From Deltaproteobacteria bacterium (GTDB lineage Bacteria > Desulfobacterota > Dissulfuribacteria > Dissulfuribacterales > UBA3076), in the NCBI GenBank assembly GCA_018399745.1, contig JAGYNZ010000014.1, positions 1 to 59,895 on the forward strand: a DNA stretch of 59,895 nucleotides, given 5' to 3'. The notes beneath the pieces are model-generated. The model saw nothing but the letters and a program-made list of their open reading frames with translations. It did not search any database and was not told the DNA's origin. This document shows positions 1-59,895 of this stretch, piece by piece (the stretch's first letter is position 1; each line of letters opens with the position of its first letter). A program made the position numbers and the translations under genes.

Positions 1-209
1 TGAAGACCGCGATTGTCGCTCCAATGACATCCAAAGGATTTAGCTATCCAACCAGAATTCAATATACATTTCAGGATAAAAAAGGATTGATCCTGCTTGA
101 CCAAATGAGAGCCGTTGATAAATCCAGGTTAATTCAGAAACTTGGTGTAATTTCCCAAAGCGCGCAGATTAAAATTATCAATTGTTTGCAAGAGCTTTTC
201 GCGTATTAA
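1..209 (+). CDS. MazF/PemK-family toxin, C-terminal part (cut by window edge)
   Basis: Frame 3 is open from the left edge, so this is the last 68 codons or so of a longer gene; an internal ATG at 24 is not the true start. The tail reads like MazF/PemK mRNA interferases: a strand with PTR, a short DKKGLILLDQ strand, then the conserved QMRAVDKSRL segment and a C-terminal helix. Family members are about 110 residues long and cleave single-stranded mRNA; they are normally preceded by a MazE antitoxin, which would lie outside the window. The catalytic Arg/Thr region is also outside, so activity cannot be judged. Confidence 0.75.
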   Translation, partial: KTAIVAPMTSKGFSYPTRIQYTFQDKKGLILLDQMRAVDKSRLIQKLGVISQSAQIKIINCLQELFAY

Positions 210-253
210 GGGGCTGATCGGGTAGCTAAGGTCTTTCTCCTCCGGCCCCCGCA

Positions 254-283
254 CCACATAGCAAGCGGGTCGGTACTATGCGG
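254..283. other. GC-rich hairpin downstream of the MazF fragment
   Basis: CCACATAG at 254-261 pairs with CTATGCGG at 276-283 (one G-U pair on one strand) around a 14-nt loop, inside a GC-rich stretch from 235 to 300 that differs from its AT-rich surroundings. Read on the minus strand it resembles structured tails I associate with reverse-transcriptase/group II intron-type elements, but no intron domain V or reverse transcriptase is visible here. Function is unknown. Confidence 0.3.
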
Positions 284-432
284 TTCTCATGAGTTACCGA
301 GCCTTAGCGGAGTAGTGAATTCTCACCCATAGATCTTTAACAGATAATAGACCTTGATCCTTCAACCATTTGTCAGTCATCTCCGTATCGGGTTGCCAGT
401 GTTCAGGCGGGTACAGTATAAACCATATCGGC

Positions 433-1248
433 TCATTTGAGATACACCCAATTTTCCAGTTTCCCACCGTTCGCAAATTCCTCTTCCCCCTGGCAGGCGA
501 TGGGATCGGCATCGCGTTCGGCTTTGGAGATGATGGCATCATTTCTGGAATTCAGCCCGCGGGCCTGATAGTTCTTGAATACATCGTTGGTCATCACATC
601 AAAAAAGGAGACCAGTTTGTAACCGCTCGGCGTATTCACTCCCACGGCTGTATCCGCAAGGGTGAAATTGCCATATTCGGGAGGCATACCCAGCAGTTGG
701 CCGGCAGAGACCTTATCGCCCACCTCAAGCGTGGCAATTAAATCTATATGCATGATCACAAAATGAAAAGGGGGATAATCATCGGATTGAATGCCCACAT
801 TGGTCCCTTTCCATCCCTCGTCTTGGGACCACTCCTCTGTTGTTGCGATAACCGTACCGTTAAGAGGCGAATATATTTTGACAGTTAGTCGTTCGGCCTC
901 GTTTTTGGGAACAAAGTAGTGCTTCATGCTCCGGCAGGTCTCAAAATCATCCGAATAGTCGTGGCCGATGCCGGAACGAAATTTTGAAATTCGGGAGATT
1001 TTGGAAAGCTCGATGACATCGGCTGACGCAAACTGGGGAAGTCCGTTTGTCGCCACATCATAGATAGGCCAAGGAGTTTTGGTGCCGGTGACGGTCCCCC
1101 CGTGTTCGCCCGGCTTCATGCCCCAGATGCCGGAAAATTGTTGACCACCACCTGAAAAAGTAAGCGAAAAATTGATGCTGCTTGCCATTGCGGGCATGTC
1201 AGCTGTCAGCGCCATGGTGTTTCCGCACATCCGCTCATCCCCGGCCAA
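433..1248 (-). CDS. Lysostaphin-fold (M23/biotinyl-lipoyl-like) protein, possibly truncated or frameshifted
   Basis: A 271-codon frame with a TTG start; no signal peptide is visible although the fold is usually secreted, so the 5' end may be lost or start elsewhere (ATG at codon 7). The middle holds IYSPLNGTV, an FVIMHIDL strand and LEVGDKVSAGQLLG, which match the beta-roll of M23 peptidases and lipoyl-like domains. The terminal HxH of active M23 peptidases is not apparent, so it may not be a peptidase. The frame stops at 433 after GKLENWVYLK, but an overlapping frame (294-542) continues with tryptophan- and proline-rich, protein-like sequence, so the natural C-terminus may be in another frame. 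Function not known. Confidence 0.55.
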   Translation of the reverse strand: MAGDERMCGNTMALTADMPAMASSINFSLTFSGGGQQFSGIWGMKPGEHGGTVTGTKTPWPIYDVATNGLPQFASADVIELSKISRISKFRSGIGHDYSDDFETCRSMKHYFVPKNEAERLTVKIYSPLNGTVIATTEEWSQDEGWKGTNVGIQSDDYPPFHFVIMHIDLIATLEVGDKVSAGQLLGMPPEYGNFTLADTAVGVNTPSGYKLVSFFDVMTNDVFKNYQARGLNSRNDAIISKAERDADPIACQGEEEFANGGKLENWVYLK

Positions 1249-1378
1249 TATTCCTTTGCCCGCCTCAACTCAAAAATACACTCCCAAACACCTGCGCTTC
1301 TTCTCATACCACCGCCGATAAAATCTTGATTCACTTCTTTACGAATTTTATAGCCATATAATTAACCATATAAAAATA

Positions 1379-1407
1379 TTGACATATATCTTGATAGGTT
1401 ATATCTT
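1379..1407 (+). promoter_or_regulatory. Sigma-70-type promoter for the antitoxin-like gene
   Basis: A perfect TTGACA box (1379-1384) is followed 17 bases later by TATCTT (1402-1407); an alternative TATATC lies two bases upstream. Transcription would begin at about 1414, exactly the ATG of the next gene, and there is no Shine-Dalgarno sequence, so the mRNA may be leaderless. Confidence 0.6.
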
Positions 1408-1413
1408 AAACAA

Positions 1414-1662
1414 ATGGGAAAAAGGTCTGATTTTGAAAAGAAAATAAAATACACGGATGAGCCCATGGGAAAAGTGAAGGTTGTCTCTGATTTCCTGCCT
1501 GCACCTGAGGAACTGGTTTTAAAGGATGAAACTGTTAAGGTCACTATTGCTCTGAGCAAAGCCAGTGTAGATTTTTTTAAAAATGAAGCAAAAAAATACA
1601 ATACTCAGTATCAAAAAATGATTCGCAGGCTGTTAGATGAATACACAGCTCGCCATCTGTAA
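1414..1662 (+). CDS. CopG/BrnA-type antitoxin-like protein
   Basis: An 82-residue protein. Residues from about 40 on (VKVTIALSKASVDFFKNEAK, then QKMIRRLLDEY) form the strand-helix-helix of ribbon-helix-helix antitoxins of the CopG/BrnA type, which bind their own promoter and neutralise a partner toxin. The N-terminal 35 residues would be the toxin-binding or linker part. A BrnT-type toxin would be expected directly upstream, but 1249-1413 holds no such gene, so this antitoxin appears orphaned. The start fits a leaderless transcript from the promoter at 1379-1407; an in-frame ATG at 1465 is the alternative. Confidence 0.6.
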   Translation: MGKRSDFEKKIKYTDEPMGKVKVVSDFLPAPEELVLKDETVKVTIALSKASVDFFKNEAKKYNTQYQKMIRRLLDEYTARHL

Positions 1663-2069
1663 CCTGCCAATGGTGTCGATTCATAAAGACAGGAGGGAAA
1701 GTTTGGGCGTTGCCAGGCAGGAATGAAAACGTAGAATTCTTAGATTTACCTCTAAATCTGGATTTAAGGTGGAGGAATTCTCTCCGGAGCTGAAGTGCAG
1801 GAGGTAATTCTTCTCAAGAGGCGCTTCATCCAATCAGCACTTTTTCTTGAATGGCATCCTCAGACAGTCCTCGAAGTATGTCTGCTTTGCGGTCTTCCAG
1901 AATTAATTGAATTGCCTCTCGCAGATTATTCTTTGTTTCTTCTATGGTCTCTCCCTTGCAATTTGTCCTAAAAAATATAGTTTACTCCTTCCCTTAATTT
2001 GAGCGAGATATCTTACCTTTTCTTCCAATAATTATTTGCAATTTAATTTAGCTAATACTAAAATAAATC
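1663..2069. other. Intergenic stretch with a small hairpin and an antitoxin remnant
   Basis: No intact gene. A 7-bp hairpin (1742-1748 pairing with 1753-1759) lies just after the antitoxin-like gene and the right half carries a HicB-like remnant on the minus strand. The last 60 bases before 2070 are AT-rich and probably contain the promoter of the ArsR-type gene. Confidence 0.5.
1826..1970 (-). pseudogene. HicB-family antitoxin remnant
   Basis: Translated on the minus strand, about 45 codons ending at the TGA at 1826-1828 read CKGETIEETKNNLREAIQLI and continue as an acidic helix. This is the conserved C-terminal part of HicB-type partial RNase H antitoxins (GETxEEAxxNxxEAI). Just upstream the frame meets a stop, while the neighbouring frame carries KVRYLAQIKG-like coding sequence, so the N-terminal half is frameshifted or lost. 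No HicA toxin is seen beside it. A decayed toxin-antitoxin locus is the simplest reading. Confidence 0.55.
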
Positions 2070-2411
2070 ATGATTCACGAACGGAATCTGGCGCTGATGT
2101 TCAAGGTTCTGGCAGTAACGCCACGGGTCAGGATCATTCAACTGCTTAAACAGCGACCCTTGTGTGTGGGAGCTCTGTCGGTTCGTCTGGACATCACTGC
2201 CGGCGCTGTATCCCAACATCTTCGGGTGCTCAGGAAGGCCGGTCTGGTGAAGGCTGAAAAGCGCGGCTATTTCATGCATTATCAGCTCAATCAGGAAACC
2301 TTGTCGCGCTGGAAGCAAGTTGCAGATGAGTTTCTCACCGCTCCGAAGGCCCCGGTGGCCCAGGATCTTCTCCAGTCAGCAGGCGGGCCTGATAATATAG
2401 TAAAGACTTGA
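2070..2411 (+). CDS. ArsR-family winged-helix repressor
   Basis: A 113-residue protein with the ArsR/SmtB layout: FKVLAVTPRVRIIQLLKQ, then a recognition helix ITAGAVSQHLRVLRKAGLV and the wing EKRGYFMHYQL. Family members dissociate from DNA on binding metals or small molecules; no paired cysteines of a metal sensor are visible, so the signal is unknown. It sits 19 bases upstream of an ABC exporter operon and very likely controls it. A 10-bp palindrome AATCATGATT (2066-2075) spans the start codon and could be an operator. There is no clear Shine-Dalgarno sequence. Confidence 0.85.
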   Translation: MIHERNLALMFKVLAVTPRVRIIQLLKQRPLCVGALSVRLDITAGAVSQHLRVLRKAGLVKAEKRGYFMHYQLNQETLSRWKQVADEFLTAPKAPVAQDLLQSAGGPDNIVKT

Positions 2412-2430
2412 AGTAAGGATTAAGTGGAAA

Positions 2431-3381
2431 ATGGCATTCGCTCCCGCTATTGTGGTCTCCGGTTTGAGTAAAAGTTTCGGCCCCTTTAAGGCGCTCAACC
2501 AGGTGAATTTCTCAGTCCCGCAGGGAGAAATCTTCGCCTATCTGGGACCTAACGGTGCGGGCAAGACCACTACCATTCGGATTCTGGCCGGGCTGCTGAA
2601 GAGGGACGCCGGAGAGATAAGCATTTGTGGAGTGGATGTGGCTCAGGACCCGGTTTTCGTCAAAGGGAAAATTGGCGTGGTGCCTGATGAGTCCAATCTT
2701 TATCCCGAACTTACCTGCCGCCGCAATCTGGAATATCTGGGAGAATTGTACGGCCTGCATCGCAGGGCGCGAACCCTGAAGGTAGGCGATCTGTTGTCGT
2801 ATTTTGATCTGGCCGACAGGGAACATACCCCTTTCGGTGCTCTGTCCCGGGGTCTGAAGCGGCGTTTGACCATCGCCGCGGCCCTGGTCCATGATCCCCA
2901 GGTGATTTTTCTGGATGAACCTACCTCCGGTCTGGACGTGGCCAGCGCCCGGGCTTTGAGAGAGCTTATTCAGACCATCAACCGCCAGGGCACCACGGTA
3001 TTTCTCACCACCCACAACCTCTATGAAGCCGAGGACTTAAGCCACCGGGTACTGATTCTCATTAAAGGACAGGTAGCCGCCTCAGGTGCTCCCTGGGAAA
3101 TCCGGCAGCAGTTCCAGGGTCTCAATCTTCTGGCCGTTAACTTTTCCCGGGAGATTGACCCCAAACCTCTTCTCCAGGCCTGTCCTGCGGTTCTCAAAGC
3201 CGCTTCCGAGAACGGTGCGTGGCGCTTCGAGGTGTCGGAGACCCACCCGGCCCTGGAGCAGATCCTGGCTTTTGCCGGAAAAGGAGACCTGGAGATTAAA
3301 GAGATCAACACCGTGGTCGCCAGTCTGGAAGACGCATTTCTGAGCCTTGTGGAAAAATCCCCGGAATCGGAGGCCCGGTGA
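2431..3381 (+). CDS. ABC transporter ATP-binding protein (NatA/CcmA type)
   Basis: A 316-residue cytoplasmic ATPase. Walker A GPNGAGKTTT lies near residue 40, a Q-loop-like region near 85, the signature LSRGLKRRL near 140, Walker B VIFLDEPTSGLD near 160 and the H-loop TTHNL near 195. The 80 residues after the ATPase core match the C-terminal extension of ABC-2 type exporters. Its stop overlaps the permease start (ATGA), so the two are translationally coupled. Exporters of this class move drugs, lipids, sodium or polysaccharides; the substrate cannot be told from sequence. Confidence 0.92.
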   Translation: MAFAPAIVVSGLSKSFGPFKALNQVNFSVPQGEIFAYLGPNGAGKTTTIRILAGLLKRDAGEISICGVDVAQDPVFVKGKIGVVPDESNLYPELTCRRNLEYLGELYGLHRRARTLKVGDLLSYFDLADREHTPFGALSRGLKRRLTIAAALVHDPQVIFLDEPTSGLDVASARALRELIQTINRQGTTVFLTTHNLYEAEDLSHRVLILIKGQVAASGAPWEIRQQFQGLNLLAVNFSREIDPKPLLQACPAVLKAASENGAWRFEVSETHPALEQILAFAGKGDLEIKEINTVVASLEDAFLSLVEKSPESEAR

Positions 3382-4112
3382 TGATCCAGTTCCGACGCAT
3401 CCTGGCCATCAGTTTAAAGGATATTGAAAGCTATTACGGTAAGCCGCCGCTCATCACCTGGGGGCTCATGTTTCCAGCGGTACTGCTCCTTTCGGTTTAC
3501 GTCAAAGATCCAGCCACCTACCTGGCTGTTGCCCCGGGCATCATTGCCATGACCCTGTTATTCGGCAATACCTCCATGGCCGCTATCGTGGTTACCTTTG
3601 AGAAGCGGGCCGGCACCCTGCAGCGGCTGCTTCTGGCCCCGCTCTCCATGCGCACAATTATTCTGGGAAAGGCATTAAGCGCCTCGGCCTACGGCCTGGT
3701 CAGCGCCCTGATATTAACCCTGGGGCTGAAGCTGGTCCTGGCCATGCCCCTGGCTGATCCTCCCATTTTTGTGGCCGGACTTATGCTGGGAGCCGGGTGC
3801 TTTTCCCTGTTGGGACTGACCGCCTCGGTTATGGTTCAAGAGGTCTTTGAGGCCATGACCCTGTTAAACTTTTTTCGATTCCCGATCTTATTTATCAGCG
3901 GAGTCTTTATGCCCTTGTCCGAATTGCCCCACTGGCTCAAGCCCCTGGCCCTGGCCTCTCCTTTGACCTACGTGGTGGAGCTCCTGCAGTTTGGGGTAAC
4001 CGGGCAATCGGAATTTCCCACACCGCTTATTCCGTTTTCAGTGAGTCTGCTATTTTTGTTAATCAGCTGGTTTTTGACTGAGGCCATGTTTCGCCGCCGG
4101 GCTCACGTCTAA
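3378..4112 (+). CDS. ABC-2 type exporter permease
   Basis: A 244-residue membrane protein with about six hydrophobic segments and the ABC-2 permease pattern: an N-terminal cytoplasmic helix, FEKRAGTLQRLLLAPLS in the first cytoplasmic loop, and FFRFPILFISGVFMPLSELP before the last helices. It overlaps the ATPase gene by four bases. With one ATPase and one permease, the working transporter would be a homodimer of each. An AT-rich hairpin follows at 4153-4173 but has no T-run, so it is a poor terminator. Confidence 0.9.
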   Translation: MMIQFRRILAISLKDIESYYGKPPLITWGLMFPAVLLLSVYVKDPATYLAVAPGIIAMTLLFGNTSMAAIVVTFEKRAGTLQRLLLAPLSMRTIILGKALSASAYGLVSALILTLGLKLVLAMPLADPPIFVAGLMLGAGCFSLLGLTASVMVQEVFEAMTLLNFFRFPILFISGVFMPLSELPHWLKPLALASPLTYVVELLQFGVTGQSEFPTPLIPFSVSLLFLLISWFLTEAMFRRRAHV

Positions 4113-4265
4113 TCTTGGGTATGCGAACTCCCCTGGAATTTGCAATGGGGATTTGTAATTATTGAAATTACAATCATTGGTGAATTCAATTCTCCTGAAC
4201 ATTGATTTTTAGACAGGCATCGAGGATTTACAGTCCGGCTTCAACGGACATTATCAGGCAACGTT

Positions 4266-4550
4266 CTAAAAAGTCTCCTGAATCGGATAGACATAGACGA
4301 GATAGAGATAGAAAAAGGCCAGAGAGATCACCAGGATGATCACGCCCAGCACAGGTGAACTGACCTTGATGCCGGACGCCGAGGCCTCAAATTCCGTCAA
4401 CGCCTGGTTCGTATTACCTTCTTTTTCCTTATCCCCGGCAAATTTCATGGACTTGTAAAACTGAATACCGGAAAAGAGGATACCCGCAAAAACCAGAACG
4501 AGCACCGAGTAAAAGATAATGATCGATGACCGGGCCTGCCAGCGAAACAC
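4266..4550 (-). CDS. Two-helix membrane protein; 5' end uncertain
   Basis: From a GTG at 4550 the product is 94 residues with two transmembrane helices (about 10-28 and 68-88) separated by a short charged loop. The same frame is open upstream to a TAG at 4680-4682 and reads as good protein (for example PPEFLQDEKTRSLYLKSWQA), yet this extension holds no ATG, GTG or TTG. So either translation is coupled to the overlapping upstream gene with an odd start, or an indel has broken the 5' end. The family is not recognised. It is the last gene of a two-gene unit with the secreted protein at 4669-5262. Confidence 0.5.
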   Translation of the reverse strand: MFRWQARSSIIIFYSVLVLVFAGILFSGIQFYKSMKFAGDKEKEGNTNQALTEFEASASGIKVSSPVLGVIILVISLAFFYLYLVYVYPIQETF

Positions 4551-4668
4551 CTTCAGCCGATAGGCCAGTCCCTCTGAGAGGTAATCGTAATAGGCCTGCC
4601 ATGATTTCAGATAGAGAGACCTGGTCTTCTCGTCCTGGAGAAATTCAGGAGGCCTGGCAGGCTCGAAC

Positions 4669-5262
4669 TCAAATTCTCCCTACCTGATTGTCGCGTTGTG
4701 GTATATTCAGGGGGACCCTGGATACAAGTTTCCGGCTGAGGTCCGGACGAATCCTCATGCGGGGACCGGCAAGGGCAGGACTCTCCATCAGGCGGGACTC
4801 TCGCGTTCGTAACAGCTCGGCTGGGGTCATCGCCAAATGCCTGTTTAGGACCATGCGTTCGGAGTTAAATGCGTATTTGACCGGAAGAAAGAATTCAAAG
4901 AGCAGGTCCTGCCCGTTGTCTCCATAGACCGAGATCTTAATTGCATCCACGGTCACAGGGTCGCCCGGTTCGATCGTGAAACTCCCGGACCCGTGTCCGT
5001 TTCCAGAGGGATAAGATGGAGACCCTTCGGCTGTATAGCGGGGGCTGGGATTCTGCCCTGAATAGGGCCTGACGAATATTCGAAGTCCCGATGTATGAAT
5101 CTTCTGGTAATCAAACGAGACATTTACTTCCTGTCCGAACACAAGGCTGGATGGCGCAGGCGGATCGAGACGGATATTCCTGATGGATTTACTCCATGCG
5201 ACCTGCCCCGAAGCAACCCAGAACAGTGAGAGTGTAAAGGCGGCAACAACGATTTTTTTCAT
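4669..5262 (-). CDS. Secreted protein of unknown function
   Basis: A 197-residue protein. The ATG at 5262 is chosen because AGGAGG lies 6 bases upstream and the product then begins with a clear signal peptide (MKKIVVAAFTLSLFWVASG). The mature part starts with a beta-rich domain (LDPPAPSSLVFGQEVNVSFD and IRIFVRPYSG-like strands) reminiscent of immunoglobulin-like secreted domains. The C-terminal 60 residues are basic, with repeated arginine and proline. The stop overlaps the presumed upstream extension of the two-helix gene, suggesting a linked periplasm/membrane pair. No family assigned. Confidence 0.6.
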   Translation of the reverse strand: MKKIVVAAFTLSLFWVASGQVAWSKSIRNIRLDPPAPSSLVFGQEVNVSFDYQKIHTSGLRIFVRPYSGQNPSPRYTAEGSPSYPSGNGHGSGSFTIEPGDPVTVDAIKISVYGDNGQDLLFEFFLPVKYAFNSERMVLNRHLAMTPAELLRTRESRLMESPALAGPRMRIRPDLSRKLVSRVPLNIPQRDNQVGRI

Positions 5263-5488
5263 CACCAACCTCCTTTTGTGCATAAAAGAAAGGATTGAGC
5301 CATCTGAAAGAAACCGGTTCTTTTCCATCTATACCCTATTTTGCGAGCCTTTGGAAATCATATCTCTCCTGGCCTCAATCTGCAACAAACGCCGGCACTT
5401 TTGTCCCTTAGAAGGATTTTTGATCTGTTAACTCTGCCGACCCATTATTCTGTAAACTTTAATGATTTGAAAAAATATTTTTGTTCCT

Positions 5489-6814
5489 TCATATTCCCAA
5501 AACCGCGTTAGCAATCAAAAAATAAACAATCAGCCCCAGCGAGTCGACTAGGGTGGTAACGATCGGAGCACTCACTATGGCGGGATCGACGCCCAGCCGC
5601 TTGGCAGCCATGGGAAGCAGGGCGCCGGTCGCGGCGGCCAGCAGACATATGGTTACCAGCGACAAAGATAATACAAGGGAGATCCTCAGATCGAACACCA
5701 GTGAAATTGGCACCAGAGCTATAGCCGCCAGCATTGCGCCCAGCAGCATACCTACCTGCATTTCCCTGAAAAGTACGCGGGGCAGGTCTCCGAAACGCAC
5801 TTCATCCACCGCCATTGCCCGGACGATAAGAGTCGATGACTGAGACCCAACGTTTCCGCCTGTATCGATCAGCAGGGGGATGAAAAGAGCCAGTGTGACC
5901 ACCGCTTCCAGGGATTGTTCAAAAAAGTTAAGCACGTTTATGGAAAGAGTCGCTGCAAGGATCAGAACGAGCAGCCACAAAGCCCTTGTCTGTGCCAGGT
6001 TCTTTACGGACGCCGAAAGATAAGGCATTTCAAGGGGTCTGGATGCACCCCCAAGGGCGATGTCCTCCGTATCTTCATGCTCCAGGATTTCCATGGCGTC
6101 GTCAAAAGTCAAAATCCCCACCAGCCGGCCTTCCATATCAACGACAGGCAGAGCGATAACGTCGGCTTCCTGAACCAGGCGGGCCGCTTTTTCGCGATCC
6201 TCTCCTACTTGAACTGAATACACGTCGGTAGTCATAATATCGCCGATGATGGTGTCCGGTTCGGCGAGTACAAGATCTCTCAGACTGATAACTCCCAAAA
6301 GCACCAAGTAATCATCGGTAACCGGCAACATGTAGACTGATTCCGCATCCCTGCCGTTTCTATGCACCTTTTCCAGTGCCTGTGCGGCGGTCATGCTCTG
6401 CCTTAGGGCTACAAACTCCGGGCTCATGACGCGGCCGACGGAATCAGACGGGTACCCCAGGAGAATAGAGGTCATCTTTCGTTCCTGTGGATCCAGCCCC
6501 TCAAGCAATTCCCGCGCAACCTTGGCAGGGAGTTCATCGATAAGCCGGACACGGTCGTCCGGGTCTAATTCTTCAATAAGTTCCCTGGCCTGCACATCGC
6601 GCAGGGATGTTATGAGCTGGCCCTGCTGCGCCGGTTCCATTGATTCGAATATGTCGAGTGCGATATCCTTTGGCAGGAATCTGAATGCGATAGCGAGTTC
6701 AGACGGTTTGAGCCTGTATAGCTCATTGACTATCTCCAGACTATCATGCTCAGCATACCATTGCTGAAGCTGATGCCAATCTTTTTCAACGAGATACTGG
6801 GCCAGATTGGACAT
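5489..6814 (-). CDS. mgtE: Magnesium transporter MgtE
   Basis: A 441-residue transporter. The ATG at 6814 is preferred to an upstream start because AGGAG lies 6 bases before it and the product then begins directly with the MgtE N-domain. Order: superhelical N-domain (about 1-130, with repeated ELLEGLDPQER-like helices), two CBS domains (about 130-255) and five C-terminal transmembrane helices with the conserved FIPLLIDTGGNVGSQSS filter region. MgtE is an Mg2+-gated channel in the inner membrane that closes when cytosolic Mg2+ binds the N and CBS domains. No Mg-responsive M-box leader is seen upstream. A CorA gene elsewhere in the window gives a second Mg2+ route. Confidence 0.95.
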   Translation of the reverse strand: MSNLAQYLVEKDWHQLQQWYAEHDSLEIVNELYRLKPSELAIAFRFLPKDIALDIFESMEPAQQGQLITSLRDVQARELIEELDPDDRVRLIDELPAKVARELLEGLDPQERKMTSILLGYPSDSVGRVMSPEFVALRQSMTAAQALEKVHRNGRDAESVYMLPVTDDYLVLLGVISLRDLVLAEPDTIIGDIMTTDVYSVQVGEDREKAARLVQEADVIALPVVDMEGRLVGILTFDDAMEILEHEDTEDIALGGASRPLEMPYLSASVKNLAQTRALWLLVLILAATLSINVLNFFEQSLEAVVTLALFIPLLIDTGGNVGSQSSTLIVRAMAVDEVRFGDLPRVLFREMQVGMLLGAMLAAIALVPISLVFDLRISLVLSLSLVTICLLAAATGALLPMAAKRLGVDPAIVSAPIVTTLVDSLGLIVYFLIANAVLGI

Positions 6815-7073
6815 TTGTTTCTCCTGAGTTAAATTCCATATAAGTATAACGAAAAGCTTGAGAAACGAGCGCTTTTTGCGCATTCCGCTGGTACGCTTTG
6901 TGCAGGCCCGGCACGGAAATAAACTTATAGGGTAAAAATCCTACGTATTAACCTTTCCGGGGCAGGTTTTGAGGTTAACAAAAGTACCGGCCAAAGGCAA
7001 GGACGTCACAATAGGGGTGCCCAAAGAAAGCCGAAGCACAGCGGTTTGAGCCGACGAGCAGAGGTGACTTTAA

Positions 7074-7592
7074 ATGATGATAGCGGCCACGGATGTTCAT
7101 TATTTTGAGACCGGCTGTGCGGCGGCCTGTGTGCTGTTCTCAGATTACAGCGATAGACGGCCTACAGCATCATATACCAGAATCCTGCCACCACCAGCGG
7201 ACTATGTGCCTGGGGAGTTCTACAGGCGGGAACTTCCATGTATTGTAACGCTGCTCCGGCAGATCAATCCGTTGCCGAATGAGATAGTCATTGACGGTTA
7301 TGTGACTCTCGGGGATTCGCCTGGTCTTGGACACTACCTCTTTAAATCCCTTGGCAGTGAAATACCGGTGGTTGGTGTGGCCAAATCCAGGTTTAAGGGA
7401 TCTTTTGGAATCGAGGTCTTCCGGGGTAAAAGCACACGTCCTCTGTACATAACATCTGCCGGGACAGAACCGCAAAAGGCGGCTGAGAAAATCAGGACGA
7501 TGCATGGGGCCTATCGAATACCGACCCTGCTGAGGCAAGTAGATATTCTGGCAAGAGAAAGGGCCGGTCAACTGCTTTCTCCAAAAAGTTAA
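7074..7592 (+). CDS. nfi: Endonuclease V, short form
   Basis: A 172-residue protein aligning with endonuclease V from the first catalytic Asp (DVHY near residue 7) through YVPGEFYRRELP (catalytic Glu), VIDGYV (second Asp), VGVAKS and the C-terminal MHGAYRIPTLLR. It would cut DNA or RNA one base past deoxyinosine. E. coli Nfi is 223 residues; this copy lacks about 30 residues before the first Asp but keeps the metal-binding residues, so it may be active. A GAGGTGA ribosome site precedes the ATG. The TM2 gene follows 13 bases later and is probably co-transcribed. Confidence 0.85.
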   Translation: MMIAATDVHYFETGCAAACVLFSDYSDRRPTASYTRILPPPADYVPGEFYRRELPCIVTLLRQINPLPNEIVIDGYVTLGDSPGLGHYLFKSLGSEIPVVGVAKSRFKGSFGIEVFRGKSTRPLYITSAGTEPQKAAEKIRTMHGAYRIPTLLRQVDILARERAGQLLSPKS

Positions 7593-7605
7593 TAAGAGGT
7601 CAAAA

Positions 7606-7818
7606 ATGACTGAAAAGCGAATTCTGCCGGTCTTTCTGCTCTGTTTTTTCGTGGGTCTTTTGGGCATTCACCGATTCTATGTGGGAAAGATCGGAACCGG
7701 TATACTGCATATGTTAACCCTGGGCTGTTTCGGTATATGGACAGTAATCGACTGTATTTTGATTATTGCAGGAGAGTTTACAGATAAAGACGGAAACAAA
7801 ATCAGGCAATGGACATAA
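7606..7818 (+). CDS. TM2-domain membrane protein
   Basis: A 70-residue protein with two helices and the TM2 signature: GLLGIHRFYVGKIGTGILHM, then LGCFGIWTVIDCILI. The DRF/HRF-type turn between the helices is typical of TM2 proteins, which are small inner-membrane proteins of unknown role. GAGGT lies just before the ATG. Adjacent to endonuclease V, but a functional link is not implied by sequence. Confidence 0.85.
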   Translation: MTEKRILPVFLLCFFVGLLGIHRFYVGKIGTGILHMLTLGCFGIWTVIDCILIIAGEFTDKDGNKIRQWT

Positions 7819-7974
7819 AGAGGCATAATCATAAAGGCGTCCCTGACGGACTTTATCAGGGTAAAGCCCGTACAGAATTTTATGCCGATTCGCACGGGCA
7901 AACACCAACCCTGCAGCTTTATACCAGAGTGACCATTAATCCTCTCTCGCACGTACCGGCGGCCCGAATCCTCA

Positions 7975-8568
7975 CTAGAAGTTTATGCGCAGCCCGCCCA
8001 TCACACTGTGTGTGCTGTATTCGGCCTCAAAGTAATCAAAATCAGGGTCTTCAGTAGCAAAGTAGCGATATTGAAAATCAAGGTTCATATTGTAGCCCAC
8101 CGGCAAACTCACACCGGTCATGATCTGGTACGCAAAGACAGTATCATCGTCCTCGCCCCAATAGTCCACATCGAACTCCACATTAGCAACACCGATGCCC
8201 GCCCCTATAAAAGGGCTGAACTGACGACCCGGCAGAAAATCGAAAAAGGCGTTGCCCATTACTGAAAAGGAATCGACATCCCCACCGATGCCGCCGGGAA
8301 ACTTTCTGTCCACGTCGTTAAAACGGTAGCCTATCTCAAATTCCGTCCGAAGCCCGGTGCCCAGGTCATAGCCAATCGCTCCGGTCGCTGCCACGCCGGT
8401 GTCGAATTCAGCTTCATCACGAATACCATCAAACCAGGTGATATCCGAATCCTCTACCCAGACTGCCCCCAGATTGCCGGAAAAGTACATACCCTGAGCC
8501 CATGTTAATGAGTTTCCCATCACCAGAACAAGAGCTGTTGCCGATAGAATCAAAAATGTCCTTTTCAT
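7975..8568 (-). CDS. Outer-membrane beta-barrel protein (OmpA-like barrel)
   Basis: A 197-residue protein from an ATG at 8568 (GGGGGG ribosome site upstream) with a signal peptide ending near TWAQ. The mature part alternates short amphipathic strands with acidic turns, begins with a MYFSGNLGAVW strand and ends in phenylalanine (LRINF), the sorting signal for BAM-inserted barrels. FSPFIGAGIGVANVEF matches the opacity/OmpX-OmpA 8-stranded barrel family. No OmpA C-terminal peptidoglycan domain is present. Probably a small structural or adhesin-type outer-membrane barrel. Confidence 0.82.
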   Translation of the reverse strand: MKRTFLILSATALVLVMGNSLTWAQGMYFSGNLGAVWVEDSDITWFDGIRDEAEFDTGVAATGAIGYDLGTGLRTEFEIGYRFNDVDRKFPGGIGGDVDSFSVMGNAFFDFLPGRQFSPFIGAGIGVANVEFDVDYWGEDDDTVFAYQIMTGVSLPVGYNMNLDFQYRYFATEDPDFDYFEAEYSTHSVMGGLRINF

Positions 8569-8778
8569 AACGACCCCCCTGATGAATTTATAATCCGTCA
8601 AATAATTATTCCAGATAATTATCCTCATATGAATGAGCTGTACATTATTTGATATAAAAATAACCGAACCTGCAAAGTACTTTGAGACCGCCGCGAATTA
8701 TGACCTCCCCCTTCAACATGAGGCATATTCAGGTGAAAAAAATAAGTCGAGTCGAATTCATTATAATAGCTGGTTTAC

Positions 8779-9078
8779 TTAATCGTGGAAATCCGTTTTT
8801 TCTCTCAATTCCCTCAGACCCTCGCGATTATAAATTATAGAACCGATGAGACACTCGAATTTTTTTCCAAAAACCGGCCAGCCAACCTCGACATTCCTGG
8901 TAAAATCTCTAATCCTCAACTCATTTATTTTTGGTTCCCTTGGCGGCCTGACCGGATACTCCGTATTGGCTTTCAGTGTCAAAATCAGGTCATTACCGCG
9001 GTGCTGTACCGAGGCCACTGAGGCATCGATTATCCACTCGTCCTTGTTGGCTATGGCGAAATCGTCTCTTATGGCCAT
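8779..9078 (-). CDS. Small soluble protein of unknown function
   Basis: A 99-residue protein from an ATG at 9078 (AGAGGT upstream). It is rich in charged residues and predicted strands (DEWIIDASVASVQHRGNDLI; KINELRIRDFTRNVEVGWPV) with no signal peptide, cysteines or known motif. It stands alone between the outer-membrane barrel and a lipoprotein gene, all on the same strand but 200 bases apart. Not recognised. Confidence 0.5.
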   Translation of the reverse strand: MAIRDDFAIANKDEWIIDASVASVQHRGNDLILTLKANTEYPVRPPREPKINELRIRDFTRNVEVGWPVFGKKFECLIGSIIYNREGLRELREKTDFHD

Positions 9079-9279
9079 TTTATACCTCTGTCTTCGTACT
9101 ATAAGCATTTAATGACTGTTCGGCATTACTGTTTATTAATTCCATGGCAGCTCTGATCGACTTCTCATGGTCTCTGCCTGTAAACTGCGGATCTGTGCAC
9201 CCTTATAGACGGTATATTCAAAGTTTAGCCTGCTCTGATCAGGAGACAGGGCTCTATTAATAAATAATTCCTGGATTAT

Positions 9280-10242
9280 CTATCTATTATCTGTTGCAAG
9301 CATTTTGCCTTCCCTGATATTTTTGGCCTTGGGAAAGGTGAATTGGGATTTTTTCTGAAGTAATGCCTTTCCAAACTCAAGCATTGTCGTATTACCAAGC
9401 CTGGTCACCTTAGGGGGCTTTATAAAAAAATTGGCTAACATCCCCTTGATCTTTCCAAAGAAACCAGCAGATTGTTTTTCCCCGGCAATAGATGCTATTT
9501 TTATTCCCATCCTCGGCGTCTGTTCCGTCTTCTCAAAAGAAAGTCTGTTGACCAGGGCCACTTTTTCGTTCGATCTATTTTCGTATTCATACTCACCATC
9601 TTTTGGTTCAACATCATAGAGCCCAATGGTTAAGTTGCTCTCATTACCTCTTGCATTAAAGTTTATTTTTACGTTGGTGACGATCCTGGCAGAATCGGTT
9701 ATCCGGCCCTTAACTTCGATAACCCCGAAACCCTCTCCGTCAACCTTGATATAATCAAGCATATTTTCCAACCGCTCCCCTTTTTTAAATTTATCCTTCT
9801 GGGTCGCTATAATCCCGGCAGGGTCAAATGTGACCTGGTAAAAACCACTACCCAGTATTACAAATTCACAGATTAAATCAAAGGACTTAGAGCGAAGGTT
9901 TATACTATGGGAGACTATACCTATCTGCTGATCGTTATCGGGACTGGACACGTCATCAACAGGCGACAGAGACAGCAGCGGAATAAAATACATAAAAGAG
10001 GCTATATGGTTTTTTGCAAAATTCTCTTCCCTGTAACTCATGGTTATGGTGGGTCCGTTTATCTCTCCGTCCACCTTATTGCCCTCTGCCGATAATCCGC
10101 TTCCGCACGTTTTAATGTTCAAATCGGCAGTTGATGCTTCACAACCTGTTAAAAACAAAATATTAAAAACAATAAACCCAAATAAAATATATACATATCT
10201 ATAGTTTAGATCTGAATGTGTATTTATCAAATATAACTTCAT
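9280..10242 (-). CDS. Outer-membrane lipoprotein of unknown function
   Basis: A 320-residue protein. The N-terminus has a long hydrophobic stretch ending in the lipobox LTGC near residue 34; Glu follows the lipidated Cys, so sorting to the outer membrane by Lol is expected. The mature part is beta-rich, without known catalytic motifs; around residues 165-215 (GEGFGVIEVKGRITDSARIV) it looks like a repeated sandwich domain, and the last 80 residues are basic. It is monocistronic as far as can be seen. No family assigned. Confidence 0.6.
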   Translation of the reverse strand: MKLYLINTHSDLNYRYVYILFGFIVFNILFLTGCEASTADLNIKTCGSGLSAEGNKVDGEINGPTITMSYREENFAKNHIASFMYFIPLLSLSPVDDVSSPDNDQQIGIVSHSINLRSKSFDLICEFVILGSGFYQVTFDPAGIIATQKDKFKKGERLENMLDYIKVDGEGFGVIEVKGRITDSARIVTNVKINFNARGNESNLTIGLYDVEPKDGEYEYENRSNEKVALVNRLSFEKTEQTPRMGIKIASIAGEKQSAGFFGKIKGMLANFFIKPPKVTRLGNTTMLEFGKALLQKKSQFTFPKAKNIREGKMLATDNR

Positions 10243-10721
10243 GGCTTACTTCCTGATACTTTATCTGTACCTGACTCCAAAAGGCCTTTCAAATCCCTTC
10301 GCACTGATATTTGTTATGGCCAGATTTTCTGTATAGACCTTGAGAAAACCTATTGTCAAATTTGAAATCAGTGTTGGAAACCCTTCTCGAATCTCCTTTA
10401 TTGATATTTATGAAGGCGTATCTTATGATTACGTCTATTGGTTATTGACCGTTGTCTGTAGCCCAATTGTATTTTCATAGCTGAAAAGGCCGTTTTTTTA
10501 GATTACGCGTTTAATATATATAACACATCTTCTGAAATTATTGGGAAATACCGGTCAGTTGCGAAAAAATTGCTGATTGATTTATTGAATATTTACTGGT
10601 AGAAAAGTACGGCTGAAAATTACAGGAAAAGCGGGAAAAAATATAATTCAACCGACCAAAGCCGGCCTTGAAAACCGGGGGATATTCTGAAGGCCTTACC
10701 TCTTTTTCACAGGTCACCAAA
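10243..10721. other. Gene-free intergenic stretch
   Basis: AT-rich sequence between the divergently placed lipoprotein gene and tRNA-Ala. I see no convincing gene, repeat or structured RNA. The left part should carry the lipoprotein promoter and the right part the tRNA promoter, but no strong consensus boxes stand out. Confidence 0.5.
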
Positions 10722-10797
10722 GGGGATGTAGCTCAGCTGGGAGAGCGCCACGTTCGCAACGTGGAAGTCGGGGGTTCGAGTCCCCCCATCTCCACCA
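10722..10797 (+). tRNA. tRNA-Ala, anticodon CGC
   Basis: A 76-base cloverleaf. Acceptor GGGGATG pairs with CATCTCC including the G3-U70 wobble that marks alanine tRNAs; the D arm is GCTCAGCTGGGAGAGC, the anticodon stem CCACG/CGTGG holds loop TTCGCAA (anticodon CGC, codon GCG), and the T arm is CGGGGGTTCGAGTCCCCC. The 3' CCA is encoded. Confidence 0.97.
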
Positions 10798-11178
10798 AAT
10801 AATAATCCATAGCATTCCTGTAAAGTCCAAAATCCTTAAGGCTACATACAAAGACAGGGTAAGGGATAAGTCAGGATTTTTTAAAAACTCCCCGTGGCAT
10901 GCCCTATTTATGTTTTCATCCACCCCCTCACAGTCATTTTTGCAACCTTCGCTCTCGCGCCATTATCCATAAGTATCTCACCCAAGGACAATCTAATTTT
11001 CCCTCTCTATACAACTTCACCTTTTAAATTTGACAGCCCATTCTCTCAGGTCCATAATCAAAATTGGCGAATAACAGATAGTTTCTGCCCTCAACCCGGC
11101 TGATAATTTCCGGTTTTCAAAAAGTGCGAAGTATTCCGACGCCATTTGGGGACGAATTTTTCTCTTCAAGGAGTGGAG
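10798..11178. other. Gene-free stretch upstream of the LRR gene
   Basis: Sequence between tRNA-Ala and the leucine-rich-repeat gene with only random-looking frames. No tRNA-associated attachment-site repeat was found. A ribosome site AAGGAG lies at the right end, 5-6 bases before the LRR gene start. Confidence 0.5.
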
Positions 11179-13353
11179 ATGATGGAAAATACCAGGGGGA
11201 TTTTAAAAGCAGCCATTGGAATAGCAAGTGCAATACTTGTAATAACGAGTGCAGCCTGCAAGTTGACGATCTCATCATTACAGGGGCCTGACACGGCTGA
11301 AACCGGCGCTATTATTAATCTCACCATAACCGGGCAGGGGACCGAAAGTTCAGATACTGCGGAATACGGCCTGATTCTCCAAATTCCGGAACATTGGGAG
11401 GTTGTTAGCGCCAATGTATCCGTAATGATAACACAATACCCCCTCAAGGAAAACTTGGCCATTGAGTCTCTTTATTCCCCCCAACCTGGATACAAGGTCT
11501 GGGCAGGGACAACCACTGAAAGATACGGCGTCTTTGCTACAGTAGCACTTTGCGTGGGGAACCTCCCCGGCAATGAAGGAGATATGGAAAACTATGTAAT
11601 CAAGGCGATGGCAGGAGCCAGCAGATCGGGCACTTGGTACACCGATGATCCCCAGGACGTATTCGATTTTGCGGCTGTCACCCAGTCTAAATATCTGAAA
11701 TCCATAACGGTCACAAAAACATTTGATCAAGGGATCTTTATCCCTGATCCTAACCTGGAATCTGCTATTCGTGAGGCCCTGGGAACAGGCCCATGTGATC
11801 CCATAACTCAGGATATGGCATATACACTCACCACCCTGAATGCTGAATCTCGTGCAATCTTTGATCTTTCAGGTCTGGAATATTTTTTTAACCTGACTGA
11901 TTTGGACTTGAGTGACAACAAGATCTCAGATATCACTCCTCTGAGCGCACTCACAAACCTGACTGATTTGGATCTGGGTGACAACAAGATCTCAGATATC
12001 ACTCCTCTGAGCGCACTCATAAACCTGACTGTTTTGGATCTGAGTGACAACAAGATCTCAGACATCACCTCTCTGAGCGGACTCATAAACCTGACTGATT
12101 TGCGTCTGGGTTGGAACCAGATCTCAGATATCAGTCCTCTCAGCGGACTCATAAACCTGACTGATTTGGATCTGGGTGACAACAAGATCTCCGACATCAG
12201 CCCTCTGAGTGGACTCATAAACCTGACTGATTTGTATCTCTTTTACAATGAGATTACAGACATCAGTCCTCTGAGTGGGCTCATAAAACTGAACTATTTA
12301 AATCTTAATTCATCAGGTAGTATCTTCAGGTGGGCTCCCCGAGACCGGATTAAAGATATCAGCCCTCTGAGCGGACTCACAGACCTGACTGTTTTGGATC
12401 TGAGTGGGAACGAAATCTCAGATATCAGTCCTCTGAGTGGGCTCATAAACCTGACTGATTTGAGTCTGACGTCGAACGAAATCTCAGACATCAGTCCTCT
12501 CAGCGGACTCATAAACCTGACTGATTTGAGTCTTATCAACAACCAGATCTCAGATATCAGTCCTCTGAGCGGACTCACAAACCTGACTGTTTTGGTCCTG
12601 GAGTGCAACCAGATCACAGACATCAGTCCCCTGAGTGGGCTCGTAAACCTGACTGATTTGGATCTTGATTACAACCAGATCTCAGACATCAGCCCCCTGA
12701 GTGGACTTATAAACCTGACTGATTTGCGTCTTATACACAACCAGATCTCAGATATCAGTCCTCTGAGCACACTCACAAACCTGACTGTTTTGGACCTGAG
12801 CGGGAACCAGATCTCAGATATCAACCCCTTGAGCGGGCTCATAAACTTGACTGTTTTAAGTCTGAGGTCGAACCAGATCACAGACATCAGTCCTCTGAGC
12901 GGACTCATAAACCTGACTGTTTTGGATCTGAGTGGGAACGAAATCTCAGACATCAGCCCCCTGAGCGGGCTCACAAACCTGACCAAATTATATCTGAGCC
13001 GGAATCAAATTACAGATATCAGCCCTTTAGATGGACTCATAAACCTGATTATTTTGTATCTTGATTACAACCAGATCTCAGACATCAGCCCCCTGAGCGG
13101 ACTCATAAACCTGACTAATTTGCATCTGACGTGGAACGAAATCTCAGATATTAGTCCTCTGAGCGGACTTATAAACCTGACTGATTTGACTCTGACGGGG
13201 AACCAGATTACTGATATTACTGCCTTAGTTGAAAATACCGGTTTGGGAAATGAAGACTATGTCAATCTTTATAACAATCCACTTTCCAGTGCTCAAGCCT
13301 GTGCTGACTTGCAGACTCTTCGGGATCGGGGGGTATATTTGGTTGGTCCTTGA
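11179..13353 (+). CDS. Secreted internalin-type leucine-rich-repeat protein
   Basis: A 724-residue protein starting at ATG 11179 (AAGGAG upstream). A signal sequence (residues 1-27, ending SAAC; weak lipobox) is followed by a beta-sandwich-like domain (about 30-180), a cap (IFIPDPNLESAIREALG) typical of internalin-type proteins, and 20 leucine-rich repeats of 22 residues (about 237-686) with consensus NLTxLxLxxNxISDISPLSGL. Such proteins bind protein or glycan partners at the surface. The reading frame ends at 13353, yet the next frame continues with a dockerin-like segment, so the C-terminus is probably shortened by a frameshift. The gene appears monocistronic; the nitrilase gene starts 200 bases on. 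Confidence 0.85.
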   Translation: MMENTRGILKAAIGIASAILVITSAACKLTISSLQGPDTAETGAIINLTITGQGTESSDTAEYGLILQIPEHWEVVSANVSVMITQYPLKENLAIESLYSPQPGYKVWAGTTTERYGVFATVALCVGNLPGNEGDMENYVIKAMAGASRSGTWYTDDPQDVFDFAAVTQSKYLKSITVTKTFDQGIFIPDPNLESAIREALGTGPCDPITQDMAYTLTTLNAESRAIFDLSGLEYFFNLTDLDLSDNKISDITPLSALTNLTDLDLGDNKISDITPLSALINLTVLDLSDNKISDITSLSGLINLTDLRLGWNQISDISPLSGLINLTDLDLGDNKISDISPLSGLINLTDLYLFYNEITDISPLSGLIKLNYLNLNSSGSIFRWAPRDRIKDISPLSGLTDLTVLDLSGNEISDISPLSGLINLTDLSLTSNEISDISPLSGLINLTDLSLINNQISDISPLSGLTNLTVLVLECNQITDISPLSGLVNLTDLDLDYNQISDISPLSGLINLTDLRLIHNQISDISPLSTLTNLTVLDLSGNQISDINPLSGLINLTVLSLRSNQITDISPLSGLINLTVLDLSGNEISDISPLSGLTNLTKLYLSRNQITDISPLDGLINLIILYLDYNQISDISPLSGLINLTNLHLTWNEISDISPLSGLINLTDLTLTGNQITDITALVENTGLGNEDYVNLYNNPLSSAQACADLQTLRDRGVYLVGP
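11887..13236 (+). repeat. Twenty tandem 66-bp repeats encoding leucine-rich repeats
   Basis: Units of 66 bp (22 codons) run head to tail with high DNA identity, especially around ataaacctgactgatttg and agatctcagatatcag. The seventh unit carries a 30-bp insertion (about ten residues, SSGSIFRWAP region), which accounts exactly for the 1350-bp span. The near-identity suggests recent amplification or gene conversion and makes the array prone to copy-number change. Confidence 0.9.
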
Positions 13354-13441
13354 TCCAAGCAATAGTTGCTTAGGTGATTTAGCCGGGTACGTGGACGTAT
13401 CTGACCTGGCAGTTTTCGCAAAGGCAGGATTCAAGATTTGA
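13354..13441 (+). pseudogene. Out-of-frame dockerin-like C-terminal tail of the LRR gene
   Basis: In the frame one base downstream of the LRR frame, translation continues past 13353 as LDPSNSCLGDLAGYVDVSDL then AVFAKAGFKI and stops at 13441. This matches the calcium-loop pattern of dockerin-like/EF-hand tails (GDLxGxxxVDxSDLAxFA). The tandem TTGGTTGG at 13339-13346 explains the break: with a single TTGG the LRR frame reads straight through into this tail. Confidence 0.6.
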
Positions 13442-13557
13442 GGCAGGTGCGCCGTGGATCCCACGTTCGTTTGTCCTTATTTCGGAATGATCCGCGGCGA
13501 TTGAATCTGTAGAAAAAGTCTTAATTCCAGTAATTACTGACATAATTAGGAGAGAAA

Positions 13558-14571
13558 ATGAAAGACCAAACAGATATCCCTCAGAGTATGCAGGAGATAT
13601 TAAGCTATACCCCAAGTGAAACCGGGTTTCGCATCACTGAAAGGTGGTTTTCCAATAATAAAGACTTTCCTACAATCGGAATAGCAAACATTCATGCCGT
13701 AGTTCCGGATATAGAAGCGAATAAGGATAAGATCAGCAAAGCAGTGGAGATATTCAAAGAGCGAAAGGTGAATCTCGCCATCTTCCCGGAGCTTTGTCTC
13801 TCGGGCTATTTTTGGGAAGATGAGCCTGCGTGCCGCAAATACATGGATCAGGCGGTTATCGAGAATCATGCTGACTGGATCAACAAAACTCTCAAGTCAT
13901 ATCTTGATGATAGTTTCAAAGGCATTATCCTGAATGGCATTCGTCTCGGCAGTGGGCGGAAATATATCAACTCTACTTACATTATTGATAAATCGTACGA
14001 TTTTCTCCACAAAGACCTGATATACGATAAAATGTTCCTTCCAAAAATCGAGCAAATTTATACTGAGGCCACTGGAGATGATGTACTGGTGTTGGAGGGC
14101 TACTATGGTCGATTCGGTTTCACTACGTGTTATGATATATGTTTTTCCCAATTACTGCTGGAATATTCCAAGATTGATAAAGTGGATGCCATAATTGAAT
14201 TGGCCTCATGGCGGATTCTGGCTTTTCGTGATTATCCCGGAATGAATATCGGCACTGACTCATATTACGCAGAACTCTGGGATATGCTTCTTCCAGCCCA
14301 GGCAGCCACCAATCAGGTCTGGATAATTGCGTGCAACGCCGTGGGACGACATGAAATCACTGGAGCAGCTTTTGCCGGAGGTTCTGGCATATGGTCCCCG
14401 TCCGGATTGAAATTGGTCCAGGCCTCTCGACTTAATGAGGAGCTTCTTATCGTACACAACCTGGACATACATGGACAGCTAAAACTGGAAAGAGATGATT
14501 TCAATTACTCTCTTGACTTCAATGAAATCTACCGTCCCATAAAATGTAAACGGACTTTTACCAGGCTCTGA
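13558..14571 (+). CDS. Carbon-nitrogen hydrolase (nitrilase superfamily)
   Basis: A 337-residue enzyme with an AGGAGAG ribosome site. The catalytic triad is visible in order: Glu in FPELCLSGY (near 77), Lys in YDKMFLP (near 161) and Cys in TTCYDICF (near 191). Members hydrolyse nitriles, amides or carbamoyl groups; the exact substrate cannot be named. The N-terminal 40 residues precede the normal start of the fold (GIANIHAV) and may be an extra helix. There is no signal peptide, so it acts in the cytosol. It stands between the LRR gene and the nuclease-rich run, with 130 bases on the right and no obvious operon partner. Confidence 0.88.
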   Translation: MKDQTDIPQSMQEILSYTPSETGFRITERWFSNNKDFPTIGIANIHAVVPDIEANKDKISKAVEIFKERKVNLAIFPELCLSGYFWEDEPACRKYMDQAVIENHADWINKTLKSYLDDSFKGIILNGIRLGSGRKYINSTYIIDKSYDFLHKDLIYDKMFLPKIEQIYTEATGDDVLVLEGYYGRFGFTTCYDICFSQLLLEYSKIDKVDAIIELASWRILAFRDYPGMNIGTDSYYAELWDMLLPAQAATNQVWIIACNAVGRHEITGAAFAGGSGIWSPSGLKLVQASRLNEELLIVHNLDIHGQLKLERDDFNYSLDFNEIYRPIKCKRTFTRL

Positions 14572-14702
14572 TGTAGTGGAAAAACAGGAGCTTATGAGGC
14601 AGCCCAGCAATACATTGTAAATTCGAGCCTCTGTCAGCATATATAAGATCATCTATTCTCCATCAATCAGATATCCAAGTGGCATTATTAAATTAGCAAT
14701 CT

Positions 14703-15542
14703 ATGTTGCAGCACAGTTTTTCTCATATACCATCGGTTGGCGTGAAGACCGAGAGAAAAATATGGGGTAGCGGTGTTTGCTCCATGGATGATTTTATTGC
14801 AAGTCCTCCGGTCTTTCTATCAAAGAATAATTCAGGAAGGATCGCGGATCATATACATATTTCAAAAGAAAAAATTGCCAGCAAAGATGTCATTCATTTT
14901 TATAATAATTTTCACTCCAGAGATCAGTGGCGTATTTTTAGAGAATTTCGAGATTCAACCGTGTATTTGGATATTGAAACCACTGGTCTGGGTGCGCCGG
15001 GCGACATAATAACCACTATCGCACTCTATGACGGAAAGGAAATTAAATATTATGTGCAAGGCGAAAATCTGAATGATTTCAGGGATGACATAATGGCGTA
15101 TCAAGTAATTGTAACTTATAACGGAAAGACCTTTGATATACCGTTTATAGAGAATTACTTTGATATCAGCATTTCTCATGCCCATCTGGATTTGAGATAT
15201 ATTCTTTATAGCCTGGGTTATTCGGGTGGACTGAAATTATGTGAAAGACGACTGGGTATCGGAAGAAAAGGTATCCTCGCAGATGTAGACGGTTTTTTTG
15301 CAGTATTATTATGGAATGATTACAAGAAGAAGCATAAAGATAAATCGCTGGAAACCCTCCTCGCCTACAACATTGAAGATGTCTTGAATCTGGAGTATTT
15401 AATGGTAGAGGCATATAACAGAAAATTAAATGATATCCCCTTGTCAATAAATAAATTAAACATTCCTCGCAGTCCGAATAATCCATTTGATATAGATGAG
15501 TTAACCATAAAACGGATTAAATCTCAGTATTATTCATATTGA
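14703..15542 (+). CDS. YprB-type RNase H-like exonuclease
   Basis: A 279-residue protein with the DEDD/RNase H-like layout: VYLDIETTGL (first Asp-Glu pair, near 90), TYNGKTFDIPFI (third acidic, near 140) and NIEDVLNLEYL (last Asp, near 230). This matches the YprB ribonuclease-H-like domain, predicted to cut or trim nucleic acid from a 3' end. The N-terminal 70 residues look like the leader seen in YprB proteins. No tetratricopeptide tail as in Bacillus YprB. It heads a same-strand run of four genes (gaps 94, 63 and 31 bases). The ribosome site is weak. Confidence 0.82.
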   Translation: MLQHSFSHIPSVGVKTERKIWGSGVCSMDDFIASPPVFLSKNNSGRIADHIHISKEKIASKDVIHFYNNFHSRDQWRIFREFRDSTVYLDIETTGLGAPGDIITTIALYDGKEIKYYVQGENLNDFRDDIMAYQVIVTYNGKTFDIPFIENYFDISISHAHLDLRYILYSLGYSGGLKLCERRLGIGRKGILADVDGFFAVLLWNDYKKKHKDKSLETLLAYNIEDVLNLEYLMVEAYNRKLNDIPLSINKLNIPRSPNNPFDIDELTIKRIKSQYYSY

Positions 15543-15636
15543 GGCACAATGTGAAATGAAAGGAATGACCCTCTGTTTAAGGTATTAAATTTCAGTATAG
15601 AAAATCGAAGATTTCTGTTACACCGGAATCGGATGT

Positions 15637-16401
15637 ATGCAAATGGATCATGGATACCCCAAAACAGCAGAATTCCGTTTTTACGAGGAATTAAATGATT
15701 TCCTTCCTTTTGACAAAAGGAAGACCTTGTTTTCTTATCATTTTAACGGCGCTCCACGAATGAAGGATGTCATAGAAGACGTAGGTGTACCCCATACGTC
15801 TGTGGACTTGATCCTTGTAAATGGCATATCTGCAGGACTCGATTATCGTCTGCAACACAATGACCGTATTTCTGTATATCCGGTTTTTGAAAGTCTGGAC
15901 ATATCACCGCTCGTGCGCTTGAGAAAAAGCCCTCTTCGCAAATCTACATTTATTCTGGATGTTCATTTAGGCAGACTGGCGAAATTACTGCGTATGCTTG
16001 GATTTGACTCACTTTATAGAAATAATTATGAAGATTCTGAAATCATCAGCATTTCACTAAAAGAAAAACGCGTTATATTGACAAGGGACAGGGGCCTGTT
16101 GAAAAGAAAGGCGGTAACGCATGGCTATTGGATCAGATCTACAAAACCGGAAAAACAGATTCAGGAAGTACTCAGGCGGTTTGATCTGTTCTCGCAGATC
16201 AGGCCATTTCAACGCTGCATGGTGTGCAACGGCATAATCAGTAAAATCGATAAAACCGCAGGGATGCATCATCTGCCGGCGGCAGCGGCGTTGTATGACA
16301 AAGAATTTTATGCCTGCTTAACATGTGGAAGGATCTACTGGAAAGGATCACATTATAATAAAATGCTTGCCCATATAAATGAATTACTGAACTCGCAATA
16401 G
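15637..16401 (+). CDS. Ubiquitin-like plus Mut7-C RNase domain protein
   Basis: A 254-residue two-domain protein. Residues 8-90 form a ThiS/MoaD-like beta-grasp domain (FRFYEELNDFLP; LILVNGISAGLDYRLQHNDR; ISVYPVFE), and residues 103-250 the Mut7-C fold, a PIN-like RNase: FILDVHLGRLAKLLRMLGFD, VILTRDRGLLKRKA and two Cys pairs (CMVC, CLTC) of a zinc ribbon. The pairing of a ubiquitin-like domain with Mut7-C is a known bacterial architecture of unknown role, thought to act on RNA. It follows the RNase H-like gene, suggesting a joint nucleic-acid processing unit. Confidence 0.88.
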   Translation: MQMDHGYPKTAEFRFYEELNDFLPFDKRKTLFSYHFNGAPRMKDVIEDVGVPHTSVDLILVNGISAGLDYRLQHNDRISVYPVFESLDISPLVRLRKSPLRKSTFILDVHLGRLAKLLRMLGFDSLYRNNYEDSEIISISLKEKRVILTRDRGLLKRKAVTHGYWIRSTKPEKQIQEVLRRFDLFSQIRPFQRCMVCNGIISKIDKTAGMHHLPAAAALYDKEFYACLTCGRIYWKGSHYNKMLAHINELLNSQ

Positions 16402-16464
16402 GTCAGGGTCTGTTTTTACAAAAAGGGGATATGGAAAGGCCGGCCGACTTTATTTTCTCATAAA

Positions 16465-17211
16465 GTGAAAATTTCATTCCGGACAATACAGGATCTGCTG
16501 GGCAGATCGAAAAAACAAAGGGCTGAACTCATAGAGAGTTATGTCCTTATTCCATCAAGCCACTGCCGGCGCAGAGCCCTCTGCTGCTCTCTTCTGCCGG
16601 AGATAACGCTGCTGGAAGCCCTTGCTGCCATTCGGTGTCTGCTGGATTTGAATCCTGACATGCGTCTTCAACTGACCAAAGGCCTTGTTCAGTATTTTTT
16701 TCTGAATTCGGTCTGTATAAACTCCTGTCCATTTCTGAATCAAAGGAATTGTCTTATTTACGAGAATCGGTTTTTCGGGTGCAGGGCCTATGGACTCTGG
16801 CCTAAGAATCACTACGATGAGCTGGCAGAGCGCAGTCACTGCGTAAACCGTCACAATCAGCGTCTGTGGCAAAGATTTGGCATATCTCTTCCCCAGGAAG
16901 TGGTGGATTTCCAGATTCCTTATTGTCCCTATGTGAAACCGGATTCTGATACTTCAGTGAATAACGAAACACTCACTCGTGCCGCAGATAAAATTGAAAA
17001 GTTGTCAGGGCAGTTGGCCCCATGGCATGACTCGTTTCGCCAAACATATTTTTCAGATCTGAGCTTTTTTACAGCTTCCCTGGCCTTTGGACTCAATGAG
17101 GCAGTTCGAATGAAATTTGCTTTTGTTAAAGATTATGTCATAACAGAAAATCAGGCAGGACTTTCTGAAGTAATCAACAACCTCCCTGATGTGTTCGCTG
17201 GATTAGCTTAA
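16465..17211 (+). CDS. YkgJ-family cysteine-cluster protein
   Basis: A 248-residue protein with a GTG start. Cysteines are arranged as in CxxxxxCC/YkgJ proteins: HCRRRALCC near 33-40, then SVCINSCPFLNQRNCLIYEN and FFGCRAYGLWP. These clusters are predicted to bind zinc or an Fe-S centre; reaction unknown. The last 80 residues are helical. It lies 63 bases after the Mut7-C gene and 31 before the SPOR gene on the same strand, so co-transcription is likely, but its link to RNA processing is only contextual. Confidence 0.72.
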   Translation: MKISFRTIQDLLGRSKKQRAELIESYVLIPSSHCRRRALCCSLLPEITLLEALAAIRCLLDLNPDMRLQLTKGLVQYFFLNSVCINSCPFLNQRNCLIYENRFFGCRAYGLWPKNHYDELAERSHCVNRHNQRLWQRFGISLPQEVVDFQIPYCPYVKPDSDTSVNNETLTRAADKIEKLSGQLAPWHDSFRQTYFSDLSFFTASLAFGLNEAVRMKFAFVKDYVITENQAGLSEVINNLPDVFAGLA

Positions 17212-17242
17212 ATAGCGACAATAAAAAGCTGAAGGTATCAGT

Positions 17243-18523
17243 TTGCAGAGTATTAAACTATACAAAACAATGCTAAAGTGTCTTACATTATATGTATTGT
17301 TATTGTTTCTACCCCCTGTTTCTCATTCATCGCAATTATTTTATACAATTCAGACCGGCAGCTTTACAGGAGTTTCTGCTGCACACAAACAATTTAATTC
17401 TATAGTAAGAGAGTTAAGCAGTAAACAACTTGATCATCTAAGAATAGAGAAAGTCGGGGCATTTTACTGTGTAAGGCTGGGGACATTTGAGAGTTATAGT
17501 GCTGCAAAAAAATTTCATAAGTCAATTAAAACATGGACCTTCAAAAGTATCGTAATGGAGGCATATATAAAAGACGAAAGGATCATAAAAGTATATACAG
17601 CCTCACTGCCGCCAGGCAAAGATTCATCTGAGGAGAAGCCATACTCAAGCCCCCTAAAGGGAAAACTCAAGTCATCGATAACTGAAATGGCCGAAGACAA
17701 GACAAAGACAGAAATTTCCGCTTCATCCCACGAGAAAAAAGGGGATAAATACGTTGCGGCTGAGAGTTTCTTTCTGGCCATAGAGGAATATCGACAGGCT
17801 ATTAATCAGGGAATTAATCATCCAAATCTGTTTAGAAAACTATCTTCAATTCTTTACAAAACGGGTTTTGTGGATGAAGCCATTGTTGAGATGGAGAAGG
17901 CAGTGAGCTTACTTCCACGTGCAGATATTCTGAGAATAGAACTCGGCGTACTATATTTTGCCAGAGAAATACTGGAAAAGGCCAAAGAACAATTCTCCGT
18001 TGCCCTTAAAAATAATCCCGGCTTAACCCATTCCTATTATTATTTGGGGGAGATATTTCTGAGGACAGGCGATTACGATATGGCCTGGCTTTGTGTCAAC
18101 TTAGCGAGACGCTATGGATACAGGGGGCAGGACATTATAAGAAAATTAAGTATTTTATCGAAAGAACCTGACATAGATCCCTGGAGTACAAGCGAAAAAG
18201 ATTTATATATAAGGCAAATTCTTGTTAATAATTACAAAAAGGCGGAAAATATAGTAGATCGAATTTCAGAAGGAGAATTATTTGAGGATATCGCCTTTAA
18301 AGAATCGTTGGGGCCAAATGCTAATGTCGGCGGTTTTATGGGAGACTTCAGATCCTCAGAAATGCATCCTGATCTTGCCAATGCATTACTTGAGCGGGAG
18401 GTACTTTCCGATCCTATTATCGTCGAAACAGAACAGGGCTTTCATATCATTCAGCGCCTCGCACCTTTTGACCTTGATTATTGGGAGGAATTGTTTACTG
18501 ATTCGGATAGGTTGAAAAAATAG
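17243..18523 (+). CDS. Periplasmic SPOR-TPR-parvulin protein
   Basis: A 426-residue protein; TTG at 17243 or ATG at 17270 are possible starts, and either gives a signal peptide ending near SHSS. Order: a SPOR domain (about 30-110, FYTIQTGSFTGVSAAHKQF and FYCVRLGTF), a charged linker, three or four tetratricopeptide repeats (about 165-290), and a C-terminal parvulin-like PpiC fold (about 320-415, IVDRISEGELFEDIAFKES; VGGFMGDFR; TEQGFHIIQRL). SPOR domains bind denuded septal glycan and parvulins isomerise prolyl bonds, so a role in envelope assembly near the septum is plausible. The joining of all three domains in one chain is unusual. It converges on acpS. Confidence 0.78.
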   Translation: MQSIKLYKTMLKCLTLYVLLLFLPPVSHSSQLFYTIQTGSFTGVSAAHKQFNSIVRELSSKQLDHLRIEKVGAFYCVRLGTFESYSAAKKFHKSIKTWTFKSIVMEAYIKDERIIKVYTASLPPGKDSSEEKPYSSPLKGKLKSSITEMAEDKTKTEISASSHEKKGDKYVAAESFFLAIEEYRQAINQGINHPNLFRKLSSILYKTGFVDEAIVEMEKAVSLLPRADILRIELGVLYFAREILEKAKEQFSVALKNNPGLTHSYYYLGEIFLRTGDYDMAWLCVNLARRYGYRGQDIIRKLSILSKEPDIDPWSTSEKDLYIRQILVNNYKKAENIVDRISEGELFEDIAFKESLGPNANVGGFMGDFRSSEMHPDLANALLEREVLSDPIIVETEQGFHIIQRLAPFDLDYWEELFTDSDRLKK

Positions 18524-18631
18524 ACGCAGCAGGGCCTGTTTCTTCCTCTGTCTCAATCGAAATCTCATGGATTAATCCGCCGTAAGCAGCGGTAATATAA
18601 CCCCGGAGGAATTTAACATATTTACGATAGT

Positions 18632-19009
18632 TTATATGCTCATAATAACCACTGCAGTTGCATATTCTCCTTCGTGGGAAAGGCTTACATGCCATGCGCC
18701 TGCCCCCATGTCCTTTGCCCTTTTTAATGCGCAACCGGAGAGATTGAGCACAGGCTTACCGGAAGGCTTATGCGAAATGGACATCTGCCGCCAGGCCACA
18801 CCAAGTCTCATGCCCGTACCCAAGGCCTTGCAGCATGCCTCCTTTGCCGCGAAACGGAGGGCAAGACCCTGAGCTGGCTGTCTATGCTTCAGACAGTATA
18901 GGCATTCTTCACTGGTAAAGACCCTGGACAGAAATCTCTCACCCCAGCGGTTTAATGCCTTTTCCACCCTTGGAATGTGAACCAGATCAATTCCGAGACC
19001 TAAAATCAT
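18632..19009 (-). CDS. acpS: Holo-[acyl-carrier-protein] synthase
   Basis: A 125-residue enzyme that moves 4'-phosphopantetheine from CoA to acyl carrier protein. The Mg2+-binding Asp is in GIDLVHIPRVEK (residue 8) and the Glu in RFAAKEACCKALG (near 58). SLSHEGEYATAVVI at the end matches the family. It begins four bases after the pdxJ stop, as the last gene of the minus-strand run from corA. Confidence 0.95.
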   Translation of the reverse strand: MILGLGIDLVHIPRVEKALNRWGERFLSRVFTSEECLYCLKHRQPAQGLALRFAAKEACCKALGTGMRLGVAWRQMSISHKPSGKPVLNLSGCALKRAKDMGAGAWHVSLSHEGEYATAVVIMSI

Positions 19010-19013
19010 TAAA

Positions 19014-20183
19014 TTACTCTAAATAACCCTTTTGGACGAGAGAGAGCATCTCCCTCACGGCCCTCTCCAATCCCACTAAAACGGCCCGGCCTATAACGGC
19101 GTGTCCTATACTGAACTCCTGTATCTCACTGACCGCAGCAAGCCTTGCTGTATTGCGATAATTGAGCCCGTGACCCGCATGGACACGCAGATCAAGGTCC
19201 ATGGCTGCCCTTGCCATAACTACTATTTTTTCGAATTCACTGTCTTGAATATTTGAAGAAGGGGCATCTGCGTACAGCCCGGTATGAATCTCTATGCAAT
19301 CCGCCCCTGTCTGTTTTGCAGCCACGATCTGATCCCGCTCCGGATCAACAAAAAGACTCACCGGTATATTCGCATCGTGCAGCCTGGTTACAGTCTCAGT
19401 CAATGGTTTCTCCAGAGTCACTACATCCAGACCCCCCTCTGTCGTCAATTCTTCACGACCTTCCGGCACAAGTGTGACTATATCCGGCTTTATATCAGAC
19501 GCTATCCCTGTCATCTCTTCTGTGGCAGCCATTTCCAGGGTGAGTCTGGTCTTTATTATCTGCCTGAGCAATCTGACATCTCTGTCCTGGATATGTCGAC
19601 GATCTTCACGCAGGTGTACGACGATACCATCCGCACCCGCCATCTCGACTATTCCTGCGGCCGTAACAGGGTCCGGTTCTGCGGTCCCCCTTGCCTGCCT
19701 TACCGTAGCTACGTGATCAATATTGATACAAAGATCTGCCATTTTCAGCTCCTTATACAAGGCACTTAATAATGCCTGTTCTTTACGTTTCATGCGTTCC
19801 GCTTCAACAGGTCCCAGCTCGTGATCTTCTCCCAGAAGATGAACCAGCCCATGCACCAATAACTCTTCAAGTCTTTGTTCGAGTTCTGTGCCGGCATTTG
19901 CTGACTCACGTCTTGCGGTATCAATTGATATTACCACATCGCCAAGCAGATCATTATCCGGTGGATGAAAATCATCTGCCTGTTGACTGAATGAAATGAC
20001 ATTGGTGGAATAAGATCTTTTTAACCACTGTCTGTTGAGATGCATCATCTCGGTATCATCCACCAGGAGGATACTGAGTTCCGCACCGGGTCGTCCTATA
20101 GACCTCAAGAGTATCTCAGCCGCACGTCTGAGACGGAGCAGCGGCAGAAACTTCGAGTAAGTCGATCTGATCAGGACCGGCAC
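19014..20183 (-). CDS. Continuous YbeY-PdxJ reading frame (endoribonuclease plus pyridoxine 5'-phosphate synthase)
   Basis: One 389-codon frame with no stop between two families. Codons 1-147 (GTG start at 20183) are YbeY, the rRNA-maturation endoribonuclease, with its zinc site [12 protein letters not shown]; codons 148-389 are PdxJ, which joins deoxyxylulose 5-phosphate and 3-amino-2-oxopropyl phosphate in vitamin B6 synthesis ([40 protein letters not shown]). The PdxJ Met (ATG at 19742) has its own AAGGAG ribosome site 6 bases upstream, so a free 242-residue PdxJ could also be made. In related bacteria these are adjacent separate genes. Whether the fusion is real or a lost stop needs checking. 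Confidence 0.93.
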
Positions 20184-20220
20184 GATGTATCTTGCTCCTC
20201 ACTCTCTAAATAATTTTCTT

Positions 20221-21195
20221 TCATTTATCGACCCTTTGCTTTTCTTCATAGGCCTGGATGATCCGTCGCACAAGCTTGTGCCTTACCACGTCCTGCTTGG
20301 AAAAACCGATAAAAGCTATGCCCTCTATGCCCTGCAGGATATCTCTGGCCTCGAGAAGACCCGAGCCCCGCTTTTCCGGAAGGTCAATCTGCGTGAGGTC
20401 TCCGGTAATTACCGCCTTTGACTCATAGCCCAACCTGGTAAGAAACATCTTCATCTGTTCAGAGGTGGTATTTTGTGCCTCATCTAAAATGGTAAAGGCA
20501 TCATTCAATGTCCTGCCCCGCATGAAGGCAAGCGGGGCTATTTCAATGACCCCGCGTTCTAAAAGCCGCGAGACCTTTTCAAAAGAAAGCATGTCATACA
20601 GGGCGTCATAGAGTGGTCTAAGATAAGGATTTACCTTTTCAGCAAGATCACCCGGGAGAAAGCCAAGCTTTTCTCCAGCCTCAACCGCAGGTCTTACCAG
20701 TATAATTCTGGCCACCTTTTCCGTAATAAGGGCTGAGACTGCCATAGCCATGGCGAGATAGGTCTTGCCCGTACCTGCAGGACCAATCCCAAAAACTATG
20801 TCGTTGGTCCGCATGGCCTCGACATAAAGCTTTTGTGCAAGGCTCTTCGGTGTGACAAGCCTTTTCCCTGAATTCACACTCAGCTTGTCCAGAAAGATGT
20901 CTTTGAGATGGGCCTTTGAATCCGCACTGAGAATTTGAATCGCAAACTCTATGTCATTTGAATGAAGAGGATAACCCCGTTTAAGGAGTTCATAGAGCTG
21001 GGAACAGGTGCGGCTCGCGTGGTCCACTCCTATGGGATCACCGGTGATGCTGATCTGATTTCCTTTGACGTTTATGGTAACCTTTAGTAAATCTTCGATG
21101 ATCTCAAAGTTTTTTCCCTGCTCTCCATAAAGGCTTAAAGCCAATGAATTGTCATCAAAGTATAGTTGCCGTTGCTGGGGAGAGACCTTTTTCAT
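20221..21195 (-). CDS. phoH: PhoH-family ATPase (YbeZ)
   Basis: A 324-residue cytosolic protein with an N-terminal KH-like/substrate part (about 1-110) and a RecA-type core: Walker [13 protein letters not shown] (near 145), [15 protein letters not shown], Walker [11 protein letters not shown] (near 240) and a sensor [11 protein letters not shown]. YbeZ works with YbeY in ribosome RNA quality control, and the next gene encodes YbeY, the classic pairing. Its ATG overlaps the upstream gene's stop (ATGA), so translation is coupled. A 37-base gap separates it from the ybeY-pdxJ frame. Confidence 0.95.
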
Positions 21196-22940
21196 ATATC
21201 CCTAAGTGCCCTGTCATATAATTTCCCCACTCCATACTCCTTTCTCCGCAGGAATTTCTCCCACGGCGGTCCTATAATCTGCATTTCATGTCTATCCTTT
21301 TGGACCTCAAGCGCTATCTTCATCTCCATTGTACAGCCGGTGCTGTAAGTGGCGTCTTTTCCTACCCACTCAGGTGGTATCTTTTCATCCATAAGCTCAA
21401 AGGCCTTTTCAATATCGTCTACGGTCTGAAACCTCCACGTATCTATCAGCCCGCTCCTCTGCACAATCTCCCACATATACATTATATCATCAGCATCCAT
21501 ACCCGGCTCGAAGTGTTCTGCCGGATTTATCACTACTGCACCCTCCTGTCTTTTACGAAGGTGATTTACAAATACGTTTAATATCTGTTTAGCCGTCTCC
21601 AACTGGTGTGGTATGCTTCCGACAATAGCACTGTAAAATAAGATTTTTTTACCCTGACGTTTTTGCGTTTTCAGATCAGCTATCATGGCCTCGGCCTTGG
21701 TTCTTAAAGCTGTCTCTGAAAAACGTATAACTTTGGTATTACGCAGTTTCTCCTGCAACATTAGTTTGCCTGGCTTTCTGCAGACCATGGACAGTATATC
21801 TCGGGTGAACTGAAAGTGTGAATCTATAAAGCAGTCGGCATCTTCTGCACTGCGACTGATTACTGCATCCGCCTCCTTAAATGCCCTTGCAAATGTTACT
21901 GATGTAAGAAGGGGATTAAAGTGTTCCTGGGTACCATCGGAAATAATATATAAAGTTTTATCGCTTTTAAGTCTTTCCAAAAGCTCCTTTTTTGAGATAT
22001 TCGGATTCGTAATAATCTCCGCCCCTGATAACATCTCCTGCAGATAGGAATCTTCCAGTACATCAACGATGGTAACTGAATCGTAGTAAAAGGCCTTTTT
22101 CACAGACAATATGACGTTGATACCCATACGTATCAGGATCTGTATCATGGCAAGATCAAGCAGTACTTCACCAGCAAAGACTCCTGTCCATAGCAGATAC
22201 CGTCTTTCTTTGGAATTGATCCATTCTCGAAGTATTTTTTTCAGCCATACCCAGCCTGAACCTTCTATCGGGGCCTTCATCATAGAACGGAGTTCGTCTG
22301 ACGTAACTTTCTTTTCCCTGTTCCAGAGTTCTGTGTGACCGGACAGGACTATAAGACGGCGAAACTGCAAGAGGTGTATGCCAAGGGCTACTTCATCCAG
22401 TGGAGTATCTTTCCTGAATTCCAATCCATTCGGATCATTGAATGCCTCCTTAAAGCTCTCTGACTTAAGGAATTCGTACATTCTGCGATTTTTGGCTTCC
22501 TTGATCTTGGCTAGAGGACGTTCAATCTCGCTAACCCTTATAAATATCTGGAGCAGCCTTTTTTCAAGTCTCGACGGAAGCATTACCAGCGAGGAGGTCT
22601 CACGTCTGAATTTCGTCCCCAGGAGGCTGAGCAGAAACTTTTGCCTGTAAGTGTCTTTCACCACTGAGCGCACCAGCGGCTCTACGCGTTCCCATACCTT
22701 TATATAGGCAAAGGTAAGGAGATCTCCCCCCTTTTTTTCTATGATGGTCTTGAAGACCTTATCAGAACAGGGATAATAATAGGGCTCCTCATCCAATAAT
22801 ACCATAAATCTCAACTGCTCTGGTGAGGCGACTTCATTGGGAAAAACTTCGTAGGCAAGGTGATTTTCAGTATAGAAATTTGCAATCCAGGCGTCTTTTT
22901 CCGGATCCAGAACAGAAAAAGACTCGTAGGTACGGTCCAT
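21192..22940 (-). CDS. DUF89/ARMT1-like protein with degenerate active site
   Basis: A 582-residue protein. The middle resembles DUF89 damage-control phosphatases: [20 protein letters not shown] with a following VTIVDV helix, then [19 protein letters not shown] and [10 protein letters not shown] (compare VISNG...ADLVISKG). The metal-site motif DNAGE of active enzymes reads GVFAGE here, and the GQGN after VISK is SAED, so phosphatase activity is doubtful. The N-terminal 200 residues have no match I recognise. It sits between corA (21-base gap) and phoH (4-base overlap), an association seen in deltaproteobacteria as far as I recall. No signal peptide. Confidence 0.6.
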
Positions 22941-22961
22941 GAACAGGTCTGAAATGCCTCC

Positions 22962-23894
22962 TTAAAACATCCTTTTCTTGATAAAGATAAATACTGCTAT
23001 CCCGGACAATAAAAAAGACAGCCCCATCATAAGGGCAAAGGCAGAAGACGAGTGTTGAAAAGGAAGATCAATGTTCATTCCATAGATACTGGCGACCAGT
23101 GTGGGTAACATGAGAACGATGGTCACCGCAGTCAGAAATTTCATTACCGCATTAAGGTTGTTGGAAATTACAGAGGCATATGCATTCATCATTCCACTCA
23201 AAATGTCACTGAAGATCTTGGCCATTTCTATGGCCTGCTGGTTTTCAATCTGAGCGTCTTCCAGGATATCCACGTTATCTTCGTCTACAGGGAGGTAACG
23301 ACCACCCTGAAGCCGTGCCATCACTATATCATTAGCCCTTAGACTCGTGTTGAAGTATACTAAACTCTTTTCAAGGTTGAAGAGTTTTAAGAGTTCTTTG
23401 TTGCGGACCGCCCGGTGAAGTTCCGCCTCGTATTCATTGGTCAGTCTATCTATGAGCCGAAGATGTCTTAAATAGACATTTGCCACCTTGAGAAAGATAT
23501 TAAATACAAACCGGACATGATCTTCAAGTAGACGCTTGGCCCATTTGGATTCCATGAGTCCTTCAAAAATCGAGGTCTCCTTGAGGCAAATCGTTATTAC
23601 GCTTTGACCCGTTACAATAATGCCTAATGGAATTGTCTCGTAACGGACCATATCCCTCTCGTGGCGTGGATCAGGGATCTTTATGGTGATCAAAAAATGG
23701 CCTTCCTCCCGTTCTATCCGTGAAGTCTCTTCCTCGTCAAGCGGATATTTCAAAAACTCCGGGAGTATTCCCAGTTCCTTCTGGATTCTGTCCAGTTCCT
23801 CAGGGGTGGGGGCTACCAGATTTATCCAGCTGCCCTTGCTGATATCGGTGCAACGCTCTACACCTTCATTGTTTGTCCTGAAAACTGTAAGCAC
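22962..23894 (-). CDS. corA: CorA-family magnesium/cobalt transporter
   Basis: A 310-residue inner-membrane channel with GTG start. A large N-terminal cytoplasmic alpha/beta domain is followed by a long helical neck and two C-terminal helices; the pore signature YGMNI lies at the end of the first helix, and the chain ends in a basic tail (IFIKKRMF). CorA forms pentamers gated by Mg2+. First gene of the run corA, DUF89-like, phoH, ybeY-pdxJ, acpS. The PHP gene is divergent on the other side. Confidence 0.94.
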   Translation of the reverse strand: MLTVFRTNNEGVERCTDISKGSWINLVAPTPEELDRIQKELGILPEFLKYPLDEEETSRIEREEGHFLITIKIPDPRHERDMVRYETIPLGIIVTGQSVITICLKETSIFEGLMESKWAKRLLEDHVRFVFNIFLKVANVYLRHLRLIDRLTNEYEAELHRAVRNKELLKLFNLEKSLVYFNTSLRANDIVMARLQGGRYLPVDEDNVDILEDAQIENQQAIEMAKIFSDILSGMMNAYASVISNNLNAVMKFLTAVTIVLMLPTLVASIYGMNIDLPFQHSSSAFALMMGLSFLLSGIAVFIFIKKRMF

Positions 23895-24243
23895 TTAAAA
23901 CTCGCCTTTCCTTAAACGTAGCCGATAAAAAGAGGACTCTAATGTTAAATTCTAATGACCTTAATGGCCAGTATATTAAAATTCAATTGTCTTGGCCATG
24001 GGCTTCACAGGGATTTAAAGGATCTTAAAATGTCCGCAAAAAACCTATATTCTCTCGAAACTTATCATAAAGCCCATGTGCGTACAAATAAAAAATTGGC
24101 GACCGATACCTTGAGCTTTAGGATATGGAGGAAGTCAGAAATATCTTTATATGGAAAATTCAGGCCTTACGTTTTATCATGCCGTCAGCCCTGATTACAG
24201 GACCCTCGACAAGACATCAATCATAAGGTACAAAAAGGTATCA
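23895..24243. other. Divergent intergenic region between corA and the PHP gene
   Basis: AT-rich sequence that should carry two outward promoters. An open frame covers part of it but is not protein-like. I see no riboswitch or terminator. The PHP gene frame is open upstream of its chosen ATG, to 24151, without recognisable coding pattern. Confidence 0.45.
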
Positions 24244-25101
24244 ATGAAATATTGTGATCTACATACACATACGACGGCGTCCGACGGTTCTGATTCACCT
24301 GCCGCAGTCATTCAGCTTGCCGTAAACTCAGGTCTGAAAGCGGTTGCGGTCACCGACCATGATACGGTGGCAGGTCTTCCAGAGGCTTTCGAGGCATCTG
24401 CGAAACTCGGAATAGAGTTACTCCCTGGTGCCGAACTGAGCGTACGAATATCTCATGGCACCCTGCATGTTCTGGCCTATCTTATTGATCCGGGTTCACC
24501 TGAATTAAACGGGGTATTGAAAGAGGTCCAGTCCGCAAGGGCCAAACGAAATCATTTTATCCTGGAACGTCTGAATGAACTCGGTCGTACGATATCCTGG
24601 AGTGAGCTGGAGGAAATGGCCAAAGGAGGACAGATTGGCCGCCCTCATATTGCAAGGGCTATGGTAAATCGAGGGTATGTAAGATCCACGCATGAGGCCT
24701 TTGCCGGTTATCTTAAAAAAGGCGCCCCTGCTTATATACCAAAGTCCATTCTCAATCCGGAGAGGGCGATAACTACCATACATAAGGCTGGAGGCCTTGC
24801 GGTGCTGGCCCATCCCATATCACTCGAACTTGAAACCCCCGCGCACCTGGATAAGCTGGTAGCACATTGGGCAGATCAGGGTCTCGACGGCATAGAATGT
24901 TATTATAGTATGCATAGCCAAGAGTTAACCAATCTGTCTCTGTCGCTCTGCAAAAAGTATGACCTGGTCCCCACCGGTGGCAGCGACTATCATGGCAAGG
25001 CCAAACCAAAAATAAAGGTTGGTATAGGCACAGGAGGACTGAGAGTGCCGTATAGCTGTGTTGAGGCCCTCAAAAAGAGATGGGGCAAACGCACAAGTTA
25101 A
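24244..25101 (+). CDS. PHP-domain phosphoesterase (YciV/RNase AM type)
   Basis: A 285-residue enzyme from ATG 24244 (AAGGT upstream; the product then begins MKYCDLHTHTT, the normal family start). Metal ligands of the PHP fold are visible: HTHTTASDG, VTDHDT, the Glu in GAELSV, HVLAYLID, AHPI and SDYHG. Family members of this length are 3',5'-nucleotide bisphosphate phosphatases and 5'-3' exoribonucleases that finish rRNA ends. It is followed 24 bases later by the peptide-binding protein gene. Assignment to the nucleotidase subgroup is inferred. Confidence 0.88.
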   Translation: MKYCDLHTHTTASDGSDSPAAVIQLAVNSGLKAVAVTDHDTVAGLPEAFEASAKLGIELLPGAELSVRISHGTLHVLAYLIDPGSPELNGVLKEVQSARAKRNHFILERLNELGRTISWSELEEMAKGGQIGRPHIARAMVNRGYVRSTHEAFAGYLKKGAPAYIPKSILNPERAITTIHKAGGLAVLAHPISLELETPAHLDKLVAHWADQGLDGIECYYSMHSQELTNLSLSLCKKYDLVPTGGSDYHGKAKPKIKVGIGTGGLRVPYSCVEALKKRWGKRTS

Positions 25102-25125
25102 AAGGCTGGCCATTCAGGGTTTAAC

Positions 25126-26778
25126 GTGATTTATCCGTTCCAGATCTCACGATTTCAGTATTTTCGGCCCCTTCTCGTCCTGGTTTCTTTTATTTCACTT
25201 TTCCCGATCGGCCTTCTGTCTTCTACTCCCCACTTTGCCTTAGCGGCAGAGCCGGATTACGGTGATGCTATTGTCTTAGGTTCTATTGGAGACGCCACCA
25301 CGCTGATTCCCATGCTGGCCTCCGACGCCACGTCACACCAGATCGCAGGCCTTATCTATAATGGTCTGGTTAAATACGACAAGGATCTCAACCTGATTGG
25401 AGACCTGGCAGAATCATGGACGATTTCTCCTGACGGACTTACTATTACCTTTAAGCTCAGAAGGGGGATTACGTGGGAGGACGGTGAGCCGTTTACTTCG
25501 GAGGATGTGCTCTTCGGCTTTGAGACCATCACGGATCAAGGGACTCCGACTGCCTATGCAGGCGATTTTCTTGAAGTCGAAAAGGCCGAAGCGCCTGACC
25601 CTTATACCTTTAAGGTCACCTACAGAGAGCCGTTTGCCCCTGCCCTGAGCTCCTGGGGAAATTTGGTTGTGCTGCCAAAGCACCTGCTGGATGGAAAGGA
25701 CATTACAAAAAGTCGGCTCGGACGAAAACCAGTCGGCCTGGGTCCGTATTGTTTTTCAGACTGGAAGACTCAAGAACGTATAGAACTGAAAGCAAATCCA
25801 AACTATTTTGAAAAACGGCCCTGTATAGACCGCTATATAATGAGAATCATACCTGACCCGGCAACCATGTTTCTTGAGCTGAAATCAGGTGGCCTTGACT
25901 GGATGGGATTATCTCCGATTCAATATGAAAGGCAGGCAAATACCCTGTTTTTCGAGATAAATTTTAACAAATATCAATATCTTTCCTTTTCCTACACCTA
26001 TCTGGGTTACAATTTAAAATTTCCCCTGTTTTCAGACAAAAGAGTAAGACAAGCCATTGCCTTTGCCATAGATAAGGATGAGATACTGCGAGGGGTGCTT
26101 TTGGGATACGGAGTGAAGGCGACAGGCCCATATAAACCTGATACATGGTTTTATAACCCTCATGTCAGACGTTATCCATATGATCCGAAAAAGGCAACAG
26201 CCTTGCTTGCCGAGGCCGGCTGGCTGGACAGGGACGGAGACGCCTGGCTGGATAAAGAAGGCAGGGCCTTCTCATTCACAACCATAACCAATCAGGGCAA
26301 TTCCTTAAGGAATCGAACCGCTCAGATAATTCAGTACAGGCTCAAGCAGATCGGGATAGAAATGAAGATCAGAACCCTTGAGTGGACAGCCCTTATCAAT
26401 GACTTTATAGACAAGAGGCGTTTCGAGGCGGTAATACTGGGCTGGACATTAGGGCAGGATCCGGATATCTATGACATCTGGCATTCCTCCAAGACAGGCG
26501 GTAAGGAACTGAACTTTATCAGTTACCATAATCCTGAAATGGACCAACTCCTCGTAAAAGGGCGAAAGACCTTTGACCGCAATGAACGCAAGAAAATATA
26601 CTGGCGTATCCAGGAAATCCTGGCAGAGGATCAGCCCTATACTTTTCTTTACGTTCCAATGGCCCTGCCTTTGATTCACAAACGTTTTAAGGGTATTGAA
26701 CCTGCTCCAGCCGGCATAACATACAACTTCATACGGTGGTGGGTGCCAATTTATATGCAAAAATATATAACGCGATAA
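25126..26778 (+). CDS. Peptide/nickel-type ABC substrate-binding protein
   Basis: A 550-residue protein with GTG start. The first 40 residues form a signal peptide ending near ALAAEP (no lipobox). The rest is a full SBP_bac_5 fold: LVKYDKDLNLIGDLAESWTI, ITFKLRRGITWEDGEPFTSE, then FSDKRVRQAIAFAIDKDEIL, and a C-terminal lobe with LGWTLGQDPDIYDIWHSS. These periplasmic proteins deliver oligopeptides or nickel to an ABC importer, but no permease or ATPase genes are adjacent, so it is an orphan here. It converges on the ycaO gene. Confidence 0.9.
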   Translation: MIYPFQISRFQYFRPLLVLVSFISLFPIGLLSSTPHFALAAEPDYGDAIVLGSIGDATTLIPMLASDATSHQIAGLIYNGLVKYDKDLNLIGDLAESWTISPDGLTITFKLRRGITWEDGEPFTSEDVLFGFETITDQGTPTAYAGDFLEVEKAEAPDPYTFKVTYREPFAPALSSWGNLVVLPKHLLDGKDITKSRLGRKPVGLGPYCFSDWKTQERIELKANPNYFEKRPCIDRYIMRIIPDPATMFLELKSGGLDWMGLSPIQYERQANTLFFEINFNKYQYLSFSYTYLGYNLKFPLFSDKRVRQAIAFAIDKDEILRGVLLGYGVKATGPYKPDTWFYNPHVRRYPYDPKKATALLAEAGWLDRDGDAWLDKEGRAFSFTTITNQGNSLRNRTAQIIQYRLKQIGIEMKIRTLEWTALINDFIDKRRFEAVILGWTLGQDPDIYDIWHSSKTGGKELNFISYHNPEMDQLLVKGRKTFDRNERKKIYWRIQEILAEDQPYTFLYVPMALPLIHKRFKGIEPAPAGITYNFIRWWVPIYMQKYITR

Positions 26779-26827
26779 GTCCTCGCAAAATACACTCTCT
26801 GCGCAGGTTATGCTGCCTGCCCACATT

Positions 26828-28138
26828 TCAGACAAAAAAACTCTGCATTATGTTCTTGAATTCTTCTCCGCGCCATAAAGCAGGAGGCCTTGTTGGCCCG
26901 GAGATGAGGACGTCTTGCCTTAAGAAAGGTAGAAAATCAGAAATTCTTGGGATTACAACTCTTACCACTGGAAAATTTAATACCGGATGGGTCTGATTTA
27001 ATAATATATAATCAGTATTGAATGTTTCACATATCTTTTTGATTTCATCAATTTCACCAAGGACATCATTGATCTTGATATTTTTATAAGACCTGGCCTC
27101 CCCCTGATCAAGAAAAGAGATGTCTTTTAGGGAAATACTACATTTCATTAACATATAATAGTCATTAACCTGTGATCTATGGACAACCGATGTATCCAGC
27201 TCGGGACGAGGGGTTAACAGGGTTTCCCGGCCTTGCATGCTTTCTGTAAAGCACCTTATCAGGGCCTCCTCCAGATTGAAGGATACACCCGGTATTAAAA
27301 TCCTGTGTTCCAGGCGGTCGTTGCGCAGGTTGTTATTAATAAAAAGGACGCCTATGCAGGGAATAAGGCCGTCAAGGGAAAGGTCCTTGATAAGTATGTC
27401 TACATTATTTCCCTGATAGAATTCAATCATATGCCTTATGACCTCATTTTCCACAGAATTGAGATCAATTGACGGCGTAATTTTTTCAAATTTTATAGTC
27501 TGTATTTGGGAATAACGTTCAAATATTTCACAAGTGGCCTGGATCATAGCCTCTTCAATGGTATTACCCGCTGCGATCCCGTTAGATCCGTGAATATAAG
27601 AAACAAAGTTGACCGGTACTTTTATTGGTTTTCCCTGGACAACTGAAAAACCGTCAACCCAGTGCATGGCCAGTCTGCAGTTTTTCAAATCTCTGATATC
27701 CTTATGTGTCAGATGAGTCTCATTTGCCAGCAGATCCTCAATTCTCAGAGGATTTTCCAAATCATCCTGGTGAGAACAGACATATCCTTCCATCCATTCA
27801 TAATTCAGAAACCTTCGAGTTTCCTCATTGTAAAGGCCCGGCACATTAAACCTTACCTGTTCTTCAAAAACCGGATAAAACAGACCGGCACTGAGACGTT
27901 CGGCCAATTCTGCATAGGCACTGGCCTCGGCAAGCTCAGGGGTGACTCCTTTTCCATTACAGACTATCTTTATTGAATCAATCCATACCCTCCCCCAATA
28001 AATGTTTTCAGTTACTTGAAAGGAATAGTATTCAACTTCGAGACCCAGTCTCTGCAACCCGTCCTTTATTCTTTTGACCGTATTTGACGGAACATCACAC
28101 TTGCCATACTCATTTCTTATATAATTTTGAAATTCCAT
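26828..28138 (-). CDS. YcaO-domain ATP-dependent cyclodehydratase-type protein
   Basis: A 436-residue protein. The YcaO fold shows three ATP/Mg motifs: CNGKGVTPELAEASAYAELA ERLS-like region (near 61-84), SNGIAAGNTIEEAMIQATCE with FERYSQ (near 185-210), and LEEALIRCFTESMQGRET (near 290). YcaO enzymes activate backbone amides with ATP to make azolines, thioamides or amidines, or modify ribosomal protein S12. No docking domain, partner E1-like gene, TfuA gene or recognisable precursor peptide lies next to it, so the substrate is unknown. It is monocistronic, facing the binding-protein gene. Confidence 0.88.
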   Translation of the reverse strand: MEFQNYIRNEYGKCDVPSNTVKRIKDGLQRLGLEVEYYSFQVTENIYWGRVWIDSIKIVCNGKGVTPELAEASAYAELAERLSAGLFYPVFEEQVRFNVPGLYNEETRRFLNYEWMEGYVCSHQDDLENPLRIEDLLANETHLTHKDIRDLKNCRLAMHWVDGFSVVQGKPIKVPVNFVSYIHGSNGIAAGNTIEEAMIQATCEIFERYSQIQTIKFEKITPSIDLNSVENEVIRHMIEFYQGNNVDILIKDLSLDGLIPCIGVLFINNNLRNDRLEHRILIPGVSFNLEEALIRCFTESMQGRETLLTPRPELDTSVVHRSQVNDYYMLMKCSISLKDISFLDQGEARSYKNIKINDVLGEIDEIKKICETFNTDYILLNQTHPVLNFPVVRVVIPRISDFLPFLRQDVLISGPTRPPALWRGEEFKNIMQSFFV

Positions 28139-28814
<676 letters not shown>

Positions 28815-28826
28815 CAATTAAAACAA

Positions 28827-31379
28827 ATGTTGAATAATTTATCAGAATCGAATGGTTTACGGCCCGGTCGCGAGACCCTTCAAACCCTGTGGGATCAAGG
28901 GTTCAAGGGACGGAAACTCTTAATAGAACATACCAGGATTGTGGACACTTTTTTGTCAAAGGCATTTTCTGCGCGGCCAGATGCTAAGGGGAAAATGGCC
29001 CTTATAGCATTAGGGGGATACGGAAGATCAGAACTTTTTCCATTTTCAGATATTGATGTGATGTTACTTTATGAACCGGAGGTAGAAGACAGAGTGCCCG
29101 GGGTTGCTGAAATAGTCTTCTATCCTCTATGGGACGCTGGTTTAGAGGTGGGCCACGGTGTTAGAACTGTTGAAGCCTGCCTGATAGATGCAAAAAGGGA
29201 CTTTTTCTTTCAGGTAGCACTATTAGATGCCAGGTTTATCCAGGGGTCCAATTCACTCTTTCTACAGCTGAAACAAGAGTTCGTTCAAAACTTTCTGAAA
29301 GGCAGGGAAAAGGACTTTGTGTGTGACATGATTGCCCACAGAAAAGAAAGACACAGAAGATTCGGGGCCAATGCCTATCTCCTTGAACCCAACATTAAGG
29401 AAAGCAGAGGTGGTTTACGTGACATACATTCGATCATGTGGACTTCTAAGGTCCTTTCTGGACTCGAAAATATCAGATCCATTAAAGATGTAAGACTCAT
29501 TACCGGGGAGGAAAAGAACCTGCTAAAAGAATCATGGGATTATCTTCTCCAGATAAGAAACAGGCTCCATTATATAAACTCCCGCAAAAATGACAGACTC
29601 TTTTTCGAGTATCAAGAGGAAATTTCCACCCTACTCGGCTATAAGGATAGTAACAATATGCTGGGTGTAGAACACTTCATGAGAGAAGTTCATGGACATC
29701 TACAAATCATAGCCACGACATCGAATCTTTTTTTTGAAAATGTTGTAGAGGTTTTAGACCTTTCAGTCTGTAAAAAAGAAAATAAAATTCTTGAGCCAGG
29801 CATAGAGATCATTGATTGCCATATACATCTGACTGAGAGATCATTTATTAAAAAACGTCCCTATCTCTTAATGCGGCTCTTTTCCCATGCAGCCCGGACC
29901 GGCCTGCCTGTTCATTATAATACGATGCGGCTTGTAAGGGCTAATTTAGATCTTGTAGATGAAAAATTGAGATCTTCAAAACACATGGCTAAGCCATTTA
30001 TGCAAATCCTTCAGGGTGCCAAAAGGCCCCTTGATGTCCTGGAGTCCTTACTGGATTCAGGTCTTCTTGCCGCTTATATTCCGGAATTCTCTGTGATAAA
30101 GTCTCTGGCCCAACACGATATCTATCACATTCACACAGTGGACAGGCACCTGCTCCAAACGGTTGCTGAACTTCGTGATCTGGAGAAGGAAGAACGCCGG
30201 ATTTTTATGGCCTTAAAATCTCCTCGTATACTCTACCTTGCAGCCCTTTTACATGACATAGGAAAGGGCCGCGGTGGACACCATGCCGAACGCGGTGGCG
30301 AAATAGTTCAGACTATCGGAAAGAAAATGGGACTTTCCTCAAAGGAATGCGAATGCCTCTCCTTCCTGGTACAAAACCATCTATATCTGGTTCATATCGC
30401 TATGAGACGTGACCTTGAAGATGAAACCCTCATATTGAAATGCTCCAAGGAAATACAGAATATTGAACAGTTAAATATGCTCTATCTTCTCACCATAGCG
30501 GATTCAAGGGCAACTGGGCCAAATGTCTGGAATGATTGGAAGTCATCACTGGTTCATGATTTGTACCTGAGAATCACCCTTTTTCTGGAAGGATCAGAAT
30601 TTTACGATTACCAAAGGAACCAGGCCTTAGATTGGATGAAACACCAGATAGCCATCCGGCTCGGGGACAAAGGGGAAGAAAGCCTCGCTATAATGCCTGA
30701 TGACTATATACTGGGCTTTACTCCAGAAGCGATTGAAAGGCATATGCAGCTCAAGGCCGGATTGGCTGATCAACCCTCCCTGGTCTTGTCTGAAGACAAA
30801 AAGACCTACTGGTCTCTGCTGGTAATGGCCAAGGACCGAACCGGGCTTCTTGCCAGAATATTTGGAATTTTAGCCCTTCACAACCTAAATGTACTCTCTG
30901 CTCAGATTTTCACCTTAATCGATGGGACTGCAATAGATGTACTGGATGTAAAATCGTCGGTTAACAGGGGCTATTACGAACAGGACTGGGAAACCCTTAA
31001 AAAAAATCTAAACCTGGCCTTGGACAGCAGGCTGGGATTGACGCATAGACTGGCAGAAAAATACAGGCCGGTAAGATCGGGCGACTGGCAGAAATGTATC
31101 AAACGCCAGGCCCGAGTTATCCTGAACAACGAGGCCTCAGACTCCTATACAATCATAGAGGTCTATGCAGAAGACAGAATCGGACTCCTCTACGATATTA
31201 CCCGTACCCTGGCGGACTTGGACATAAATATTTCCCGGGCCAAGATAGGCACTAAGGTCGACCAGGTAGTGGATGTTTTTTACGTACAGGACAAAAAAGG
31301 ACAGAAAATCAGCACACCAGATCTACAAAAAGAGATCGGAAATGCCCTGCTGTATGCGGTTAATTGCGGTACTGTATAG
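28827..31379 (+). CDS. glnD: P-II uridylyltransferase/uridylyl-removing enzyme
   Basis: An 850-residue bifunctional enzyme. The nucleotidyltransferase motif GGYGRSELFPFSDIDVML is near residue 65, a linker follows, then the HD domain with LLHDIGKGRGGHHAERGGE near 475, and two C-terminal ACT domains (VMAKDRTGLLARIFGILALH near 670; VYAEDRIGLLYDITRTLADL near 785). It uridylylates P-II Tyr51 in nitrogen limitation and removes the group when glutamine is high. Full length for the family. Its start is 12 bases after glnB, with a weak ribosome site of its own, so coupling is likely. Confidence 0.96.
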   Translation: MLNNLSESNGLRPGRETLQTLWDQGFKGRKLLIEHTRIVDTFLSKAFSARPDAKGKMALIALGGYGRSELFPFSDIDVMLLYEPEVEDRVPGVAEIVFYPLWDAGLEVGHGVRTVEACLIDAKRDFFFQVALLDARFIQGSNSLFLQLKQEFVQNFLKGREKDFVCDMIAHRKERHRRFGANAYLLEPNIKESRGGLRDIHSIMWTSKVLSGLENIRSIKDVRLITGEEKNLLKESWDYLLQIRNRLHYINSRKNDRLFFEYQEEISTLLGYKDSNNMLGVEHFMREVHGHLQIIATTSNLFFENVVEVLDLSVCKKENKILEPGIEIIDCHIHLTERSFIKKRPYLLMRLFSHAARTGLPVHYNTMRLVRANLDLVDEKLRSSKHMAKPFMQILQGAKRPLDVLESLLDSGLLAAYIPEFSVIKSLAQHDIYHIHTVDRHLLQTVAELRDLEKEERRIFMALKSPRILYLAALLHDIGKGRGGHHAERGGEIVQTIGKKMGLSSKECECLSFLVQNHLYLVHIAMRRDLEDETLILKCSKEIQNIEQLNMLYLLTIADSRATGPNVWNDWKSSLVHDLYLRITLFLEGSEFYDYQRNQALDWMKHQIAIRLGDKGEESLAIMPDDYILGFTPEAIERHMQLKAGLADQPSLVLSEDKKTYWSLLVMAKDRTGLLARIFGILALHNLNVLSAQIFTLIDGTAIDVLDVKSSVNRGYYEQDWETLKKNLNLALDSRLGLTHRLAEKYRPVRSGDWQKCIKRQARVILNNEASDSYTIIEVYAEDRIGLLYDITRTLADLDINISRAKIGTKVDQVVDVFYVQDKKGQKISTPDLQKEIGNALLYAVNCGTV

Positions 31380-31709
31380 TATTATTTTTCAAACAGGCCT
31401 TCACGCTGTCTTTCCGAATTAATTTTCAGGCCTACAGCCTCACCGTAACAAAACCCCCCTTCACTTTCACCTTCCGTATATTGCCGGTATCTTTATTTTA
31501 CTGTGGGTTACATCCACTCATAAGTCATGACACACTTGTCTGTTGCCAGACGTTTGAGGCAGCCTGAAAAGTTAAAACCTCTGCAATACTGGATCCACGA
31601 CCCCTTGAACATTGAACGGTTACAAAATTTTAAAGTAATTATGTATACGTCCGATAAGTATAACTAGATTCAAATATTGCAAAATTATAGGCATTCCGGG
31701 AGGAAAGTT
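31380..31709. other. Gene-free stretch after glnD
   Basis: No coding pattern, strong hairpin or repeat is visible. It presumably contains the end of the glnB-glnD transcript and the promoter of the lipoprotein operon; the only clear signal is GGGAGGAAAG just before ATG 31710. Confidence 0.45.
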
Positions 31710-32963
31710 ATGCTTAACAGGTGGTTTATTTTACTGCTTTTACTGACAATTATGGTTTGCCTTGCTGGTTGCGGCCAAAAAATCACAGATTCTGTCGCAC
31801 CGCTCAATGGTTCTGTCCAATATCCAGACAGTGCGGCGAAACAAGTCGTGGTATTGCCTTTGGCGGATTATACCGCTGGAGTTCGACCAGACGATTCTCT
31901 CCGCCGTCAGGTCAAGATATACGAAGCACTGATGTACAGGTTGGCAGAAAAGGGATTTTATGTCCCCCTCAAAGAAGACGTTGTGCAATGCCTGGTTGAT
32001 CTTGAAATCATCAAAATTATTGGCAACCCCTCCATTAGTTCGAGCAGCTCTCACAGATTAATCACTGAGGAATTGGGTAGCGACTGGTCGAATGCCATGC
32101 AGGAAGAAATCCAGAGGCTTATGTTGGCAAATGAGCAGTTAAAAAAATCTAAACAAGGCTATGAGGTCTCAAAAGTTGGTCTTGATCCCGGCACCATACA
32201 ACAAATTGGACGCCGTTTTGGGGCTGATTACGTTTTGAGGGGGCGTATTGTTGAATATGAAATAAGGGAAGGAAATACCCTGAATCCACTTCAAATCGGT
32301 GTCCTGCCGTTCTTTTTTGACACGAGTTCCGCGTTACTATTTGGATTTGCCGAGTCTGAAAAATACGATCTTTGGCAAGATCTGTCTATAGGGACCGGCC
32401 TTGGAGCCCTTTTGGGTAGCAATGCGGAAACGCCTTTCACCGCTCCGCGCAAAGAAACCACAACAACGGGTGGGCCTCATCCACGTTTTGTTACAGAATC
32501 CGTGACCCACACAGGCGGATATTCTGATCATGCCGGATATAATGCGGCTGTATGGGGTGCGGTAGGCGCATCGGCAGCTTATCTCGCCTCCAAGGGAGGC
32601 CATGTGCCTCAAGCAGTAGTTCAGATAAGTCTGGCCCTGCAAGACGCAGTGGATGGACGGATTGTCTGGGCGAATCGAGTTGAAAAACAGGTTGAACCTG
32701 TAAGCATGTGGGCAGATCCGGCAGTAAGAACTCAAATTGACAAAGCCGTTGAAGAGGCCGCAGGTGCATTAATCGTTAATCTCGCTAATGCTTTGTCCAA
32801 TAGTCAGGTGCATAATGATTATGCCGGTGTCTCTCGTGTGCAGCCAATACTTATCCCTCAGGAAATTGAAAAATCAGAGGTCCAGGAAGTTAATGACCCT
32901 GTTATCGAAAAGCAAAAGGAAAAGGAAGTGGAAGAGGAAAACCCAGCTTTATGGGGCTCATAA
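31710..32963 (+). CDS. Outer-membrane lipoprotein with CsgG/LpoB-like domain
   Basis: A 417-residue protein from ATG 31710 (GGAGG upstream). The signal sequence ends in the lipobox LAGC; Gly then Gln follow, predicting outer-membrane sorting. The fold has KQVVVLPLADYTAG near residue 50, then GADYVLRGRIVEYE and VVQISLALQDAVDGRIVWAN, the strand set of CsgG/LpoB/GNA1162-like lipoproteins. A glycine/threonine-rich middle (TAPRKETTTTGGPHPR region) and a C-terminal charged tail are extra. It is 30 bases upstream of the secreted BACON-protease gene and probably forms one operon with it. Confidence 0.75.
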   Translation: MLNRWFILLLLLTIMVCLAGCGQKITDSVAPLNGSVQYPDSAAKQVVVLPLADYTAGVRPDDSLRRQVKIYEALMYRLAEKGFYVPLKEDVVQCLVDLEIIKIIGNPSISSSSSHRLITEELGSDWSNAMQEEIQRLMLANEQLKKSKQGYEVSKVGLDPGTIQQIGRRFGADYVLRGRIVEYEIREGNTLNPLQIGVLPFFFDTSSALLFGFAESEKYDLWQDLSIGTGLGALLGSNAETPFTAPRKETTTTGGPHPRFVTESVTHTGGYSDHAGYNAAVWGAVGASAAYLASKGGHVPQAVVQISLALQDAVDGRIVWANRVEKQVEPVSMWADPAVRTQIDKAVEEAAGALIVNLANALSNSQVHNDYAGVSRVQPILIPQEIEKSEVQEVNDPVIEKQKEKEVEEENPALWGS

Positions 32964-32993
32964 AAAGGTGTTAATGCCAGGAGAAAAATAAAA

Positions 32994-35051
32994 ATGTCAT
33001 ACTTAATAAAACACAGTGGTAATTGGGGCATTACATTAAAGAACACAGGCCTCTTTCTTTCTCTCAGTATACTGATTTCCTGTTTTCTGCCTCTCTTTTT
33101 AATTCACGCTGTATCAGTCGGGGCAGCTCCGATTGGAGTGGGCCCCGACACCGTCTATGTCGTAATCTCCGAAGACGACCATGACACCACAGATTATATG
33201 TTGAGCATTTACGATTCCGATGCCTATGGTGGAAATTTCACATGGGAGGCATGGTCAGATCAGGGCTGGATTACGCTTCCAGATTCATCAGATGGCAATG
33301 TAACCCATTCCGATAGTATAACCTTGACGATAGACCCTATAGGAAAAACTGTCGGCATTTATACGGGGACCGTGTCTGTCAATGCTACACAAGGTACATA
33401 CTCCGTCTTGCATACAATAGAGGTAACTCTGGAGATACAGCCTGAGGAAAATGGTGATTTAGGGGTAAGTCCGTTAAATCTTGACCTTGTCGCAAAAAAG
33501 AGTGAACCGCCCCCTGTTCAAAGCTTACGGGTATTCAACAGTACGGACGAGTATGACGAATTTATCTGGTCTGCTGTGGCCAGTGACTGGTGGATTCTAC
33601 TTTATGACGGGCACAGCTGTGACGCTGTTAGCAGTGGTTTTTCTCCTACAACCAGCATTAGCTGTAATTCTATTGGGTGTCAATGCTTCGATGTCTCTAT
33701 TGATTCTAAAAATATGGAACCCGGTGAATATAATGGGACGATAACGATTTACAGCAATCTGGACGGTAATTCCACTAGAATTATTAATGTAACAGCCAAG
33801 GTTGAAAAATATGAAACCGTAGAAATCGAAGAATCGCTTTCCACTTCATCATGGCTTGATCTGCGCCTCCAGATTCCACAAAACGATCTGTTGGATGAAA
33901 ATGGAAATCCCGGGAATTTCTATCTGCTGGTTGAGCATCCGAGTCTCTTTCCCGGCCAGGTATACGCATACCGGTGTCTTGAGAAAGAGGGCTGCAGCGA
34001 GACAGAGTGTGGTCAGGAGACAGACTGTCGGCTTGATCTCTTCAGTCAATGGGGGCACCTCGTCCCTGCTGCCGAAGACCTGGCCTATCAATCGGATCGT
34101 GAGTGGGATCTTCAGCATGATATGTTGACCGTGCCTTTTGGCGCTTTTCGTTTAATCGGCCTGGAAGGCGATATTATAATCCACGGCATGGTCGGCACTC
34201 CCGAACCCGGAGGTGACTGGGGCATGACCCATCTCTTGAAATACACCCTGCACGTCGTACCCCTTACAGGGACCTGGATCGTTACTGATGAATTTATAGG
34301 TCAAACTTTTACTTATCCCGATCCATTGATCTTATATGAATCTCGTGGGCATCTTCAAGGAAGTTGGAGAAATGCACGGCTCGGCTGGTGGGATCCTTCC
34401 AATAACATCAACTATGTCAATTCATCGGACGTCATACCAGGTCCAGTATCAATTGACGGGTCCAGGATTGCAGTTTTAGACTCAAGTGTAGTGTCGGGTT
34501 ATGATCTCCATTTTACAGAATGGAGCCCGATTTCAAAACAAAATTTTGAGTACTGGTATCAAATTACGCACCTTAGCCAGGGTAGCATGCAGGGTTTTTG
34601 GAGCTATCGGGCCGGTGGAGAAAACATATGGTTTACTCCTCAGGCATTCAGTGCAGTAAAACAGGGTGTCACCATTCCGCTTAATCAGGATTGCAACTGC
34701 TATCGGGTAAATGGCACTGTAAATGGATATGCAATTCCTTTTCTTGTAGACACAGGGGCATTTGCCGTACTCCTTGATCTGAATGATGCCTATTATCTCG
34801 GTTTGGTCGATAATGAGACCGGTGAACTCAACAGTAAATGCGATCAAACGCCTGTGCTGATAGGAGGAGTAGGTGGCAGCATCACGGCATATAAATGCTA
34901 TGTTGATATTGAAATTGAGGGGCGTTTATCCCGGGAAAATGTTGAAGTCTATCTCTCAGAAGGCCAGTCTGCATTACTCGGCATGACCTTTCTGGATCAA
35001 TTTCACATATCTACAAGTGCGGAAGACGGCACAATGATCATAGCACCCTAA
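32994..35051 (+). CDS. Secreted BACON-like and retropepsin-like aspartic protease protein
   Basis: A 685-residue protein with a ribosome site GGAGAAAAA and a long N-terminal signal sequence (to about residue 45). Two tandem beta-sandwich domains follow (about 50-150 and 160-265), with WEAWSDQGWITLPDSS and GIYTGTVSVNAT, then SPLNLDLVAKK and EPGEYNGTITIYSN, which is the BACON pattern. The middle (270-560) is unrecognised. The C-terminal 120 residues are a single-chain retropepsin fold: FLVDTGAFAVLLDL with the catalytic Asp in DTG, and SALLGMTFLDQF. Active retropepsins are dimers. Cys-rich loops (EGCSETECGQETDC) suggest disulfides. Secreted or surface proteolysis is inferred; no substrate is evident. 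Confidence 0.75.
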   Translation: MSYLIKHSGNWGITLKNTGLFLSLSILISCFLPLFLIHAVSVGAAPIGVGPDTVYVVISEDDHDTTDYMLSIYDSDAYGGNFTWEAWSDQGWITLPDSSDGNVTHSDSITLTIDPIGKTVGIYTGTVSVNATQGTYSVLHTIEVTLEIQPEENGDLGVSPLNLDLVAKKSEPPPVQSLRVFNSTDEYDEFIWSAVASDWWILLYDGHSCDAVSSGFSPTTSISCNSIGCQCFDVSIDSKNMEPGEYNGTITIYSNLDGNSTRIINVTAKVEKYETVEIEESLSTSSWLDLRLQIPQNDLLDENGNPGNFYLLVEHPSLFPGQVYAYRCLEKEGCSETECGQETDCRLDLFSQWGHLVPAAEDLAYQSDREWDLQHDMLTVPFGAFRLIGLEGDIIIHGMVGTPEPGGDWGMTHLLKYTLHVVPLTGTWIVTDEFIGQTFTYPDPLILYESRGHLQGSWRNARLGWWDPSNNINYVNSSDVIPGPVSIDGSRIAVLDSSVVSGYDLHFTEWSPISKQNFEYWYQITHLSQGSMQGFWSYRAGGENIWFTPQAFSAVKQGVTIPLNQDCNCYRVNGTVNGYAIPFLVDTGAFAVLLDLNDAYYLGLVDNETGELNSKCDQTPVLIGGVGGSITAYKCYVDIEIEGRLSRENVEVYLSEGQSALLGMTFLDQFHISTSAEDGTMIIAP

Positions 35052-35061
35052 AAGGATATTC

Positions 35062-35098
35062 AAAGGGGCAAGGCCCGGCAATGCAGCCTTGCCCCTTT
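35062..35098. terminator. Bidirectional intrinsic terminator
   Basis: A perfect 13-bp stem, AAAGGGGCAAGGC (35062-35074) with GCCTTGCCCCTTT (35086-35098), 11-base loop, ending in TTTT on one strand and AAAA on the other. It separates the convergent protease and UvrD-type helicase genes. Confidence 0.9.
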
Positions 35099-35112
35099 TA
35101 TATTCACTTAAA

Positions 35113-37350
35113 TTATCCGCTGTCAATAACACTGAGTTTGGCATAATCAAGGTGCAGAGTCTTCTCACCTGCAACATCGAAAAGCACCTGTATCTTTCTG
35201 GAACCATTGTCCTTGATTATTCGACCCGGCCCAAAGATCGGATGTCTTACCCTTTTCCCTAATGCAAAGACACCGGGACTGCCTTTATCAGACCTCAGTA
35301 TACCGTCTGAGTTTATTTGTTGAATGTTTTCAGGATGCCCTGAAAGTGTCCTGTTGTCGACGGATATGTTGCGCCAATTTTTTTGATCGATCTTTTCACC
35401 AGCATCTATTCTATTTTTCCATAACTGCAGCAGCTCGGCAGGTATTTCTTCTAGAAACCTTGATGGTCTAGCAGGAAGCAAACCTGTACCTGAGACGCTG
35501 ACAAAGGCTGGATAACAAAAACAAAGAAAATCTTTGGCCCTGGTTGCAGCTACATAAAACAGCCTGCGTTCTTCCTCTATCTCTTTATTACCAAAGGAAG
35601 CCGCAGGAGAGGGGAAACGCCCCTCTGCCAGTGACAGGATCAAGACTGCCTTCCATTCAAGACCCTTGGCCGAGTGCATAGTGGAAAGTACCAGTTTATC
35701 TCTTTCTTTTTCTATGTCTTCTTGCTCCGGAGGATCCAGGGCCAGATCGGCAAGCATGGATACCGCGTCATCATACCGGGCCGCTATTCCACGCAAGTGT
35801 GCCAGTTCCTGCAGACGTTTGGGATAATCTTCGTGATGGATTCTTTTCAGATGTGGACGATACCACTTCTCGAGCTGTAAAAGCAAATCGCCGAGGTCCA
35901 CAGGCATACTATGGAGTCTTTTTAATATACTGCCGAGCCCCCTTACTGTTTCTCCCCAAGCCGCCTTGGTGTTATAAGTTGAAAGACATTCCACGGGATC
36001 TTCACTCTTAATCAATTGTGCGAAGATCTTCTCCGCACTCTTGAGGCCAAGACGTTCAATCAATAAAAGGATCCTGCTCCAGCTGAGTCGGTCCAGAGGG
36101 TTTATGAGAATCCGGAGCAGGGCAAGGAGATCCTTGATATGAGCTGACTCAATGAGACGCAGGCCTCCACGCTTTACAAAAATTATTCCACGTCTGCTTA
36201 ATTCGGTCTCTAGGTGAAAAGAATGAAAACCAGCCCTAAAAAGTATCGCGATATCAGATGGTTTGAAACCATCCTTTAACAATTCCTGTACGCGGTCGGC
36301 AACAAATCTTGCCTGATCCACCTCTTCCTTTGCCGTATATAGATATGGTGGGTTTCCTCCCTTTCTCTGTGCTGTCAGTTGCTTTGTAAATTTTTCCCTG
36401 GCATTGGCAATTATGGCGTTAGTGCAGTCCAGATTCGGCTGGGTGCTACGATAGTTCTTTTCAAGCTTTATTATTCGAGTTCCGGAAAACATATCAGGAA
36501 AATCCATAATATTTTTGAAATTTGCCCCTCTGAAGGAATAGATGGACTGAGCATCATCTCCAACGACCATTACATTGTGATGGCCGCAAGCCATAAGGTG
36601 CACGATCTCAGCCTGTGCGGCATTTGTATCTTGGTATTCATCCACCATTATGTATCGAAACCAGGAGCCCATGGATTCTCTGACCTCGGCATTTTCTTTT
36701 AATACATCTCTCCAGTTTAGGAGCAGGTCGTCGTAATCCATTAGTGCGTGAACTTTTTTATACCTGCGATAGACCGGGATAAGTTTTTCCAGCCCCGGCA
36801 GCTCACCGATGAGATGTGGATAACCCTGCTCGATCACCTTTAATACAGATCCCCCGCAGTTCTCAGTCTTACTCACAATTGAAGCCAAGGTTGACTTCCG
36901 GGGAAACTGCCTTCCCGGACCTGTGAGCTCCAGTTGACGGGCAAGAAGGTGCAGGAGGTCAAGCATATCCGCTCTGTCCAGTATTGTGAAGTTGCTGGGA
37001 TAGCCGATAAGGTGTCCATAACGCCTCAACATTTTATGAGCAAATCCGTGAAAAGTGCCCCCTGCTACCTGCTGACACTGATATCCTACAATTTGGGAAG
37101 CCCTTGCCAGCATGGTGGCAGCAGCCTTTCTGGTAAAAGTCAAAAGCAGGATTTTGTCCGGCTCTACTCCTTGCTGGATAAGCCGAGCGACCCTATAAAC
37201 CAGAGTACGGGTCTTCCCGCTTCCGGCGCCGGCTATCACTAAAACCGGTCCGTCCATGATCTCTACAGCCGTTAACTGTTCCGGGTTGAGTTCCTTCTTA
37301 AAGTCAACGCATACCACTTTTGGGTCTCGGAAATCAGTTGACAATGTCAT
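35113..37350 (-). CDS. UvrD/Rep/PcrA-family DNA helicase
   Basis: A 745-residue superfamily 1A helicase. The ATG at 37350 is used (a TTG nine codons earlier overlaps the upstream gene). Motifs: LNPEQLTAVE (Q-motif), Walker A AGAGSGKTRT near 40, LTFTRKAA, VDEYQDTN (motif II), LEKNYRSTQPN (motif IV) and TMHSAKGLEWKAVLIL (motif V). The last 50 residues form a small tudor-like domain (RVRHPIFGPGRII) known from PcrA. It unwinds 3'-5' in repair or plasmid/phage replication. Translationally next to the histidine kinase gene, four bases after its stop, which is an odd pairing. Confidence 0.92.
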   Translation of the reverse strand: MTLSTDFRDPKVVCVDFKKELNPEQLTAVEIMDGPVLVIAGAGSGKTRTLVYRVARLIQQGVEPDKILLLTFTRKAAATMLARASQIVGYQCQQVAGGTFHGFAHKMLRRYGHLIGYPSNFTILDRADMLDLLHLLARQLELTGPGRQFPRKSTLASIVSKTENCGGSVLKVIEQGYPHLIGELPGLEKLIPVYRRYKKVHALMDYDDLLLNWRDVLKENAEVRESMGSWFRYIMVDEYQDTNAAQAEIVHLMACGHHNVMVVGDDAQSIYSFRGANFKNIMDFPDMFSGTRIIKLEKNYRSTQPNLDCTNAIIANAREKFTKQLTAQRKGGNPPYLYTAKEEVDQARFVADRVQELLKDGFKPSDIAILFRAGFHSFHLETELSRRGIIFVKRGGLRLIESAHIKDLLALLRILINPLDRLSWSRILLLIERLGLKSAEKIFAQLIKSEDPVECLSTYNTKAAWGETVRGLGSILKRLHSMPVDLGDLLLQLEKWYRPHLKRIHHEDYPKRLQELAHLRGIAARYDDAVSMLADLALDPPEQEDIEKERDKLVLSTMHSAKGLEWKAVLILSLAEGRFPSPAASFGNKEIEEERRLFYVAATRAKDFLCFCYPAFVSVSGTGLLPARPSRFLEEIPAELLQLWKNRIDAGEKIDQKNWRNISVDNRTLSGHPENIQQINSDGILRSDKGSPGVFALGKRVRHPIFGPGRIIKDNGSRKIQVLFDVAGEKTLHLDYAKLSVIDSG

Positions 37351-37354
37351 AAGA

Positions 37355-38791
37355 TTAGGGACTGCTGGGCTCAGCAATCATGGGAAGATCTATGATCTCT
37401 TCAATGGGATATTGCAGTGGAAGAGCAAAGAAAAAATTATTTCCAAGATTAGTTGCTTCGTAGCCAACAATGCCGCCATGTACTTCCACTACCTTTTTCA
37501 TAAAGTGTAATCCGTGACCAACACCTTGCTTCTTTTCAGATCCAGCCCCGCGAAAACCCTCATCAAATATGAGGGATGATTCTCCTGGAGAGATATGCGG
37601 TCCGGTGGTAAAGACGTTAAACTTGATTCCATGCTTTCCTGGACCAAAAAAGTCTTTTATCACCTCCTGTCCATAGGACATAAATTTAACCGGTTCTCCG
37701 TGTTCGTTAATTACCTCCTCACAGTACTTTTCTGCATTGGAAAACAGGTTCGCATAGACCTGAGAAATAAGCCCTACATCCACTACCAAAGGGATATCTT
37801 CATCAGGCATCTCGCCAAAATTATAGTCTATATGGATATCCTGACGTTCAAGCCGTTGTTTATAACGTTCAAGTTGTTGATCTAAAACCTCTCTCCTGAA
37901 GCGACACATCCTGCGCCGCAGCACAAGATGTCCCTTTTCAAAGTGATCTCGCCTTAGCAGACTTTCAAGAAAGAGACTGGTATTCTGATAGTGTTTATCA
38001 ACTTCTTCATACTCTTTTAGGATATTAATGCACAAAACGGACAGGCTACGCTTTATCTGCTCTATATGGCTTATCTCAATAAACTCTTTCCTGATTCCAG
38101 CCTCTATCTCATCCTCCAGATTCTTCTCTATATCCTCAAGCTCATGGATCTTTTTTCTGAGCTTATTCAGGAAAAGCTTGTATTTCATATTGGGCACCAG
38201 GACATTGTGCTCAATATCTGCTACCAGAGTATTGATGAACTTGATATGTCTTTCACTCTCTACGGAAATCAACTTGTAGTGCAGGTTGTATCCTATTCTG
38301 TTTGCGTACTTTTCAAAGAATAGCCTGTCATTCTCTTCAAAACGGGATAAGGGAAAAACCGCGAAAGAGCCTATGATCTCCTCTGCCTGCGATAAGGGCT
38401 TCCTGACAAAAAGTCGCCGGTTACCCCGGATAGGTGCCACAAAAGTATCTCCTGTCACGTATGCAGATTCACTGATACTGATATTCGCTGGAGTATCCAT
38501 GCCGCACACCTTTAGACCGTTGATAGAGTCACAGGCGCTTTGAAGCTTTTTTGTATCCGGATCAACCAGATAAAGGCAGGAATCAAGCCCCATAAACTCT
38601 TTAGGGACAAATACACATACCCGGTAAAAATTCTCCAGGGTCTCAAATTCCTGGGCAAGATCGAAAAAGGCCCTCAGTGTCCTCCCCTGGATAGCTGTAA
38701 AACCATATTTTTCATAGTCCTCCCGTTTCTCGCGAATTCTGGGTAGAATCGTAGCAAGTTCAGGGGGATCTATAGGGCAGTAAATTGTCAT
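37355..38791 (-). CDS. Cytosolic histidine-kinase-like protein
   Basis: A 478-residue protein without transmembrane helices. Residues 1-175 look GAF-like (GFTAIQGRTLRAFFDLAQEF; FVPKEFMGLDSCLYLVDPDT). A helical part with ADIEHNVLVPN near 190 is a candidate phosphoacceptor region but differs from the usual HE box. The HATPase core has the N-box LFSNAEKYC near 365 and the G-box VGHGLHFMKKVVEVHGG near 440. It would autophosphorylate in response to a cytosolic cue; no response regulator is adjacent. The helicase start follows its stop by four bases. ATG 38791 fits the family start. Confidence 0.82.
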   Translation of the reverse strand: MTIYCPIDPPELATILPRIREKREDYEKYGFTAIQGRTLRAFFDLAQEFETLENFYRVCVFVPKEFMGLDSCLYLVDPDTKKLQSACDSINGLKVCGMDTPANISISESAYVTGDTFVAPIRGNRRLFVRKPLSQAEEIIGSFAVFPLSRFEENDRLFFEKYANRIGYNLHYKLISVESERHIKFINTLVADIEHNVLVPNMKYKLFLNKLRKKIHELEDIEKNLEDEIEAGIRKEFIEISHIEQIKRSLSVLCINILKEYEEVDKHYQNTSLFLESLLRRDHFEKGHLVLRRRMCRFRREVLDQQLERYKQRLERQDIHIDYNFGEMPDEDIPLVVDVGLISQVYANLFSNAEKYCEEVINEHGEPVKFMSYGQEVIKDFFGPGKHGIKFNVFTTGPHISPGESSLIFDEGFRGAGSEKKQGVGHGLHFMKKVVEVHGGIVGYEATNLGNNFFFALPLQYPIEEIIDLPMIAEPSSP

Positions 38792-38881
38792 GAGAGAATT
38801 GCCTTATATTTTAGCAGAATAAAAAGAAAACACAAAATGCTTGGCCTGTATACTGAAAAAATATAAGATTTAAGGGGAATA

Positions 38882-40417
38882 TTATTTAAAGAGATCCTCT
38901 ATAGCAGATACCATGGAAGGTATTGTAAACGTATCAGGTTGAACTGTGACCTCAAGGCCAAAGGCCTCAGCCGTCCCGGCCGTGACAGGACCAATACAGG
39001 CCACCTTCGCCTGACCAATTATCTTATTACGGAGATCATCAGAAAGTAAATAAAAAAAGTTCTTAACAGTCGATGAGCTGGTAAAGGTCAAGACGTCAAT
39101 GATTTCCTGTTCCAATATCGCCAGGATTTCCGGCTTAATCTTAGGCGCCAGGGTAACGTAAGTGGTGACCAAACTAACCTCCGCCCCAAGTTCTGAAAGC
39201 CGACTGGGGAGAATCTCTCTCGCCTTTTCCGCTCTTGGGATAAGGATACGCTTTCCTGATACACCTATTTCACTGAAGGCTTGCATAAGGCCTTCTGCCC
39301 GAAAATCGTCAGGCATGACATCAGAAGTTAAGTGCAGATCAGAAATTGCCTTACCGGTACCGGCACCCACTGCGGCAATACGTATATTTCCTAAGGCCCT
39401 TAAATCAAAACCCAGCCCGAAAAGACGTTCAAAGAAAAACCGTACTGCGTTGGTGCTGCTAAAGATCACCCAGTCAAAGCTCGCCAGTGAGTTAATGGCC
39501 TGATCCAGAGGTCTTAAGTCCTTTGGCCAATGAACTTCTATTGTAGGGCACTCCAGGCAATAAGCGCCTCTCCTTTCCAGCAACCTCACAAGATCACTGG
39601 CCTGTTCTCTGGTCCTGGTAACAAGGATTCGTTTGCCTAATAGAGGTAGATTTTCAAACCAGTTTGCCTTGTCCCTCAAGGCCACCACCTCTCCCACCAC
39701 GATAATTGACGGGGGTCCAAGTCGTGCTTCTCTTATCTTTTCCGCTATATTTTTTAAATTTCCTGTCACTGATGTCTGGAGGGGGGTAGTTCCCCATCGG
39801 GTCACGGCGACTGGAGTATCAGGACTGCGACCGTATTTCATGAGTCGCTCCGCTATATTCTGGAGGTTTTTCATTCCCATAAGAAATACAAGGGTCCCAA
39901 CGCCCTTGGCTAAACCCTCCCAATCTATATCCGCCTCGTTACTGTCTAATTTACGGTGGCCTGTAATAAAGGCTACAGAAGCCGTATGTGCCCGGTGGGT
40001 CAATGGTATTCCAGCATAGGCAGGAACCGCAATGGCCGAAGTAACGCCGGGTACCACCTCAAAATATATCCCTGCCTTGGCAAGTATCTGAGCCTCTTCG
40101 CCCCCCCGGCCAAACATAAAGGGATCCCCTCCCTTAAGACGAGCCACACACTTTCCTTCCCGGGCCTTCTCCACTATGATCCTGTTTATATCTTCTTGAG
40201 TCACTGTGTGCGAGCCCATACGCTTACCCACATATATGCGTTCTGCACCGGGAGAAGCGAATGGCAGAAGTCTCGGACTTGCAAGACGATCATAAACAAC
40301 TACCTCTGCTTCAGCCAAAAGTTCCTTGCCACGAACCGTCAAAAGACCAGGATCACCTGGGCCTGCTCCTATTAAATAAACCCTTCCAGATGAAGAATCC
40401 GGCTTAATTCGCTCCAT
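38882..40417 (-). CDS. Uroporphyrinogen-III C-methyltransferase/uroporphyrinogen-III synthase fusion
   Basis: A 511-residue bifunctional enzyme of siroheme/cobalamin and heme precursor synthesis. Residues 1-250 are the methyltransferase (YLIGAGPGDPGLLTVRGKEL; GGDPFMFGRGGEE; PVAVTRWGTTPLQTSVTG) that makes precorrin-2; residues 255-511 are the HemD-type synthase (GKRILVTRTREQ; VIFSSTNAVRFFF; TFTSSSTVKNFF), which closes hydroxymethylbilane with ring inversion. This CobA-HemD fusion is common in anaerobes. Its start overlaps the hemC stop by 14 bases, so hemC makes the substrate for the second half and translation is coupled. Confidence 0.95.
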   Translation of the reverse strand: MERIKPDSSSGRVYLIGAGPGDPGLLTVRGKELLAEAEVVVYDRLASPRLLPFASPGAERIYVGKRMGSHTVTQEDINRIIVEKAREGKCVARLKGGDPFMFGRGGEEAQILAKAGIYFEVVPGVTSAIAVPAYAGIPLTHRAHTASVAFITGHRKLDSNEADIDWEGLAKGVGTLVFLMGMKNLQNIAERLMKYGRSPDTPVAVTRWGTTPLQTSVTGNLKNIAEKIREARLGPPSIIVVGEVVALRDKANWFENLPLLGKRILVTRTREQASDLVRLLERRGAYCLECPTIEVHWPKDLRPLDQAINSLASFDWVIFSSTNAVRFFFERLFGLGFDLRALGNIRIAAVGAGTGKAISDLHLTSDVMPDDFRAEGLMQAFSEIGVSGKRILIPRAEKAREILPSRLSELGAEVSLVTTYVTLAPKIKPEILAILEQEIIDVLTFTSSSTVKNFFYLLSDDLRNKIIGQAKVACIGPVTAGTAEAFGLEVTVQPDTFTIPSMVSAIEDLFK

Positions 40418-41339
40418 AAACTTCCCTCAATATTTCTTCGCCCCCGGCAGCCAGGATCTTCTCTCCAAGTATCGTCCCAAGAATTTCGGGCTGATCAATA
40501 ACCCCCTGCTTTTTCATCCTTATAATTTTTATCCCTGCCACGTCACCCACCATACCTTCAAGTTCAAGTGTTTGTCCCTTGATTTGGCCAAAGGCGCCGA
40601 TAGGCACCTGACATCCGCCCTCAAGCCTGAGGAGAAAGGCCCTTTCAGCCCTAACACAGATCGACGTTTCTTTATGATGAATAGAGTCTAATATTTGTTT
40701 TACCTCTGTATCCGTGCTTCTGACCTCTATACCGAGGGCCCCCTGACCTACAGCAGGAAGCATAACTTCAGGTTCGAGCAGTTGGACAATCCTTTGTTGC
40801 CGCCCTGCTCTTCTGAGCCCGGCAGCCGCTAAAATAATGGCATCGTACTGCCCTTCATCGAGTTTGCGAAGCCTTGTATCAATATTTCCTCTTAAAGAGA
40901 TAACTTCGAAATCAGGCCTTTTGTTCCTGAGTTGAGCCATCCTTCGAAGACTGCTCGTACCTATCCTGGCTCCCTTAGGCAATTCTTGCAACCTGAGACC
41001 GTCCCTCGAAATCAGGGCATCCCTGGGGTCATTCCTCCGAGGAAAAATATTGACTTGAAGCCCTTCCGGAAGTTCAGCAGGGACGTCCTTTAAACTATGA
41101 ACAGCAATATCCGCTTTCCCTTTGAGAAGGGCATCTTCGATCTCCTTTACAAAAAGTCCTTTGCCACCAACTTGGGCCAGAGGTACATCAAGGATCTTGT
41201 CCCCTTTAGTAGTGAATTTGACAATATCTACATTGATCTCAGGCCAGTATTTCGCAATCTCTTCTTTGACCCAGTTACTCTGTACAAGGGCCAGCGCACT
41301 TTTTCTGGTAGCGAGCCGCAACGTTTTCCCGGTTTTCAT
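40404..41339 (-). CDS. hemC: Hydroxymethylbilane synthase
   Basis: A 311-residue enzyme joining four porphobilinogens into hydroxymethylbilane. The ATG at 41339 gives the normal start (LRLATRKSALALVQ). The Cys that carries the dipyrromethane cofactor is in LEGGCQVPIGAF near 240; Arg residues in TSSLRRMAQLR near 150 and SLRGNIDTRL match. The frame is open further upstream through the fmdB gene on the same strand, but that extension is the fmdB gene read in another frame. It overlaps the cobA-hemD start and follows fmdB by 1 base. Confidence 0.96.
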   Translation of the reverse strand: MKTGKTLRLATRKSALALVQSNWVKEEIAKYWPEINVDIVKFTTKGDKILDVPLAQVGGKGLFVKEIEDALLKGKADIAVHSLKDVPAELPEGLQVNIFPRRNDPRDALISRDGLRLQELPKGARIGTSSLRRMAQLRNKRPDFEVISLRGNIDTRLRKLDEGQYDAIILAAAGLRRAGRQQRIVQLLEPEVMLPAVGQGALGIEVRSTDTEVKQILDSIHHKETSICVRAERAFLLRLEGGCQVPIGAFGQIKGQTLELEGMVGDVAGIKIIRMKKQGVIDQPEILGTILGEKILAAGGEEILREVYGAN

Positions 41340-41340
41340 A

Positions 41341-41568
41341 TTAACCCCTGCAGGAACTGCAGTTAGAACTTGTACAACCGTTACACAGACCGCTTGATTT
41401 TTTCCCTGTCCCCACAAACTTATGGCCGGCTTTAAAAGCAAAGGATGAAACCTTCTTTTGTGCCCGCAAGGAGTCGCATTTGGGGCATTTGACATCAGCT
41501 CTTGACCCAAGGACCAGTTCCTCGAACTCCTCTCCGCATTCATTGCAGATGTACTCAAAAATAGGCAT
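41341..41568 (-). CDS. FmdB-family zinc-ribbon protein
   Basis: A 75-residue protein from ATG 41568 (GGAGGGAA upstream). Residues 1-40 are the FmdB zinc ribbon, PIFEYICNECGEEFEELV with a second CPKC pair near 33-36; residues 55-75 end in a cysteine- and glycine-rich tail (CNGCTSSNCSSCRG). Once thought to regulate formamidase, the family is now of unknown role, often near tetrapyrrole or amidase genes. It is one base upstream of hemC and is the likely first gene of this operon. Confidence 0.88.
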   Translation of the reverse strand: MPIFEYICNECGEEFEELVLGSRADVKCPKCDSLRAQKKVSSFAFKAGHKFVGTGKKSSGLCNGCTSSNCSSCRG

Positions 41569-41740
41569 TGCAAATTCCCTCCATAATCTAAATGGTACGC
41601 TGATTTTCTTGAATATACTCAAGTAATACTATTATCCATAATCGTAAAAACCTATGCCCGACTGGTTTAAATGGCCATTTCAATACTGCGAACTCGAGGC
41701 CCCAAGAGCAAAATATCGAGCTAATTCACTTATCAACTAA

Positions 41741-42694
41741 TCAGCTTATCTCTTCCAGCCTGTCCAGGATACTTGCAGCCAGCAATGGAAGCATGATTTC
41801 ATGATGGCCTACTAGGTTGAACCCCTGGCCGCCTTCTAAGTTGGGTCTGTGAACTACGTTGGTCAAAGGTCTGTAGTGACGGATAAAATCGAAATTGGCG
41901 GTAGTAAACTTTTTTACCGGAAAACCCAGATTACGGACAAGTGTCAAGGCCTTAAGAAAGACTTCCGGTAAGAGCACAGCAGAACCTATATGAAGTAATA
42001 CACCTTGATCGAGTTTAGCAACCAGGCGGCAAAAAAGTCTAAAGTCATAAAGTGATGCCTTGCCTGTGGCAGCACCATCTACGCTTGGATGAATATGAAT
42101 TATATCAGTACCCAGGGCCACATGAACAGTCACGGGCACTCCCAGTCGAGCTGCACTGGCCAAAAGACTCTGACTGTTGTAAGGAAATCCTTCTTTAAGC
42201 AGCTCATTTCCTACTGTTTCTCCAAGGCCTTTTCCTTTTTGGGCGGCTTTGCATATGGACTGATTAAGAAACTCGCCTGTTTCCCTGGCTGCCCCGAATT
42301 GACCTTCGCCAAGAACTGATGCTACATCCTCGGAAGTCTTGCCTGCCATTGCTATCTCCGAGTCATGAATAATTCCTGCTCCATTCAAGGCAATACCGGC
42401 AAGGATTCCTCTCTCCATGAGCTCTATCAGTATTGGATTCAATCCAACCTTAATCACATGGGCACCCATAGCTAGCAATACCATGCGGTCGTTACGTACT
42501 GCAGCGCAAACTGCCTGAACTACATCCTTAAAATCTTTTGCAGCTAGCTGTTTAGGCAGTAACTCCAAAAAATCCTTTAACTTGAGGCCGGGAGAGACTG
42601 ATCGAGCAAAATCAGAGACTGTAACCTTACTGGGACGATCATATAATGAATAGGTCTTTAGCCCTGATGGATCTATGGGTTCAGGATAGCTCAT
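41741..42694 (-). CDS. Deoxyhypusine-synthase-like protein of unknown role
   Basis: A 317-residue protein. ATG 42694 is used because the product then begins MSYPEPIDPSGLKTYSLYDR without overlap with gmhA; an ATG at 42742 would overlap it. The sequence has a Rossmann-like core, GAHVIKVGLNPILIELMERG, GIALNGAGIIHDSEIAMAG, and a conserved VHVALGTDIIHIHPSVDG segment. This resembles the deoxyhypusine synthase superfamily, NAD+-dependent and using polyamines, but bacteria without eIF5A have no hypusine substrate, so the reaction is unknown. It lies 8 bases downstream of gmhA in an apparent operon. Confidence 0.55.
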   Translation of the reverse strand: MSYPEPIDPSGLKTYSLYDRPSKVTVSDFARSVSPGLKLKDFLELLPKQLAAKDFKDVVQAVCAAVRNDRMVLLAMGAHVIKVGLNPILIELMERGILAGIALNGAGIIHDSEIAMAGKTSEDVASVLGEGQFGAARETGEFLNQSICKAAQKGKGLGETVGNELLKEGFPYNSQSLLASAARLGVPVTVHVALGTDIIHIHPSVDGAATGKASLYDFRLFCRLVAKLDQGVLLHIGSAVLLPEVFLKALTLVRNLGFPVKKFTTANFDFIRHYRPLTNVVHRPNLEGGQGFNLVGHHEIMLPLLAASILDRLEEIS

Positions 42695-42702
42695 ATCTAA
42701 AT

Positions 42703-43293
42703 TTATACCGAACCAAAAATTTGTCTCTCCACAAGATCGCATAACAGATGTCCAAAAAAAATATGGACCTCCTGAATCCGGGCCGTATCAGAGGACGCCG
42801 CACGTATAACTAAATCACAACACTGATCCATCTTTCCACCATTCTCTCCGGTAATACCCACTGTCTTTGCCCCCATTTCCCTAGCAACGAAGAGTGCTTT
42901 TAGCACACTGGGTGAATTTCCGCTAGTGCTGATTCCTAAAATCACGTCCATGGGAGTGGTGAACGCCTGGACCTGTTTGGAAAATACCTGGTCAAAGCAA
43001 TAGTCGTTTGATATTGCGGTGAGGACAGATGTATCTGTGGTAAGGGCAATGGCAGGAAGTGGTTTTCTCTCCAGACGGAAACGATTTACAAACTCTGCTG
43101 CTATATGTTGAGCATCAGCTGCACTTCCTCCGTTTCCGAAGAGTATCAGCTTTCCATTTTTTTCAAAGGCATTGCATAACCATTGCGAAAGCTCAATGAG
43201 CTTTTGGCCGCAGGACTTGAGACTCTCTGTATAGGCAGTCGTCGCATCCTTAAGGGCACTTTTAAAAAAATCATTATAATCTATGGAATTCAT
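42703..43293 (-). CDS. gmhA: Phosphoheptose isomerase (SIS domain)
   Basis: A 196-residue protein with the GmhA layout: an N-terminal helix bundle, LFGNGGSAADAQHIAAEFVN with RFRLERKPLPAIALTTDTS, GISTSGNSPSVLKAL and a C-terminal helix with RIQEVHIFFGHLLCDLVE containing the catalytic His. GmhA isomerises sedoheptulose 7-phosphate to D-glycero-D-manno-heptose 7-phosphate for LPS core. A DiaA-type SIS protein is the alternative. Co-transcribed with the gene downstream. Start ATG 43293. Confidence 0.9.
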   Translation of the reverse strand: MNSIDYNDFFKSALKDATTAYTESLKSCGQKLIELSQWLCNAFEKNGKLILFGNGGSAADAQHIAAEFVNRFRLERKPLPAIALTTDTSVLTAISNDYCFDQVFSKQVQAFTTPMDVILGISTSGNSPSVLKALFVAREMGAKTVGITGENGGKMDQCCDLVIRAASSDTARIQEVHIFFGHLLCDLVERQIFGSV

Positions 43294-43458
43294 TTTGATA
43301 AATAAATACCGGAACCCATGATTGTCAACCTTAAAGGAAAGATATAGTGAATTGCATCATATATTGACCGTATCATTTTTTTAATATAACTTTATCAACC
43401 CTATAAGCCTTACATTTATATTATTATAACATGGTTCTGATGAGAGGAGTAAATCCCT

Positions 43459-44682
43459 GTGGGTAATATCCCTGAAAAAATTACACTCAAAGATGACGGT
43501 ACCATTTCCGTGCCGGATCTGCCGATAATTCCCTGCATTGAAGGTGATGGTATAGGCCCTGACATCTGGAAGGCAACCAGGCTGGTACTGGATGCTGCAG
43601 TGGAAAAGGTCTATAAGGGCAAGAAAAAAATCTCATGGAAGATGATTCTCGCAGGTGAAAATGCCTATCAACACACCGGAAAATGGCTTCCACCTGAGAC
43701 TATTGACATCATCAGGGATCATATAGTCGCAATCAAGGGGCCCCTTACAACACCGGTTGGTGAAGGAATAAGGAGCCTTAATGTCACTTTGAGGCAGGAG
43801 CTGGATCTCTATGCCTGTGTCAGGCCCGTACGTTACTTTAAGGGAACTCCGTGTCCGGTTAAAAGGCCGGAAGATATGGATATGGTCATTTTCCGTGAGA
43901 ATACCGAGGACGTATATGCAGGAATAGAATGGCCAGAGGGGAGCGAAGGCGCCAGGAAGGTCATCAAGTTTCTAAGGGATGAAATGAGACAGAACATCAG
44001 AACAGATTCGGGGATTGGTATAAAGCCTATCAGCCGTTTTGGGACCCAGCGCCTAGTCAGAAAGGCAGTACGCCATGCAATTGATAAGGGTAAGTCCAGC
44101 ATAACCCTGGTCCATAAAGGCAATATCATGAAGTATACGGAAGGGGCCTTTAAAAACTGGGGCTATGAACTGGCAAAAACCGAGTTTTCTGAAACAACAA
44201 TCACTGAACAGGAGCTATGGGACAAATACAAAGGCATACAGGCAGAAGGCAAAATTGTCATAAAGGATCGAATTGCAGATGCCATGTTCCAGCAAATCCT
44301 TCTGAGACCAAGGGAATACAGTGTGTTAGCCCTGCCTAATCTGAACGGAGACTATATCTCCGATGCCTGCGCGGCTCAGGTAGGAGGACTCGGCATGTCG
44401 CCCGGTGCCAATATAGGTGATGGTTACGCCCTTTTTGAAGCAACTCATGGCACGGCACCTAAATATACCGGTCTGGATAAAGTCAACCCTGGCTCCCTTA
44501 TCCTATCCGGTGCAATGATGCTCGAATACCTCGGATGGAAAGAAGCCATGGAAAAAATCCACAGTGCCCTTGAGGCAGCCATTGCCAGAAAGAAGGTAAC
44601 CTATGACCTGGCAAGACAGATCGAAGGTGCAACCGAAGTAAAGTGTTCAGAATTTGCCCTATCTATTGTTGAGTCCATGTAG
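43459..44682 (+). CDS. icd: NADP-dependent isocitrate dehydrogenase
   Basis: A 407-residue enzyme of the TCA cycle turning isocitrate into 2-oxoglutarate. GTG start after GAGAGGAG. Motifs: [16 protein letters not shown] near 25, [20 protein letters not shown] (substrate site and the phosphorylatable Ser), [17 protein letters not shown]-like segment, [18 protein letters not shown] and [15 protein letters not shown] preference is inferred from bacterial-type sequence. 2-Oxoglutarate is the P-II signal encoded elsewhere in this window, but no direct link. The ComF gene starts next to its stop. Confidence 0.95.
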
Positions 44683-44683
44683 A

Positions 44684-45427
44684 TTGCAAGGGTCCCTTGT
44701 TAGGCTAACCCTTGTTATAAGGGACATCCTTTTCCCCCCATGCTGTGCCGCCTGCAAGATTAGACCATTTGCTCATTCAACAGACCGTCTATGCCACGAT
44801 TGCCTTGAGTCTTTAAAGTTCATAGAATCTCCGGTCTGCACCCTTTGCGGCCAGCCGTTTCACGGCCCTCAGGGCTCTGACCACATATGCGGCCAGTGCA
44901 TAAAGAATCCTCCGTCTTTTGATACTGCCCGCTCAGTATTTCGGTACCACGGGGCCGCAAGAAGCCTTATTCACAAAATCAAATATAATGACGACGGATA
45001 CGCCTTAAGGGTCCTTTCCTTTCTGGTTAAGGATTTTATGTTATTTGATGACTTAAAGCCGGACATGGTAATTCCTGTGCCATTACACCCAAAACGTCTG
45101 AGAAAAAGGGGCTTCAACCAGTCCCTTCGACTTGCAAGGGCGCTCTTTACAGATATCCACTTAGGGATAGACATTCTTAGCAGGAAATTGAATACGAAAC
45201 CCCAGACGGAACTTTCAATGGAAGAAAGACCCGGAAATGTAAGAAATGCCTTTGAGATCGAAAGACCTTTGCCGAAAGGAGCGAGGAGAATACTCCTTGT
45301 CGACGATGTGTATACCACAGGGGCTACTGTCAGGGCCTGTGCAAAAACTCTAAAAAAGGCAGGGGCAAGAGAGGTCCATGTGTTCACAGTTGCAAGGACT
45401 ATAATGGTTAATCCTGATTTGTTATAA
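44684..45427 (+). CDS. comF: ComF-family phosphoribosyltransferase-like protein
   Basis: A 247-residue protein from a TTG at 44684, one base after the icd stop; an earlier TTG at 44654 would overlap icd. Four Cys pairs (CCAAC; CHDC; CTLC; CGQC) make zinc ribbons in residues 15-75. Residues 80-240 are a type I PRTase-like fold: MVIPVPLHPKRLRKRGFNQS and the PRPP loop ILLVDDVYTTGATVRAC. ComF supports DNA uptake in competence, perhaps with the PriA helicase. There is no strong ribosome site, so coupling to icd is likely. Confidence 0.9.
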   Translation: MQGSLVRLTLVIRDILFPPCCAACKIRPFAHSTDRLCHDCLESLKFIESPVCTLCGQPFHGPQGSDHICGQCIKNPPSFDTARSVFRYHGAARSLIHKIKYNDDGYALRVLSFLVKDFMLFDDLKPDMVIPVPLHPKRLRKRGFNQSLRLARALFTDIHLGIDILSRKLNTKPQTELSMEERPGNVRNAFEIERPLPKGARRILLVDDVYTTGATVRACAKTLKKAGAREVHVFTVARTIMVNPDLL

Positions 45428-45617
45428 AACCGGACAATTCTATTTGTTACTAACAGAAGGGAGAAGCTGAAAACATTTGATTATCAGGATATCTGGCCCT
45501 AGCGGCACTATCAGTTCTCAGATCAAATCCGCGTAAATTCTGATGAACGTGTTTTGAAATTATTTAAGTGATAATAAAATACAGCACTTAGCCTTAAAAG
45601 ACATTAGTGACACGAAT

Positions 45618-46148
45618 TTACTGAATCCGCCATTTTTCAGTTTCACGCCGGATCTCTTCCGTCTTTTGCAGCTCGAAGCGTAGACGGCTCAGCTCCTTTT
45701 CCAGATTTTCCGTCTCTTTCTGTAGGTCATTAAGAATTGCTTCCTTTTTGTTATGCTCTGATTCCAGTTGAAGAAGTTTTTCTTTCGTGGCCAGAAATTT
45801 CTCCGCCAACTTTGCCTCTCCAGGATTTTTCAGCTCACAGGCATCGGAGCGTATTATCCTCATGTACTTATTTTTGGCCCCGTCAAAAACAAACAGATAA
45901 AATGCCGCCCTACATTCATAATCAGGGTCATCAAGCAATGGCTTCAGATTGGCAATGGCCTCATCAACCTCTCCATCTCTCAGAGGTAGAGTGGCCTCTT
46001 CCCATTTATCAGATATATGGAGCTTTTCCTGGACTGTAGTTATACACCCAACGACCAATGTCAAGAGGAATATGGCAAAGCAGACCAGAAAACAGCACCT
46101 TTTCCCTGTAAAACTGCAATATCTTCTGGTGGTGGACTTTCTACCCAA
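45618..46148 (-). CDS. QseG-like outer-membrane lipoprotein
   Basis: A 176-residue protein. The TTG at 46148 has GGAGG six bases upstream and gives a basic start, a hydrophobic stretch and the lipobox VVGC near residue 35, followed by Ile. The mature protein is a helical repeat region then a long coiled coil (from about 110) rich in Glu, Lys and Leu. In the same place QseE/GlrK kinases have QseG, an outer-membrane lipoprotein that signals envelope state to the kinase. The start overlaps the kinase 3' end by 88 bases, which is long; the ribosome site also encodes kinase residues HGGK, so a shorter start cannot be excluded. Confidence 0.65.
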   Translation of the reverse strand: MGRKSTTRRYCSFTGKRCCFLVCFAIFLLTLVVGCITTVQEKLHISDKWEEATLPLRDGEVDEAIANLKPLLDDPDYECRAAFYLFVFDGAKNKYMRIIRSDACELKNPGEAKLAEKFLATKEKLLQLESEHNKKEAILNDLQKETENLEKELSRLRFELQKTEEIRRETEKWRIQ

Positions 46149-47572
46149 ATCTTACCTCCATGAGCCAGAATAATTTCTCTGGCAATTGCCAAACCGAGTC
46201 CCGATCCGTCTTTTCTGCGTAATGTTTGAATCTGATAGAATTTATCAAATATCTTTTCTGTTTCAGATTTATCTACTCCGGGTCCTGCGTCAATAATACC
46301 AATCTTTAACCACTCTTTACCATTTTCATCGGTATAATCCAAGGTGATCTTTATTCTCCCGTTTTTTGGACTGAACTTTACAGCATTATGTAAAATATTC
46401 ATAAATGCGCCGAACAGCCTTTCTTCGTCAACCGGTATATCCTTTCTCAGTTCTGCTACGCTAACTAGCTCCACATCAAGATTTTTCTTGTGAGCCATGG
46501 GTTCCAGAATCTGGATGATCTCAGAAAAAACCTTTATGATGTTCACGGGACGTTTCTCAATAGCTTTAAGCCTTGCCTTCAGTCTGGAAAGGTGAAGAAG
46601 ATCATCTATCAGGCCATGGAATCGGTTCATACTCTCATTTAATATAATTACCAGTTTTTGCTGATCTTTGTTTAACTTACCTATTTGAGGCTCAGAAAGA
46701 AGCTTGGCGGCTTCCATCATGGAAGTCAGAGGGGTCTTGAGTCCGTGACTCACCATTCCTATAAAATCAGATTTCAGTTTGTCCAGGCCCTTAAGCCTTA
46801 TCGCCATATCATTAAATGCCTCAGCGAGCTTTCCCAGTTCATCCCTTGACTCTATGGCAATAGGTTGATCGAAATGGCCTTGACCAACAATTTCAGTACC
46901 GTGACGGAGGTGATCTATTGGCCTTTTTATATATTTGTAGAGAAACCATGCGGTAAAAAAAACAAAGAAAATAATGGCTCCTGCCAACACAAATATGGTT
47001 ATTTCCCTTGCCTGCGAGCTAAGGGACGAGATTGTAGAAGACCTGAGACTGATCGCTTTTTGTGCTCCTTTTTCCAAGTCGCCAAGCCCTGTCCTTATGT
47101 TGGATATGATGGCCTTCACTTCGTTTTCTCGCTGGACCTCAGCCGGCGTGATCTCCGGTGGGCTATTTTTAGGTAAGTCTGCATTGGCTATACTGGCAAG
47201 CTTTTCGAGTTTATCTAGATCAAGTTTAATGCCACGGACAGCGGACATAATCTCTTTAGGACAGTCTCTCTGCACACTGATCAAACTGTCTTTAAAATCA
47301 CGTATCAATGACGTAAGAGACTGATAAGCATCCTCTTTGTATAGGGTTACGAGACGACGTCCCTCAGCTTCCATTGAAGGCGGTATTGATTTAAGCTGTT
47401 CTATGGTTTTAGATAGTTCCAAGTCGTGCTTGGCTACGCTTGTGGCAAAACGTTCTAGCTTTGACAGGTTGTAGATTGATACCACACAAGGTAATATCAT
47501 AATGGACAAAAGTATTAGGTAGCCCAAAAAAAGCTTGTTAAAAAGGCTTAAGCCGTTTTTAAATAGTTTCAT
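46061..47572 (-). CDS. Membrane sensor histidine kinase (QseE/GlrK-like)
   Basis: A 503-residue protein from ATG 47572. Two transmembrane helices (about 10-30 and 195-220) bracket a helical periplasmic sensor; then a HAMP domain (PIDHLRHGTEIVGQGHFDQP), the phosphoacceptor VSHGLKTPLTSMMEA, N-box NILHNAVKFS and G-boxes DAGPGVDKSE and GSGLGLAIAREIILAHGG. It is next to the QseG-like lipoprotein and divergent from a sigma-54 response regulator, the usual QseE-QseG-QseF set. The box SHGLKT replaces SHELRT (E to G), common in this subgroup. Confidence 0.92.
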   Translation of the reverse strand: MKLFKNGLSLFNKLFLGYLILLSIMILPCVVSIYNLSKLERFATSVAKHDLELSKTIEQLKSIPPSMEAEGRRLVTLYKEDAYQSLTSLIRDFKDSLISVQRDCPKEIMSAVRGIKLDLDKLEKLASIANADLPKNSPPEITPAEVQRENEVKAIISNIRTGLGDLEKGAQKAISLRSSTISSLSSQAREITIFVLAGAIIFFVFFTAWFLYKYIKRPIDHLRHGTEIVGQGHFDQPIAIESRDELGKLAEAFNDMAIRLKGLDKLKSDFIGMVSHGLKTPLTSMMEAAKLLSEPQIGKLNKDQQKLVIILNESMNRFHGLIDDLLHLSRLKARLKAIEKRPVNIIKVFSEIIQILEPMAHKKNLDVELVSVAELRKDIPVDEERLFGAFMNILHNAVKFSPKNGRIKITLDYTDENGKEWLKIGIIDAGPGVDKSETEKIFDKFYQIQTLRRKDGSGLGLAIAREIILAHGGKIWVESPPPEDIAVLQGKGAVFWSALPYSS

Positions 47573-47666
47573 AATTAAGTTACATTGCAAAAAGTCTGAA
47601 ACATTATTTACGACTTTAGCATAACCCAAACATTTCTCTCAACAGGAAATAAAGATAGAAAAGGAA

Positions 47667-49124
47667 ATGACCGAGCCTTCCAATATCAGAAAAGTGGATA
47701 AAAATACAAATTCAAAAACCATGATCCTTCTCGTTGACGATGAAAAGAACATACTCGTAACGACAAAAATGCGTCTCAAGCTCTTTGGCTATGAGAATGT
47801 GATTACAGCCTCAGATCCTATAGAAGCCCTCAAAATATTTAAGAATAACGAGGGGAAAATAGATCTTCTCTTGTCCGACCAGAAAATGGACAAAATGAGC
47901 GGCAAAGAACTCATGGAAGAGTGTCTTAAAATAGATCCTGATCTTCAGACCATTATTTTCACTGCACATGGCACTATAGAGAAGGCAGTTGAGGCTGTAA
48001 AGGCCGGGGCCTTCTCTTATGTCGAAAAACCGATAAATCATGAAGACCTGGCCTTAAAAATAGAAAAGGCCCTTGAGAAGAGACAATTGTTGAAAAAGGT
48101 GGCTGACCTTGAACGTATAGTAGAGGATCAATTCCATTTTGCGGACATGGTCGGCACCAGTCCACAGATAAGGTCCGTATTCAGGCGAATTGTGCAAGTT
48201 GCCCCTATTGAAAGCACTATAACCATCTACGGTGAATCAGGAACTGGAAAGGAATTGGTGGCTAATGCCATACACTTCCACAGTCCAAGAAAGAAAGGAC
48301 CTTTTGTAGCTGTTAATTGTGCAGCTATTCCGGAGACATTACTGGAAGATGAATTTTTTGGACATGCAAAGGGAGCGTATACAAGTGCGGTAACCAGCAA
48401 GGTGGGCTTCTTCAGACAGGCTCATAAAGGCACACTGTTTCTGGACGAAGTTGGTGAAATGAGCGAGGCTATGCAGGCTAAGCTATTGAGGGTCATAGAA
48501 ACAGGAGAAATAAAAGCCCTTGGAAACGATCATGTACATAAAGTAGATGTGAGACTGATTGTGGCCACCCAGAGAGATCTCGGCAAAATGGTTAAAGAAG
48601 GTAGTTTTAGAGAGGACCTGTATTACAGAATCCATGTAGTACCAATCAACATTCCTCCTTTGAGGGAAAGGAAAGAAGATATTCTTTTGTTAATGCAACA
48701 TTTTTTCAAGAAATACGAAACAAAGATGGGTAAAGATATTAAGAGAATTCAGGGAGAGGTCATTGATAGTTTTCGAGCATATAACTGGCCAGGGAATGTC
48801 CGTGAGTTAAAAAACATCGTTGAATATCTTGTCGCCGTTTCTACAGGAAATACTATAACCAGCGATATGTTTGCAAATACGTCTCTAGCCAAAAATTGTC
48901 TGCCACAAAAAAAGATTCCGCTAAGGCAGGCCAAAGACCAGTTTATCAAAAAATATTTGGAAGACCTTTTCAGGATTACCAAAGGCAATGTCAGTAAGGC
49001 TGCTGATTCTGCCGGCTACTACCGGGCTGATTTTTATAAACTCTTCCAGAAATACGGCCTGGATCCTAAGGATTATCGCAGCAACAAAAAGGATGTAAAA
49101 ACAGATAACATATATGCTGAATGA
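47667..49124 (+). CDS. Sigma-54-dependent response regulator (QseF/GlrR-like)
   Basis: A 485-residue NtrC-type activator. Receiver domain: ILLVDDEKNILVT with the phosphoacceptor in LLLSDQKMDKMS (near 70); AAA+ domain (about 150-390) with GESGTGKELVANAIH, Walker B GTLFLDEVGEM, Arg-finger area REDLYYRIHVVPINIPPLRE; Fis-type helix-turn-helix at the C-terminus (GNVSKAADSAGYYRADFYKL). The sigma-54 contact loop reads GAYTSA in place of GAFTGA. It is divergent from its presumed kinase with 94 bases between. Phosphorylated, it would open sigma-54 promoters for envelope or small-RNA genes. Confidence 0.93.
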   Translation: MTEPSNIRKVDKNTNSKTMILLVDDEKNILVTTKMRLKLFGYENVITASDPIEALKIFKNNEGKIDLLLSDQKMDKMSGKELMEECLKIDPDLQTIIFTAHGTIEKAVEAVKAGAFSYVEKPINHEDLALKIEKALEKRQLLKKVADLERIVEDQFHFADMVGTSPQIRSVFRRIVQVAPIESTITIYGESGTGKELVANAIHFHSPRKKGPFVAVNCAAIPETLLEDEFFGHAKGAYTSAVTSKVGFFRQAHKGTLFLDEVGEMSEAMQAKLLRVIETGEIKALGNDHVHKVDVRLIVATQRDLGKMVKEGSFREDLYYRIHVVPINIPPLRERKEDILLLMQHFFKKYETKMGKDIKRIQGEVIDSFRAYNWPGNVRELKNIVEYLVAVSTGNTITSDMFANTSLAKNCLPQKKIPLRQAKDQFIKKYLEDLFRITKGNVSKAADSAGYYRADFYKLFQKYGLDPKDYRSNKKDVKTDNIYAE

Positions 49125-49142
49125 AAAAAACTTATATGTACG

Positions 49143-49172
49143 TTGACATGTTGTATTCAAGGAAGATATATT
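49143..49172 (+). promoter_or_regulatory. Sigma-70 promoter of rpsU
   Basis: TTGACA (49143-49148), 18 bases, TATATT (49167-49172). Transcription would start near 49179, leaving a 40-base leader with the ribosome site GGAAGGGGGG before the TTG start of rpsU. Confidence 0.7.
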
Positions 49173-49218
49173 AATATATTTAATCTAATTTAATCCAAAA
49201 CAGGAAGGGGGGATACCC

Positions 49219-49410
49219 TTGGCGATTGTGGTAGAAGTCCAGGAAAGCCTGGAAAAGGCTCTCAAGGTGCTAAAGAAAAAGATGCAGCTTGACGGGCTTC
49301 AGCGGGAACTGAAAAATCGTCGCTTTTACGAAAAACCAAGTATAAAAAAACGACGCAAGATGCAGGAGGCTGAACGTAGACGACGTAAAGCCAGACGTAG
49401 ACGTCACTAA
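49219..49410 (+). CDS. rpsU: Small ribosomal subunit protein bS21
   Basis: A 63-residue basic protein of the 30S platform, needed for initiation with Shine-Dalgarno sequences. TTG start with a very strong ribosome site (GGAAGGGGGG). The sequence begins AIVVEVQESLEKALKVLKKK and ends in a run of Arg (RRRRKARRRRH), with the FYEKPSIKKRRKM core of bS21. The gene has its own promoter and terminator, so it is monocistronic, unlike the rpsU-dnaG-rpoD operon of enterobacteria. Confidence 0.95.
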   Translation: MAIVVEVQESLEKALKVLKKKMQLDGLQRELKNRRFYEKPSIKKRRKMQEAERRRRKARRRRH

Positions 49411-49424
49411 TAATTTAATTGCAT

Positions 49425-49453
49425 AGGAGAGCCAGATTTAGTCTGGCTCTCCT
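49425..49453. terminator. Bidirectional intrinsic terminator after rpsU
   Basis: A perfect 12-bp stem AGGAGAGCCAGA (49425-49436) with TCTGGCTCTCCT (49442-49453) and a 5-base loop, followed by a T-rich stretch. It divides rpsU from the convergent prmC gene. Confidence 0.9.
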
Positions 49454-49504
49454 ACTTATTATATTGTAGCAGATTCCAATAACTGATTTTTGTTAAAACT
49501 TTAT

Positions 49505-50407
49505 TCAAGCCCTCTTACCTATCAAGACCCTATCTTTGCCTGACAGATCTTTTCTGATCTCTACACATTTATACATTCCGGTATTTTCGCTCATCTGAAG
49601 GACATTTTCTCCCTGATCGTGTGCAATCTCACAGATAAACCATCCCCCTTTCCGAAGTATATGGGGAACGGCTTTTATAAGTTTTTCAATATCCTCAAGT
49701 CCACCTTTTCCGCTATAGAGTGACCTCTTTGGTTCATAGTTGAATATTTCTTTTGCCAGAAGCCTTTTGTCCTTTTTCGCCACGTATGGTGGGTTACTGA
49801 CAACGAGATGGAATCCCTGTTTGGTGCTGGATATTCCTTTTTCAGACGAAGAAATACCTGTTTCACATAATCTAAAGGACTCAGTCCAGTCCGCCTGTAG
49901 CAGGCTTACTCTTGATTCCAATCCATGTCTTTTTGCATTTTGATATGCTACAATTAGTGCAGAAAATGACCTGTCTGTGGCCACTAAAAAGGCTTCTGGG
50001 ATCTCGTGGGCAAGAGTTAATGCAAGTATGCCGCAACCCGTACCCAGGTCAAGGATACTCGGCCTATGCCATGTTTTCTGCTTCACAAGGGCAAGAGCGA
50101 TTTCCACAATTAGCTCGGTATCAGGTCTGGGTATCAGGGTATCCTTGGTTACGCGGAAAGAAAGGGACCAGAATTCCCTCTGCTGCAAAATATAGGCAAG
50201 GGGTTCATGCTCAGCCCTTCGAGCAACAAGGGCCATGTACTCTTTGTTTACAGAGTCTTCAATTAGAAATTCAGGATTTAGGTGAAGCCAGATCTGTTCC
50301 TTTTCAAGAATATGGGCCAGCAGAATCTCAGCTTCCAGTTGCGGATTTTCTATATGGGCTCGCGAAAGTTGTTTAGTGGCTGCCAAAAGCGTTTGGGCTA
50401 TTGTCAT
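49505..50407 (-). CDS. prmC: Release-factor glutamine methyltransferase
   Basis: A 300-residue enzyme that methylates the Gln of the GGQ loop in RF1 and RF2 using S-adenosylmethionine. N-terminal helical domain (about 1-80), then the Rossmann core with [18 protein letters not shown] near 118 and the substrate motif [12 protein letters not shown] near 205. Start overlaps the prfA stop by 35 bases, the usual operon linkage of substrate and modifier. Last gene of rho-rpmE-prfA-prmC on the minus strand. Confidence 0.96.
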
Positions 50408-51470
50408 CTGAGCTTTGGGCCAGGGTCTGTGCCCGATAGTGAGTCCCCAGTGCCTCTATAATTTCGTTTATATCACCTTCCATTATGGCCTCAAGACGGT
50501 AAAGGGTAAGATTTATTCGATGATCAGTCATTCTACCTTGGGGAAAGTTGTAGGTGCGTATACGTTGACTCCTGTCTCCTGTGCCCACAATGCTTCGTCG
50601 TTCACTTGAGACCTGTGATTCTTGTTCTGCGCGCTTTAAATCCAGCAGACGGGCATAAAGTACCTTCATGGCCTTGGCCCTATTTTTGTGTTGTGAGCGC
50701 TCATCCTGACACTGTACTACCACTCCTGTTGGCAGGTGGGTAATACGCACTGCAGATTCTGTCTTGTTGACGTGCTGTCCCCCTGCTCCTGAGGCTCGGT
50801 AGACGTCAATCCTAAGATCAGAAGGATCAATATCTACGTCGACATCATCGGCTTCAGGCAATACCGCCACCGTGACGGCTGATGTATGTATACGTCCCTG
50901 AGTCTCTGTATCAGGAACTCTCTGGACCCTGTGAGTGCCACTTTCGTATTTCAGGCGGCTGTATACCCTGTCTCCGGAGACAAGAGCAATAATCTCCTTG
51001 AATCCGCCGCCTCCGGTTAAATGCACATTCAGCACCTCTACTTTCCAATCTTTTTGTTCAGCATAACGACTGTACATACGGAACAGATCCGCGGCGAAAA
51101 GGGCGGCCTCATCTCCACCTGTCCCGGCCCTTACTTCTAAAAGCACATTCCTTTCGTCATTGGAATCTTTAGGCAGGAGGAGGCGTTTTATCTGCTCCTC
51201 GAGTTCCCTACTTTTCTCTTCCAGTTCCTCAAGTTCTGAATGTGCGAGTTTCCGGATTTCGGGATCAGGATCACCGAGCAAGACCTTGTTTTCATCAATT
51301 TGTTCAAGTATATTAAGGTTTTGGCGGTAGGACTGAACTATTACCCTTAAATCGGCATGCCTTTTTGCGATGTTCTGATATCTCTTTTGGTCTTTCAGTA
51401 AATTGGGATCGCTGAGTTCTTGCTCTAATGCAAGATATTTATTTTCTAATTCTTGAAGTTTAGCTAACAT
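50373..51470 (-). CDS. prfA: Peptide chain release factor 1
   Basis: A 365-residue factor that ends translation at UAA and UAG. GGQ loop in [13 protein letters not shown] near 232; the codon-reading tripeptide at [12 protein letters not shown] is PDT, within the variable PxT pattern of RF1. N-terminal coiled coil (1-100) and [18 protein letters not shown] near 115 are normal. It overlaps prmC by 35 bases. ATG start at 51470. Frame is full length. Confidence 0.96.
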
Positions 51471-51590
51471 TTAAAGAAGCTGCTGTTAAAATAAAAAAAG
51501 CAAATCGGCATATGTAATGATGTCCTTATATTATCACAGCCGGTGTCTGACCACAAAAAGTATTTGTCGCAAAGCACGGCCTATCCAGAC

Positions 51591-51806
51591 CTATGCCTGT
51601 TTCCCCTGCTTCTCACCATACCTGCGGTAGAATTTTTCCACTCGCCCGGCGGTATCAACAAGTTTCTGTTTTCCGGTAAAGAAAGGGTGGCACTTTGAGC
51701 ATATCTCTACCTTTATCTCTTTTTTGGTTGAACCTATCTCAAATTCATTACCACAGGCGCATCTTACCTTTGCCTTATAATATTTTGGGTGAATATTTTC
51801 CTTCAT
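51591..51806 (-). CDS. rpmE: Large ribosomal subunit protein bL31
   Basis: A 71-residue 50S protein. It starts [20 protein letters not shown] and has the zinc pairs RCACG and CSKCHPF, so it is the C+ form that holds zinc; no C-minus paralogue is visible nearby. It lies between rho and prfA, as in many related bacteria, but with gaps of 291 and 120 bases, so it may have its own promoter. Start ATG 51806. Confidence 0.95.
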
Positions 51807-52097
51807 ATTTTCTTATATCTCCTATTGGTTTCACTAATTTTTAAATAATTATACTACAACGGGTATTTCCGTTCAAAATACTACTGAGACTATCAATTTA
51901 CTAAATGATTTTAATTTTGAAAGGCCTAAGATTAATAAATAATAAATCGCCGGGCTCTATCTATTATAAAATCAAACAACATACCGAAATTTTGGATGCC
52001 GTAGCTCGTACTTTAAGCTCAGCATAAAAAACATCTTTGAGAAATGAACTCTAATCAATAATTAGTAAAGGCCGGAATTATTTACTCTAAATCAATA

Positions 52098-53381
52098 TTA
52101 TCTGTTCATAGATGCTAAAAACTCATCGTTGTTTTCCGTACCCGTCATTTTGTCTAAAAGGAACTCCATACTGTCTACCGGATTTAAAGGTGATAGGAGC
52201 TTTCGCAAGATCCAGATTCGATTCAATACATCCATGGGGAGCAACAATTCCTCTTTTCTGGTACCGGAGTGGTTGATATCAACCGACGGAAAAATCCTTT
52301 TGTCAGTAAGCTTTCTGTCTAAATGTATCTCCATGTTTCCGGTACCCTTGAATTCTTCAAATATGACCTCGTCCATTCGGCTGCCTGTATCCACAAGCGC
52401 AGTAGCAATTATAGTAAGACTACCCCCCTCCTCAATGTTTCTGGCAGCCCCGAAAAAGCGCTTGGGTTTCTGAAGCGCATTCGAGTCAACACCTCCGGAC
52501 AGGATCTTGCCACTGGGGGGGACTACGGTATTATAGGCCCTGGCCAGCCTGGTTATGCTGTCCAGAAGTATCACCACATCACGTTTGTGTTCCACTAAAC
52601 GCTTGGCCTTTTCAATAACCATTTTGGAGACCTGGACATGCCTCTGAGCAGGCTCATCAAATGTCGAGCTTACCACCTCAGCTTTGACTAAACGTTGCAT
52701 GTCAGTGACTTCTTCCGGTCTTTCATCTATGAGAAGTACGATCAGTAAAACCTCTGGATAATTTCTGGAAATACTGTTTGCAATATTTTGGAGCAGCATC
52801 GTCTTGCCGGTTCTGGGAGGTGCGACTATAAGTCCTCTTTGGCCTTTACCGATTGGAGTCATCAAATCCATTATCCTGGCGGAATAATTGTCTGAATCGG
52901 TCTCTAGTCTCAGATGCTCATCTGGATAAAGAGGAGTGAGGTTATCAAAGATCACCTTATCAAGAGATGCCTCAGGGACATCATAGTTAAGAGATTCTAC
53001 CTTTAATAGGGCAAAGTATCGTTCACCTTCTTTGGGAGGACGGATCTGACCGGAGACGGTATCGCCGGTTTTTAAGGCGAAACGTCTGATTTGTGATGGA
53101 GATACATATATGTCATCCGGGCCTGGCAGGTAATTATAGTCTGAGCTGCGGAGAAAACCAAATCCATCCTGAAGTATTTCCAGCACTCCCTCTCCATATA
53201 CAGATCCATTATTGGTAGTCTGGGCCTTGAGTATAGCAAAAATAATCTCCTGTTTACGCATCCCGCTGGGAGACTCTACACCTATATCTCTTGCTATTTT
53301 GTATAGTTCACCTATGCCTTTACGCTTTAAATCAGCTAAAATTAATGTTTTCGCTTTATTTGTCTTTGATACTTTTGGCAT
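52098..53381 (-). CDS. rho: Transcription termination factor Rho
   Basis: A 427-residue hexameric RNA helicase, close to the E. coli length of 419. N-terminal helix bundle (1-50), cold-shock-like RNA-binding domain with [20 protein letters not shown] near 70, then the RecA core: Walker [16 protein letters not shown] near 180, Walker [18 protein letters not shown] near 265 and the Q/R loops. No long N-terminal insertion. First of the rho-rpmE-prfA-prmC group; the 390-base upstream region likely holds its autoregulated promoter. Confidence 0.97.
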
Positions 53382-53773
53382 GGTTTTACCTCTACGGAAT
53401 TTACGTATACTTTAAAAAGTCTGCGGGAATAAACTTTTTTAAGAGATTCAAGTTGTAATAAATTCTCAAAAAAAATAATAGAAAATGGACCTAAACTAAC
53501 CGCCTTGGGGGGATTTTTTGATGAACTGCATACTACTCGACCCCAAATGATAATTATTTTTTGTTATGAAGTGGAACGATTTTGCGGAATTTGGATCCCG
53601 GGCAATTAGAAGCAGAAAGGTTTTTAATAATTATAAATACCACAACTTTTATTTGTCAAGCCTAAATAATGAATCAAGAATGTCCTTCGAAACATGGTAA
53701 CTCAGTAACTTATAATTATTTAATCGCTTCTAAAATCTTAATATCGTACACTAATAATACAATAATGGAATTG
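53382..53773. other. Upstream region of rho
   Basis: An AT-rich stretch between panE (ends 53774) and rho (starts 53381). It contains no gene. Its length fits a long rho leader that could be used for Rho autoregulation, but no defined hairpin or rut-like C-rich region was seen, except a short G-rich patch near 53505-53515. Confidence 0.45.
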
Positions 53774-54748
53774 TCAATATCTTTTTATATCAACTGTATC
53801 TTTCCAGCCCAGACGTGAATTCAATCGCACCAAAAGAGTCAAGACCTCATTTACCGGTGTCGCAACTCCAAGTTCTCTGCCCATTTCAGTAATAGCTCCG
53901 TTAATGTAATCGATTTCAGTGGGCCTGTTCTTGATACGGTCCTGGAGCATGGAAGACCTGTTTTCGGCTGTGGCCTTACACACTGAATCAACCATATCAT
54001 GGGCCTCTTCAAGTGAAAGGTCCAGGGCAATTCCCTTCTTTAGTGACAACGTCCATGCCTCTGTAACTGCTAGTTTTTGAAGTCGTAAGGACTCCGGATG
54101 TTGTAATAATTTCCCATTGGTAAGGCGGCAGAGGGCCGTCAATGCGTTTATCCCAACATTGACAATCAGTTTACGCCATATGTGAGGATGGATGTCTTCA
54201 ACTACCTGAGAGGGCCAACCTGCATTGTTCAGCAAAGTCACCAAAGAATTTAAACTGTTTTCGGCTCCAGAATTCTGAATCGCTAATCCAAGCTTCGTAG
54301 GGCCACTTCCAGCATGGCAAACACGACCTTCACTCAGTAAAGTCGCCCCTTGAGATGTAACACCGAGAACAATCCGTTCCGGTTTTATAATTTGAAAAAG
54401 TGTGGATTCATGTCCTATACCGTTTTGCAGAGTAACAACCAGAGTTTCTGGTCCTATCAATGGACCTATACGTTTAACTGCGTCATCGGTCTGAGCGGCC
54501 TTGACCAACAATATCACCCAGTCCTGGGGACCAAAAGACTCTGGTTTTGCAGTAATATTCGGAAAGACGGTCCATGACTCTTTAGACGATACAACCTGAA
54601 TTCCGGTTTTTTTAAGCCTCCCTGCACGATCTGGCCTGTAATCAAGTAAGAAACCAGGGTAATCCTGTCTGTTAAGTACTGCAGCCAAAAGACAACCCAT
54701 GGCCCCCGGGCCTACAATAGTGAGCTTGTAATGATTTTGATCTTGCAT
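53774..54748 (-). CDS. panE: 2-Dehydropantoate 2-reductase (ketopantoate reductase)
   Basis: A 324-residue NADPH-dependent enzyme of pantothenate/CoA synthesis. Rossmann motif LTIVGPGAMGCLLAA at residue 10, an NADPH specificity segment (DYRPDRAGRLKKTGIQV), ILLVKAAQTDDAVK and the conserved catalytic Lys region WRKLIVNVGINALTALCRL with NENRSSMLQD-type C-terminus (AENRSSMLQDRIKNRPTEI). Length is near normal. It is 18 bases downstream of the penicillin-binding protein gene and probably shares its transcript. Confidence 0.93.
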   Translation of the reverse strand: MQDQNHYKLTIVGPGAMGCLLAAVLNRQDYPGFLLDYRPDRAGRLKKTGIQVVSSKESWTVFPNITAKPESFGPQDWVILLVKAAQTDDAVKRIGPLIGPETLVVTLQNGIGHESTLFQIIKPERIVLGVTSQGATLLSEGRVCHAGSGPTKLGLAIQNSGAENSLNSLVTLLNNAGWPSQVVEDIHPHIWRKLIVNVGINALTALCRLTNGKLLQHPESLRLQKLAVTEAWTLSLKKGIALDLSLEEAHDMVDSVCKATAENRSSMLQDRIKNRPTEIDYINGAITEMGRELGVATPVNEVLTLLVRLNSRLGWKDTVDIKRY

Positions 54749-54766
54749 TGTCTGGTGTATGTTTCG

Positions 54767-56833
54767 TTAAAAAAGAAAATCGTCAAGTCTTTTCAACCAG
54801 GCAGGGAGCCTGAATTTGCCGGATGAAGGGTGAAGAGGCGGCAACAGATCCTCTCTCATCGCCTCCCAAACAAAAGATCCTTCATTGTCTTTCTTGGGTA
54901 TAATTATTTCTCCGGTTTGCTGGTCTACCGGGACGAGTGCTATTCCCTGAGGTATAATAAAATCCCGTTTTGTCACTTCGTCTTTTGTTCCCAACATGAA
55001 CGATGTCCAAATTGGGCATGCTACCCTGCCCCCGGTTTCCATCTCCCCTAATGATTTTTTGTCTTCCCGACCTACCCACACTGCTGTCACAATTTCAGGT
55101 GTAAATCCAATAAACCACGCATCTCGATAATTATCAGTGGTACCAGTCTTACCGCCCGCTGGAAATCCAAGTGCCCTGGCACTGCTACCTGTACCATTCT
55201 GGATTACCCCCATGAGGAGTTGAACCATCTGAAAAGCAGTTAACGGGTCAACCGCTTCCTTAAAAACCGGCTCAAGCTGTTCTATTATTTCTCCTTTTCG
55301 ATTTAGAACTGCCTGAATAAATTGAGGCTTAATATTTTTACCCAGATTAGGAAAAGTGCTGAAAGCCCTTGCCATCTCTATCAGGGTCACTTCCGAAGAA
55401 CCCAGGGCAAGCGACAGATTGTTTGCCAGGGGTGTCTCTATTCCCATACGCATTGCCATATTATGAATAGAGGGCAATCCGATTACTCTGGCGATTTTTA
55501 CTGAAATGATATTTCTTGAGTATGTTAGGGCCGTCCTTATCGTGATAGGTCCCATATAGGTCTTATCGAAATTCTCTGGCTCCCACATGTTTTGAGAATC
55601 CGCTCCAGGCAATGAAATCGGCTCGTCCACAACTATTGTATTTGGGGCTATAAGTCCATTGGATAGAGCGGCTGAATATATTATTGCCTTAAAAGCGGAG
55701 CCGGGCTGCATTCTGCCTTGGGTTGCCAGGTTGAATTGAGATTTACTAAAGTCGTTGCCTCCCCAAAGTGCCTGAACAGCACCGGTTTCTGCCTTAAGTG
55801 CCACAAGAGCTGCCTGAATAGGCTGGTTCAGATCAGCATCTTCTGTATGTCTATTGCGCCAGCCATCCAGACCCTGAAGTACCGATTCATTGGCCTTGAT
55901 TTGCCAGTCCCTTTTCAGGGTGGTAACTACGGTCAGTCCATCAGTCAATAGTCTTTTTTCGCCATACCTTGTTTCGAGTTCCTTTCTCACTTCTGAAAGA
56001 AAATAATCTGTACCCGGTGGGGGATCCAAAGTCTCTCTTTTTAGACGAATAGCGGTCTTTTTTGCTTCTTCTGCATCTTCTTCAGTAATATAGCCTTCCT
56101 CTATCATACGTCTCAGCACATATTCCTGGCGATTCTTGGCGAGGTCCATATGTTTTGTTGGATCATAACGGCTTGGGGCCTTGGGCAGTCCGGCAAATAG
56201 TGCGCATTCAGCAAGATTCAGGTCATCTACATGTTTTGCGAAATAGGTCCTGGCAGCACTTTCTACACCGTATGCTCCCTGCCCAAAATATATCTCATTC
56301 AAATATATGTTCAGAATTTCGTCTTTGGTAAGTGCGGCATCTATCTGCCAGGCCAAAATTGCTTCTTTAACCTTGCGTAACCAGCTCTTTTCCGGGGTGA
56401 GAAGTAAGGATCTTGTTACCTGTTGGGTAATAGTACTGGCGCCCTGGACTATTCCGCCTGCTTCCATGTTTTTTACTACCGCCCGAATGACCCCCATGAA
56501 ATCAATGCCAGGATGTTCATAAAAACGAGCATCCTCGGCCGCTAGAAAGGCCTGTACCAGTTTGTCCGGCATTCGCGAAAACGGAACAGGCCATCTTTTT
56601 TCCTTATACCAGTATGCAATTGGACGATGGTCAGAATCGAGCACTTCCGTGACCATGGGAGGACTATAAGATTTAAGGCTTGAAATTTCAGGAAGGCCCA
56701 AAAGCATGTATCCTATAATAAAACTACCTATTATCAAAAACACTACAAGGGCTGAACCAAGCAGGATTCCAAGCAGAGGACGATAGCCCCATACAAGCGT
56801 TCTTTTAATTTTTTTTCTACGAGTTTTAGCCAT
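54767..56833 (-). CDS. Class A penicillin-binding protein (PBP1a-like)
   Basis: A 688-residue bifunctional peptidoglycan synthase. One N-terminal helix (about 18-45) anchors it in the inner membrane. The GT51 glycosyltransferase spans about 80-245: AAEDARFYEHPGIDFMG, GASTITQQVTRSLL, ILNIYLNEIYFGQGAYGVES. The transpeptidase spans about 330-640: active Ser in PGSAFKAII, SRN in TYSRNIISVK, and KTGTTDNYRDAWF. It is shorter than E. coli PBP1a (850), lacking an inserted outer domain. It adds lipid II to glycan and crosslinks it. Followed by panE. The gene has no partner lipoprotein activator nearby except the LpoB-like gene at 31.7 kb. Confidence 0.94.
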   Translation of the reverse strand: MAKTRRKKIKRTLVWGYRPLLGILLGSALVVFLIIGSFIIGYMLLGLPEISSLKSYSPPMVTEVLDSDHRPIAYWYKEKRWPVPFSRMPDKLVQAFLAAEDARFYEHPGIDFMGVIRAVVKNMEAGGIVQGASTITQQVTRSLLLTPEKSWLRKVKEAILAWQIDAALTKDEILNIYLNEIYFGQGAYGVESAARTYFAKHVDDLNLAECALFAGLPKAPSRYDPTKHMDLAKNRQEYVLRRMIEEGYITEEDAEEAKKTAIRLKRETLDPPPGTDYFLSEVRKELETRYGEKRLLTDGLTVVTTLKRDWQIKANESVLQGLDGWRNRHTEDADLNQPIQAALVALKAETGAVQALWGGNDFSKSQFNLATQGRMQPGSAFKAIIYSAALSNGLIAPNTIVVDEPISLPGADSQNMWEPENFDKTYMGPITIRTALTYSRNIISVKIARVIGLPSIHNMAMRMGIETPLANNLSLALGSSEVTLIEMARAFSTFPNLGKNIKPQFIQAVLNRKGEIIEQLEPVFKEAVDPLTAFQMVQLLMGVIQNGTGSSARALGFPAGGKTGTTDNYRDAWFIGFTPEIVTAVWVGREDKKSLGEMETGGRVACPIWTSFMLGTKDEVTKRDFIIPQGIALVPVDQQTGEIIIPKKDNEGSFVWEAMREDLLPPLHPSSGKFRLPAWLKRLDDFLF

Positions 56834-56952
56834 AGATCATCTTATATAAACATAGTATAACACCGAGGCAACTTTAGGACAGGGGAGGATCATACTAAAT
56901 TCAAAATCCTTGAAGGCTTTCGGGCTCTGTGTTAAACAAGATCTCAACTGAT

Positions 56953-57029
<77 letters not shown>

Positions 57030-57182
57030 TTACTTTTTTCTTTTGAAGGCCTTCTCATCCAGCTTATTCCCTTTATTATTTAAAGCAAAAATCCTGAAAT
57101 ATGATTGGATTTGTTGAGCAAAAGGCCAAAAGAGATCTATACAAAAATCGGCACGGTACCATAAGGGCTTAGAGAAACAACT

Positions 57183-57689
57183 ATGAACAAAGAGACTTAT
57201 CAGTGCAATAAATGCGGAACCCGGGTAGATAAACATAAACTATGCATTGTTGATGATACCTATTTCTGCTCAAGGTGTATGTACGGAGGTATCGAACCAG
57301 TTGAAATTTATCCAATAGGCATTGTAAAAAATAATTTAATTAAATGTCAAAAAGGTTTTGGTGTGGTCGGAGATGACAAGATATCTAAAATTATACTTTT
57401 TCCAACTCAAAAAAATTTTATGTATAAACTAGAGGACGAAAAATATATTACCATTATTTATTATCTCCACGAGTCAGGACCGGTCAAATCCATATTTAAC
57501 AGGGGGATTGATGGAAAACTGGTTGGAGTTTTTGCTTCTCGTACTCCAAACAGGCTTTCAAAAATAGCTATTCAAAATGTCAAATTAATAAAAATCAAAG
57601 GAATGGTACTATATGTTGAAGGTCTTGATGCTATTAATGGAAGTCCTGTGCTTGACATCAAATTAAAGATTAATCATAAAAACTCTTAA
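57183..57689 (+). CDS. TrmO/TsaA-fold protein with N-terminal zinc ribbon
   Basis: A 168-residue protein. Residues 1-40 carry two Cys pairs (CNKCG and CSRC) of a zinc ribbon; from 45 on it follows the TsaA/TrmO beta-barrel: IYPIGIVKN, GVFASRTPNRLSKIAIQNVK and LDAINGSPVLDIK. TrmO methylates N6 of t6A37 in tRNA with S-adenosylmethionine; the RTPNR and GSPVLD motifs fit. The ribbon is an unusual addition that could guide tRNA or protein binding. The GATP of full-length barrels is shortened, so it may be a binding protein. It stands just after tRNA-Pro. No operon partner. Confidence 0.75.
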   Translation: MNKETYQCNKCGTRVDKHKLCIVDDTYFCSRCMYGGIEPVEIYPIGIVKNNLIKCQKGFGVVGDDKISKIILFPTQKNFMYKLEDEKYITIIYYLHESGPVKSIFNRGIDGKLVGVFASRTPNRLSKIAIQNVKLIKIKGMVLYVEGLDAINGSPVLDIKLKINHKNS

Positions 57690-57693
57690 GCCG

Positions 57694-57710
57694 TCCCTTC
57701 AAAAAAGGGA
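57694..57710 (+). terminator. Weak intrinsic terminator after the TrmO-like gene
   Basis: TCCCTT (57694-57699) pairs with AAGGGA (57705-57710), 5-base loop, followed by an A/T-rich stretch (ATAAAATCTTTC). Short stem; low confidence. Confidence 0.4.
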
Positions 57711-57773
57711 ATAAAATCTTTCAGGTTTAAGTATCAAGGGTAACGTTAATCATGCCATGTCTAAATCCTCCTG

Positions 57774-57950
57774 TTATGCCGATGGATAGATCTTTTCGCG
57801 GATATGTGCCCCAAAAAGTCCGCGTTTTCTCTTATCAACATGGACGTTAATGTCGTCCTGGTAACCGTGACCGCGATAACCCATATCAACAAATACATCA
57901 TGCTTTAGAAAAATCCTTCTACCCTGGCCCTTTCTGTTAATCCCTCTTTC
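57774..57950 (-). pseudogene. IS5/IS1182-type transposase remnant
   Basis: Minus-strand translation ending in a TAA at 57774-57776 reads HDVFVDMGYRGHGYQDDINV then HVDKRKRGLFGAHIREKIYP and SA. This matches the DxGYRG strand and the following segment of IS5-group DDE transposases. About 55 codons remain; upstream of it the frame loses coding pattern, and the glutamate of the DDE triad, which should follow GRRxG, is absent. No terminal inverted repeats or start codon are visible, so it is a fragment of a lost insertion element. Confidence 0.6.
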
Positions 57951-58036
57951 TCTCCCCAGTCTCTTTATAATCTAAGTCCCAACTTTATGGAAATTTCCTT
58001 GATGATACTTGCAATAAATCAATATTACCCTGTTTT

Positions 58037-58171
58037 ATGCCGAAATATCATTATGAGAACATGAATAATCGACACAGAAGGATTCAGTCTATCATTTTTT
58101 CTGTTTTATTAATTTATGCCCAGGCAATCATTTCAGACAAAAAAGAATTCACGATCACAGGATTAAAATAG
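58037..58171 (+). CDS. Possible 44-residue signal-peptide-like protein
   Basis: ATG 58037 opens a frame of 44 codons with a basic start, then a hydrophobic stretch (SIIFSVLLIYAQAII) and a short charged tail; an inner ATG at 58061 is the alternative. Its TAG overlaps the kinase GTG start (TAGTG), the arrangement of coupled genes. No strong ribosome site is visible, and the frame could be chance in AT-rich sequence. Low confidence. Confidence 0.3.
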   Translation: MPKYHYENMNNRHRRIQSIIFSVLLIYAQAIISDKKEFTITGLK

Positions 58172-59895
58172 TGAATGACTACAACTATGTGATAAAAGAA
58201 TACGCTTTAGCCCCCTGGTCTGTACTTGAACAATACAGAATAGAAGAAATTCTTAGATATGATCGTTTCAGTATTACTTATAAGGCCTTTAATATTAAAT
58301 TAGATCTGTCTGTCAATATAAAAGAGGCCCTGCCCCAGGATTTAGTAATAAGAAAAACAGACAATGAGATACTTGCCAAATTTCCTTCGGATGAGGATGT
58401 CTTCCAGAAGGGGCTCAAATACTTCGTAGAAGAAGCAGAAACTCTCGCCAAGTTTACACATCCAAACATTGTACGGGTGTTGGGATGCTTCAAAGCCAAT
58501 GGGACCGCATATATGGTCATGTCTCATGAGAATGGTGAAACTCTCAGACAGCAACTCGACCGTATGGGACCTGACAGAACTATGCCGGAAGAAAGGATCA
58601 AACTCTGGTTGAAAGATATTCTTTGCGGTTTAAAGGCCTTACATGAAAAGGGAGTTTATCATAGGGATATCAAGGCAGATACAATTTTTTTAAAAAAAGA
58701 CGGATCTGCCATGCTCATCGATTTTGGGGGCCCACATTATGCCGTCAATAAAGAATTTCATAATAAAAATGCCGCTTCGTCTGACGAATATTCAGGTGAA
58801 TATTTGCATGCGTATGAAGAAAAAGACGGTTTGTGGGCGGACATTTATCAGCTCGGTACTGTGGTATATGAATGTGTGACAGGGCAGAAACTCCCTGACA
58901 TCCAGATCCGGGTTCAATCATCATTAAATAACGAATCAGATCCAGATATAGAAGCATTAAAACAGGCGGTATATCGAGGTTACAGTAAGGACTTTCTGGA
59001 CACCTTAGTGCTTGCCATTTCCTGTACTGCAATTGATCGGCAATCTGCGACGAATGCATCAGAAAGGTTAATTCTGACGAGTGATAATCAAATAACGGCA
59101 AAAGAGAATGAAGAAGGTGATTTAGATAAAGAAGTCAATGCGCCCGAATATAAAAAGACCCCTGATCCTGATGAAGAAATTCTCCTGGAAATGGAAGATC
59201 TGAATGAGACCGAAGAGATTAAAAATGAAGAGATCAGCAGTGAAGCTGATATCTCAAAACCTCCAAAAACCGAAAATGAAGAAAAATCCCCTTCAGAAAT
59301 AGATAAAGAAGTCAATGCGCCCGAATATAAAAAGACCCCTGATCCTGATGAAGAAATTTTCCTGGAAATGGAAGATCCGAATGAGACCGAAGAGATTAAA
59401 AATGATGGGGTTGAAGATAAACCTGATGTGGTTGGGCATGTTCAGGTGGACGAGCATGGCAAAATACAGGGAAAAGATAAAAAAGGTGATCTGCTCAAGG
59501 CAGTGTTGTCAGTTGGTCTTGTAGTTGGTCTCATGGCATTGATTTTTTTTATTTTCTTGAGACCCGGCCTTATAGTTTTAAGCCAGCCAAGTGGATCCAC
59601 GGTTTTTTTAGATGGAAATTTTGCAGGAGTTACCCCTCTAAATACTAAGAGATGGCTGTTTGGAAAGCATATGATTAGTGTAAAAAAGAAGGGATATTAT
59701 AGTTATGAACAAAGTATCAAGATACCATTAGGGAAGACTAAAAAAATTTATACAGAACTCTCTCCGAATGTCTACGCTGAAAATCCGTATGCCAGTCTTG
59801 TAGTGAAAAGCTCACCTAGGGGAGCACGAGTATTTCTTGACGGAATAGAAAAGGGCATCACTCCCTTATATCTAAAAAATGTTGAGCCGGGATTA
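58171..59895 (+). CDS. PEGA-domain Ser/Thr kinase-like protein, probably inactive; cut by window edge
   Basis: From GTG 58171 (AGGA upstream) 575 codons are open to the edge. Residues 17-290 are a Hanks-type kinase fold of the large bacterial receptor-like class: NIKEALPQDLVIR with the ATP-site Lys (near 54), EEAETLAKFTHPNIVRVL, YHRDIKADTIF (near 163-170) and LIDFG (near 183). The glycine loop LGxGGFG reads LRYDRFS with no glycine, and the Asn of HRDxKxxN is Thr, so phosphoryl transfer is doubtful. An acidic linker with a duplicated segment leads to a membrane helix (about 445-465) and at least two PEGA domains (VFLDGNFAGVTPL; VFLDGIEKGITPL) on the other side of the membrane. Confidence 0.82.
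   Translation, partial: MNDYNYVIKEYALAPWSVLEQYRIEEILRYDRFSITYKAFNIKLDLSVNIKEALPQDLVIRKTDNEILAKFPSDEDVFQKGLKYFVEEAETLAKFTHPNIVRVLGCFKANGTAYMVMSHENGETLRQQLDRMGPDRTMPEERIKLWLKDILCGLKALHEKGVYHRDIKADTIFLKKDGSAMLIDFGGPHYAVNKEFHNKNAASSDEYSGEYLHAYEEKDGLWADIYQLGTVVYECVTGQKLPDIQIRVQSSLNNESDPDIEALKQAVYRGYSKDFLDTLVLAISCTAIDRQSATNASERLILTSDNQITAKENEEGDLDKEVNAPEYKKTPDPDEEILLEMEDLNETEEIKNEEISSEADISKPPKTENEEKSPSEIDKEVNAPEYKKTPDPDEEIFLEMEDPNETEEIKNDGVEDKPDVVGHVQVDEHGKIQGKDKKGDLLKAVLSVGLVVGLMALIFFIFLRPGLIVLSQPSGSTVFLDGNFAGVTPLNTKRWLFGKHMISVKKKGYYSYEQSIKIPLGKTKKIYTELSPNVYAENPYASLVVKSSPRGARVFLDGIEKGITPLYLKNVEPGL
59125..59406 (+). repeat. Direct duplication, 177-bp period, in the kinase linker
   Basis: About 105 bases from 59125 recur from 59302 with only two mismatches (C/T in a Leu/Phe codon and T/C in a Leu/Pro codon). 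Both copies encode DKEVNAPEYKKTPDPDEEI and the acidic stretch after it. The period is 59 codons, so the frame is kept. It is a recent in-frame duplication in a low-complexity acidic linker. Confidence 0.93.

Follow-up and report, generated by a model that had tools for sequence, protein, structure and literature searches.

The window (the entire contig G000:C6, 59,895 bases) ends in a gene for a single-pass membrane protein whose cytosolic domain is related to PpkA-type kinases, without a glycine-rich loop or the catalytic Asn. We consider this protein most probably a membrane pseudokinase scaffold, in which a phosphotransfer-dead PpkA-type domain would be kept for binding or signalling while an ectodomain of PEGA and Lcl_C domains senses a ligand. 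Since the catalytic parts are lost in all seven readable species and the gene has still been kept by selection, it probably acts in signalling or as a scaffold rather than as an enzyme.

Gene layout and neighborhood

The gene begins with a GTG codon found at the aligned position in every orthologue, and its 3' end is missing from the window (Table 1); as the window is a whole contig, the truncation is an effect of the assembly. Pfam recognized a Pkinase domain (PF00069; 5.1e-28, 98.6 bits against a cut-off of 31.7) and two stretches of PEGA (PF08308; 1.1e-19, 70.5 bits), and the only strongly hydrophobic segment lies between the two. In this copy the β3 Lys (K51), the αC Glu (E88), HRD (D166), and DFG (D184) are all intact. 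A preliminary description of this DNA had read it in the same way, as a kinase fold that keeps the ATP-site lysine, HRD, and DFG, with PEGA domains across a membrane; it had also noticed that every glycine of the P-loop is gone (LRYDRFS) and that Thr stands for Asn in HRDIKADT, and we located both changes at residues 28 to 34 and T171. The acidic linker varies in length between species and is built of repeats: the 106-nt copies of the window are 177 nt apart (59123-59405), while G001 has a unit of 171 nt (L040:8689-9085).

Table 1. Features of the pseudokinase receptor gene in the window
Feature	Position	Strand	Evidence or remark
Pseudokinase receptor gene	58171..59895	+	starts with GTG; 3' part lost at the contig end; 575 aa read
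Kinase fold of PpkA type lacking Gly loop and catalytic Asn, approximately residues 20-300	58228..59070	+	Pfam, PpkA 5hnv, AF2
LRYDRFS replacing glycine-rich loop, residues 28-34	58252..58272	+	L-R-Y-D invariant in 7/7 orthologues
Catalytic loop HRDIKADT, residues 164-171; Asn to Thr (T171)	58660..58683	+	T/S in 7/7
DFG, residues 184-186	58720..58728	+	invariant in 7/7
Activation segment / P+1 loop, degenerate; APE-type Glu lost	58729..58830	+	identity rank, dN, pLDDT about 30
Acidic linker made of repeats, D+E = 33%	59071..59502	+
Linker repeat, copy 1, 106 nt	59123..59228	+
Linker repeat, copy 2, 98% identical to copy 1	59300..59405	+
Transmembrane helix, residues 445-463	59503..59559	+	hydropathy peak 2.91
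PEGA domain 1, residues 466-532	59566..59766	+	Pfam
PEGA domain 2, cut by contig end	59788..59895	+	Pfam; start coordinate approximate

The remainder of the gene was found at the extreme end of another contig of the same genome (C17, L091), which carries PEGA and a region matching Lcl_C. We assigned this piece from its match to the orthologue of G001, with whose C-terminal part, Lcl_C included, it shares 78% identity over 192 aa; its frame is open at the contig end. Complete orthologues have 790 to 971 residues and three or four PEGA domains, with a terminal Lcl_C/DUF1566 domain (PF07603) where scanned (60.6 and 63.5 bits); the full orthologue at L040, for example, has four PEGA stretches followed by Lcl_C at the C-terminus.

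Congeners with a complete gene share the order pseudokinase, response regulator (REC and DUF4388), histidine kinase, and SNF2-type helicase, the last called by sequence inspection. On C17, 15 bp separate the end of the pseudokinase gene from the stop of the response regulator gene, which is convergent and not cotranscribed with it. Within the genus, 8/8 genomes have the response regulator and 7/8 the histidine kinase; elsewhere the two occur in 1 of approximately 50 relatives searched. This cooccurrence with the pseudokinase is suggestive, but the convergent orientation speaks against a link, as does G005, where the histidine kinase gene is missing between the response regulator, which is kept, and the SNF2-type gene (L101:2157-2322, G005:C39). 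Upstream, the position of window 57690-58170 is occupied in L036, L037, and L040 by a DUF362 gene that neither the window genome nor G002 has, and an apparent ORF at 56929-57117 is explained by a tRNA-Pro (TGG) at 56953-57029.

The best PDB match of the cytosolic domain is PpkA (5hnv), with a profile match of 3.3e-40 over residues 19 to 298. A first AF2 model had a pLDDT of 54.8; after three relatives from viral contigs were added, the model from 10 sequences reached a mean pLDDT of 70.9 and a pTM of 0.73, with an activation segment of about 30. Both Foldseek and VIA-align placed PpkA as the top match of this model (Z 23.4, rmsd 2.8, 249 aligned). Considering that the profile match and the model point to the same kinase first, a kinase fold is present, the model being informative for the fold and too coarse for the ATP pocket.

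Shared motif loss under purifying selection

All the carriers of orthologues belong to the genus UBA3076, which corresponds in named records to Seep-SRB2 (Candidatus Desulfomithrium), of the order Dissulfuribacterales. These bacteria reduce sulfate and live in syntrophy with ANME and related archaea (PMC10553843). That study also lists a PEGA protein, which may be the one described here. Orthologues 70 to 86% identical were found in six of the seven other congeners, and in the seventh (G002) the C-terminal half was found near a contig end; therefore, the gene is present in each of the eight genomes of the genus. No orthologue was found in three genomes of other genera of the family nor in the sampled rest of the order, where the best matches were approximately 1e-14 to 1e-16, and no close relative was found on viral contigs. 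In this sampling, the pseudokinase variant is restricted to UBA3076. PpkA-like kinases are themselves rare in the phylum (5/395 genomes at 1e-45, counting that of the window), which makes a horizontal gain likely.

The preliminary description had proposed checking whether all the orthologues share the loop loss. They do: the seven readable kinase domains, that of the window included, have an LRYD loop without any glycine and T/S at the catalytic Asn, and none has the normal motifs. Hence the loss is not a local mutation, and a recent change of a single copy was rejected. Other positions have gone in single species with the frame open, HRD becoming HKN and the αC Glu becoming Thr in G005, and the β3 Lys becoming Arg in G007. 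What is kept (DFG in 7/7, the HRD Asp in 6/7, and the β3 Lys in 6/7) indicates that nucleotide binding may persist. Under the strict triad (β3 Lys, HRD Asp, and DFG Asp), broken in G005 (HKN) and G007 (Arg) and complete in the window copy, the latter taken alone would not be classed as a pseudokinase. The catalytic-loop Lys is Arg in the six orthologues besides the window (HRDIRPDT, HRDVRPET, and HKNIRTDS), so Lys168 of the window has probably reverted from Arg. This substitution was dropped as evidence for a pseudokinase, being uninformative, since intact PpkA-like kinases also lack that Lys (HRDIS/HRDIA).

Loss of this kind is rare outside the orthologue group and exceeds what chance would give. 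Among 65 nonorthologous kinase domains with aligned motifs, all but two retain the Gly loop and the Asn, and both exceptions also lack the HRD or the DFG Asp. Just one lacks the loop glycines and the Asn together, and it is itself a pseudokinase that has also lost DFG and HRD (GFG, HGH).

In a maximum-likelihood tree the seven sequences form a single clade (100/100) that is nested among intact PpkA-like kinases and whose sister is a pair of Azospirillum kinases (94/86, unstarred). The stem of the clade is long (0.85 changes per site) and its tips are short (0.04 to 0.11), which points to rapid change once, followed by constraint. The loss is selective: of 54 columns conserved (≥85%) in 21 intact PpkA-like kinases, ten were lost in the UBA3076 clade, and among these are four glycines of the Gly loop as well as the Asn and the APE-type Glu. 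Pairwise dN/dS among orthologues is 0.19 to 0.38 with all the frames open, indicating purifying selection; the constraint is weaker than on the flanking genes (0.11 to 0.21), yet far from neutral. Within the domain the rates are inverted, with a dN of 0.047 for the replacement loop versus 0.325 for the activation segment. In the clade, only one of 247 blocks is less conserved than this segment, whereas in intact kinases it ranks 139. The replacement loop ranks 33 of 272 in conservation, so that, relative to the domain, its conservation is strong but not extreme.

A rate control with active kinases of the genus failed, as the kinase on C56 occurs in G000 only and that on C4 in few congeners. 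The C56 gene (L042:8703-11377), thus found in 1/8 congeners, fuses a cNMP-binding-like domain to a kinase with HQDIKPAN and is followed, by sequence inspection, by genes for a PP2C-type phosphatase and for an adenylate-cyclase-like protein.

Possible roles of the receptor

The pseudokinase reading of the preliminary description is supported by the shared motif loss, the open frames, the purifying selection, and the retained fold. Its remark that such bacterial proteins are poorly described holds for their function, which is almost unknown; however, families of bacterial pseudokinases have been catalogued (PMC12599244). In the mechanism that we propose, which takes up its suggestion of envelope sensing or scaffolding, the PEGA repeats and the terminal Lcl_C/DUF1566 domain would bind or sense an envelope or extracellular ligand, probably a glycan. 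Binding would be relayed through the transmembrane helix and the acidic repeat linker to the cytosol, where a partner may dock on the pseudokinase, the invariant LRYD loop being a candidate contact. The neighboring response regulator or histidine kinase may be involved. A much more specific version, to which we give little credence, is that the Seep-SRB2 receptor recognizes the archaeal partner or the shared matrix via a glycan and, possibly gated by nucleotide through DFG and LRYD, switches the pair formed by the REC-DUF4388 regulator and the histidine kinase.

Like CASK, which handles metal and ATP in an unorthodox way, the window protein could be an active kinase that uses K51, D166, and D184 without a Gly loop or Asn. 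The intact K51, E88, HRD, and DFG of the window copy and the invariance of DFG would suit such an enzyme, and active relatives tolerate the loss of the catalytic-loop Lys. Nevertheless, sister orthologues lose HRD, the αC Glu, or the β3 Lys without decay of the frame, the Glu of the fast-evolving P+1/APE region is gone, and the other 65 domains keep the Gly loop and the Asn, apart from the two that had also lost HRD or the DFG Asp; we regard activity as unlikely. The single losses weigh as well against the proposal that the fold has adopted another nucleotide-dependent chemistry (AMPylation as in SelO or glutamylation as in SidJ, precedents given in PMC12599244), for which the invariant DFG and the conserved new loop could be adduced: with HRD, K51, and the αC Glu each lost in single orthologues, no fixed catalytic set beyond DFG is visible, and this proposal appears very improbable.

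The ectodomain might also be the whole point, the protein serving mainly in cell-surface adhesion or in the matrix with the cytosolic kinase fold as an inert anchor. Its PEGA and Lcl_C domains fit that role, and the C-terminal domain of Legionella Lcl binds sulphated glycans (PMC11162425). However, an inert anchor needs neither purifying selection on the pseudokinase domain nor a conserved new loop sequence, so this explanation too has a rather low probability. A decaying pseudogene in the window strain, or an assembly artifact, which the motif loss and the truncated ORF could at first sight suggest, was rejected and has next to no probability: the frame is cut where the contig stops, its remainder lies on C17, and the seven open frames are under purifying selection.

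The scaffold that we favor would offer a clean evolutionary series, in which a burst on the stem removed the Gly loop, the Asn, and substrate-site residues together, the new sequence was then held under selection, and single species later lost HRD, Lys, or the αC Glu. It also lends itself to testing as a candidate sensor of the envelope or of a partner, given that the hosts are syntrophic with archaea and that the Legionella counterpart of the outer domain binds glycans. Should it turn out to be an active kinase instead, we would learn to what small extent a kinase depends on the Gly loop and the Asn.

Comparison with known kinases, pseudokinases, and surface proteins

PpkA-type Ser/Thr kinases (PDB 5hnv and 5x1r) are the nearest solved relatives by sequence and fold, and they share with the window protein the pattern Y-x-A...IKE-x-x-P-x-x-L-x-x-R. 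However, PpkA retains the GEGGFG loop and the Asn (HRDISLDN), and the window protein has neither. Two PpkA-like relatives adjoin genes of the type VI secretion system (T6SS), whereas VipB/TssC (PF05943) is absent from 8/8 congeners by a search that was positive in the E. coli control; a T6SS role inherited from PpkA is thus unsupported. A role as a defense kinase was also discarded, since MADS6 (NCBIfam) scored 79.4 bits against a cut-off of 460 and the PADLOC matches to mad6 and PD-T4-6 reflect general kinase similarity.

The best intact matches are PpkA-like kinases of G298, from the same phylum (E of 3e-68 and 3e-65), and of Azospirillum (40% identity to the window protein). Unlike it, both sets have all the catalytic motifs. 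The C-terminal domains of the G298 kinases are, by eye, Sel1-like and FGE-like and not PEGA/Lcl_C, while the Azospirillum kinases have DUF805 and an FHA-like N-terminus (by eye) and lie beside PP2C genes. G298 has, besides two intact paralogues, a third PpkA-like copy (C4, L082:1949-3712), in which the loop reads LGRGREG, HLD stands in place of HRD, and the activation segment is degenerate. A separate decayed pseudokinase pair of the same phylum is coded by two adjacent PpkA-like domains in G257:C65 (L086:4200-6083 and 6098-8842), the first with LVEE, HGHLSPTT, and GFG and the second with WLFE, RHDLSPDN, and SPR. The PpkA-like protein WP_015452065.1 of Azoarcus sp. KH32C plasmid pAZKH (L127) carries the annotation Ser/Thr kinase; its motifs read HWNISPEQ and DSG, and it is probably a pseudokinase as well.

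Among the bacterial pseudokinases described, the DYD and CP1 families resemble the window protein in having lost part of the motifs and kept others. DYD proteins have a β3 Arg and no αC Glu (PMC12599244), which does not fit, as K51 and E88 are present here; CP1 proteins have no transmembrane segment and are fused to COG3899 (PMC12599244), unlike the window protein, with its one transmembrane helix and no COG3899-type domain among the Pfam matches. EssB/YukC of type VII secretion is a precedent for such a scaffold, being a single-pass membrane pseudokinase that also has a degraded Gly loop and an altered activation loop (PMC12599244). However, EssB has all three catalytic motifs degraded and a role in secretion, while the window protein keeps K51, HRD, and DFG and exposes PEGA/Lcl_C outside. 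For the outer part, the counterpart is Lcl of Legionella, which differs from the pseudokinase receptor in its collagen-like stalk and in lacking a kinase fold, and which carries at its C-terminus the same PF07603 (DUF1566) domain as the orthologues; in Lcl this domain binds sulphated glycosaminoglycans (PMC11162425).
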